From positions 1 through 37,909 of the forward strand of contig NZNM01000129.1 in the NCBI GenBank assembly GCA_002694885.1: a stretch of DNA of 37,909 nucleotides, in the 5' to 3' direction. The position numbers and the translations under genes were made by a program. This DNA comes from Opitutaceae bacterium. Its GTDB lineage: Bacteria; Verrucomicrobiota; Verrucomicrobiia; Opitutales; Opitutaceae. Below the pieces are notes generated by a model that was given only the letters and a program-made list of their open reading frames with translations, was not told the origin of the DNA and ran no database searches. Below are positions 1 to 37,909 of this stretch, piece after piece (position 1 is the stretch's first letter; every line of letters begins with the position of its first letter).

Positions 1-28
1 ACCCCACGAATAATTATCAAACCCTAGC

Positions 29-1003
29 ATGGCGAAATCGAAATCCCGACTCGGAAAGGGCCTAGCTGGCCTGATTTCCGGAGGCGCCAATTCGGCGACA
101 ACTGAAGCAGCGAAAAAGGCGGCCAAAAAGATTGCCACCCCGAAACCAGGTTCCTCGAGCAAGAAAAGCAGTCCTGATTCAAAGGAAGCAGCCCTTAGCG
201 CGAGCCCGGATTTTCAAGAGGTACCCATCGCCAAAATTGAGCCAAATCCGTATCAGCCCCGGCGAGAATTCGACGAAAGCCAGTTGGTCGACCTTGCGGA
301 AAGCATTCAGAGCGAGGGGCTAATCCAGCCGATCGTGATTCGGGAGGTTGACGGTGGATTTCAGCTAATCGCAGGAGAGCGTCGATGGCGGGCGTTTAAG
401 CTGCTGAAGCTTAAGAAGATTCCAGCTCGTATCATAGAAGCAGGCGATACTTCGGCGGCATCGATGGCTTTGATCGAAAATCTGCAGCGGGAGGATTTAA
501 ACCCGATCGAGGAATCGAAAGGGTACGCGAGCCTGATCAGGGACTTCGACTTGACTCAGGAGCAGGTGGCGGAGCGAGTTGGAAAGGGGAGAGCGACCAT
601 TGCGAATTCGTTGCGATTGCTCTCTCTTCCAGACGAGGTTCAGGGCTATTTAGCGACGAATATGCTCTCCACAGGCCACGCTAAGGTGCTGCTGGGATTG
701 GAAGGCAAACAAGAGCAGGCGCTGCTGGCTCGACGGATAATTGAAGAAGGTGTGAGCGTGCGCGGATCTGAGGATTTGATTCAGTCGATTCGGAATAAGG
801 CGGGAAAAGTAAAACCGGGCCAATCCAGGGAAGTTTCGGAAGGAGAAGTCGCTGCTATCGAGGATATTGAAAGTCGTTTGATGGCCTTTCTGAGTTCCAA
901 TGTTTCTCTCAAACACCATCCCAAGAAGGGCAAAATCGTTATCGAATACGCGGGGAATGACGATTTGCAGAGGATACTGGAGCGAATTGGTTTAGAAGAG
1001 TAG
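29..1003 (+). CDS. parB: ParB chromosome-partitioning protein (324 aa)
   Basis: Centromere-binding CTPase clamp that loads at parS sites and works with the ParA ATPase in origin segregation. Visible parts, in order: an N-terminal basic peptide with LGKGLAGLI (residues 8-16), the type of segment that contacts ParA; a disordered Lys/Ala/Ser linker to about 60; the ParB/Srx CTP-binding domain with GERRWR at 116-121 and an IENLQRED segment; a helix-turn-helix (TQEQVAERVGKGRATIANSLRLL region) followed by LSTGHAKVLL; and a C-terminal dimerisation domain. Length is usual. The start is the first ATG in frame. The first 28 bases before it probably hold the end of parA, with stops at 11-13 or 25-27 depending on frame, but too little is present to assign it. 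I see no parS sequence in the window. Confidence 0.95.
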   Translation: MAKSKSRLGKGLAGLISGGANSATTEAAKKAAKKIATPKPGSSSKKSSPDSKEAALSASPDFQEVPIAKIEPNPYQPRREFDESQLVDLAESIQSEGLIQPIVIREVDGGFQLIAGERRWRAFKLLKLKKIPARIIEAGDTSAASMALIENLQREDLNPIEESKGYASLIRDFDLTQEQVAERVGKGRATIANSLRLLSLPDEVQGYLATNMLSTGHAKVLLGLEGKQEQALLARRIIEEGVSVRGSEDLIQSIRNKAGKVKPGQSREVSEGEVAAIEDIESRLMAFLSSNVSLKHHPKKGKIVIEYAGNDDLQRILERIGLEE

Positions 1004-1138
1004 AAGGACTCACGCTCGATTGAGGCCATGGGCCGGCTTGTTTTCGCTGAGAATGTCAAAGCGATAACGCTCTATCGATCGAGATTTTTGTAACTCGCGC
1101 ATCAGAAATGCGGTTTGTCTAATGTCCTCGAATTGAGA

Positions 1139-2014
1139 ATGAAATCGATGGCCAATAAGAAATTTTCTCGGAGGCCCAAAATTCCAAGGGCGGTAGCTCC
1201 AGTCCTGATTGGTCTTGCGTTGCTCATCGATCCGATATTCGGGCAAATCAAAAAAGCCCGCGTACTGGTGGATTCTTATGCGGACAAAGGGTATTTGGAC
1301 AATAAGGAGACGGACGATGGACTGCGTCCGGAAACCTACCATTTTGTCGAAGGCAAATTCGTGGGCGGATACATACGCGACCCAAGCTTGCGTGAAGTTC
1401 CCTTTACGGAAATTGCCGAGAACCTGGCTGTGGAGCTCCGGAAGCGAAACTACTATCCTGCGGGATCCAAAGATGAGGGCGATTTGCTGATCGTGGTAAA
1501 CCGGGGAGTGACGCAGATCCAGGCGGACTTCGAGGATCTGTTTCCAACCGATGATGAAGAGGAGAGCCTCGAATCAGAGGAAGACGAGGAGTCGACTGAT
1601 GAAAACCCTGGAACGTACTTGGATGAAAGCGGCTACACTTATCGGGAGCAGGACAACGCTAAGCTCATCGGGTTCGACCGAGCTTTAAAGCGCCGGGATC
1701 TTGGGATTCAAGAGTCCATAGAGCTTCAAGAGATGCTCAAAGAGGAACGATACTTTTTGATCCTGTCGGCCTTTGATCTGAAGGCGTTGCGGGAAACGGG
1801 TGAAAAGAGAATGGTTTGGTCGACCCGATTCAGCATGGACGCGGTCAAGGTGAATTTCAACGACGCCCATTTCGCCCTAAGCCGCGCAGCCTCGGGCTAT
1901 TTTGGAACGAATTTAGATGGAGACTTGGGCAAAGTGAATACCTTTGCTGGTCCCGGTGAGATTACCCAGGGCGAATTGAAGGTAGTCGAGACTTTGGAAG
2001 AAAAAGAAGAATAA
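1139..2014 (+). CDS. Putative secreted acidic protein of unknown function (291 aa)
   Basis: I do not recognise the family. The N-terminus is basic (MANKKFSRRPK) followed by a hydrophobic run ending near IFG/Q, which looks like a Sec signal peptide with cleavage around residue 35, so the protein is probably exported. A strongly acidic low-complexity stretch (DDEEESLESEEDEES) sits mid-protein; the flanking parts look folded, with mixed alpha/beta character. ATG 1139 was chosen; ATG 1148 is equally possible, and a TTG 24 bases further upstream would extend the protein by 8 residues. It follows parB after 135 bases with no visible link to partitioning, and ends just before a hairpin that it may share with the convergent RRM gene. 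Confidence 0.75.
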   Translation: MKSMANKKFSRRPKIPRAVAPVLIGLALLIDPIFGQIKKARVLVDSYADKGYLDNKETDDGLRPETYHFVEGKFVGGYIRDPSLREVPFTEIAENLAVELRKRNYYPAGSKDEGDLLIVVNRGVTQIQADFEDLFPTDDEEESLESEEDEESTDENPGTYLDESGYTYREQDNAKLIGFDRALKRRDLGIQESIELQEMLKEERYFLILSAFDLKALRETGEKRMVWSTRFSMDAVKVNFNDAHFALSRAASGYFGTNLDGDLGKVNTFAGPGEITQGELKVVETLEEKEE

Positions 2015-2016
2015 AA

Positions 2017-2040
2017 AACCTCGCCTTTTGGGGCGAGGTT
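2017..2040 (-). terminator. Intrinsic terminator of the RRM gene
   Basis: Nine-base-pair perfect inverted repeat (AACCTCGCC / GGCGAGGTT) with a 6-base loop. On the - strand it is followed by a run of six T residues (2018 to 2013), so it is oriented to end transcripts of the RRM gene at 2064-2456. On the + strand no U-tract follows, so it would act only weakly for the gene ending at 2014. Confidence 0.85.
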
Positions 2041-2063
2041 CGTTGTTGAAAAATCCTTGGTTT

Positions 2064-2456
2064 CTAGAAGCCGTCCTGCTGTTGGCGCCGGTTGCCGCGT
2101 CGAGACCCTTTGCCTCCTCCGCCACCGCCACGATAGCCTCCACCGCCACCGCCGCCGCCGCGGAACCCGCCGCCACCGCCTTGGTAGCCACCGCCACCTT
2201 GTCTCGGGCGTTCTGGGCGTGGTGTCGCTTCGCGTACTCGGAGTTCTCGACCTAAGAGTTCGGTTCCGTTCAGTGATTCTATAGCCGCGTTTGCCTCGCT
2301 TGAATCGGGCATAGTTACGAAGCCGAAGCCTCGGGGTCTGCCGGTTTCCCGGTCAGTTATCAGTTTGATCGATTCGACATTTCCGAATTGCGAGAACGCG
2401 TTTCGCACGTCGTCTTCTGACGCGTCGAATGACAGGTTGCCTACATAGATATCCAT
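2064..2456 (-). CDS. RRM-type glycine-rich RNA-binding protein (130 aa)
   Basis: Small cytoplasmic RNA-binding protein of the family common in cyanobacteria and the PVC group. One RNA recognition motif fills residues 1-78: RNP2 is IYVGNL (3-8) and RNP1 is RGFGFVTM (42-49), with the aromatic residues that stack on RNA present in both. Residues 88-130 are a Gly/Arg low-complexity tail with RGG-like repeats, typical of non-specific RNA binding or phase separation. It is a single-gene unit facing away from ruvB, with a 155-base upstream region and its own terminator at 2017-2040. Cyanobacterial relatives are often cold-induced, but no cold-shock element is evident here. Confidence 0.93.
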   Translation of the reverse strand: MDIYVGNLSFDASEDDVRNAFSQFGNVESIKLITDRETGRPRGFGFVTMPDSSEANAAIESLNGTELLGRELRVREATPRPERPRQGGGGYQGGGGGFRGGGGGGGGYRGGGGGGKGSRRGNRRQQQDGF

Positions 2457-2611
2457 TTTGTGAAAGCGCCTTTACTTTGTCTACAGATCAGATAGCGGGC
2501 GCCTCCATCGGTTCTGCGTGAAGACGCGCTTGAGTAAGCGATTCCCCAACTGGTTAAGTATTCGATTCCGACGCGCGATTGACCGGATTGCAAGGAGTAA
2601 TCCCACTATTG

Positions 2612-3655
2612 CTAAAGAAGGTCTCCTTGTTGGGGCCCCTCAGGCGCAGCCAATCCAATGGCTCCATAGCCTTTGGGTGTTATCTTTCGGCCTTGAGGCG
2701 TCCGCTGCAGAAACCCGTTTTGAATGAGATAGGGTTCGTGCACTTCTTCCAGCGTATTAATTTCCTCTCCGACTGCGACCCCAATTGTACTCAAACCCAC
2801 CGGTCCACCACGGTGAGTTTCCGCTATGGTTCTCAGTATTCGTTTGTCCATTTCATCCAAGCCCCTCTCATCGATTTCCAGTAGTTCGAGCGCTTGGCGA
2901 GCCATCGAACGGTTGATTGAGCCATCGCCTTTTTCTTCGGCGTAGTCTCTCACGAAATAGACGAGATTGTTGGCTATTCTAGGAGTGCCTCGCGAGCGAT
3001 TGGCGATTTCGGTACCTCCTTCTTCATCGATTGGAACTTCGAGAAGTTGGCAGCTTCGTTTGACGATGCTGAGGAGTTGAACGGGATTATAGTAGTCCAG
3101 TCGAGTTTGTAGGGTAAAGCGGCTCCGAAGTGGAGCAGTCAGGAGCCCGCTTCGGGTCGTTGCCCCAACAAGGGTGAATTTGGGGATGTTCAAGCGAACG
3201 GAGCGAGCGTTGGGCCCTTGATCGATCATAATGTCGATCCGGTAGTCCTCCATTGCTGAATACAAATACTCTTCTACCGTTTTCGGGAGCCGGTGAATTT
3301 CATCTATGAAGAGAATATCGCCCTCTTGAAGATTCGTTAGCAATCCCGCTAGGTCGCTTGCCTTTTCGATAACCGGACCTGAGGTAACTCGCACGTCGGA
3401 TTGCATCTCGGATCCAAGAATGAACGAAAGCGTTGTTTTCCCAAGCCCGGGAGGTCCGCTTAGAAGAACGTGATTTAACGGTTCGTTACGTTTGCGCGCC
3501 GCGCCCGACATGATCTTCAATCGCTCGAGCGTCTTTTCCTGGCCGACGAAATCCTCGAATCGCATAGGTCGCAAGATCGACTCGGTCTGAGAATTAGCGG
3601 GTGATTCGATCGCGGTCGCGAAGTACTCAGCTCCTTTGGCAATGGGTTCGCTCAT
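2612..3655 (-). CDS. ruvB: Holliday junction branch-migration helicase RuvB (347 aa)
   Basis: AAA+ motor that, with RuvA, drives Holliday junction branch migration before RuvC cleavage. After a 30-residue leader the core starts at LRPMRFEDFVGQE. Walker A is GPPGLGKTT (67-75), Walker B is DEIH (118-121), and the sensor/arginine-finger segment is GATTRSG (164-170). The small AAA lid follows, then the C-terminal winged-helix domain with GRKITPKGY near the end. Length fits the family (330-350 aa). ruvA and ruvC are not adjacent in this window. The gene lies downstream of the disordered-protein gene but behind that gene's terminator, so it probably has its own promoter in 3656-3737. Confidence 0.97.
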   Translation of the reverse strand: MSEPIAKGAEYFATAIESPANSQTESILRPMRFEDFVGQEKTLERLKIMSGAARKRNEPLNHVLLSGPPGLGKTTLSFILGSEMQSDVRVTSGPVIEKASDLAGLLTNLQEGDILFIDEIHRLPKTVEEYLYSAMEDYRIDIMIDQGPNARSVRLNIPKFTLVGATTRSGLLTAPLRSRFTLQTRLDYYNPVQLLSIVKRSCQLLEVPIDEEGGTEIANRSRGTPRIANNLVYFVRDYAEEKGDGSINRSMARQALELLEIDERGLDEMDKRILRTIAETHRGGPVGLSTIGVAVGEEINTLEEVHEPYLIQNGFLQRTPQGRKITPKGYGAIGLAAPEGPQQGDLL

Positions 3656-3737
3656 GTGATTTCTATTAGTGTATCGGGTCTTGGAGGTTCATTAAATCCC
3701 AATGAGTGTCCCTAGCAAGAGGCGATAAAAATAAAAA

Positions 3738-3761
3738 CCCCGATTCGCTACTGAATCGGGG
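3738..3761 (-). terminator. Intrinsic terminator after the Arg-rich protein gene
   Basis: Nine-base-pair perfect stem (CCCCGATTC / GAATCGGGG) with a 6-base loop. Read on the - strand it is followed by a T-rich run (TTTTTATTTTT, 3737 down to 3727), a textbook intrinsic terminator placed 8 bases after the stop codon of the gene at 3770-4669. Confidence 0.92.
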
Positions 3762-3769
3762 CTGAAAAA

Positions 3770-4669
3770 TTAGGATGAGGACTGGGATTTCCTACCTTCT
3801 CCTTGTGGCTTGCGTCTCCTGCGTCTTGGGCGATTGCCTCTGTTGGAATCCGATTGTTGTCCTGAAGGGGAGCCCTGTCTTCCCCGAGGTCGACGATTTC
3901 TGCGCGGCCTACGATTGCCGGAACCATCGCTTCGACTTTGTCCATCTCGGGATCTGCCCTGGCCTCCACGATTATTTCGACGGCGATTTTGGTTGGGCCT
4001 TCTTTTCTTACCATCGCTGGACTGGCCTTCTGCGCCCTCGTCGGATGTGAAAATCGATTTCAACCATCCAAATAGCCCTTTAGATTTTTCTTTCGCAACT
4101 GGACGCCTTGTTGGCCCGTTGGCTTTGGCTCGTTTCTTTGGCTCTGCCCGTTTTCCGTCTTTTGAAGGACGGAATTCTTGAACCCCATGGGTTCTAGGGG
4201 TTTCGCGCTTTTCTACCTCCGCGAAACGTTCGGGACGATCTTTAGACTCCAATTCGTCGACCGGGTAGGGAACGTTGTCGGAATCGTCTGATGATGAGAC
4301 GTCGGGTTCCTGGTCCTCGTTCTCATTGTCGCGATTTCTTTCCCGATTCCTTCTTCGATTTGGATTTGGACCATCGTTTTCGACTAGGTGAGCAGGCGCG
4401 GTTGATTTAACCACGAGATCATCCATCTCAAGGAGATCGTCGTCTTCTTGTGGTCCGCGTAGTTGTTTCAGCGATTTGGCTGAAGCTGACTTGCTGCCGG
4501 GATGGAGCTTGCGTGTCCCATACATAATGGGCGTGTTCTTTTTGGGAGTCTCCAGGGAGGGTTCTTTTGAGTTCGAGTCTGCCTCTTCAACTCCCGAAAC
4601 GGCTGAGGAGTCTTCAACCCGGTCTTCGCTGGGCTCTTCCTCGTGTTGGTTTTCTTTTGTTTCGGACAT
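3770..4669 (-). CDS. Intrinsically disordered, arginine-rich protein of unknown function (299 aa)
   Basis: I do not recognise a family. The sequence is low-complexity throughout. Residues 1-45 are acidic (Glu/Ser/Asp). Residues 100-115 form an Arg/Asn cluster, 118-135 is acidic again, and 215-299 is a long Arg/Gly/Asn/Gln tail with RGG-, RRNRR- and RPRRRRR-type repeats. The only segment that looks able to fold is a short amphipathic motif, KGLFGWLKSIF, at 197-207, just before the basic tail. The composition resembles the unstructured RNA-binding tails of RNase E or DEAD-box helicases, but no enzymatic domain is present. An RNA-binding scaffold role is inference only. A good terminator follows the stop, which supports a real transcription unit. 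Confidence 0.8.
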   Translation of the reverse strand: MSETKENQHEEEPSEDRVEDSSAVSGVEEADSNSKEPSLETPKKNTPIMYGTRKLHPGSKSASAKSLKQLRGPQEDDDLLEMDDLVVKSTAPAHLVENDGPNPNRRRNRERNRDNENEDQEPDVSSSDDSDNVPYPVDELESKDRPERFAEVEKRETPRTHGVQEFRPSKDGKRAEPKKRAKANGPTRRPVAKEKSKGLFGWLKSIFTSDEGAEGQSSDGKKRRPNQNRRRNNRGGQGRSRDGQSRSDGSGNRRPRRNRRPRGRQGSPSGQQSDSNRGNRPRRRRRKPQGEGRKSQSSS

Positions 4670-4789
4670 GTGTTCTTGTGTTCTTGGGCGTCGGAATTTC
4701 TACCTCGACGCCACTGGTTGTTTATTATTCTGCAGCGGAGCCCGACATCGGTTGGGGCGTTGAAATATGGCTGCGAAAGGGGGCTACTC

Positions 4790-4795
4790 TATAAT
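4790..4795 (+). promoter_or_regulatory. Candidate -10 element in the divergent intergenic region
   Basis: A perfect TATAAT lies inside TATAATTATA in the 263-base gap between the divergent Arg-rich protein gene and the dUTPase-like gene. The near-palindromic sequence also reads TATAAT on the - strand. The -35 match at 17-base spacing (ATGGCT, 4767-4772) is poor, so the assignment is tentative. Nothing else stands out in 4670-4932. Confidence 0.35.
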
Positions 4796-4932
4796 TATAT
4801 GGGAAAATACAACCATTAAACGGCCTGAGAGGACGTTGAAACTGGAAGCGGGAGGTTTCATAGAGAAATCCGATACGTGTCTCGAAGGCTATTAACTTGC
4901 CTGGCAGGCTTTTGAACAGTAGCGCTAGTGAC

Positions 4933-5304
4933 ATGGATAAGTTGACCCAGATATTCGAGATGCAAGAAGAGCTCAATTCTCGCATTGGCGTGGATCTTAA
5001 GAACATCGACCAAGAAGAAAAGACGAAGTGGATCCTGAATTACACTCGAGCCATGCAGCAAGAGCTTGCGGAGCTAACGGACTCAGTGCCGTGGAAATGG
5101 TGGGCGAAATACCAGGATTTCGATGAGCAGAATGCCAAAGTTGAAGTAGTCGACTTATTTCATTTTCTCGTATCGCTCGCGCAAACTTTGGGAATGACGG
5201 CTGATGACGTATTCGAGGCATATATTGCCAAGAATAAAGTGAATCACCAGAGGCAGGATTCTGGATACCGGGAAAAAGACGAAGCGGACTCTCGGCATAT
5301 CTAG
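4933..5304 (+). CDS. All-alpha (dimeric-type) dUTPase / MazG-like pyrophosphatase (123 aa)
   Basis: Predicted to hydrolyse dUTP to dUMP and pyrophosphate, keeping uracil out of DNA and supplying dTMP synthesis. The all-alpha NTP-pyrophosphatase signature is clear: ELAE (44-47), a WKWW segment (54-57), EVVD (71-74), which with the first motif forms the Mg-binding acidic cluster, and a C-terminal KNKVNHQRQDSGY resembling the KN-x-x-N-x-x-RQ-x-x-GY of Campylobacter/Leishmania dimeric dUTPases. ATG 4933 is chosen; an in-frame TTG at 4897 would add 12 residues without obvious domain content. No strong ribosome-binding site is visible. It is not co-oriented with its left neighbour and lies 78 bases before the TPR operon. 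Another nucleotide substrate cannot be excluded. Confidence 0.82.
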   Translation: MDKLTQIFEMQEELNSRIGVDLKNIDQEEKTKWILNYTRAMQQELAELTDSVPWKWWAKYQDFDEQNAKVEVVDLFHFLVSLAQTLGMTADDVFEAYIAKNKVNHQRQDSGYREKDEADSRHI

Positions 5305-5345
5305 TTCACTTTTTCTGAAAAATCGTCCAATGTGGTGAAATAGAG

Positions 5346-5370
5346 TTCGAACCATTTTTGGTTTTTCGAA
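5346..5370 (+). other. Inverted repeat between the dUTPase-like and TPR genes
   Basis: TTCGAA (5346-5351) is repeated at 5365-5370 around an inner AACCA/TGGTT hairpin followed by T residues. It may be a weak terminator of the dUTPase-like gene or an operator for the downstream operon. The sequence alone does not decide. Confidence 0.35.
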
Positions 5371-5382
5371 TCTGAATTGGAT

Positions 5383-8049
5383 ATGGTCGTTCGTTTAGGA
5401 GTTGTGAAAGTGACTGGCGTTTTCGGCGTGCCGTTATTGTTGGTCGCTGGACTGCTTGGCCAAAGCGAGCCAATCCCTTTGAGCGAAGAGGATGCTATCA
5501 GCTTTGCGGCGCGAAATGACGACCGATGGCTCGCGGGGAGCGCCCAAAGAGCGTTGGAATCCGGACTTTACGAGATAGCTTCGGAAATGGCCAACGATAT
5601 TCTGGCCAGTGGTCGATCGATTGACTCTACGATCCGAGCTCAACTAGCGCTTACCAGAATCGATGCCTATTTGGGCTGGGGTAAAGTCGAAGAAGCCGTC
5701 CGCTTGCTCGATAACTTGGAATCCCATGGCGTAGACGAGAATTCCATAGCGTTGAGGAAGGCTGTGTTGGCGTTCGCCGAAGAATCAACTCAAGATGCTA
5801 CACAGGCGATCACATCGATTGATTCATCTCGATTGGAGCGAGGCGAACGGGTTTGGCTAGCGTTCTTGCGCGGGTGGCTAGATGCCGCTTCGGGAGATTT
5901 TGAAAGCGCTCGCATCGAATTCGAGACGGCTCGATCCGGAGCAGAAGATGTTTCGTCTGAGCTTTACTCTCGAATCGCCTTCCTGACGTTCGTTCACGAA
6001 CTGGAGAACTCCGAGGATTCCATTTCAATCGAGGAGTTAAGACAATCTTACGAAGCGTTTCGCGGATCGGAAGACGGATTTCGTTATGCCCAATTGCTTG
6101 CGGTTGCGGCAGACAAGGATGGTGATAGGGAGGGAGCGATTGGCATATTGAATACGGCATTGGAGGAGCTGCCGGTGGAGTATCGTTCGATAGGCGATCA
6201 GATGAGGCTGCTGCAGGTGGTAATAGCGGGCTTGGATTCCGATGCGGGTCGTGAATCAGCGAGGTCATTGGTCGTCGATGGATCGGATCGGGGCTTGCAG
6301 AGGGTTGCTTTGCAGCAAATGGCTACGAATGGCCTGAGTTCCAGCGAAGGACAGAATCAGTATTTTTTGGATACATTAGACACTATGCTGGACAAGGACC
6401 CTCCTCATGCATTGGCGCCGGAAGCCCTTTATTATAGAGCCGTGAGCAAGTACTACTCCGCAATCCGCGAGGAGAGTTCGGACAGTTTTATTTCTGTAGA
6501 CGACGATGGCGAGAGACTTTTACGTGATTATCCGGATTCAGAATACAATCGAGGGGCTTTGGCGTTGCTCGCTGCTTCTGCATGGCAACGTAACCGTTTC
6601 CGGACGGCGGCGAGTTACTTAACCCAGTTCAGATCGGAATATGCGAGTCCAGATGAAGAGAGCCGTTTGAATGTACTCATAGCGGATTGCTATTTTCGAG
6701 CAGGGGAGGGTGCGAATAATCCCGGCGATTTTTCAGATGCCGCTGACGCTTACCAATTAGCGCTAAGCGGAAACTTGGTAAGGGACGAAAGCAGTCAGGT
6801 GTTTTTCCAATTGGTGCTTTCCCATCTAAACGCTGGGGAGATCGACGATGCTAAGCGGGCTCTTGATGATCCGGGACTCACTCGTAGGTCGACGATCGTC
6901 AAGATCTGGCAGGCCGAGTGGATGTTGATTAAACGGATGCGACAGTTGGGTGAATCGATGGAAGCCTATGAGCGCATCAATAGTTTTGTAGGTCTCGAAG
7001 ATCTGAATTTGAGCCTGCAACTGAGGATGCTGTGGTTTGGATCGAAATTGTCATTCGAATCGGGACTCTATGCTGAAACGCAAGTCTGGTTTGATCGTCT
7101 GATGACTGTATTAGAGGAAATCGGGCCAAGTGAGTTAATCGAACGAGTCGAGTCGGACGCAAAGCTGACTTTGGCGGAATCACTGTTAAGGCAAGGCACC
7201 GTTGATGAGGGACTTGCGATACTGTCGAGCGTAAGAAACGAATTCCCTGGATCGGAATCAGCGGAACGATCTTATCTCGTGGAGGCTCGCCATCTATCCG
7301 ATCAAGACCTGGTAGTGGAATCATCCCAGCTTCTCAACGAGCTCGTTGAGAATTCTCCCGAAAGCCGATTCGCTCCGCTGGCGCTTTACGAGATCGCGCT
7401 GAATGCTGAAAAGCGAGGCCAGGGAGAATACCTGAGTCAGGCGATTGAGCATTTAGATCGCATAGCGTTAGATTATCCAGAGTCAGATCTGGTTTACTAC
7501 GCTCGTCTGAAGCAGGGGAATCTCGCCCGCAAACTCAATGAGTTTGAAGCGGCAGAGCTGGTTTACGAAAGTCTGGAAAACACGTACCGTGACAGAGATG
7601 ATCGATACTGGGCGCAGATATCATTGGCGGATACATTGATTGCTCGGGCAAGCGAGGATCCCAGCAAGTTCGAGGCGGGAATATCAAGACTGGAATATTT
7701 GGTGGATCTACCTACTGCGCCAGTCCCCTTGCGCGTGGAAGCGGGGTACAAAATTGGGATTGCTTGGGAAAATCAAGGTGAGCTGGCCAAAGCGAAGGCG
7801 GCTTTTTGGAATCTCTACAATTTGTTTGTCGAAGATGAATCGCGGATGCAGAGATTGGAAAAGCAAGGGAGGTATTGGCTTTCGCGTTCCTTGTTTGAGC
7901 TAGCGGAGATTTTCCAGAGCGAAGCCAATTTGGATATGGCGATTGAATTTTACAGAAAGATCGAAGAGCTAGGATTGCTAGGATCGGAATTAGCGAGAGC
8001 TCGAATCGATCAACTAAGAGGAAGAGGCCCGATAGCCACGGCCCAATAG
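5383..8049 (+). CDS. Exported TPR-repeat protein, first gene of an ExbBD-type operon (888 aa)
   Basis: Large helical repeat protein with an N-terminal hydrophobic segment (residues 4-26) ending LLG/QSE, read as a signal peptide, so probably periplasmic. The rest consists of degenerate tetratricopeptide units of the BamD/YbgF type, recognisable in segments such as YCR-free DLALKL-like helices and YPESDLVYYARLKQGN, YPDSEYNRGALALLA and FPGSESAERSYLVEA; each has the P-x-S-x-x-A/G spacing of TPRs found in Tol-Pal-associated proteins. ATG 5383 is preferred over TTG 5377. The gene ends 11 bases before the ExbB-type gene, so the four genes to 9955 are almost certainly one operon. TPR scaffolds commonly accompany ExbBD/Tol complexes in Bacteroidota and Verrucomicrobiota. 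The specific partner is unknown. Confidence 0.85.
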   Translation: MVVRLGVVKVTGVFGVPLLLVAGLLGQSEPIPLSEEDAISFAARNDDRWLAGSAQRALESGLYEIASEMANDILASGRSIDSTIRAQLALTRIDAYLGWGKVEEAVRLLDNLESHGVDENSIALRKAVLAFAEESTQDATQAITSIDSSRLERGERVWLAFLRGWLDAASGDFESARIEFETARSGAEDVSSELYSRIAFLTFVHELENSEDSISIEELRQSYEAFRGSEDGFRYAQLLAVAADKDGDREGAIGILNTALEELPVEYRSIGDQMRLLQVVIAGLDSDAGRESARSLVVDGSDRGLQRVALQQMATNGLSSSEGQNQYFLDTLDTMLDKDPPHALAPEALYYRAVSKYYSAIREESSDSFISVDDDGERLLRDYPDSEYNRGALALLAASAWQRNRFRTAASYLTQFRSEYASPDEESRLNVLIADCYFRAGEGANNPGDFSDAADAYQLALSGNLVRDESSQVFFQLVLSHLNAGEIDDAKRALDDPGLTRRSTIVKIWQAEWMLIKRMRQLGESMEAYERINSFVGLEDLNLSLQLRMLWFGSKLSFESGLYAETQVWFDRLMTVLEEIGPSELIERVESDAKLTLAESLLRQGTVDEGLAILSSVRNEFPGSESAERSYLVEARHLSDQDLVVESSQLLNELVENSPESRFAPLALYEIALNAEKRGQGEYLSQAIEHLDRIALDYPESDLVYYARLKQGNLARKLNEFEAAELVYESLENTYRDRDDRYWAQISLADTLIARASEDPSKFEAGISRLEYLVDLPTAPVPLRVEAGYKIGIAWENQGELAKAKAAFWNLYNLFVEDESRMQRLEKQGRYWLSRSLFELAEIFQSEANLDMAIEFYRKIEELGLLGSELARARIDQLRGRGPIATAQ

Positions 8050-8060
8050 AAGAATTTCAG

Positions 8061-8762
8061 ATGATAGTCGCATCCATAGACGCCATACATATCGAGCTGT
8101 TCGACAAGTTCCAGCAAGGGGGCATCATCATGTGGCCCATATTCCTGATGAGCTTGGCGGCGTTGGCGATATTCGTGGAGCGCGTTTTGTTTCTGCATCG
8201 AAACCAAATTCGATCCCGAGAATTCCTTTCTGGGATAGAAAACTCGCTGGAAAAGGGCCGCTTGATTGAGGCTCTCACGGTATGCCAAGAAACTCCAGGC
8301 CCGGCGGCGGCTATGGTTAAGGCTGGATTGATGGCATTCCGTAAAACCGACGAAGAGATTCGTGAATCTGTGCGAGAAGCGGCCATCGTGGAGTTGGGTC
8401 CTATAAAGCGGCGAGTAGGCGCTGTCAGCGCGATTGCTCAGGCAGCTCCAATTTTTGGGCTCCTGGGAACTGTAATCGGTCTCATCGACGCGTTTTCCCA
8501 GTACGAGCAGCAAGGTGTTTACCTCAATGCGGGATTTCTTTCGGGAAGTATGTGGCAAGCTCTTATTACAACGGCAACTGGATTAGCCCTCGGCGCGGTT
8601 TGCTTGCTAGCGCACCACTTCCTTGTTGGGCGAGTTCGCGTAGCCATCCACGAGATGGAATGGCTGGGAAGCGAATTGCTTTTGGCATTCGCTCGAGTGA
8701 AGTCTGGCGCTTCCATCGACCAGGAGGAACTTCCTCATGAAGTTGTCGATTCTCAATCTTGA
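8061..8762 (+). CDS. MotA/TolQ/ExbB-family proton channel protein (233 aa)
   Basis: Inner-membrane stator-like subunit that, with an ExbD-type partner, converts proton flow into mechanical work on a periplasmic-spanning protein. Three membrane segments are visible: about 22-45 (IIMWPIFLMSLAALAIFVE), 121-145 with the family signature AAPIFGLLGTVIGLIDAF, and 163-190 (SMWQALITTATGLALGAV). The cytoplasmic loop lies between the first two. Length and topology fit ExbB/TolQ. It begins 11 bases after the TPR gene and overlaps the ExbD-type gene by 26 bases. The sequence does not separate ExbB from TolQ; absence of pal/tolB nearby argues neither way. Confidence 0.94.
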   Translation: MIVASIDAIHIELFDKFQQGGIIMWPIFLMSLAALAIFVERVLFLHRNQIRSREFLSGIENSLEKGRLIEALTVCQETPGPAAAMVKAGLMAFRKTDEEIRESVREAAIVELGPIKRRVGAVSAIAQAAPIFGLLGTVIGLIDAFSQYEQQGVYLNAGFLSGSMWQALITTATGLALGAVCLLAHHFLVGRVRVAIHEMEWLGSELLLAFARVKSGASIDQEELPHEVVDSQS

Positions 8763-9201
8763 GAGGGAGGCCCCTCGGTCAGCCAAGCTCGGCTTTTGGC
8801 CGTTCGTGGATATCTGTGTGATTGGCCTATTCGCATCTCTTTATGGCTCTAACTTTGTCATTGCCCCTGGGATAAATATCGAACTGCCGCAGTCGAATCA
8901 CGTTCAGTCGACGGTCGCCCAGAGGCTTCAAGTCATGTCGGTAGATGAAGTGGGCGGTGAGGAGCAGATATATTTTGAAGATAGGCTGTTAAAACTTGAG
9001 ACTCTCGAAAAAATGCTTCGGCTCAGGGGTGAGGTCCCGGAGAATGTCACTTTATTGATTCGAATGGATGGGAAGGTCTCCGCTCAAACGATCGCATCGA
9101 TTTACGAGATCGCAATGGCAGTGGGCTATCGTCAAGTGCTATGGGCCACCGAAAACCGACCAGAGGAATCAAACGCTTTAGACGCGATAGCCGACGAGTG
9201 A
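8737..9201 (+). CDS. ExbD/TolR-family protein (154 aa)
   Basis: Single-pass inner-membrane partner of the ExbB-type protein. The transmembrane helix (about 19-43) contains PFVDICVIGLF with Asp25, the residue that carries protons in ExbD and TolR (Asp25 in E. coli ExbD). IAPGINIELPQS follows, matching the family's conserved LP segment. The periplasmic domain has the usual LLIRMDGKVSAQTIASIYEIAMAVGY pattern at its C-terminal half. The start is well supported by AGGAGG at 8722-8727, nine bases upstream of the ATG, inside the end of the ExbB-type gene, implying translational coupling. Confidence 0.92.
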   Translation: MKLSILNLEREAPRSAKLGFWPFVDICVIGLFASLYGSNFVIAPGINIELPQSNHVQSTVAQRLQVMSVDEVGGEEQIYFEDRLLKLETLEKMLRLRGEVPENVTLLIRMDGKVSAQTIASIYEIAMAVGYRQVLWATENRPEESNALDAIADE

Positions 9202-9202
9202 A

Positions 9203-9955
9203 ATGAGGCGATCAGTTTCTAGATGGATAGCGGGTATCGGAATTGCGGCGGTTGTCCACATAGCGATTTACTGGCTTTTGGTTTTCGTAGAGAGGCCAAC
9301 GACCGAGGAACCTGTTGTGCGACCGGCGGGCGCCACATTTCGGTACATTGGAAAGGATCAAGTCGAGCTTTTACCAATTATGCAGCAGCAACTCGAATTG
9401 TTCGACCCTAAGCCGCTCGTGCAGCCGACACAGTGGAACTTGGCTAACTCAGACGATCGTTTTGATCGAATAGAAGAATTCGTCGGAGATGACATGGATC
9501 TGTTCGTTGATTATGAGTCTAACTACGGAAGTGAAGAAGGTGATTTCATCACGGCATTTGGCAACTCATGGCGCTCTGCTGATGGCGCAGATGAGGTGTT
9601 TCTAGACTTCGAAATGGATCGGACGAAAGGATTCGGCCGCGTGGCCCGGAATCTACAATCGGTTGAAGATGACAGTGTAGAAATGGAAATCGTGCGTCTA
9701 AAAGATGGATCTCCAGTGTTGGGTCGTTCGTATAATAATGAAGTGTCTGAGCAAATCCGAGATCTTCCTGGGACTTGGGGGACGGCTTCATTCGTTATCC
9801 AGGTTATTGATTCGTTTCAGGTGGGCTCCCCGATTCTTAATCAAGGATCAGGCAGCGCGGAAGCCGACAGCCGATTGAAGGGATTTATTGAGACTGCGTT
9901 GATTCCGAAAGGCGAACTGAACGACGGCTTTTACACGGTCCAGATATCCCGTTAA
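9203..9955 (+). CDS. Single-TM periplasmic protein in TonB/TolA position (250 aa)
   Basis: Not recognised by domain. The N-terminus is short, basic and followed by one membrane helix (about 8-29, WIAGIGIAAVVHIAIYWLLV) with His19 in its middle. TonB and TolA also carry a key histidine in their single TM helix (S-x3-H motif), though here the preceding Ser is Ala15. The periplasmic part (30-250) lacks the Pro-rich or long helical spacer of TonB/TolA, has an acidic middle (80-135), and ends in a possibly folded segment closing with FYTVQIS. It starts one base after the ExbD-type stop, so it belongs to the operon. A force-transmitting role is inferred from position and topology only. Confidence 0.75.
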   Translation: MRRSVSRWIAGIGIAAVVHIAIYWLLVFVERPTTEEPVVRPAGATFRYIGKDQVELLPIMQQQLELFDPKPLVQPTQWNLANSDDRFDRIEEFVGDDMDLFVDYESNYGSEEGDFITAFGNSWRSADGADEVFLDFEMDRTKGFGRVARNLQSVEDDSVEMEIVRLKDGSPVLGRSYNNEVSEQIRDLPGTWGTASFVIQVIDSFQVGSPILNQGSGSAEADSRLKGFIETALIPKGELNDGFYTVQISR

Positions 9956-9985
9956 TCAAGGGTGAAAATTTTATTGAAATTTCAG

Positions 9986-10014
9986 TTGACGGGCAATTTT
10001 GGCTTGGACATCGT
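9986..10014 (+). promoter_or_regulatory. Candidate promoter for tRNA-Thr / tuf
   Basis: TTGACG at 9986-9991 is a five-of-six match to a -35 box. A 17-base spacer leads to a weak -10 (CATCGT). It sits in the only gap before tRNA-Thr, after the preceding operon, where a promoter is expected. The -10 match is poor, so the exact position is uncertain. Confidence 0.3.
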
Positions 10015-10048
10015 CTTGCTTCTTTTTTCGACACACACCACTTAAGAG

Positions 10049-10114
<66 letters not shown>

Positions 10115-10124
<10 letters not shown>

Positions 10125-10146
10125 CTTGAGCTAAGGCCCTCTTTTT
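10115..10146 (+). terminator. Possible tRNA-overlapping terminator/attenuator before tuf
   Basis: GAGGGC (10115-10120), the 3' acceptor strand of tRNA-Thr, can pair perfectly with GCCCTC (10136-10141), which is followed directly by TTTTT. A G-U pair extends the stem to seven. This hairpin and the tRNA acceptor stem compete for the same strand, so it would form only when the tRNA does not fold. Confidence 0.45.
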
Positions 10147-10202
10147 GGGAGTGTCGGATCAACGAAATACTTTCATATAAATCAAAAAACTAACAACCAA
10201 AA

Positions 10203-11393
10203 ATGGCTAAAGGAACCTTCGAAAGAACTAAACCGCACGTCAATGTGGGAACGATTGGACACGTTGACCACGGTAAAACGACGCTGACCACCGCGATCTT
10301 GTCAGTGCAAGCTGGCAAAGGCCTTGCGGAGCTAAAAAGCTACTCGGACATTGCTAAGGGTGGTACGGTGCGTGACGAGTCGAAGATCGTTACAATCTCG
10401 GTCGCCCACGTGGAGTACGAGTCGGATAACCGCCACTACGCTCACGTAGATTGCCCGGGTCACGCCGATTTCGTTAAGAACATGATTACCGGCGCGGCTC
10501 AAATGGACGGAGCAATCCTGGTTGTTAGCGCAGCAGATGGCCCAATGCCTCAAACGCGCGAGCACATCCTGTTGGCTCGTCAGGTTGGCGTTCCAAAGAT
10601 CGTTGTTTTCCTTAACAAGTGCGACCTGATCGACGACGAAGAGCTTCTTGAGCTCGTTGAGATGGAAGTTCGTGAGCTTCTAGACAAGTACGAATTCCCA
10701 GGAGACGATGCCACCATTATTCGCGGATCTGCTATGCAGGCTCTCGAAGGTACGGAGGAAGGTAAAGCGCACATCCAGGCGCTGATGGACGCAATTGACG
10801 CGGACATTCCTGAGCCAGAGCGCGAGATCGATAAGCCTTTCTTGATGTCCGTTGAAGACGTTTTCTCGATCACAGGTCGCGGTACCGTAGCGACTGGCCG
10901 TATCGAGCGTGGCATCATCAAAGTTGGCGACGAAGTTGAAATCGTCGGGCTTAAGGACACAGAAAAGTCGGTTGTTACCGGTGTTGAGATGTTCCGTAAA
11001 ATGCTCGATCAGGGACAGGCGGGAGACAATGTTGGTATTCTGCTTCGCGGTGTGGAAAAGGACGCAATCGAGCGTGGTCAAGTTCTGGCTGCTCCCGGAT
11101 CGATCACTCCGCACAAAAAGGGGAAGGCGGAAATTTACGTTCTTTCTAAGGACGAAGGAGGACGCCACACGCCTTTCTTCAATGGTTACCGTCCGCAATT
11201 TTATTTCCGCACCACCGATGTGACAGGAGTTTGCGAACTTCCTGACGGCGTAGAGATGGTGATGCCTGGAGACAACATTTCAATTGAAGTGTCGTTGACC
11301 AAGCCTATCGCTATGGAAAAAGGGCAACGCTTCGCGATCCGCGAAGGTGGCCGTACGATTGGGGCGGGCCGCATTACCGACATTGTCGAGTAG
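10203..11393 (+). CDS. tuf: Translation elongation factor EF-Tu (396 aa)
   Basis: GTPase that carries aminoacyl-tRNA to the ribosomal A site. G1 is GHVDHGKT (19-26), G3 is DCPGH (83-87, with the catalytic His87), G4 is NKCD and G5 is GSAMQAL. Domains 2 and 3 follow ([28 protein letters not shown]) to [13 protein letters not shown] near the end. Switch I (about 47-70) reads [18 protein letters not shown] instead of the usual APEEK-x-RGITI pattern; the Mg-coordinating Thr is retained as Thr64. Such a switch I is, as far as I recall, shared with planctomycete/verrucomicrobial EF-Tu. The ATG has an A-rich leader without a clear ribosome-binding site. tuf is absent from its other common place after fusA. 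Confidence 0.98.
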
Positions 11394-11421
11394 CGCGGAT
11401 TTCCAACAGTTTAATTTCTTT

Positions 11422-11448
11422 GCCGGAACCCCTTAGCAGGGTTTCGGC
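11422..11448 (+). terminator. Hairpin terminator/attenuator after tuf
   Basis: Ten-base-pair stem with one G-U pair (GCCGGAACCC / GGGTTTCGGC), 7-base loop, followed by AATTCTGTTTTT. It lies 28 bases after the tuf stop and 30 bases before tRNA-Trp, leaving little room for a new promoter, so partial readthrough into tRNA-Trp/secE is likely. Confidence 0.75.
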
Positions 11449-11478
11449 AATTCTGTTTTTCAAATTTCCGGTTTAATT

Positions 11479-11554
11479 AGGGTAGTAGCTCAATTGGTAG
11501 AGTAGTGGTCTCCAAAACCATTGGTTGGGGGTTCGAGTCCCTCCTGCCCTGCCA
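11479..11554 (+). tRNA. tRNA-Trp (anticodon CCA)
   Basis: Complete 76-base cloverleaf with encoded CCA. The acceptor is AGGGTAG / CTGCCCT (one G-U), D-arm GCTC/GAGT, anticodon stem GTGGT/ACCAT with loop CTCCAAA (anticodon CCA), and T-loop GTTCGAGTC. The order tuf, tRNA-Trp, secE, nusG is common among bacteria. secE starts 19 bases after the CCA. Confidence 0.97.
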
Positions 11555-11573
11555 AGCAAGTCACCTGTCATCA

Positions 11574-11777
11574 ATGAAAAATCCTTTCAGCACAATCCGA
11601 ATATTCGTCAACGAAACCGTGACGGAGCTGAAAAAAGCGACCTGGCCCACGCTCATCGAGCTGCGTGATTCCACAATTGTGGTTCTCGTCTCCATAGCGA
11701 TTGTGGGCCTATTTATAGCGGTCGCGGATTTTTCCCTAGCGAACGTTGTTAACCTCTTCACCGGGTGGATGCGGTAA
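11574..11777 (+). CDS. secE: Preprotein translocase subunit SecE (67 aa)
   Basis: Small tail-anchored clamp of the SecYEG protein-conducting channel in the inner membrane. Residues 8-30 form the amphipathic surface helix with the conserved VNETVTELKKATWPTLIEL segment (TWP motif). A single membrane helix follows (about 33-55, VVLVSIAIVGLFIAVADFSL). The length equals the short bacterial form. The ATG after tRNA-Trp is the only start that avoids running into the tRNA. secE is followed 11 bases later by nusG, the usual pair. Confidence 0.95.
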   Translation: MKNPFSTIRIFVNETVTELKKATWPTLIELRDSTIVVLVSIAIVGLFIAVADFSLANVVNLFTGWMR

Positions 11778-11788
11778 CTCCTGTATCG

Positions 11789-12364
11789 ATGACTGAAGCA
11801 AAGGCAAAGACCCAAGGAGATTGGTACGTGGTCCAGACCCTTTCAAACCAGGAAGGGAAAGTTAAACGCTATCTGGATAAGTTCGTCGTCGAGGAAGAGA
11901 TGGAGGATTTCGTATTCGAAGTGCTTGTCCCGACGGAAAACGTTGTCGAGGTTAAGAACGGGAAAAAGACTCAGATCACTCGAAAATTCTATCCCGGTTA
12001 CGTATTTGTCCGCATGCGCTTGTACGATGGTGACGGAAAGCTTATGAATAAGCCGTGGTATTTTGTCAGAGAGACCGCGGGCGTTATCAATTTCGTTGGC
12101 GGCGATAGGCCAGCTGCTCTGAAGAAGTCCGAGATCGACACTATTCTGAGTCAGGTTGAAGCTGCATCTGGCAAAGAAACTCCAAAAATCCAATACGAAG
12201 TTGGAGAGGAAGTTAAGATCACGGACGGGCCGTTCCTCAATCTCACCGGAAGAATTGACGAGATCGATCCGGAAAAGGGAAAACTCAAAGTGTCCGTTTC
12301 CATATTCGGGCGCTTCACACCTGTCGAATTGGAATATTGGCAAGTAGAACGTATAACAAACTAG
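11789..12364 (+). CDS. nusG: Transcription termination/antitermination factor NusG (191 aa)
   Basis: Binds the RNA polymerase clamp through its NGN domain and links polymerase to Rho or to ribosomal S10 through its KOW domain. The NGN domain starts at DWYVVQTLSNQEGKVK and includes RKFYPGYVFVRM and the WYFVRETAGVINFVGG segment. The C-terminal KOW domain contains VGEEVKITDGPFLNLTGRIDEID and VSIFGRFTPVEL. ATG 11789 is chosen; a GTG at 11765 would overlap the secE end by 13 bases and add 8 residues not typical for the family. rplK starts 9 bases after the stop. Confidence 0.96.
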   Translation: MTEAKAKTQGDWYVVQTLSNQEGKVKRYLDKFVVEEEMEDFVFEVLVPTENVVEVKNGKKTQITRKFYPGYVFVRMRLYDGDGKLMNKPWYFVRETAGVINFVGGDRPAALKKSEIDTILSQVEAASGKETPKIQYEVGEEVKITDGPFLNLTGRIDEIDPEKGKLKVSVSIFGRFTPVELEYWQVERITN

Positions 12365-12373
12365 GTATTTAGA

Positions 12374-12799
12374 ATGGCTAAGAAGATAACCGGTACGATT
12401 CGCCTTCAGCTTCCAGCTGGCGGCGCGAACCCAGCTCCTCCAGTCGGGCCCGCTCTCGGGGCGGCTGGGATCAACATCATGGGTTTCTGTAAGGAATTTA
12501 ATGCCAAGACCAAAGACCAGGCAGGCATGATCCTCCCGGCTGTCATCACGGTGTATCAAGATCGCTCCTTCAGCTTCATTTTGAAGTCACCTCCCGCAGC
12601 GGTTCTTTTGAAGAAAGCGGCAGGATTAGCCAAGGGTTCCGGAGTTCCGAATCGCGATAAAGTGGGTAAGGTAACTAAGAAGCAGATTCTTGAAATCGTG
12701 GAAACGAAGAAGGAGGACCTTAACGCCAGCGACCCAGAGATGGCGTCGCGGATCATCGAAGGTACCGCCCGATCGATGGGTATCGAAGTAGTCGATTAG
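12374..12799 (+). CDS. rplK: 50S ribosomal protein L11 (141 aa)
   Basis: Stalk-base protein that binds 23S rRNA at the GTPase-associated centre and is needed for factor-dependent GTPase activity and RelA activation. Length is exactly that of the family. The N-terminal domain carries [22 protein letters not shown] with the flexible Pro-rich hinge, and the C-terminal rRNA-binding domain has [14 protein letters not shown] and ARSMGIEV. Only 9 bases separate it from nusG, so no L1-type leader can precede it here. Confidence 0.98.
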
Positions 12800-12859
12800 A
12801 TCATATCAATTTTTCTGATACGAAAATAATACATCAAAGCAGGAGCCGAGAGGCGTTCG

Positions 12860-12873
12860 CACTGCAAGGAGTG
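12860..12873 (+). promoter_or_regulatory. Small hairpin carrying the rplA ribosome-binding site
   Basis: CACT (12860-12863) can pair with AGTG (12870-12873), placing AAGGAG (12866-12871), the rplA ribosome-binding site, largely in the loop. It follows a GCC-GAGA-GGC mini-hairpin (12845-12854). The 77-base rplK-rplA gap is long for this operon. Structure is weak; regulation by L1 is only a possibility. Confidence 0.3.
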
Positions 12874-12876
12874 AAA

Positions 12877-13569
12877 ATGCTAAAGCTGACAAAACGATAT
12901 CGAGCCGCCCAAGAGTCGGCCGATCTAGGCAAGGAGTACACCGTAGAAGAAGCGGTTGAAGTCCTTGGCAATATGCCAAAGGCGAAATTTGACGAAACTG
13001 TCGAAATTTCGATGAAGCTGCTAGTAGATCCTCGGAAAGGGGATGAAATGGTACGCGGCACCGTAATGCTTCCCCATGGAAGCGGCAAATCAGTCAAGGT
13101 CTTGGCGTTTACCTCAGATCCTGAGGCGGCTAAAAAGGCGGGAGCTGCGGAAGCTGGCCTTGAGGATATGATCGAGAAGATCCAGGACGGCTGGATGGAT
13201 TTCGACGTTGCGGTGGCCACTCCCGACGCGATGAAGGAGGTGCGGAAGATCGCAAGAGTTTTGGGTCCTAAAGGCCTAATGCCGAACCCAAAGGCGGGCA
13301 CAGTTTCGCCTAAGATCGAGGATGCCATCAAAGAAGTTATGGCAGGTCGTGTTGAATTTAAACTCGATAAGGGAGCCAACTTGGGTGTCGGCATCGGTAA
13401 GCGATCATTCTCTAAAGAGCAATTGGTCGAAAACGTTCGAGCATTAATGGAAGCGATCGGCAAAGCCCGTCCCCAGAATTTCAAGGGCGCCTATATTCGT
13501 AGCGCTAGTGTGTCGGCGACAATGACGCCTGGCATCAGGATCGCAGGTTCGGAGTACTCTCAATACTGA
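12877..13569 (+). CDS. rplA: 50S ribosomal protein L1 (230 aa)
   Basis: Forms the L1 stalk that guides deacylated tRNA out of the E site; in many bacteria it also represses its own operon. Family features include LTKRYRAAQE at the start, VRGTVMLPHGSGK, RVLGPKGLMPNPKAGTV and the closing GAYIRSASVSATMTPGIRI. ATG 12877 is preferred because AAGGAG at 12866-12871 lies five bases upstream. A GTG at 12871 would overlap that site. Confidence 0.97.
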   Translation: MLKLTKRYRAAQESADLGKEYTVEEAVEVLGNMPKAKFDETVEISMKLLVDPRKGDEMVRGTVMLPHGSGKSVKVLAFTSDPEAAKKAGAAEAGLEDMIEKIQDGWMDFDVAVATPDAMKEVRKIARVLGPKGLMPNPKAGTVSPKIEDAIKEVMAGRVEFKLDKGANLGVGIGKRSFSKEQLVENVRALMEAIGKARPQNFKGAYIRSASVSATMTPGIRIAGSEYSQY

Positions 13570-13596
13570 GGTCCAAAAATTAAGAGGAATTAGATC

Positions 13597-14115
13597 ATGA
13601 GACCGGAAAAACAATTTTTGGTAGACGAAGTAAACGCCCATCTCGACAAGTCGGACTATGTATTCGTAACCGACTTTCAGAGAGCGACCGTTCCCGATAT
13701 CGCGGACCTTCGAAGCAAACTGGCGAAAGAAGAAGCCGAGTTCCACGTCATTAAGAATAATATTCTGAAAGTCGCGGCGCGAGATCGTGGATATCCAGAG
13801 CTGGATGACCATCTAACTGGACAGAACGCGATCGTCATCGGAGGAAAGAATCCTTCTGGGGTCGCGAAAGTGCTTACGAAGTACTTCGACAGCGAGGAAA
13901 AGATCGAAGTCAAGGTAGGGGTGCTGAGCAACCAGAAGCTCGAAAAGGACGATGTTTCGGCTTTGTCCAAGCTGCCGTCTTTGGAATCTCTCAGAGCCCA
14001 GTTGCTTGGTTTGCTCTCTCAGCCAGCTCAGCAAATGGTATTCATTCTCAATGCCGTCCCGCAAAACGTGCTAAATGTATTGCAAGCGAAAGTAGATGCA
14101 GAAGGAGGAAACTAA
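13597..14115 (+). CDS. rplJ: 50S ribosomal protein L10 (172 aa)
   Basis: Anchors L7/L12 dimers to the ribosome at the GTPase centre. The N-terminal rRNA-binding domain (RPEKQFLVDEVNAHLDKSDYVFVTDF, VIKNNILKVAARD) is followed by the helical spine that binds L12. AAGAGGA at 13582-13588 lies eight bases before the ATG. The neighbour rplL follows after an unusually long 121-base gap. Confidence 0.97.
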   Translation: MRPEKQFLVDEVNAHLDKSDYVFVTDFQRATVPDIADLRSKLAKEEAEFHVIKNNILKVAARDRGYPELDDHLTGQNAIVIGGKNPSGVAKVLTKYFDSEEKIEVKVGVLSNQKLEKDDVSALSKLPSLESLRAQLLGLLSQPAQQMVFILNAVPQNVLNVLQAKVDAEGGN

Positions 14116-14178
14116 TTTTCTATACGGGAAGGCTTGGTCGTCTTCTCTTTTTAACTGAAACCTAAAACTAAAGATACA

Positions 14179-14224
14179 GGCTAGGGCCCTAAGTGGCCTT
14201 AAAAGAGGAAGATCCAAACTAGCC
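14179..14224 (+). other. Structured rplJ-rplL intergenic segment
   Basis: GGCTAG (14179-14184) is complementary to CTAGCC (14219-14224), and the palindrome TAGGGCCCTA (14182-14191) overlaps the left arm with a second GGCC just downstream. These form competing pairings 13 bases before the rplL start. The remainder of the gap is pyrimidine-rich near 14145. Function unknown. Confidence 0.3.
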
Positions 14225-14236
14225 AATCGAAGAAAA

Positions 14237-14629
14237 ATGGCAGACCTAACTAAAGAAGACGTAATCGAATGGCTCAGCAATCAGTCCGTGCTGGATATCG
14301 CTGGATTGGTGAAAGACCTCGAAGAAAAATGGGGCGTCAGCGCAGCTGCTCCCGTAGCGGTTGCCGCAGCTCCTGGAGCTGGTGGCGGCGGAGACGCAGG
14401 CGAAGCGGCTGAAGAAAAGACGGAATTCGACGTGATTCTGGCCGAAGCTGGCGCTAAAAAGATCAATGTGATCAAGGAAGTTCGCGGTATCACCGGACTC
14501 GGGCTGAAAGACGCCAAGGATCTCGTTGAAGGCGCTCCCAAACCGGTTAAGGAAGGCGCTTCGAAAGAAGAAGCTGAAGAAATCAAATCCAAGCTCGAAG
14601 CGGCCGGCGCTAAGGTAGAACTCAAATAG
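14237..14629 (+). CDS. rplL: 50S ribosomal protein L7/L12 (130 aa)
   Basis: Multi-copy stalk protein that recruits translation factors. The N-terminal dimerisation domain (residues 1-35) is followed by an Ala/Gly/Val-rich hinge (36-58, [16 protein letters not shown]). The globular C-terminal domain includes [27 protein letters not shown], the factor-binding face, and ends GAKVELK. Length is normal. A hairpin 38 bases downstream separates it from rpoB. Confidence 0.98.
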
Positions 14630-14666
14630 CATTGTTCGATACCGCTTTTAGAAGCTTATTTTCCAA

Positions 14667-14692
14667 GACAGGCGCGTTTTCGTGCGCCTGTC
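14667..14692 (+). terminator. rplL-rpoB attenuator-like hairpin
   Basis: Nine perfect pairs (GACAGGCGC / GCGCCTGTC) with an 8-base loop, then TTTCCTGTCTC. The short U-tract suggests partial termination. E. coli has a known attenuator in the same rplL-rpoB gap that lowers rpoBC expression relative to ribosomal proteins, so the same role is likely. Confidence 0.75.
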
Positions 14693-14793
14693 TTTCCTGT
14701 CTCTATACGCCAGCCGTTTTTGCTTAGATTTTAGCGGCTGTTTATCAATTTTCCACTACCCGCACAACCTAGTCACTCAATTAAGGACACTCC

Positions 14794-17700
14794 ATGGCCG
14801 ACCGTAAAAATTTCGGAAAACTCAAGGACACGCTAACGCCTCCAAATCTGATTGAGATTCAGATCGATTCCTACCTGGATTTTCTTCAGAAGGACGCGCC
14901 GATTCAGGAACGAAAGAACGATGGTCTCGAAGCAGTTTTTCGTGAAGTATTCCCGATCGAAAGCTACGATGGGCGATTGGTTCTAGAATTCGTTTCCTAT
15001 ACGATCGGAGATCCCAAGGCCACGGAAATCGGATGTATCCGTGAAGGAATTACCTATTCGGTACCTCTTTATGTTAAATTGCGTTTGCGGGAAGAAGAGA
15101 ATATAAAAGATGAAGAGATCTACATGGGCGAAATGCCTATGGTGACCAGCCGTGGGTCCTTTATTATTAATGGGGCTGAACGCGTAGTCGTTAGCCAGCT
15201 GCATCGTTCTCCCGGAATCTGCTATGAAGTGACTCCGCATACGAACGGCAAGCTGCTTCATTCTTTTAGGGTGATTCCAGACAGGGGAACGTGGCTGGAA
15301 GTTCAATTCGACAATAACGACCTGCTTTATGTTTATCTAGATCGTCGCCGTAGACGTCGTAAGTTTCTCATTACGACTCTCCTCAGAGCAGTGGGCTATA
15401 GTTCGGATATCGATATTCTGAATCTGTTCTACGAGATTGAGGAAATGCCGACCGCCGATGCATTGGCGAAGGAAAACGTTAGCCAGTACGTTTTGGTGGA
15501 AGATGCTGTAGACGCGGAGAAAGGGGTCGTTATCGCCCGGGCGTTCGAGCCTTTGACTAAGGCCATTGTTAGGGAATTCGAGACTCATGGCATCCCTGCT
15601 TTGAAGCTGATTGACACGTCGGCAGACGACGGGGCAATCGTGCGCGCTTTAAAGAAGGACACGACTCAGAACGAGGAAGAAGCTCTTAAGGAGATTTACA
15701 AACGCCTACGTCCGGGCGAACCACCAACTACGGCGAATGCCAAAGCGCTTCTCAAGCGCTTATTCTTCGATCCCAAGCGATACGATTTGGGAAGGGTTGG
15801 CCGTTACAAGATCAACCAGAAATTGGAGATGGACATCGATGTTGAGCAAAGGACCTTGCAAGGCGACGACGTCGTAATGGCGACAAAGTATTTGATTAAG
15901 CTCAAAGGTGGCGAGGGTTACTTGGACGATATCGATCACTTGGGTAGTCGGCGTGTCAGAACGGTTGGAGAGTTGCTCGCCAATCAATGCCGATTGGGAT
16001 TGTCTCGTACGGAGCGTTTAGTGCGGGAGCGCATGACGCTTTACGATCAAAGCGTTGATTCGATCACGCCGCAAAAGCTGATAAATCCCAAGGCGCTCAC
16101 AACTGTAATTCGCGACTTTTTTGCCCGAAGTCAGCTGTCGCAATTCATGGATCAGATCAACCCGCTGGCAGAGCTTACGCACAAGCGTCGCCTGTCAGCT
16201 TTGGGACCTGGTGGTTTGAACCGGGAGAGAGCCGGATTCGAAGTGCGGGATGTGCATCCATCGCACTACGGACGTATTTGTCCGATTGAGACGCCGGAAG
16301 GTCCCAATATCGGATTGATCAATTCGCTATCGACCTTCGCGCGAGTCAACGAATTCGGTTTCATTGAAACACCTTATCGCGTAGTGGAAAAGGGGCGGGT
16401 TACTGATGAAATCCGTTACCTGAATGCCGACCAAGAGGAAGGTAAGATCATTGCCCAAGCCAATTGCGAGGTAGATGATAAAGGGGTTTTTGTTGGTCAC
16501 GTAACAGTTCGTCAGAGTGGCGAGTTTCTGGAAGTCGACAAAGAGGAAGTCGACTTCATGGACGTTTCTCCGAAGCAGCTTGTTTCAGTAGCTGCAGGTC
16601 TGATTCCCTTCCTTGAGCACGATGATGCGAACCGCGCTCTCATGGGCTCGAACATGCAGCGCCAAGGTGTACCGTTATTGAAGGCGGATTCACCTTATGT
16701 CGGTACTGGAATCGAAGAACGTGTGGCGCGAGATTCCAAGACTGTGTGCGTTTCAGAGCACGATGGAATCGTTGCCTCGGTAGATTCGAATCGTATCGTA
16801 GTTACCAAGGATGGCGAACTTCCCAACCACTTTTTCAATAAGCCTGAATCGGATGAAGCGAATGGCGTTTTTGTTACGGAGCTCCGTAAATTTATGCGCT
16901 CCAATTCCGGGACATGTTTCAATCAAAAGCCTATCGTCGTCAAAGGCCAGCCGGTCAAAGCTGGCGAGATTATTGCAGACGGACCTTGCACTCAGGATGG
17001 GGAACTAGCTATTGGCCGCAACATTCTCGTGGCGTTCATGCCGTGGAATGGATACAACTTTGAGGATGCAATTCTGATCTCCGAGAAGGTACTCAAGGAT
17101 GATGTGTACACTTCGATTCACATTGCGGAATTCGAGACCACTGCTAGAGATACCAAACTCGGGCCGGAAGAAATTACTCGGGATATTCCCAACGTTGGAG
17201 AGGAAGCTCTGCGGAATCTCAACCACGATGGTGTGATTCGCGTAGGCGCGGAAGTACATCCTGGCGATATTCTCGTAGGCAAGATTACTCCAAAGAGCGA
17301 AACGGAATTGGCTCCCGAAGAAAAACTGCTGAGAGCTATCTTCGGCGAGAAGGCAGCCGATGTAAAGGATACGTCTCTTGTTGTCCCCTCTGGAGTGGAA
17401 GGCATCATTATGGATGTCAAGGTGTCCAGCCGTCTAGACTACGAGAAAGAAGCCCTTAGCCCTTCCGATCGCCGTCGCCAAGTCAAGCAGATCAATGAGG
17501 AATATAAGACGCAGATGGACAAGCTCCGCGAAGGGCTGACAGAAGCGCTTTCCAATATCCTTCTCGGTGAAAAAATCCCATTGGACGTAGTTAATGGGCA
17601 AAGCGGAGAGATCATCATTCCCGCCAACCGAAAAATTACCAAGACGCTTCTGCGCAAGTTGGCCGCTGTATCAAAGCACATCGAAATCGATCCTTCTCCC

Positions 17701-18564
17701 GTACGTATCAAGATAATGGAGATTATCGGCTCTTATCAAAGCAAGTTTGATGAGCTAGAGCAAGACCGCGAGCGGAAAACGGCCAGTATCGAGACAGGTG
17801 ATGACGCTGCTCAGGGAGTTATCAAGCAGGTGAAGGTGTACATCGCTACCAAGGAGAAGCTCAAGGTAGGGGATAAGATGGCGGGTCGGCATGGTAACAA
17901 GGGTGTCGTTGCGAAGATCGTGCCTGAGGAGGACATGCCGTACATGCCTGATGGCACTCCCATTCAGATATGCCTGAATCCATTGGGGGTACCTTCCCGA
18001 ATGAACGTGGGCCAGGTATTGGAAACTCATATGGGATGGGCCTGTAAGGCCCTGGGGATGAAAGTTTCGACCCCAGTCTTTGATGGCATACCGGAAAAAA
18101 CAGTTCGACAATATCTGGATGACGCAGGACTGCCTACGACAGGCAAAAGCGCGCTCTATGATGGGCGAACCGGCGAGAAACTTGATCAAGAAGTCGTAGT
18201 TGGTTGGGTGTACATGCTGAAACTGAATCACTTGGTTTCGCACAAGATTCACGCTCGCGCCGTTGGTCCTTATTCGTTGGTTACGCAACAGCCATTGGGA
18301 GGAAAAGCCCAATACGGTGGTCAGCGTTTCGGAGAAATGGAGGTTTGGGCGCTCGAAGCTTATGGCGCCGCTTACACTTTGCAGGAATTGCTCACGGTGA
18401 AGTCCGACGATGTCCAGGGCCGGACAAAGATTTACGAATCCCTTGTTAAAGGAGACTCTACTTTGCAAGCCGGTACACCTGAATCATTTAACGTATTAAT
18501 AAAAGAGATACAGTCTCTAGGTCTTGACGTTCGGTTAGGGCGTCAAAGTGAATTAGATTATTAA
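14794..18564 (+). CDS. rpoB: DNA-directed RNA polymerase subunit beta (1256 aa)
   Basis: Forms one pincer of RNA polymerase and much of the active-site cleft. The rifampicin-pocket segment [12 protein letters not shown] starts at residue 446, followed by [13 protein letters not shown] and [14 protein letters not shown]. The region [18 protein letters not shown] and the C-terminal [16 protein letters not shown] and [25 protein letters not shown] blocks are all conserved. AAGGA at 14783-14787 precedes the ATG by six bases. It is shorter than the E. coli subunit (1342 aa), fitting absence of some lineage insertions. It is followed by rpoC after 28 bases. Confidence 0.99.
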
Positions 18565-18592
18565 GAGAACCGCAAACTGCTAGGAGCAAAAT

Positions 18593-21500
18593 ATGTCTAC
18601 CCAAGAAGCTCAAGAAACTCTCGGTCTCGAGCGCGAATCGAATTTCGATTGCGTGTCGATTAACGTCGCTTCTCCGGAAACGATTCGATCTTGGTCTCGT
18701 GGAGAGGTCAAGAATCCGGAAACCATCAATTATAGAACATTTAAGCCAGAGCCTGGCGGACTCTTCTGCCAACGTATATTCGGCCCAGTTCGCGACTACG
18801 AATGCGCGTGTGGAAAGTACAAGCGCATCAAATACAAGGGCGTAATCTGCGATCGTTGTGGTGTCGAAGTAACGGTATCGAGAGTGAGACGTTCCCGCAT
18901 GGGGCACATTGAACTCGCTGTTCCCGTGACGCATATTTGGTTTCTCAAGAGCATGCCTTCGCGTCTAGGGCTGCTCCTGGATATGACGGCCCGGGCTTTG
19001 GAGCGCGTGATTTACTACGAGGCCTTCATGGTTACGGATCCAGGAAGAACGCCTTTGGAAGAAAAGCAGTTGCTAACCGACCAAGAATATCTGCAAGCGA
19101 TAGAAGAGTATGGCGATGACTCGTTCGTCGCGAAAATGGGGGCAGAGGCCCTGCGCGACGTTCTATCGGTCATGGATATGGCGGGTACGGTGCTCGAGCT
19201 CCAGGAGTCAATGCGGAGCACTAAGTCGAAGCAGATCAAAAAGAAGTTGGCGAAGCGTCTCAAGGTGATACAGGGCTTCATCAAGTCCTCTTCGCGTCCA
19301 GAATGGATGATTCAAGAAGTCGTTCCTGTTATCCCGCCCGATCTGAGACCGCTCGTTCCATTGGAAGGGGGTCGTTTCGCTACATCCGATCTCAATGATC
19401 TCTATCGACGCGTCATCAACCGGAATAACCGTCTCCGGAATTTGATGCAACTGAAGACTCCGGATGTGATTATTCACAATGAAAAACGGATGCTACAGGA
19501 AGCGGTTGACGCTCTCTTCGACAATGGCCGTCATGGTCGTCCCGTTACGGGCGCAGGCAATCGCCCACTGAAATCATTGAGCGACATGCTCAAGGGCAAG
19601 CAAGGTCGATTCCGCCAAAACCTACTGGGCAAGCGTGTTGATTATTCAGGCCGTTCGGTAATTGTTATTGGACCGGAATTGCGTTTGCATCAGTGCGGTT
19701 TGCCTAAGAAAATGGCTTTGGTTCTTTTCGAACCGTTTATCATTCGACGATTGAAAGAGCTTGGGTTCGTCCACACGGTTCGGGGCGCTCGCAGGATGAT
19801 CGAGAAGAAGTCTCCAGAAGTTTGGGACATTCTGGAAGAAGTTACCAAGGGTCACCCGGTATTGCTGAATCGGGCCCCAACGCTTCACCGACTATCAATT
19901 CAGGCATTCGAGCCCGTGTTGATTGAGGGAGAGGCTATTCGCGTCCATCCACTTGTTTGCACAGCCTACAATGCCGATTTCGATGGGGATCAGATGGCAG
20001 TGCATGTACCGCTTTCGTTAGAAGCGACTCTTGAGTGTAAAACGCTTATGATGGCGAGCGGAAACATCTTCTCGCCCTCGAGCGGTAAACCTATTTTGAC
20101 TCCGTCTCAGGATGTCATTTTGGGATCCTACTATCTAACCTTGGAGCCTTCAACGCCGGCAGAAGAAAGTGGTAGGATTCCGTTGGCTGGAACTCAAAGC
20201 GAGGCCATGTTTGCCCAATTGGATGGGGCATTGAAAACCCACGATTGGATTCGGATTCCTAACCCGGATTATGGTCGCGAAACCGTATTCGGTAATAGCG
20301 ATCGGAAGACGATAACAACTACCTTAGGTCGTATTCGATTCAGCCAAATTTGGCCAAAAGAATTGGGCTTCCTCAATTTCCAGGTGGACAAAGGGCAATT
20401 GGGTGACGTTATCAACAACACCTACAAGGTATCCGGAGCGGAACAAACCGTTATATCGCTTGATCGCTTGAAAAAGCTAGGTTTTGACGTCGCTACTATG
20501 GCGGGGATCTCTATCGGAATCGATGACATGATCATCCCTGAGAGCAAGAGCGGTATCGTGGAAAATGCTTTCAGTCAGATTGAAGAAGTTGAAGGCCAAT
20601 ATCGTAAGGGGATTATCACGACGGGGGAACGGTACAACAAGATTATCGACATCTGGACGGTAGCGACCGACGAAATCAAAAAGGCGGTTTTCGAGAAATT
20701 GCAGACCAATGATGGCAAGCCAGGGGTGAATCCGGTATTCGTAATGATGGATTCCGGGGCCCGTGGTAATCCTAACCAGGTAAGGCAGCTTTGCGGAACA
20801 CGTGGATTGATGGCCAAGCCTTCTGGCGAAATTATCGAACGTCCGATTCTCTCCTCGTTTCGTGAAGGTCTAACGGTGCTAGAGTACTTTATCTCGACAC
20901 ACGGAGCCCGTAAAGGACTCGCGGATACTGCGTTGAAAACCGCGGATGCTGGTTACCTGACTCGCAAGCTTTGCGATGTGGCTATGGATGTCATCATTAC
21001 CGAAGAAGATTGCGGCACGCGTGAAGGAATCTGGAAGCGGGCTATCTTCGAAGGTGATGATGAGATTGTCAGTCTACGCGAGCGGATTGAGGGAAGATGT
21101 TCTTGTGACGATGTATTCAATCCCAGCAACCCAGATGAAATAATCGTTTCTTCAGGCGAACTAATCACGGAGGTGACAGCTCAGAAGGTCGAAGATTGCG
21201 GTATTGAGCGGCTTAAGGTTATGTCGCCTCTCACGTCCACTGCTAACTACGGTATCGATGCCAAGTCGTATGGGATAAATCCCGCTTCGAATGATGTAGC
21301 TAAGCTGGGCGATTCCGTGGGTATCATCGCCGCTCAGTCTATCGGGGAACCGGGAACTCAGCTGACAATGCGTACTTTCCATATTGGAGGTATTGCCAGC
21401 TCTGTGGTCACGGACCCTCGAATTATCGTGCGTAATTCCGGACGAGTAAAGTTCCGCGGACTAAGGCTGGTGCACATTGAAACTCCGGAAGGTCCCGTCT

Positions 21501-22738
21501 TTATCGCGTTGAACAAAACAGGATCGATCCAGGTTCTCGATAAGAATGATCGTGAATTGGAAGCCTACCCGATTGTAGTAGGATCTGCGATACGCATTCC
21601 CGATGGCGAGGAAATTAAAGCGGGCGCCGTGCTGGCTAGCTGGGACCCGTATAATATTCCAAATCTTTCTGAAAAGGCGGGAACGGTCCGCTTCCGCGAC
21701 ATGATCCGTGGCGTTACCATCAAGAAGGAGCTGGACGAAAGCTCGGGACGTATCGCTACAGTGGTTATCGAGCACAAGGAAGACCTCAATCCGTCTGTTG
21801 AGATTTGCGATGACTCAGGCAAGGTTTTGGCTGTTTACAGTATCCCGACGGGAGCGCAGGTGGCCGTGGCCGAGGGTGACGTTATTGCCCAGGGCGCCCT
21901 ATTAGCGAAAACGCCTCGTCAGGCATCCAAGACGAAGGATATCACCGGTGGTTTGCCCAGAGTTGCTGAGCTTTTTGAAGCCCGGCGCCCGAAGGAAGCT
22001 GCCGAGATGGCCCGTCTGGATGGAGTTGTGTCCTTCGGTGGTACGGTTCGTTCGAAGCGTAAGCTCATTGTTACCAATGAAGAAACGGACACCTACGAAG
22101 AGCATCTCATCCCACACGCTAAACAGATCATTGTTCAGGAAGGCGATGTCGTTCACAAAGGACAACATTTGACTGAAGGATCGGCAGATCCTCACGAGAT
22201 CCTGGATATTCTAGGTCCGAGCGAGTTGTACAACTTCCTGATCAATGAAGTTCAGGAGGTTTACAGGCTTCAAGGGGTGACGATTAACGATAAGCATATC
22301 GAACTGATAATTCGACAAATGCTGCGCAAGGTTCGCATCACTGATCCGGGAGATACCGAATTCTTCTGGGGTGAGCAGGTTGAGCGTTCAACCTTCCTCC
22401 GCGAAAACAACCGAATCGTTGAGGCCGGTGGCAAACCAGCCGAGGCGGAGCCGGTCCTCTTGGGAATTACGAAGGCCTCGATCGAAACGGAAAGTTTCAT
22501 CTCCGCGGCTTCGTTCCAGGAAACGACCCGAGTTCTTACCGATGCTTCGACGTTGAGCAAGGTGGACACCCTTCACGGATTCAAGGAGAACGTGATCATG
22601 GGTCACCTGATTCCTGCTGGAACGGGCTTACCGCAGTATCGTGATCTGCGGATCACGCTTCCATTTGGTAGTGAGCTCGGCGAGGCGGAAGAGGAAGAGG
22701 TTGAGGGAGAGATCATGCCCAGCACCGAAGTCGGATAA
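18593..22738 (+). CDS. rpoC: DNA-directed RNA polymerase subunit beta' (1381 aa)
   Basis: Catalytic RNA polymerase subunit. The first zinc site is intact (Cys71, 73, 86, 89). The catalytic NADFDGD is at 460-466 with Asp462, 464 and 466 holding Mg. The bridge helix/trigger loop region is normal ([21 protein letters not shown] from 926). A long insertion of the E. coli SI3 type lies in the trigger loop, about 932-1110, before [22 protein letters not shown]. The second zinc site is unusual: Cys807 is present, but the C-x6-C-x2-C that should follow reads Ser882, Asp889, Ser892 in the same spacing. TAGGAG at 18581-18586 supports the start. A strong terminator ends the operon. Confidence 0.99.
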
Positions 22739-22771
22739 TTCCAGCTACTTTTATATAGATGTTCATTTTTC

Positions 22772-22796
22772 AAGCCGCGGCCTTAGGTCGCGGCTT
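22772..22796 (+). terminator. Intrinsic terminator after rpoC
   Basis: Eleven-pair stem with one G-U (AAGCCGCGGCC / GGTCGCGGCTT), TTA loop, followed by a T-run to 22800. It ends the rpl-rpo operon 34 bases after the rpoC stop. The - strand lacks a U-tract, so it serves the convergent radical SAM gene poorly. Confidence 0.95.
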
Positions 22797-22811
22797 TTTT
22801 GTTCTAGCTAA

Positions 22812-23801
22812 CTATTTCTGCTGGAAGAGAAGGTTCTCTGGAACGTGATGCATGATTCGATCGGCCACTGTCTCGGTTAGATCCTTGTCTAGATCCTCCG
22901 GGTAGCGAACGAGCCCATTCGAAAGTTCGAGATTCCCCATGAATAGCGGTTCTTCCGGATAGAGGCTTTTCATGTTATTGAAAATCGTCTTAGGTGATCG
23001 AAAAACGCCTATTGTAGCGGAATGGATAGCAGATAGCGGTATCTGCTCCAATGTCTCGTCGATAAATGCCCGATAGACTTGTTGGCAATTATCAAAATAG
23101 ATCAATGGATCGAAGCGGAGCCCTATTTTCCAGCCGGCTGAAGCGAGCTTGGCGATTGCTCGCAGACGAGCCGTCAGAGTGGGGGCTTTGAACTCAAGAG
23201 ATTTGGCGACCGAATCAGGACTCAATGTGAATGCGACAACGACGTTTTCGAGAGCCTCTCTTTGTAGAAGAGGAGAGACATTTACGCTTTTCGTTCGCAG
23301 TTCCAAGGTGGCGTTAGGCAGATTCTGGAAAAGGTCGAGGAAATGATTGGCGAAGCCGGTGAGGCTTTCGAGGGCAAGGCTATCGCAGTCGTATCCGCTG
23401 AAGAAGATGCACTGCTCATTGGGATGGGAATTGGCGACTTCTCGGATGTCGGAAACGAAATCTTCGTAGTTTACGAATAAGACGAAGTTGGAAGACCGGT
23501 ACATGCCCTGTAAAAAACAGTAGCGGCAATCGTACAGGCAATTTAGCATATGGGAGAAGTAGTAGTGCCGGTCTGCTCCGATTCCGTATTCAGCGGGAGT
23601 GGGAAGGACTTTCTCCCCTCGCTTTTCCGCGAGAATGAGCGCTGGGTTTGACTTTTGGACACGGAAGTTCTGGCGTTTCGGATTGAATACCTCTCCGTAT
23701 CGCGAGCAACAAATAGCCTCCGCGTTTGGGTAACGCTTTAGCAGATCGATCGTTCGAGGATGATCATGAATAGCGTCCTCTACGTAGATTCGTTCAAACA
23801 T
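22812..23801 (-). CDS. Spore-photoproduct-lyase-like radical SAM protein (329 aa)
   Basis: Predicted radical SAM enzyme of the SPL family, whose founding members use a 5'-deoxyadenosyl radical to reverse the spore photoproduct (a thymine dimer) in Bacillus and Clostridium DNA. The cluster motif C-x3-C-x2-C is at Cys88, 92, 95 (LNCLYDCRYCFLQG). Cys139 in SGYDCDSLALESLT lies about where SPL has its hydrogen-donor cysteine. The residue after the last cluster Cys is Phe96; I recall Tyr there in Bacillus SPL. The following barrel segments (LELRTKSVNV, VAFTLSPDSVAKSLE, GWKIGLRFDPLIY) match the family. It lies 22 bases after the nucleosidase-like gene, as an operon. No sporulation genes are in sight; the substrate is unknown. 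Confidence 0.85.
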   Translation of the reverse strand: MFERIYVEDAIHDHPRTIDLLKRYPNAEAICCSRYGEVFNPKRQNFRVQKSNPALILAEKRGEKVLPTPAEYGIGADRHYYFSHMLNCLYDCRYCFLQGMYRSSNFVLFVNYEDFVSDIREVANSHPNEQCIFFSGYDCDSLALESLTGFANHFLDLFQNLPNATLELRTKSVNVSPLLQREALENVVVAFTLSPDSVAKSLEFKAPTLTARLRAIAKLASAGWKIGLRFDPLIYFDNCQQVYRAFIDETLEQIPLSAIHSATIGVFRSPKTIFNNMKSLYPEEPLFMGNLELSNGLVRYPEDLDKDLTETVADRIMHHVPENLLFQQK

Positions 23802-23823
23802 TCCTATTCGGCCTAAAGACGTG

Positions 23824-24666
23824 CTATCTCAAACAGCGATTTCCTGGGCAAAGGTGTTGAGAAGAAAGCTTGTCTATCTCTTTTTCGATCAAGTCAAAAA
23901 CTCCGCGCTTATCGCGGCCGATGAGTCGATTCGAAAAGTCTTTCCTATCGCTTTCGTCCAGGAGATGGGAGAGTTGCCCGAGCTTCTCGTTCAGCGAGTG
24001 CTTATCGGTCTCTGATAAACGGTGGGTAGATTGAACTTCCAAGCGCGCCACTTTCACCCAATCGCTAATTTCTTCGATTACTTGGTTCTCAAGGGTCTTT
24101 TGAGCGAAGAATTCTATTTGCTCAAGGTGGGTGGCAATGCTTTCGGACACTGCTTCCTTGTCTAGAGTCTTGATTGCGGCATTGGTTGCATTGTCAGAAA
24201 CCGCCTTGAAAACGTGGATGAATTCCAAAGTGGATACTGCCAAAGCGGCGGAATAGAATCCGTAGGCCTCCATGTCGAACAGGCAATTGGGCTGATAGCC
24301 TGTAGAGGGAGCTCTCAGTGTTCGCGTTTCGATGCCGGGCCATGGGGCTCGAGCGACGATCTGGGGGAAGTATACGTCTTTAGAATTATCCGAGCTAACG
24401 CGATTAGCGATAAAGCCGCTTCCGATAGCCGCGTCGCGATGTCCAGCGATTCCAACATTCAACCAGATTTTGCCAGAATTGGGAAATCGACAGGCCAGCG
24501 CGGTCGTTGCTATCGCTGATCGAAGTTCGCCAACTCCAGAAACCACGAGTCGAGCCATATCGTTAGCGAAGAATCGAGCCCGACCATGGCTGCCACAGGG
24601 CTTTAGGCCGTAGCGATGGATGAGCGGACGAGCCTCGCAATCGAGGGCGGTAACGAAATGAATCAT
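23824..24666 (-). CDS. MTA/SAH-nucleosidase-like protein with helical C-terminal extension (280 aa)
   Basis: The N-terminal part (1-163) resembles purine phosphorylase/nucleosidase superfamily members that cleave N-glycosidic bonds of nucleosides such as methylthioadenosine. Support: the initial VTALDCEARPLI (Glu11 in the position of the MTAN general-acid region), VSGVGE, LNVGIAGH, DMEAYGFY with Glu133, and VSDNA with Asp158, the acidic residue that activates the base. Residues 165-280 are charged and helical (KLGQLSHLLDES and similar), not part of the standard fold. ATG 24666 is chosen; a TTG at 24720 would add 18 residues. Pairing with a radical SAM gene suggests removal of 5'-deoxyadenosine or a related product, which is inference. 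Confidence 0.72.
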   Translation of the reverse strand: MIHFVTALDCEARPLIHRYGLKPCGSHGRARFFANDMARLVVSGVGELRSAIATTALACRFPNSGKIWLNVGIAGHRDAAIGSGFIANRVSSDNSKDVYFPQIVARAPWPGIETRTLRAPSTGYQPNCLFDMEAYGFYSAALAVSTLEFIHVFKAVSDNATNAAIKTLDKEAVSESIATHLEQIEFFAQKTLENQVIEEISDWVKVARLEVQSTHRLSETDKHSLNEKLGQLSHLLDESDRKDFSNRLIGRDKRGVFDLIEKEIDKLSSQHLCPGNRCLR

Positions 24667-24907
24667 GGAAGCTGGAATAATTGCTCTTTTTGCCTTGATG
24701 TCATTGTGACGAATGGGCAAAACGCAAGGCTCTCAATTTATCGTAGCTGATAAACCATAGAGATTCCACCTAGGAACCTCGCCCATTTTTAAAGCATATC
24801 AGGCCAGTCATTGGCAGGGTGTGCTTTTTACTCGTTTTTCGGTAGAAAATCCTTGCCGAGCAAACGGCTTAAGGTAGTTTCACGCTCTTTTCTCAAAATT
24901 TCACACC

Positions 24908-25282
24908 ATGCCAACAATCAATCAACTTGTCAGAAAAGGCCGCAAGGCGGCTCGCTCGAAGACCAAATCTCCGGCGCTGGACGCGAATCCGTTTCGTCGG
25001 GGCGTTTGCGTTCAGGTGATGACGCGCACACCGAAAAAGCCGAATTCCGCTATCCGGAAGGTGGCCAAGGTGAGGTTGACCAATGGCATGGAAGTAATCG
25101 CCTACATCCCTGACGAGGGGCATAGTCTTCAAGAGCACAGTATCGTTTTAGTAAGAGGGGGACGTGTGAAGGACTTGCCAGGTGTTCGTTACCACATCGT
25201 CAGGGGAACCTTGGATGCCATGGGCGTAGAGAAGCGCCGGCGCAGTCGCTCAAAGTATGGAGTGAAGCGACCAAAATCCTAA
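24908..25282 (+). CDS. rpsL: 30S ribosomal protein S12 (124 aa)
   Basis: Decoding-centre protein and first gene of the merged str-S10-spc cluster. The conserved blocks [53 protein letters not shown] and the C-terminal [10 protein letters not shown] are complete. The Lys of TPKKPNS, where streptomycin-resistance changes occur in other bacteria, is wild type. The 241-base gap upstream is shared with the divergent nucleosidase-like gene and must hold both promoters; I could not assign convincing boxes. Confidence 0.99.
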
Positions 25283-25300
25283 TCAATCTAGTTTTCCACA

Positions 25301-25774
25301 ATGTCACGTCGTAGAAGAGCAGTAAAGCGCCCAACCAAACCGGATTCCCGTTACGGAAGCACGCTGGTGGGACATCTGGTAAATACCGTCATGCGTGACG
25401 GGAAGAAGACTTTGGCTGAGAGAATCGTTTATTCGGCCTTTGAACGAGTGAGCGAGAAGTTAGAGAAGGGCGATCCTGTCGATTTGCTACTAGGGGCTCT
25501 CGAGAATGCCCGCCCTCGACTTGAGGTTAAGAGCCGTCGAGTTGGTGGAGCTACGTATCAAGTTCCTTTGGAGATCCCTTACGAGCGCCAAGAATCGCTC
25601 GCTATGCGTTGGATGGTCGATTCCGCATCGTCTCGAAAAGGAATTCCCATGAAGGAAGCGCTGGCGACCGAAATTATCGATGCTTATAATAATACAGGGA
25701 GTGTCGTGAAGAAGAAGGAAGACACTCACAAGATGGCTCAGTCGAATCGAGCCTTCGCCCATCTTCGCTGGTGA
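25301..25774 (+). CDS. rpsG: 30S ribosomal protein S7 (157 aa)
   Basis: Primary 16S rRNA-binding protein that nucleates assembly of the 30S head and borders the E site. Typical segments are [61 protein letters not shown] and the C-terminal [20 protein letters not shown]. Length is normal. It starts 18 bases after rpsL and is followed by fusA after 38 bases. Confidence 0.98.
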
Positions 25775-25812
25775 ATCGATGATTATTCGTTCTCCCTTAT
25801 GTTCTTTGAAAA

Positions 25813-27957
25813 ATGGTTGAAGCTCCCGCAGATATTTCCACGAAAAATGGCTCTGGTCGCCCAGTGCCGATGGAGTGGACACGCAATATAGGAATTGCGG
25901 CTCATATCGATGCGGGAAAGACAACCACCACCGAGCGCATTCTATATTATACAGGGGTAGTCCATAAGATTGGTGAAGTTCATGACGGCAATGCGGTCAC
26001 GGATTTTATGGAGCAGGAGCGCGAGCGCGGTATTACAATCACCTCAGCCGCGATCTCCTGCAAATGGACTGGTCGATCGGGGCCTTTTGAGAGCATAGAT
26101 CACCAAATCAATATAATTGACACCCCGGGCCACGTGGATTTCACGGCGGAGGTGGAGCGATCGCTTCGGGTACTGGACGGCGCCGTAGCAGTATTCTGCG
26201 CGGTGGCAGGTGTTCAGCCCCAGTCTGAGACCGTATGGCGTCAGGCGGATAAGTACCATGTGCCTCGCATAGCGTTCATTAATAAGATGGACCGCGTGGG
26301 AGCCAATTTCCTCGGAGCTATAGAGGACATGCGATCGAAGTTGGGAGCCAACGCTCATCCATTGTTTCTCAATATCGGCTCCGAAGACCATTTTAGCGGA
26401 CTGATTGATCTTGTAGGGCTTAAGGCTTTCAAATTCGACGAATCAGATAAGTTGGGTGTTAGCGTAATCGATTGCGAGATACCCGGGGATATGCAGCCAG
26501 AGGTGGATGCGATGCGCGAATCCCTAATTGAAGCGGTCGCGGATTTCGATGACGCCCTTGCTGAAAAGTATTTGAATGGCGAGGAGATCGCTGAATACGA
26601 GCTCGTTCTAGCAATTCGTAAAGCGACCTTGTCGCGAGAATTCGTAGGCGTGATTCCTGGATCGGCTTTCAAGAACAAGGGCGTGCAGAATTTACTGGAT
26701 GCAGTCGTCAACTATCTCCCCAGCCCGCTCGACATGCCTCCTGTGCAGGGCCGTGACAGCAATGGGCAATCCGTTTCCATGGAGCCGGATGACGATGGCA
26801 AGGCGACGGCTCTCGCCTTCAAGCTCTGGAGCGACCCCTTTGTAGGAAAGCTTGTTTTTATCCGGGTATACAGTGGCACCATCAAAAAGGGCGACATGCT
26901 GATGAACCCGCGGACGGGGAAATCCGAACGCGTTAGTCGTCTCCTGATTATGAAGGCGGATAGCCGAGAGGATGTCGATGTCGTTCGGTCGGGCGATATT
27001 TGCGCAGCTATCGGTATCAAGAACGTGCATACGGGTGATACGCTTAGCGTTAAGATTCTGGATATTGCCCTGGAGCCCCCGTCATTTCCGGACCCCGTCA
27101 TATCGATGTCCATCGAGCCAGCGACGAGCGCGGATCAGGAGAAGCTTTCCATAGGTCTTGGTAGATTGGCGGAGGAGGATCCGACGTTTGTAGTAAAAAC
27201 CGACGAGGAAACGGGTCAGACAATCATTTCCGGGATGGGTGAGCTTCATTTGGAAATCATTCGCGACCGTCTTTTCCGCGAGTTCAAAGTCGAGGCTCAA
27301 TCCGGCAAGCCGCAGATCGCCTATCGGGAAACGATCACGACTCCGGCAGAAGGCGAAGGCAAATTCATCAGGCAATCTGGGGGACGAGGCCAGTACGGTC
27401 ACGCTGTTATCAAGCTTGAGCCAAAGGAAACCGGCGAAGGTGCAGAGGTTCTTAACGAGATTGTTGGGGGCGTTATCCCGCGGGAGTTTATCAAGCCGAC
27501 CGAAGATGGGATCAGGGAAGCTTCAAACAATGGTACTGTAGCGGGCTATCCCGTTGTGGATTGGAAAGCCCGAATCGTTGATGGATCTTTCCACGATGTG
27601 GATTCCTCCGAGATGGCTTTTAAAATGGCAGGGATATTCGCTTTCAAAGAAGCGATGAAGAACGCGGGGCCGATATTGCTTGAGCCGATCATGAAGGTGG
27701 AGGTTACAACTCCCGAGGAGTTTCAAGGCGATATCATCGGGGACTTGAATCGCCGGCGTGGCCATATCCAAAACATGGAGTCGAAAGGCGATTTAGCTAC
27801 AATAACCGCCTCGGTTCCCCTTGAGACAATGTTTGGCTACGCGACGGACGTTCGCTCGCTTTCGAAAGGAAGGGCCAGCTATTCGATGGAACCTTCTAGA
27901 TTTGAACAGGTACCGCCTTCAGTTCTATCGAGACTGACTGAAAGCGCGTCCAACTAG
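25813..27957 (+). CDS. fusA: Translation elongation factor EF-G (714 aa)
   Basis: GTPase that drives translocation and, with ribosome recycling factor, ribosome splitting. The order is N-terminal extension of about 20 residues, G1 AHIDAGKTT, switch [13 protein letters not shown]3 DTPGHVDF, G4 NKMD, then domains II-V. Domain IV carries [15 protein letters not shown], and the C-terminal half contains [15 protein letters not shown] second in-frame ATG at 25870 would remove the N-terminal extension; the longer form has an A-rich leader and is kept. No tuf follows; rpsJ starts 24 bases downstream. Confidence 0.97.
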
Positions 27958-27981
27958 TAAGCATTTTATATTCAAAATTCC

Positions 27982-28290
27982 ATGACTGGACAGAAAATAC
28001 GCATTAGGCTTCAAGGATTCGATTACCGAGTTATCGATCAATCGGCTTCCGATATTGTAGACACCGCGAAGCGCTCGGGAGCTCGAGTATCAGGCCCCGT
28101 GCCGCTGCCGACTCGTATAGAGAAGGTCACGGTGAATAAATCGCCCCACGTGGACAAGAAATCCATGGAGCAATTCGAGATCAGGACCCACAAGCGGCTT
28201 TTGGATATCATCGAGCCAACGGCGCAGACAGTAGATGAGCTGAAGAAGCTTAATCTGCCTTCCGGAGTGGATATTACCATCAACGTTTAA
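27982..28290 (+). CDS. rpsJ: 30S ribosomal protein S10 (102 aa)
   Basis: Head protein of the small subunit that also acts as NusE in transcription antitermination, binding NusB and NusG. Signature parts are [43 protein letters not shown] and [14 protein letters not shown]. It is separated from fusA by 24 bases and from rplC by 98, so the transcript probably continues from the str genes. Confidence 0.98.
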
Positions 28291-28331
28291 GAACTACTTT
28301 ATTTATACAGAACAAACCGGGCCAATTAATT

Positions 28332-28367
28332 TGGTCGCTAATGTGGGTCTAGCAAACGGAGCGACCA
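28332..28367 (+). promoter_or_regulatory. Leader-like hairpin upstream of rplC
   Basis: Eight-base perfect inverted repeat (TGGTCGCT / AGCGACCA) with a 20-base loop, in the 98-base gap between rpsJ and rplC. A short alternative pairing, CCAA (28322-28325) with TTGG (28331-28334), uses part of the left arm. No U-tract follows, so it is not a simple terminator. A ribosomal-protein autoregulatory site is possible. Confidence 0.45.
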
Positions 28368-28388
28368 CTCCACCTACCTCTTAGATTT

Positions 28389-29018
28389 ATGAAACACACT
28401 ATTTTAGGCAAAAAATTGGGCATGACTCAGATCTACGACGGCACTGTGCAAGTGCCGGTTACGGTGATCGAAGCAGGCCCTTGTCCTGTTTTGCAGGTCA
28501 AAACGATCGATAGGGATGGATACAATGCCATTCAAATTGGTTTTGGCTCTAAGAAGGACAAGCGAGCGAGTAAAGCGGAGCGTAATCATGCCAAAAGCAA
28601 CGGGGTTGCAACTCCGCGCACGATTCGCGAGGTGCGTTGCGATGGCGAAGCGGAATACAAGTCTGGCGATGTACTCGATGTTTCCAAGTTCGAGGAAGGC
28701 CAGAAGATAGATATCATTGGCAAAACGAAGGGGAGAGGATTTCAGGGTGTAGTCAAACGCTTCAACGTTAAAGGCGGCCCAGCCTCCCATGGTTCCATGT
28801 TCCATCGTCGTATTGGATCGATTGGCCTTTGCCAATGGCCGGGCCACGTATTCAAAAATCAGAAGATGCCTGGGCGTATGGGCGGTGTTCAGCGAACGGT
28901 CCAGAACTTGAAGATCATGAAGGTCGATACGGAAAAGAATCTGATCCTCGTTAAGGGAGGCATACCTGGAGCAAACGGAGAAACCGTTCTGGTGCGTACC
29001 GCTATCAAGAGCAAGTAG
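28389..29018 (+). CDS. rplC: 50S ribosomal protein L3 (209 aa)
   Basis: Early-assembly 23S rRNA-binding protein whose extended loop approaches the peptidyl transferase centre. Characteristic segments are ILGKKLGMTQIYDG, the loop region GRGFQGVVKRFNVKGGPASHGS, RRIGSIGLCQWPGHVFKNQKMPGRMG and VKGGIPGANG. Length is normal. rplD follows after 22 bases. Confidence 0.98.
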   Translation: MKHTILGKKLGMTQIYDGTVQVPVTVIEAGPCPVLQVKTIDRDGYNAIQIGFGSKKDKRASKAERNHAKSNGVATPRTIREVRCDGEAEYKSGDVLDVSKFEEGQKIDIIGKTKGRGFQGVVKRFNVKGGPASHGSMFHRRIGSIGLCQWPGHVFKNQKMPGRMGGVQRTVQNLKIMKVDTEKNLILVKGGIPGANGETVLVRTAIKSK

Positions 29019-29040
29019 GAGCCTGGAAGGACGATCGAAG

Positions 29041-29673
29041 ATGAAAGTAAAAACCTTTAGCAACGACGGTAAGGAAAGCGGCGACAGCGATTTCGACATC
29101 CCTCAATTCGAGGATGGAAAAGGTCTGCAAGCCGTTAAGGAAGTGATTGTCGCTCAAGCGGCGAACATCCGGCAAGGCAGCGCAAACACGAAGACTCGTG
29201 GTGAAGTTCGAGGCGGTGGTAAAAAGCCTTGGCGTCAAAAAGGGACAGGCAGAGCTCGAGCAGGCAGTAGCCGTTCTCCAATTTGGGTTGGTGGCGGAGT
29301 GGTCTTTGGTCCGAAGCCCCGCGATTACTCGAAGAAAATCAATCGCAAAGTAAGGCAGCTCGCTTACAACCGAGCCTTGTATGAGCGCGTCAACGACGGT
29401 TCGCTCGTGGTGATCGAAGCGCTTGATATCTCGCCCGCCAAAACCAAGGTAGCTAGTGAAATCGTTAGAGGAATCTCTTCCGAAGGTAACACGTTAGTGG
29501 TAGACAAAGCCTTTAGCGAAACGTCTTTGCGTGCGTTGAGGAACTTGAGCGGCGTTGTTTTGGAAGAAGCAGCGGTCGTCAGCGTTTCCGATCTGGCGGA
29601 TTTTCAGAAGATAATCGTGACGCGGCAAGCAATGGATGAGCTCGTAAGCCGTACGAAAGGAGAGTCCAAATGA
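29041..29673 (+). CDS. rplD: 50S ribosomal protein L4 (210 aa)
   Basis: Lines the polypeptide exit tunnel with its extended loop; in E. coli it also represses the S10 operon. The loop region TRGEVRGGGKKPWRQKGTGRARAGSSRSPIWVGGGVVFGP is conserved. The C-terminal Rossmann-like domain includes LVVIEALDIS and TLVVDKA. Its stop overlaps the rplW start by four bases (ATGA), indicating coupling. Confidence 0.98.
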   Translation: MKVKTFSNDGKESGDSDFDIPQFEDGKGLQAVKEVIVAQAANIRQGSANTKTRGEVRGGGKKPWRQKGTGRARAGSSRSPIWVGGGVVFGPKPRDYSKKINRKVRQLAYNRALYERVNDGSLVVIEALDISPAKTKVASEIVRGISSEGNTLVVDKAFSETSLRALRNLSGVVLEEAAVVSVSDLADFQKIIVTRQAMDELVSRTKGESK

Positions 29674-29957
29674 TTCAAGCGGATAGAATTTTGAAATCAC
29701 TTCGGCTAACCGAAAAGTCGAACCTGCAATCGGCGGAGATTGGCCAGTACACATTCGATGTATTCAAGGATGCCAACAAGTTTGCCATCAAATCGGCTGT
29801 TGAGAAAGTTTTCGATGTATCGGTAACGCGGGTGAATATCATCAATCAGAAGGGGAAGCCCACTCGTAACCGGAAGACGGGAAAATCGAATTACAAGTCA
29901 GACTACAAAAAAGCGGTCGTCACCTTGAAGACTGGCGACACGATTGAAGTCGTATAA
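29670..29957 (+). CDS. rplW: 50S ribosomal protein L23 (95 aa)
   Basis: Sits at the tunnel exit and docks signal recognition particle and trigger factor. Visible are the LTEKSN segment, YTFDVFKDANKFAIKSAVEKVFDVSVTRVN and the basic extended loop KGKPTRNRKTGKSNYKSDYKKAVVTL. AAAGGAGA at 29656-29663 lies six bases before the ATG. The start overlaps the rplD stop. Confidence 0.97.
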   Translation: MIQADRILKSLRLTEKSNLQSAEIGQYTFDVFKDANKFAIKSAVEKVFDVSVTRVNIINQKGKPTRNRKTGKSNYKSDYKKAVVTLKTGDTIEVV

Positions 29958-29974
29958 ACGAATAGGATACAAAA

Positions 29975-30829
29975 ATGGCTATCGTAAAATTTAGACCGAT
30001 CACCCCGACTCAGCGATTCGCTGAGCTTCAAAAGAGGGAGATAACCCAGAAGCGTCCTGAAAAGAAGCTTACGAAATCCTACAGCAAGTCCGCAGGGCGC
30101 AATTGCTATGGAAGACTCACTTCTCGGAGACGGGGAGGTGGGCACAAGCGTTTGCTTCGCATCGTCGATTTCAAGCGCAACAAATTCGATATTCCGGCCA
30201 AAGTTCAAGCGATTGAATACGACCCAGGCCGTTCAGCCTACATTGCCTTGCTAGCGTACGCTGATGGAGAAAAGCGCTACATCATTGCTCCCGAAGGAGT
30301 AAAGGTAGGGGACAAGGTATTGTCGTCCCAAAACGCTATCGATTTCAATCCTGGAAATGCAATGCCCCTGGAGCACATTCCTCCTGCCACGCGTTTGCAT
30401 GCAGTGGAATTGCTTCCTGGCAAAGGAGCTCAATTGGCTCGTTCCGCTGGAAACTCATTGGAGCTAGTGAATATCGAAGGCGATCACGCCCAGCTACGAC
30501 TCCCTTCCGGTGAAGTGCGTCTTGTTAGCCGAAAGTGTATGGCGACGATTGGAATTTCCAGCAACTCTGAGCACGGAAATGTGGTTATCGGCAAAGCCGG
30601 TAGAAATCGCTGGAAGGGTAAGCGTCCCAGGGTCCGTGGTGTTGTCATGAATCCGATCGACCACCCCAATGGTGGTGGTGAAGCCAAGAGTAAAGGCGGC
30701 GGCGGTCGCCAAATGCTTATGTCGCCCTGGAGTCAATTGGCCAAGGGTTTCCCGACGCGGAGAAAATCGAAGGAGAGCAACAGCCTTATCCTAGTCCGAC
30801 GCAATGGACGCAAAATGAAGAAGCGCTAA
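29975..30829 (+). CDS. rplB: 50S ribosomal protein L2 (284 aa)
   Basis: Large-subunit protein near the peptidyl transferase centre, needed for subunit association. Conserved blocks are SAGRNCYGRLTSRRRGGGHKR, IEYDPGRSAYIALLAYADG and GKAGRNRWKGKRPRVRGVVMNPIDHP. In the near-invariant DHPHGGGE motif the second His is Asn (Asp229-His230-Pro231-Asn232); the first His, shown to matter in E. coli, is kept. The C-terminus has extra Lys/Ser/Gly residues (KSKGGGGRQML) compared with common forms. It begins 17 bases after rplW. Confidence 0.97.
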   Translation: MAIVKFRPITPTQRFAELQKREITQKRPEKKLTKSYSKSAGRNCYGRLTSRRRGGGHKRLLRIVDFKRNKFDIPAKVQAIEYDPGRSAYIALLAYADGEKRYIIAPEGVKVGDKVLSSQNAIDFNPGNAMPLEHIPPATRLHAVELLPGKGAQLARSAGNSLELVNIEGDHAQLRLPSGEVRLVSRKCMATIGISSNSEHGNVVIGKAGRNRWKGKRPRVRGVVMNPIDHPNGGGEAKSKGGGGRQMLMSPWSQLAKGFPTRRKSKESNSLILVRRNGRKMKKR

Positions 30830-30851
30830 ACCACGGAAAAGAACATAGATC

Positions 30852-31115
30852 ATGTCTCGCTCAATTAAAAAAGGTTTCTTTGTCGATCCACACTTGATGA
30901 CCAAAGTGGAGAAGGCGCAGGACGCGAACGACCGTAAACCGATTCAAACTTGGTCTCGCCGGTCAACTATCACCCCAGAATTCGTGGGGTTGAACTTCAG
31001 CGTCCATAACGGGAAGACTTTCGTTCCAGTTTATGTGACGGAAAATATGGTCGGCCACAAGCTCGGCGAATTTTCGCAATCGCGCATGTTTAAAGCCCAC
31101 GGAGGCAGCAAATAG
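30852..31115 (+). CDS. rpsS: 30S ribosomal protein S19 (87 aa)
   Basis: Head protein that contacts the A-site tRNA region and bridges to the 50S subunit. Typical parts are [64 protein letters not shown]. Length is normal. It lies between rplB and rplV in standard order. Confidence 0.97.
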
Positions 31116-31136
31116 TCCACTTGGAGACGATAGCAA

Positions 31137-31472
31137 ATGGAAGTACACGCATTAACTAAGTACGCTCGAATGTCGCCTAAGAAAGTAAATGAGGTGGCCA
31201 GAGTGATTCGTGGCAAGTTGGCGACTGACGCTCTGGATTTGCTCAAGTTCACGCCGCGCAAATCTGCTGCTTTAATATCCAAGACTCTCGAATCGGCTAT
31301 AGCCAACGCGGAAAACAATCACGATCTATCGGCCGACAGTTTGACGGTAGAAAAGGCTGTCGTCGAGCAAGGGCCTGTTTTGAAGCGCTTCAAGGCAGCG
31401 GCTCGTGGCGGTATCGCCAGAAGGAAAAAACGGATGTCGCATATCCGCATCATACTTACGGACAACCAATAG
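31137..31472 (+). CDS. rplV: 50S ribosomal protein L22 (111 aa)
   Basis: Its beta-hairpin narrows the exit tunnel and is a site of macrolide-resistance changes in other bacteria. The hairpin region reads KRFKAAARGGIARRKKRMSHIRI, shorter on aromatic and proline residues than the common form but of ordinary spacing. The globular part starts ALTKYARMSPKKVNEVARVIRGK. It begins 21 bases after rpsS and ends 12 bases before rpsC. Confidence 0.96.
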   Translation: MEVHALTKYARMSPKKVNEVARVIRGKLATDALDLLKFTPRKSAALISKTLESAIANAENNHDLSADSLTVEKAVVEQGPVLKRFKAAARGGIARRKKRMSHIRIILTDNQ

Positions 31473-31484
31473 AATTTCAGCAAT

Positions 31485-32111
31485 ATGGGTCAAAAAACGC
31501 ATCCAATAGGCTTTCGCCTAGCCGTTAACCGGAACTGGCAATCACGCTGGTACGCTCCTAAGAACGAGTTCGCGAAAACGCTCCACGAAGACTACATCAT
31601 TCGCGAGAAGTTGATGGAGAAGCTAAAGCTCGCTTCCGTTCCTAAGATTTTTATCGAGCGAGCTACTGCTCGCGTGCGTGTCAAGATATACACCGCTCGA
31701 CCGGGAATTGTCATCGGGCGAAAGGGCCAGGAAATTGAGAAGATCAAAGAAGAGCTTTCGAAAATGACTGGCAGAGAGATCTTGCTGGACATTCAGGAAG
31801 TTAAAAAGCCTGAGCTGGAAGCGAAGCTTGTCGCCGACAATGTTGCTCTCCAACTAGAAAGGCGTATATCCTTTCGTCGGGCTATGAAAAAGGCGGTTCA
31901 AATCGCCATGAGCTTGGGAGCCGATGGAATCAAGGTCCAAGTAGGCGGGCGTTTAGGTGGAGCCGACATCGCTCGAACAGAAATTCAGCGTCAGGGTAGT
32001 GTTCCTTTGCATACGCTGCGAGAAGATATAGACTACGGTACATCCGAAGCCAGAACCGTATACGGGATCATCGGCGTCAAGTGCTGGGTCTTCAAAAAGG
32101 AAGAACAATAA
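31485..32111 (+). CDS. rpsC: 30S ribosomal protein S3 (208 aa)
   Basis: Lines the mRNA entry channel. The N-terminal KH domain contains [20 protein letters not shown], with the GRKG loop. The C-terminal domain has [41 protein letters not shown] and ends [15 protein letters not shown]. It is shorter than the E. coli protein (233 aa) because it lacks the basic C-terminal tail, as in many phyla. Confidence 0.97.
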
Positions 32112-32127
32112 ATTCATTATTTGAGTC

Positions 32128-32550
32128 ATGCCAGCGCTAACTCCATCACGTACCAAATACCGAAAGTCGATGAAAAGCCGCGTTCGCGGCAATGCAAGTC
32201 GCGGCAACACGATTGCCTTCGGAGACTACGCAATCCAGACGCTCGAACGTGGGTACTTCAAGGGCAATCAGATCGAAGCTGCTCGTGTAGCAATTACCCG
32301 TCACATGAAGCGTAAAGGAAAATTGTGGATACGCGTTTTTCCACATAAGCCGATCACGAAAAAGCCATTGGAAACGCGTATGGGTAAGGGCAAGGGGCCC
32401 GTCGATCATTACGTCGCCGTGATCAAGCCAGGGCATATCCTTTTCGAACTGGCAGGGGTGCCGTTGTCGGTTGCTAGAGAAGCGATGAGCTTAGCGGACC
32501 GCAAAATGCCTTTCAAAACCAGATTTATCGTTCGCGAGAATATCGATTAA
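32128..32550 (+). CDS. rplP: 50S ribosomal protein L16 (140 aa)
   Basis: Positions the A-site tRNA acceptor near the peptidyl transferase centre. Features are [60 protein letters not shown], the [21 protein letters not shown] loop and the helical end. The extreme N-terminus (PALTPS) differs slightly from the usual LQPKRTKFR start. It is 16 bases after rpsC. Confidence 0.97.
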
Positions 32551-32571
32551 TCATCGCCAGAGACTAGGTAT

Positions 32572-32778
32572 ATGAAAATCAAGGATATCAGAGAGCTTTC
32601 GATTCCGGAATTGGAGAAAACGATTCGCGATACGCGCGATCAGCTTCTCGAGTTGAAATTGCGTAAGCAAACCGGGCAAGTCGAGAACACTGCAGAACTT
32701 ACTCAGCGCCGGCGAGATATTGCTCGTATGGAAACTATTAGAAACGAGAAGGTCATGGCTGAAAAGGCGTCAGCCTGA
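32572..32778 (+). CDS. rpmC: 50S ribosomal protein L29 (68 aa)
   Basis: Small two-helix protein at the tunnel exit beside L23. The pattern [51 protein letters not shown] is fully typical. It lies between rplP and rpsQ, the standard position, 21 and 15 bases from its neighbours. Confidence 0.96.
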
Positions 32779-32793
32779 AACTAGAATTTCGTT

Positions 32794-33123
32794 ATGGAAA
32801 CTATTCGCAACAGCAGAAAAGAACTTACTGGGATCGTCACCTCCATTTCGGGAGATAAGTCCATAAAGGTTACTTATGGATACAAGAGACCGCACCCTAG
32901 GTACCGTAAGGTGATCAATCGCAAGACGGTTGTTCACGTGCACGATGAAGAGAATAATGCTCGATTGGGAGACCGTGTCGCGATTATGGAGACCAGGCCG
33001 ATTAGTCGTATGAAGCGCTGGCGCCTAGTTGAGGTCATCGATAGAGCTCCAGTGTATGGGGAAACCGTGGATGCCGAGGTTGAGGCAGTTGAAGCCGCCA
33101 AGGCTAGAAAAGAAGAAGAGTAA
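32794..33123 (+). CDS. rpsQ: 30S ribosomal protein S17 with acidic C-terminal tail (109 aa)
   Basis: Early 16S rRNA-binding protein with an OB fold. The core (8-85) shows KELTGIVTSISGDKSIKVTYGYKRPHPRYRKVINRKTVVHVHDEENNARLGDRVAIMETRPISRMKRWRLVEV. About 20 residues beyond the usual end form a Glu/Ala-rich tail (AEVEAVEAAKARKEEE). Such tails are known in some lineages; the role is unknown. Confidence 0.96.
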   Translation: METIRNSRKELTGIVTSISGDKSIKVTYGYKRPHPRYRKVINRKTVVHVHDEENNARLGDRVAIMETRPISRMKRWRLVEVIDRAPVYGETVDAEVEAVEAAKARKEEE

Positions 33124-33135
33124 GGAAGAAGGAAA

Positions 33136-33501
33136 ATGATTCAGCTTAGGTCAGAACTTCAAATCGCCGATAATACAGGCGCCAAGCGGGCCCATATGAT
33201 TCGCCGTCTGGGTCAGCGTAAAAAGACTGCGGACATCGGTGACGTAATCGTGGTGAATATTAAGGAAAGTAGCGTTGATGCTTCCGTTAAGAAGGGATCC
33301 GTTGTCAAAGCCGTTGTTGTACGAACGAAGGCTCCGATTCGGCGTCGGGACGGAAGCTACCTGCGTTTCGACAGCAACGCGATCGTGCTTCTCGATAACA
33401 ACGGAAATCCAAGTGGGACACGCATTTTTGGACCCGTCGCTCGCGAATTGCGGACCAAGCAGTTCATGAAAATCGTCTCATTAGCTCCAGAGGTACTATA
33501 A
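33136..33501 (+). CDS. rplN: 50S ribosomal protein L14 (121 aa)
   Basis: Forms an inter-subunit bridge and binds the silencing factor RsfS in other bacteria. Conserved parts are [82 protein letters not shown]. Length is normal. It is almost contiguous with rplX (2 bases). Confidence 0.98.
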
Positions 33502-33503
33502 CA

Positions 33504-33761
33504 ATGGCCAAGACACATGTAAAACAGGGTGACGAAGTCGTCGTGCTAACCGGTAAGGAAAAGGGTAAGCGTGGCAAGATTCTCGAATTGCGGCCGTCTA
33601 AAAACCGGGCGGTTGTCGAGGGCTTGATGATGATCAAGCGTCACTTGAAGAAGTCGGAAGAGAATCCAGAGGGGCAGATTGCCGAACGAGAAGGTTCGAT
33701 TCACATTTCAAATCTAATGCTGGCGAGCAAGTTTGATGAACGTCAGTCCAAGAAAAATTAA
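33504..33761 (+). CDS. rplX: 50S ribosomal protein L24, short form (85 aa)
   Basis: Assembly-initiator protein near the tunnel exit. The KOW motif is clear ([24 protein letters not shown]), followed by [36 protein letters not shown]. The protein ends about 15-20 residues earlier than the usual 100-105 aa family length, with a simple KKN end. No frameshift is visible; the short end appears genuine. Confidence 0.95.
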
Positions 33762-33782
33762 TACAAACGAGCACTGAAACCG

Positions 33783-33803
33783 TTCCGGGTTGGAAATCCG
33801 GAA
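33783..33803 (+). promoter_or_regulatory. Hairpin that sequesters the rplE ribosome-binding site
   Basis: Nine-pair stem (TTCCGGGTT / AATCCGGAA, one G-U) with a GGA loop, eight bases before the rplE ATG. The only purine-rich ribosome-binding candidate, GGAA (33800-33803), lies in its 3' arm. In E. coli ribosomal protein S8 represses the spc operon by binding at this same rplX-rplE junction. Confidence 0.55.
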
Positions 33804-33811
33804 AATATGCC

Positions 33812-34396
33812 ATGAGCTCACAGAATATAATAAAACAGCATTACGAAACCAAGGTTGTAGACGCGTTGAAAAAGTCTCGCGGCTACAAGAACCAGTACCA
33901 GATTCCGAAAATCGAGAAAGTGGTTTTGAATATGGGTATCAGCGCGGCGCTCGACAAGGCGGCCCTGGAAGAGTCTTTCAAGAACCTGGGTCTGGTTACG
34001 GGTCAGCAGCCGATCAAAACGCTGGCTAAAAAGAGCATAGCGAATTTTAAGCTTAGAGAAGGCATGCCCATTGGCTGCAAAGTTACATTGCGAGGCGAGC
34101 GCATGTGGGACTTCCTTTTTCGCCTGATTGCGGTGGCGCTTCCATCCATTCGCGATTTTAGAGGGATTCCCCAGAAGCTTGATGGCCAGGGCAACTATTC
34201 GCTGGGAATTACCGATATCACGATTTTCCCTGAAATTTCAGTTGAATCGCTCAAGCGCCAAGCGGGTCTTGAGTTGACGATCGTAACGTCGGCCCAGAGC
34301 GATGCAGAGGGCTACGAACTGCTAGATCTTATGGGTATGCCTTTCCGCAAGCGGGAAGGGCAAAGCGAATCTGCTGAGGAGGAATCCGCAGCGTAA
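33812..34396 (+). CDS. rplE: 50S ribosomal protein L5 (194 aa)
   Basis: Binds 5S rRNA and forms an inter-subunit bridge with S13. The family blocks YKNQYQIPKIEKVVLNMGI, FKLREGMPIGCKVTLRGERMWDFLFRLIAVALPSIRDFRG and GNYSLGITDITIFPEI are present. The C-terminus continues past the normal end with an acidic tail (GQSESAEEESAA). The 50-base gap before it contains a stable hairpin covering the ribosome-binding region. Confidence 0.98.
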   Translation: MSSQNIIKQHYETKVVDALKKSRGYKNQYQIPKIEKVVLNMGISAALDKAALEESFKNLGLVTGQQPIKTLAKKSIANFKLREGMPIGCKVTLRGERMWDFLFRLIAVALPSIRDFRGIPQKLDGQGNYSLGITDITIFPEISVESLKRQAGLELTIVTSAQSDAEGYELLDLMGMPFRKREGQSESAEEESAA

Positions 34397-34410
34397 CAAT
34401 TTAAAAGAAT

Positions 34411-34716
34411 ATGGCCAAGAAATCATCCATTGCCAGAAACGAAAAACGGCGCCGTCTAGTTGAGCGTTACGGAAAAAAGCGCTCTGAGTTAAAAGCAATC
34501 CTTGCGAATCCGGACACTACGGACGAAGAATTCTATGAAGCCCAGCGCAAGCTTTGTAAGTTGCCGAGAAACTCATCCAAGATCCGCATTCGCAATCGCT
34601 GCAATGTCACGGGCCGTCCTCGGGCCTTCATCCGCCGCTACGGTCTATCGAGACTGACTTTTAGAGAGTTAGCTTTGGATGGCAAGATACCGGGAGTAAC
34701 GAAGTCTTCTTGGTAA
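34411..34716 (+). CDS. rpsN: 30S ribosomal protein S14, zinc-independent long form (101 aa)
   Basis: Late-assembling head protein. The 101-residue length and [40 protein letters not shown] end are of the long, zinc-free type; the two C-x2-C pairs of the short type are missing (only C549-style single cysteines remain: NRCN and KLCK). The basic N-terminus reads [23 protein letters not shown]. It is followed by an unusually long 105-base gap before rpsH. Confidence 0.96.
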
Positions 34717-34764
34717 TCGCCATTAGCGAAACAAGTCACTCCTATCTAATTTTTACTTAACCTA

Positions 34765-34770
34765 TATAAT
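34765..34770 (+). promoter_or_regulatory. Candidate internal promoter (-10) upstream of rpsH
   Basis: A perfect TATAAT in an AT-rich 105-base gap between rpsN and rpsH. No good -35 lies at 16-18 bases (best match about two of six), so it may be weak or need an activator, or be chance in AT-rich sequence. A hairpin follows at 34779-34807. Confidence 0.4.
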
Positions 34771-34778
34771 CTAAACAC

Positions 34779-34807
34779 AGGCTGAAAGTCTGGATATCGT
34801 TCAGTCT
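34779..34807 (+). promoter_or_regulatory. Hairpin in the rpsH leader
   Basis: Eight-pair stem with one G-U (AGGCTGAA / TTCAGTCT) and a 13-base loop containing GGATATCG, 14 bases before the rpsH start. No U-tract follows directly. It would be in the 5' leader of a transcript starting at the nearby -10 candidate. Confidence 0.45.
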
Positions 34808-34821
34808 AAATTTTATAAAAC

Positions 34822-35217
34822 ATGCATACAGATCCAATTAGTGATTTTCTAACGCGCGTTCGCAATGCGAGCAGGGCAGGTAAGGACGAATGTGTATCTC
34901 CTCACTCGAAGATGAAGGCTGGGATTGCCAGCATTCTAAAAGAGGAGGGATTCATAGAGGAGGTATCCGACGGGAAGGATGCGAACGGCCATAAGACTCT
35001 AGTCTTAAAACTCAAGTATGTCGATGGCGAACCTTCGATAAATGGATTGGAGCGAGTCAGTCGACCTGGTTTGCGCTTGTATTCAAAAAGCGTGGATATT
35101 CCAAGAGTCTTGAATGGGTTGGGTCTATGCATATTGACGACACCAAAAGGATTGATGAAGGACAGGGACGCTCGTCGTCAGAAATTGGGTGGCGAACTGG
35201 TCTGCAACGTTTGGTAA
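34822..35217 (+). CDS. rpsH: 30S ribosomal protein S8 (131 aa)
   Basis: Binds 16S helix 21 during platform assembly and represses the spc operon in E. coli. The N-terminal part DPISDFLTRVRNASRAGKDECVSPHSKMKAGIASILKEEGFI and the C-terminal VSRPGLRLYSKSVDIPRVLNGLGLCILTTPKGLMKDRDARRQKLGGELVCNVW are standard. It has a separate 105-base leader with a -10-like box and a hairpin, unusual inside this tightly packed cluster. Confidence 0.98.
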   Translation: MHTDPISDFLTRVRNASRAGKDECVSPHSKMKAGIASILKEEGFIEEVSDGKDANGHKTLVLKLKYVDGEPSINGLERVSRPGLRLYSKSVDIPRVLNGLGLCILTTPKGLMKDRDARRQKLGGELVCNVW

Positions 35218-35232
35218 GAAGGGATTCGACGA

Positions 35233-35772
35233 ATGAGTAGAATAGGAAAATTGCCAATCGCAGTGCCAGAAAAAGTCACTGTGGACATCAGCGGAGATAC
35301 CGTTAAAGTAAAAGGCCCGAAAGGTGAACTTGAGAAAACCTTCCCCAGCGATATCTCGATCGAGTTAAAGGATGGCGAAATTAGGCTGTTGCCCGCAAAT
35401 AAGAGCCGCTTTGCCAATGCTATGTACGGAACTGCTCGTTCTATTATTAGTGGTATGGTTCAAGGAGTCGTTGAAGGCTTCTCCAAGGATATTGAGATCA
35501 GTGGCGTTGGCTACAATGCCACGCTAAAGGGAAAGGTGCTAAACCTGAAATTAGGCTTTTCTCATGATATTGATTATAACATTCCCGACGGAATCACAAT
35601 CACCGTCGGCGATGGAGGCACCAAGCTCAAGATTGAAGGCATCGATAAGCAGCTCGTAGGCCAAGCGGCTGCATCTATTCGCCACTATCATCCAATTGAG
35701 CCATACAAGGGTAAGGGCGTTCATATAGTTGGGCAACACGAGATTCGCAAGGAAGGCAAGACAGTGGCCTAA
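35233..35772 (+). CDS. rplF: 50S ribosomal protein L6 (179 aa)
   Basis: Located near the factor-binding site, with two similar domains. Conserved parts are SRIGKLPIAVPEKVTVDI, VKGPKGELEKTF, YGTARSIISGMVQGVVEGFSKDIEISGVGYNATLKGK and the C-terminal PEPYKGKGV-like PIEPYKGKGVHI segment. Length is normal. It starts 15 bases after rpsH. Confidence 0.97.
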   Translation: MSRIGKLPIAVPEKVTVDISGDTVKVKGPKGELEKTFPSDISIELKDGEIRLLPANKSRFANAMYGTARSIISGMVQGVVEGFSKDIEISGVGYNATLKGKVLNLKLGFSHDIDYNIPDGITITVGDGGTKLKIEGIDKQLVGQAAASIRHYHPIEPYKGKGVHIVGQHEIRKEGKTVA

Positions 35773-35820
35773 GCGGATTCCCAACTGTAGCATAATATAA
35801 ATCACAAAAGAGTTTTAAAA

Positions 35821-36183
35821 ATGAAGATTCAGAAGAAAAACGATCTCAGGCAGAAGCGACGTTGGCGTATTCGGAAAAAGGTGACCGGTACGGCTGATCG
35901 CCCGAGATTGAGCGTATATTTCAGCAATAAGCACATTTATGCCCAGGCAATAGACGACAGCGAGGGCAAAACGCTCGTATTCGTTTCAACGATGGGCAAG
36001 GATTTGAGAGAGCAGAATCTTAAAGCCAATCTAGACGGTGCATCCGCTCTGGGGAAATCCTTTGGAGAAAAGGCCAAGGATGCTGGAATCAAGCAGGTGG
36101 TATTCGATCGCAATGGTCGCAGATACCATGGATGTGTTAAAACCTTTGCAGATGCCGCCCGGGAGGCTGGCTTAGACTTCTAA
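35821..36183 (+). CDS. rplR: 50S ribosomal protein L18 (120 aa)
   Basis: Binds 5S rRNA with L5. The N-terminus is basic ([42 protein letters not shown]), and the C-terminal block [32 protein letters not shown] is typical. The leader is A-rich (AGTTTTAAAA) without a clear ribosome-binding site. rpsE follows after 7 bases. Confidence 0.97.
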
Positions 36184-36190
36184 TTGCCCT

Positions 36191-36748
36191 ATGAGCACTG
36201 AAACAAAACAAACTTCATCAGCGACAGCGACCCAAGGAAGGCGGCAAGGATCCGGTGGCCGGAACAGAAACCGTCGCGAAGAGGAAGCTGCGGACGATGG
36301 CATTTACGAGAAGGTCGTATTTATTAATCGTTGCGCGAAGGTCGTTAAAGGTGGTCGTCGCTTTAGCTTTTCAGCTTTAGTTGTTGCGGGTGACCGCGAA
36401 GGCAATGTTGGAGTGGGATACGGAAAAGCGAACGAGGTACCTGAATCGATCCGAAAAGGAAGCGAACAAGCGCGAAAACGCCAAGAGCCGATAAAACTCA
36501 AGGGTGATACGATCCCACATGAGGTATTGGGCGAGTTTGATGGAGGTAAGGTTCTCCTGCGCCCGGCCACAACGGGTACCGGAATTATTGCTGGTGGTGG
36601 CGTTAGAGCCGTTTTGGAAGCCGCGGGCGTTCAGAATGTACTGACGAAATCGTTGGGATCTAATAACGCGAACGCCGTGGTTTATGCGACACTTGACGGT
36701 CTTCGGAAATTGAAAACATACGAGGATTACAAGCGCTTGCGCTCTTAG
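36191..36748 (+). CDS. rpsE: 30S ribosomal protein S5 with basic N-terminal extension (185 aa)
   Basis: Lines the mRNA channel and affects decoding accuracy. The core begins at [52 protein letters not shown], followed by the C-terminal [36 protein letters not shown]. About 30 disordered residues rich in Arg, Gly, Gln and Asn precede the core, longer than usual. rpmD, normally next, is absent; rplO follows after 27 bases. Confidence 0.97.
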
Positions 36749-36775
36749 TTGCTCGATTTTCAGGAGTATTGTACA

Positions 36776-37249
36776 ATGAGACTACATAATCTTTCTAATG
36801 TAAAAGGCGCTGTCCATCGACGCAAGCGAGTGGGCTGTGGCGAAGGTGGAGGTCATGGCAAGACGTCAGGACGCGGTGGTAAAGGCCAAACGGCTCGTTC
36901 GGGTGGAGGTATCCGAATCGGATTCGAAGGAGGCCAAATGCCGATTTTCCGAAAGCTGCCTAGACGCGGATTTAACAACAAGAATTTCAAGACCTTCTAT
37001 GAAACCGTGAACGTTGCAGAGCTGAGTAAGCTCGACGACTCGGTTACAGAGGTGAATCGCGAAGTGCTAGCTGCCGCAGGCCTGGTGAGGCTGAACACGA
37101 ATCCTCTCAAGATCCTGGGAGAAGGCGAATTGAGTGCGGCATTGGAAATCACGGCAAACAAGTTCAGCGCTTCGGCTAAAGAGAAAATCGAAAAAGCTGG
37201 TGGCAAAGCGATAGCCGTCGACGCTACCGAAGACGAACCGAGCGAGTAA
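36776..37249 (+). CDS. rplO: 50S ribosomal protein L15 (157 aa)
   Basis: Late-stage 50S assembly protein with a long basic N-terminal arm: RLHNLSNVKGAVHRRKRVGCGEGGGHGKTSGRGGKGQTARSGG, then GFEGGQMPIFRKLPRRGF. The globular C-terminal half ends with an acidic tail. ATG 36776 is supported by AGGAG at 36762-36766; a TTG at 36749 just after the rpsE stop is less likely. Confidence 0.97.
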   Translation: MRLHNLSNVKGAVHRRKRVGCGEGGGHGKTSGRGGKGQTARSGGGIRIGFEGGQMPIFRKLPRRGFNNKNFKTFYETVNVAELSKLDDSVTEVNREVLAAAGLVRLNTNPLKILGEGELSAALEITANKFSASAKEKIEKAGGKAIAVDATEDEPSE

Positions 37250-37279
37250 ATCATTTCAAGATAGCGAAAACACTCCGGC

Positions 37280-37909
37280 ATGTTCTCCGCATTTACTAAT
37301 TGTCTTAAAATCCCCGAATTGCGTCAGCGAATTTTTCTGACGCTCTCGTTGCTATTTATTGCGAGAATTGGGGCGAATATTCCATTGCCGGGGCTCGACA
37401 CGCAGCCGTTGCAGGGGTTTTTTGCCGATCAAACCGCGCAGGGCGGAGGTAGCTTACTGGGACTATACAATATGTTCACAGGTGGAGCTCTGCTCAAAGG
37501 GGCGGTGTTCGCTCTGGGGATCATGCCCTACATTTCAGCTTCGATTATATTCCAACTGATGGGGGCTGTATTTCCTGCGCTGGCGAGATTGCAACGCGAG
37601 GGCGAGGCGGGCAGACAAAAGCTCACCCAATATACCCGATATGCGACGGTGGTAATTTCCGCGGTGCAAGCGGTTCTCTTGATTCTAGCGCTGGAAAATC
37701 CCGGACGACTCTTTCCTGGATACTCGCTAGCTGAATACGGAGAAATCGTGATTGTTGGCAAAACCTGGTTTCTAATAACTTCGACGGTATTCCTGACTGC
37801 GGGAACGGTTTTGCTCATGTGGCTTGGAGAGCAAATTACCAAGTCTGGTATCGGAAACGGGATTTCTCTTTTGATTACTGTGGGTATCCTCGCTGACTTG
37901 CCTGGGGCT
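37280..37909 (+). CDS. secY: Protein translocase subunit SecY, 5' part (210 codons, cut by window end)
   Basis: Channel-forming subunit of the SecYEG translocon. The reading frame is open from ATG 37280 to the window end with no stop. The translation begins MFSAFTNCLKIPELRQRIFLTL, with the usual amphipathic start and TM1 (LLFIARIGANIPLPG). It continues with the plug region GGSLLGLYNMFTGGAL, TM2 (FALGIMPYISASIIFQLM), the QREGEAGRQKLTQYTRYAT loop and GNGISLLITVGIL. It is the expected next gene after rplO. The missing part would hold the remaining TM helices. Confidence 0.96.
   Translation, partial: MFSAFTNCLKIPELRQRIFLTLSLLFIARIGANIPLPGLDTQPLQGFFADQTAQGGGSLLGLYNMFTGGALLKGAVFALGIMPYISASIIFQLMGAVFPALARLQREGEAGRQKLTQYTRYATVVISAVQAVLLILALENPGRLFPGYSLAEYGEIVIVGKTWFLITSTVFLTAGTVLLMWLGEQITKSGIGNGISLLITVGILADLPGA

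What the first reader, a model, noticed from the sequence alone, without database searches (positions are those of the whole stretch)
22812..24666. Nucleosidase-like gene paired with a spore-photoproduct-lyase-like radical SAM gene
The two - strand genes are 22 bases apart, inserted between rpoC and rpsL. SPL-family enzymes generate a 5'-deoxyadenosyl radical; MTAN-type nucleosidases can cleave 5'-deoxyadenosine, a radical SAM by-product and inhibitor. A linked pair suggests a DNA- or nucleoside-repair module in which the nucleosidase clears or processes the nucleoside product. Nothing in the window suggests spore formation, so the substrate is likely not dormant-spore DNA.
Basis: inference. 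Interest (0 to 1): 0.6.

Follow-up and report, generated by a model that had tools for sequence, protein, structure and literature searches.

The report
Radical SAM enzyme paired with nucleosidase
Two neighbouring bacterial genes, one resembling a DNA-repair enzyme of spores and one that cuts nucleosides, turn out to be inherited as a fixed pair across several bacterial phyla, often with a reductase and a sugar-transferring enzyme, and look more like an uncharacterised chemical pathway than a DNA-repair kit.

Summary
Window 22812-23801 (-) encodes a radical SAM protein with the full spore photoproduct lyase (SPL) fold; 23824-24666 (-) an MTAN-fold nucleosidase with intact catalytic residues and extra C-terminal helices. 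They lie 22 bases apart, antisense between rpoC and rpsL, in an Opitutaceae-like genome.

The pairing is real: side by side in all 21 nucleosidase-bearing genomes among 57 relatives; in nine chosen genomes whose SPL-like gene stands alone the nucleosidase is elsewhere; trees of both split alike; Fusobacterium vincentii fuses them. A short-chain dehydrogenase usually follows in the named loci, and one GT2 glycosyltransferase family tracks the pair.

DNA repair is weakly supported: SPL's hydrogen-donor cysteine is tyrosine in 106 of 106 members and the loop carrying Arg304 is missing, although each clade has another conserved cysteine, and recA or mutS lies near some pairs. My best model, inferred, resembles adenosylhopane synthesis: radical adenosylation of an unknown substrate, adenine removal, reduction, sometimes glycosylation. 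Searches showed no description in print. New variant of a known kind.

The parts
22812..23801 (-). SPL-fold radical SAM protein (329 aa); CX3CX2C = C88,C92,C95; 'GYDCDS' motif with Tyr137 at the place of the SPL H-donor cysteine and Cys139 two residues on; Phe96 at the place of Gt SPL Tyr98
23824..24666 (-). MTAN-fold nucleosidase (280 aa from the ATG at 24666); catalytic Glu11, Asp131-Met-Glu133 and Asp158 (numbered from that ATG); residues 202-271 form extra helices at the C-terminus
24667..24720 (-). possible N-terminal extension from a TTG start (MPIRHNDIKAK...); a very similar peptide stands before the nucleosidase in four other genomes of the genus (L016-L019), so it is either coding or conserved leader DNA
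23802..23823 (-). 22-base intergenic gap; over the 21 Opitutales pairs, this one included, the spacing is -200 to +69 bases, mostly overlaps

Best explanation
The two genes are the conserved core of one uncharacterised pathway. SHOWN: the nucleosidase and the SPL-fold radical SAM protein occur together in at least four phyla, often side by side and once fused; a short-chain dehydrogenase (SDR) gene commonly follows, and one particular GT2 glycosyltransferase family tracks the pair. The radical enzyme keeps the cluster motif but lacks the SPL hydrogen-donor cysteine at its usual place. INFERRED: the 5'-deoxyadenosyl radical is consumed, ending up on an unknown substrate as a 5'-deoxyadenosyl adduct; the nucleosidase cuts off adenine, leaving a ribosyl group; where present, the SDR reduces it and the glycosyltransferase decorates it. 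This is the order of steps known for hopanoid side chains (HpnH, HpnG, reduction, HpnI) and, for the first two steps, for menaquinone by futalosine (MqnE, MqnB; recalled).
For: Linkage: nucleosidase in 21 of 57 relatives, all within the 22 of 57 with the radical enzyme, side by side on one strand in 21 of 21. Phylum sample: radical enzyme in 5 of 240, nucleosidase in those same 5 plus one more; two of the five supplied rows of the radical-enzyme model and one a row of the nucleosidase model. Of 14 SPL-like genomes or records searched, 14 carry the nucleosidase: five were known to have it beside the gene, nine (of 62 named loci without a neighbouring nucleosidase) were chosen as the test, and 9 of 9 have it elsewhere. 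Fusion in Fusobacterium vincentii (623 aa). Both trees split the same 43 genomes into the same two clades (100% support, identity correlation 0.78). An SDR follows in 70 of the 77 named loci with a downstream ORF and in L133, L135, L139, L161, L204. The GT2 family exceeds 240 bits in 22 of 34 pair-positive (three of them supplied model rows) and 0 of 8 pair-negative genomes, and is found in 4 of 240 of the phylum sample, all pair-positive (ten or fewer candidates scored per genome). The nucleosidase keeps the AxxxEA-type motif in 43 of 43 and DME in 40 of 43, and lacks about 37 residues that a Vibrio MTAN has between two conserved stretches, as does Chlamydia CT263, which may mean a roomier 5' pocket. 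Precedent for adenosylation, deadenination, ribosyl reduction and glycosylation in hopanoids: PMC12583986 (passages).
Against: No substrate is identified and no adenosylating activity is known to me for any SPL-fold enzyme. Each clade has its own conserved cysteine outside the cluster motif (C139 in 93 of 95 Phe96 members, C229 in 11 of 11 Tyr96 members), and Clostridium acetobutylicum SPL works with its cysteine in another place (PMC5368176 passages), so hydrogen return is not excluded. The window's genus lacks a close SDR, and 12 of 34 pair-positive genomes lack the close GT2, so those steps are optional or replaced. One gut record (L162) has only a 160-aa degenerate nucleosidase between its SDR and radical SAM genes, so cleavage is dispensable there or the record is faulty. 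MqnE matches the model only at the general radical SAM level (Z 12.9 against 31.9 for SPL). Fusion and linkage fit 5'-deoxyadenosine removal equally well.
Confidence: 0.4

Rival explanations
1. The nucleosidase is a dedicated 5'-deoxyadenosine scavenger: it hydrolyses the radical enzyme's by-product on the spot and relieves product inhibition. The radical enzyme uses SAM as an oxidant on an unknown substrate; SDR and GT2 act elsewhere in that pathway.
For: 5'-deoxyadenosine inhibits radical SAM enzymes (PMC8102628, abstract and passages). The nucleosidase keeps the MTAN catalytic residues, and the fused and overlapping genes fit local removal.
Against: The window genome and G007 hold a separate MTA-phosphorylase-like gene (140-141 bits to TIGR01694, below its 274.85 cut-off), and the window genome has 11 other radical SAM matches, 10 above cut-off, but a single nucleosidase of this family. 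The nucleosidase was found in every SPL-like genome tested where it was not a neighbour (9 of 9).
Confidence: 0.3
2. The pair repairs DNA photodamage in vegetative cells: the radical enzyme is an SPL-like lesion reverser, and the nucleosidase processes the nucleoside product.
For: SPL fold over the whole length: Z 31.9, rmsd 2.7, 322 residues, 17% identity, far above the next fold at Z 14.6. Pfam SPL above cut-off. A conserved cysteine in each clade (C139 or C229) could replace the lost donor, as in SPL of C. acetobutylicum. recA about 1 kb away in L135 and L137, mutS about 1.2 kb away in L136, priA in L139 and in a methanotroph cluster (L101), and a photolyase gene beside the GT2 in L202.
Against: Gt C140 is Tyr and the R304 loop is absent in 106 of 106 members; Y98 is Phe in 95 of 106. 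Mutation of that cysteine inactivates B. subtilis SPL in vivo (PMC3742179, passages). The NCBIfam SPL equivalog score is 81 of 400 required. The repair genes nearby differ from family to family and are not in the pair's operon; the constant partners are SDR and GT2.
Confidence: 0.12
3. The radical enzyme modifies a nucleic acid such as tRNA, a cofactor or a protein, and the nucleosidase, through its extra C-terminal helices, is a partner subunit whose catalysis is secondary.
For: Extra helices in the window protein's model and a matching C-terminal region in the family alignment; in L162 the N-terminal catalytic half is gone while a C-terminal remnant stays in frame between SDR and radical SAM genes. 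tRNA-modification genes lie near some pairs: UPF0004/TRAM radical SAM (MiaB-like) in L134 and L135, MnmE in L137.
Against: Catalytic motifs kept in 43 of 43 (Glu and Asp motifs) and 40 of 43 (DME) members; L162 is one unannotated record; the tRNA genes are near only in some Opitutales families.
Confidence: 0.14
4. The pair is a chance neighbourhood without shared function.
For: Nothing found.
Against: and the fusion.
Confidence: 0.02

Closest known systems
Spore photoproduct lyase (SplB; PDB 4FHC, 4RH0)
   Same: Whole fold, CX3CX2C cluster motif, the lysine at Gt K174 (K171 here)
   Different: H-donor cysteine replaced by Tyr, relay Tyr replaced by Phe in the window's clade, R304 loop absent, 17% identity over the structural match; partners are a nucleosidase, SDR and GT2
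MTA/SAH nucleosidase (MTAN, Pfs) and futalosine hydrolase (MqnB)
   Same: Fold, catalytic Glu / Met-Glu / Asp
   Different: About 37 residues fewer than a Vibrio MTAN between two conserved stretches, extra C-terminal helices (about 70 residues), scores far below the equivalog cut-offs
HpnH/HpnG hopanoid side-chain pathway
   Same: Proposed logic: radical adenosylation, removal of adenine, reduction, glycosyltransferase (PMC12583986 passages)
   Different: No NCBIfam match to an HpnH or HpnG model was listed; substrate unknown; no hopanoid link tested
NCBIfam TIGR03886 'spore photoproduct lyase family protein'
   Same: Distant homologue, 70 bits; 10 of 14 plasmid-collection hits bear that name
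   Different: Far below its 437.55 cut-off; the one such locus I opened (Aureimonas) has no nucleosidase annotated beside it

Membership tests
Spore photoproduct lyase | radical SAM CX3CX2C motif | tested here: met
   C88, C92, C95 in 106 of 106 members
Spore photoproduct lyase | SPL fold including N- and C-terminal parts | tested here: met
   Z 31.9, rmsd 2.7, 322 residues aligned to 4rh0
Spore photoproduct lyase | H-atom donor cysteine at the Bs C141 / Gt C140 position | tested here: not met
   Tyr137 in 106 of 106; but each clade has another conserved cysteine, C139 or C229, and C. acetobutylicum SPL has its cysteine elsewhere
Spore photoproduct lyase | relay tyrosine (Bs Y99 / Gt Y98) | tested here: not met
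   Phe96 in the window and in 95 of 106 members; Tyr in 11
Spore photoproduct lyase | loop with Gt R304 (photoproduct contact; that role is recalled) | tested here: not met
   gap at the equivalent Bacillus arginine in 106 of 106 members (seven-residue gap seen); the structure paper is not held
Spore photoproduct lyase | NCBIfam equivalog TIGR04070 cut-off | tested here: not met
   81.3 bits against 400
Spore photoproduct lyase | cleavage of spore photoproduct | not testable with these tools
   needs enzyme assay
MTA/SAH nucleosidase (MTAN) | MTAN fold | tested here: met
   Z 22.0 (2h8g), rmsd 2.5, 193 residues
MTA/SAH nucleosidase (MTAN) | catalytic Glu, Met-Glu and Asp | tested here: met
   invariant columns in A4 and A7; motif counts
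MTA/SAH nucleosidase (MTAN) | NCBIfam equivalog cut-off (NF004079, 169 bits) | tested here: not met
   15.3 bits
Futalosine hydrolase (MqnB) | NCBIfam TIGR03664 cut-off (124.7 bits) | tested here: not met
   19.9 bits for the window protein, at best 47.4 for a relative
Futalosine hydrolase (MqnB) | genome has the other mqn genes | not tested
   no mqn gene searched for in G000
HpnH/HpnG adenosylhopane pathway | match to HpnH or HpnG models | tested here: inconclusive
   no such name among the NCBIfam matches up to E 1; I did not check that the library holds these models; works-like claim only

The most novel reading that the evidence does not exclude
The module is a further, separately evolved radical adenosylation pathway: an SPL-fold enzyme without the usual hydrogen-donor cysteine adds the 5'-deoxyadenosyl radical to an unknown acceptor, followed by a dedicated nucleosidase that removes adenine, a reductase and, in many lineages, a glycosyltransferase, giving a ribosyl- or ribityl-capped metabolite not yet described in methanotrophs, Verrucomicrobiota, Fusobacteria and gut bacteria.
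Probability: 0.28. Interest if true: 0.8.

Novelty: new variant of a known kind. Interest (0 to 1): 0.52.

Why it matters
Annotation models name distant relatives 'spore photoproduct lyase family protein', which invites a DNA-repair reading that several key residues do not support. A pathway with a defined gene set, present in cultured methanotrophs such as Methylobacter tundripaludum, makes the product directly searchable by comparing extracts of deletion strains. If the adenosylation model holds, it adds to the few known cases in which the SAM-derived adenosyl group is built into a metabolite, and does so with an enzyme fold known so far for repair.

Tried and rejected
Led nowhere: viral contigs gave 15 distant radical SAM relatives (23-31% identity), and the nucleosidase profile found nothing in their loci; a second viral scan with the gut protein found no relative. 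PADLOC gave no match for the radical enzyme, SDR or GT2 and only two marginal ones (E 0.005 and 0.009) for the nucleosidase, so I dropped a defence role. The SirB gene near the nucleosidase in methanotrophs and the neighbours of the unlinked GT2 gave no functional lead. G039's distant hit (L030, 458 aa, 25% identity) has no nucleosidase beside it and was left out of the residue counts, trees and adjacency counts. The nucleosidase of G279 (E 7.6e-14) lies near a menaquinone-biosynthesis gene (Pfam VitK2_biosynth), is probably a true futalosine hydrolase and was not counted as a pair. L015 (nucleosidase cut by the contig end) and L162 (degenerate) were left out of the 43-genome trees and of the motif counts.

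Considered and rejected: that methanotrophs lack the nucleosidase. The flanks suggested it, the whole-genome search refuted it for the eight searched. No structure of the C-terminal helices alone was predicted or searched, so their fold is untested.

In one search I chose 9 of the 62 named loci without a neighbouring nucleosidase. The profiles used were built in part from the genomes searched: two of the 5 positives, one of the 6, three of the 14, five of the 14 strong SDR genomes, three of the 22 strong GT2 genomes, none of the 4. The radical enzyme's residues were compared with SPL by sequence alignment, not by superposition. The hopanoid and futalosine analogies are of reaction order, not homology. 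The roles of Gt K174 and R304, of CT263 in the futalosine pathway and of MqnE/MqnB are recalled. Neighbour names rest; any others are by eye.

Full report
What is there. rpsL was sought in eight pair-negative genomes of the same family and found in seven. In four of these (L208, L209, L213, L214) the end of rpoC lies a few hundred bases before rpsL with no pair between; in the other three the 1.5-kb flank shows no rpoC end. So the pair looks inserted into this spot in the window's lineage.

The radical SAM protein. It matches Pfam SPL above cut-off, but NCBIfam's SPL equivalog only at 81 of 400 bits. Its AlphaFold model (pLDDT 88.0, pTM 0.89) aligns to Geobacillus SPL over 322 residues with Z 31.9, rmsd 2.7 and 17% identity, far above the next fold (Z 14.6). 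It is therefore an SPL-fold enzyme. But SPL works through a cysteine that hands a hydrogen atom to the repaired thymine, and a tyrosine that passes the radical back towards SAM (PMC3742179 and PMC5368176, passages). In our protein the cysteine position is Tyr137 and the tyrosine position is Phe96. In an alignment of 106 family members with a Bacillus SplB, Tyr137 stands in 106 of 106; Phe96 in 95 and Tyr96 in 11; and the arginine equivalent to Geobacillus R304 falls in a gap in 106 of 106. That this arginine contacts the photoproduct is recalled; the structure paper is not held. The family has two main clades, one mostly with Phe96 and Cys139 (YDCD; the window's), one with Tyr96 and mostly Thr139 (YDTD). 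Each has its own conserved cysteine outside the cluster motif: C139 in 93 of the 95 Phe96 members, C229 in 11 of 11 Tyr96 members. SPL of Clostridium acetobutylicum works with its cysteine in another place, so a relocated donor cannot be excluded. On balance, photoproduct repair by the known SPL mechanism is unlikely but not ruled out.

The nucleosidase. Its model (pLDDT 88.2, pTM 0.75) is an MTAN fold over residues 1-198 (Z 22.0, rmsd 2.5, 193 residues), with the three MTAN catalytic positions kept: the Glu motif in 43 of 43, DME in 40 of 43, and the aspartate motif in 43 of 43 family members checked. Against a Vibrio MTAN it has 27 residues where that enzyme has 64 between two conserved stretches; against Chlamydia CT263 the match runs through without such a difference. 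CT263 is recalled as the futalosine-pathway enzyme. Residues 202-271 form extra helices that no listed match covers; they were not searched alone.

The pairing. Among 57 relatives the radical enzyme is in 22 and the nucleosidase in 21, all of these within the 22. The odd one is a different, distant SPL relative (L030). In 21 of 21 the genes are neighbours on one strand, spaced -200 to +69 bases. Within the window's family only two genera have the pair, but nine other families of the order do. In 240 genomes drawn across the phylum the radical enzyme is in 5 and the nucleosidase in the same 5 plus one that is probably a futalosine hydrolase; in one of the five the two lie about 2.9 kb apart. 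Of 80 named loci, 18 show the nucleosidase beside the radical enzyme: Opitutaceae, many Gammaproteobacteria and a Myxococcales bin. The others, chiefly methanotrophs, do not, some because the contig ends. I then searched 14 whole genomes or records: five already known to have the neighbouring gene, and nine chosen because they did not (eight methanotrophs and one Verrucomicrobiales bin). All 14 have the nucleosidase; in the nine it lies elsewhere, in one of them (L095) about 14 kb away on the same contig (positions). In Fusobacterium vincentii the two are one 623-aa protein. Trees of both proteins over 43 genomes split into the same two clades with 100% support, and pairwise identities correlate at 0.78. 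Opitutales families fall on both sides in both trees alike, so the pair travelled as a unit. Relatedness inflates such numbers, but the fusion, the concordant clade swap and the unlinked co-occurrence are different kinds of evidence.

The other members. In 70 of the 77 named loci with a downstream ORF, the next gene is a short-chain dehydrogenase, with the Ser, Tyr and Lys of the SDR active site invariant. One also follows in three other Opitutales families (L133, L135, and a weak, extended one in L139), in Fusobacterium (L161) and in a gut record (L204) with nucleosidase, radical enzyme and SDR in overlapping order. A strong SDR match (over 300 bits) was found in 14 of 34 pair-positive genomes, none in the window's genus, and in 0 of 8 pair-negative ones. 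A GT2 glycosyltransferase lies shortly before the nucleosidase in 6 of the 80 named loci, in Opitutales G037 (L140) and in the Myxococcales genome (L201). Elsewhere it is unlinked but tracks the pair: over 240 bits in 22 of 34 pair-positive genomes, including the window's own (contig C140), against at most 131.4 bits in 8 pair-negative ones; the 12 other pair-positive genomes reach at most 174.8. In the 240-genome phylum sample it appears in 4 genomes, all of them among the 5 with the pair (ten or fewer candidates scored per genome). Its best solved relative is chondroitin synthase.

Mechanism. What is shown is a unit of a radical SAM enzyme and a nucleosidase, with a reductase and a glycosyltransferase in many lineages. 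[quoted passage not shown]). In menaquinone synthesis MqnE and a futalosine hydrolase do the first two steps (recalled; MqnE structures appear). I therefore prefer a model in which the SPL-like enzyme consumes SAM and leaves the adenosyl group on an unknown substrate, and the nucleosidase then removes adenine. The chemistry, the substrate and the order of SDR and GT2 are inference. It has to explain why the window genome, with 11 other radical SAM matches and an MTA-phosphorylase-like gene, keeps a dedicated nucleosidase with this enzyme, and why SDR and GT2 go with it.

Results against my reading. The window's genus has no close SDR; 12 of 34 pair-positive genomes have no close GT2, Fusobacterium among them. 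In one gut record (L162) the nucleosidase has shrunk to a 160-aa remnant without the N-terminal catalytic half, between intact SDR and radical SAM genes, so the cleavage step is not needed in every case, or that record is faulty. DNA-maintenance genes lie near some pairs: recA about 1 kb away in L135 and L137, mutS about 1.2 kb away in L136, priA in L139 and in the methanotroph L101, whose homologues make up a cluster seen in 16 named loci; tRNA-modification genes (MiaB-like, MnmE) lie near others (L134, L135, L137). They differ from family to family and I take them as local gene order, but they leave room for the repair and modification rivals. Nothing here identifies a substrate.

Print. Searches for the family name (no paper), for at least two of SPL, COG1533, Gammaproteobacteria and 'uncharacterized' (15 of 1,544 listed), and for at least two of SPL, short-chain dehydrogenase and nucleosidase (15 of 20 listed) showed no paper that from its listing describes this module. 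One genome paper (PMC2628731, passages) treats a COG1533 gene of vent Epsilonproteobacteria as a repair gene by homology. The library lacks most subscription journals.

Verdict. Observation confirmed; repair interpretation weakly supported; a dedicated radical SAM-nucleosidase partnership well supported; its chemistry open.

Noticed in passing
L161:3107-4978: Fusobacterium vincentii: nucleosidase and SPL-like enzyme fused in one 623-aa ORF, followed by an SDR; the 2.1-Mb record is filed as a plasmid but is the size of a chromosome.
   Followed up: partly
L162:3514-3996: Degenerate 160-aa nucleosidase remnant between intact SDR and SPL-like genes in an unannotated human gut record filed as a phage (MT835514); the neighbouring genes look bacterial by eye.
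   Followed up: partly
window:23824-24063 (nucleosidase residues 202-280): Extra C-terminal helices, with a matching region across the family alignment; no curated family matched them and their fold was not searched alone.
   Followed up: no
L023-L028, L161, L162, L164, L165, L204 against the window's clade: The conserved cysteine outside the cluster motif changes place between clades: C139 in most Phe96 members, C229 in all 11 Tyr96 members; a possible swap of a catalytic residue.
   Followed up: partly
L135, L136, L137, L139: recA, mutS or priA within about 1 to 6 kb of the pair in several Opitutales families.
   Followed up: partly
L179-L182 and L184: In 5 of the 9 stretches around the unlinked nucleosidase (8 methanotroph, 1 Verrucomicrobiales) a SirB-family gene lies next to it.
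   Followed up: no
L186:421-1437 (G000 C140): The window genome's unlinked copy of the pair-tracking GT2; in four genomes of the genus (L186, L187, L188, L199) a gene of one cluster, a 3-keto-disaccharide hydrolase family gene where scanned (L186), follows on the opposite strand.
   Followed up: partly
window:24667-24720: Peptide MPIRxNDIKxK before the nucleosidase ATG is conserved in five genomes of the genus, on the DNA upstream of rpsL on the other strand: coding extension or shared leader.
   Followed up: no
window:22772-22801: GC-rich inverted repeat followed by a T-run between rpoC and the pair, by eye a terminator for rpoC (sequence printed).
   Followed up: no
L030:1309-2685: A 458-aa distant SPL relative in G039 with a different N-terminal part and no nucleosidase beside it.
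   Followed up: no
L135:8565-9722 and L139:5623-7116: SDR proteins with long low-complexity lysine- and proline-rich C-terminal tails in two Opitutales families.
   Followed up: no
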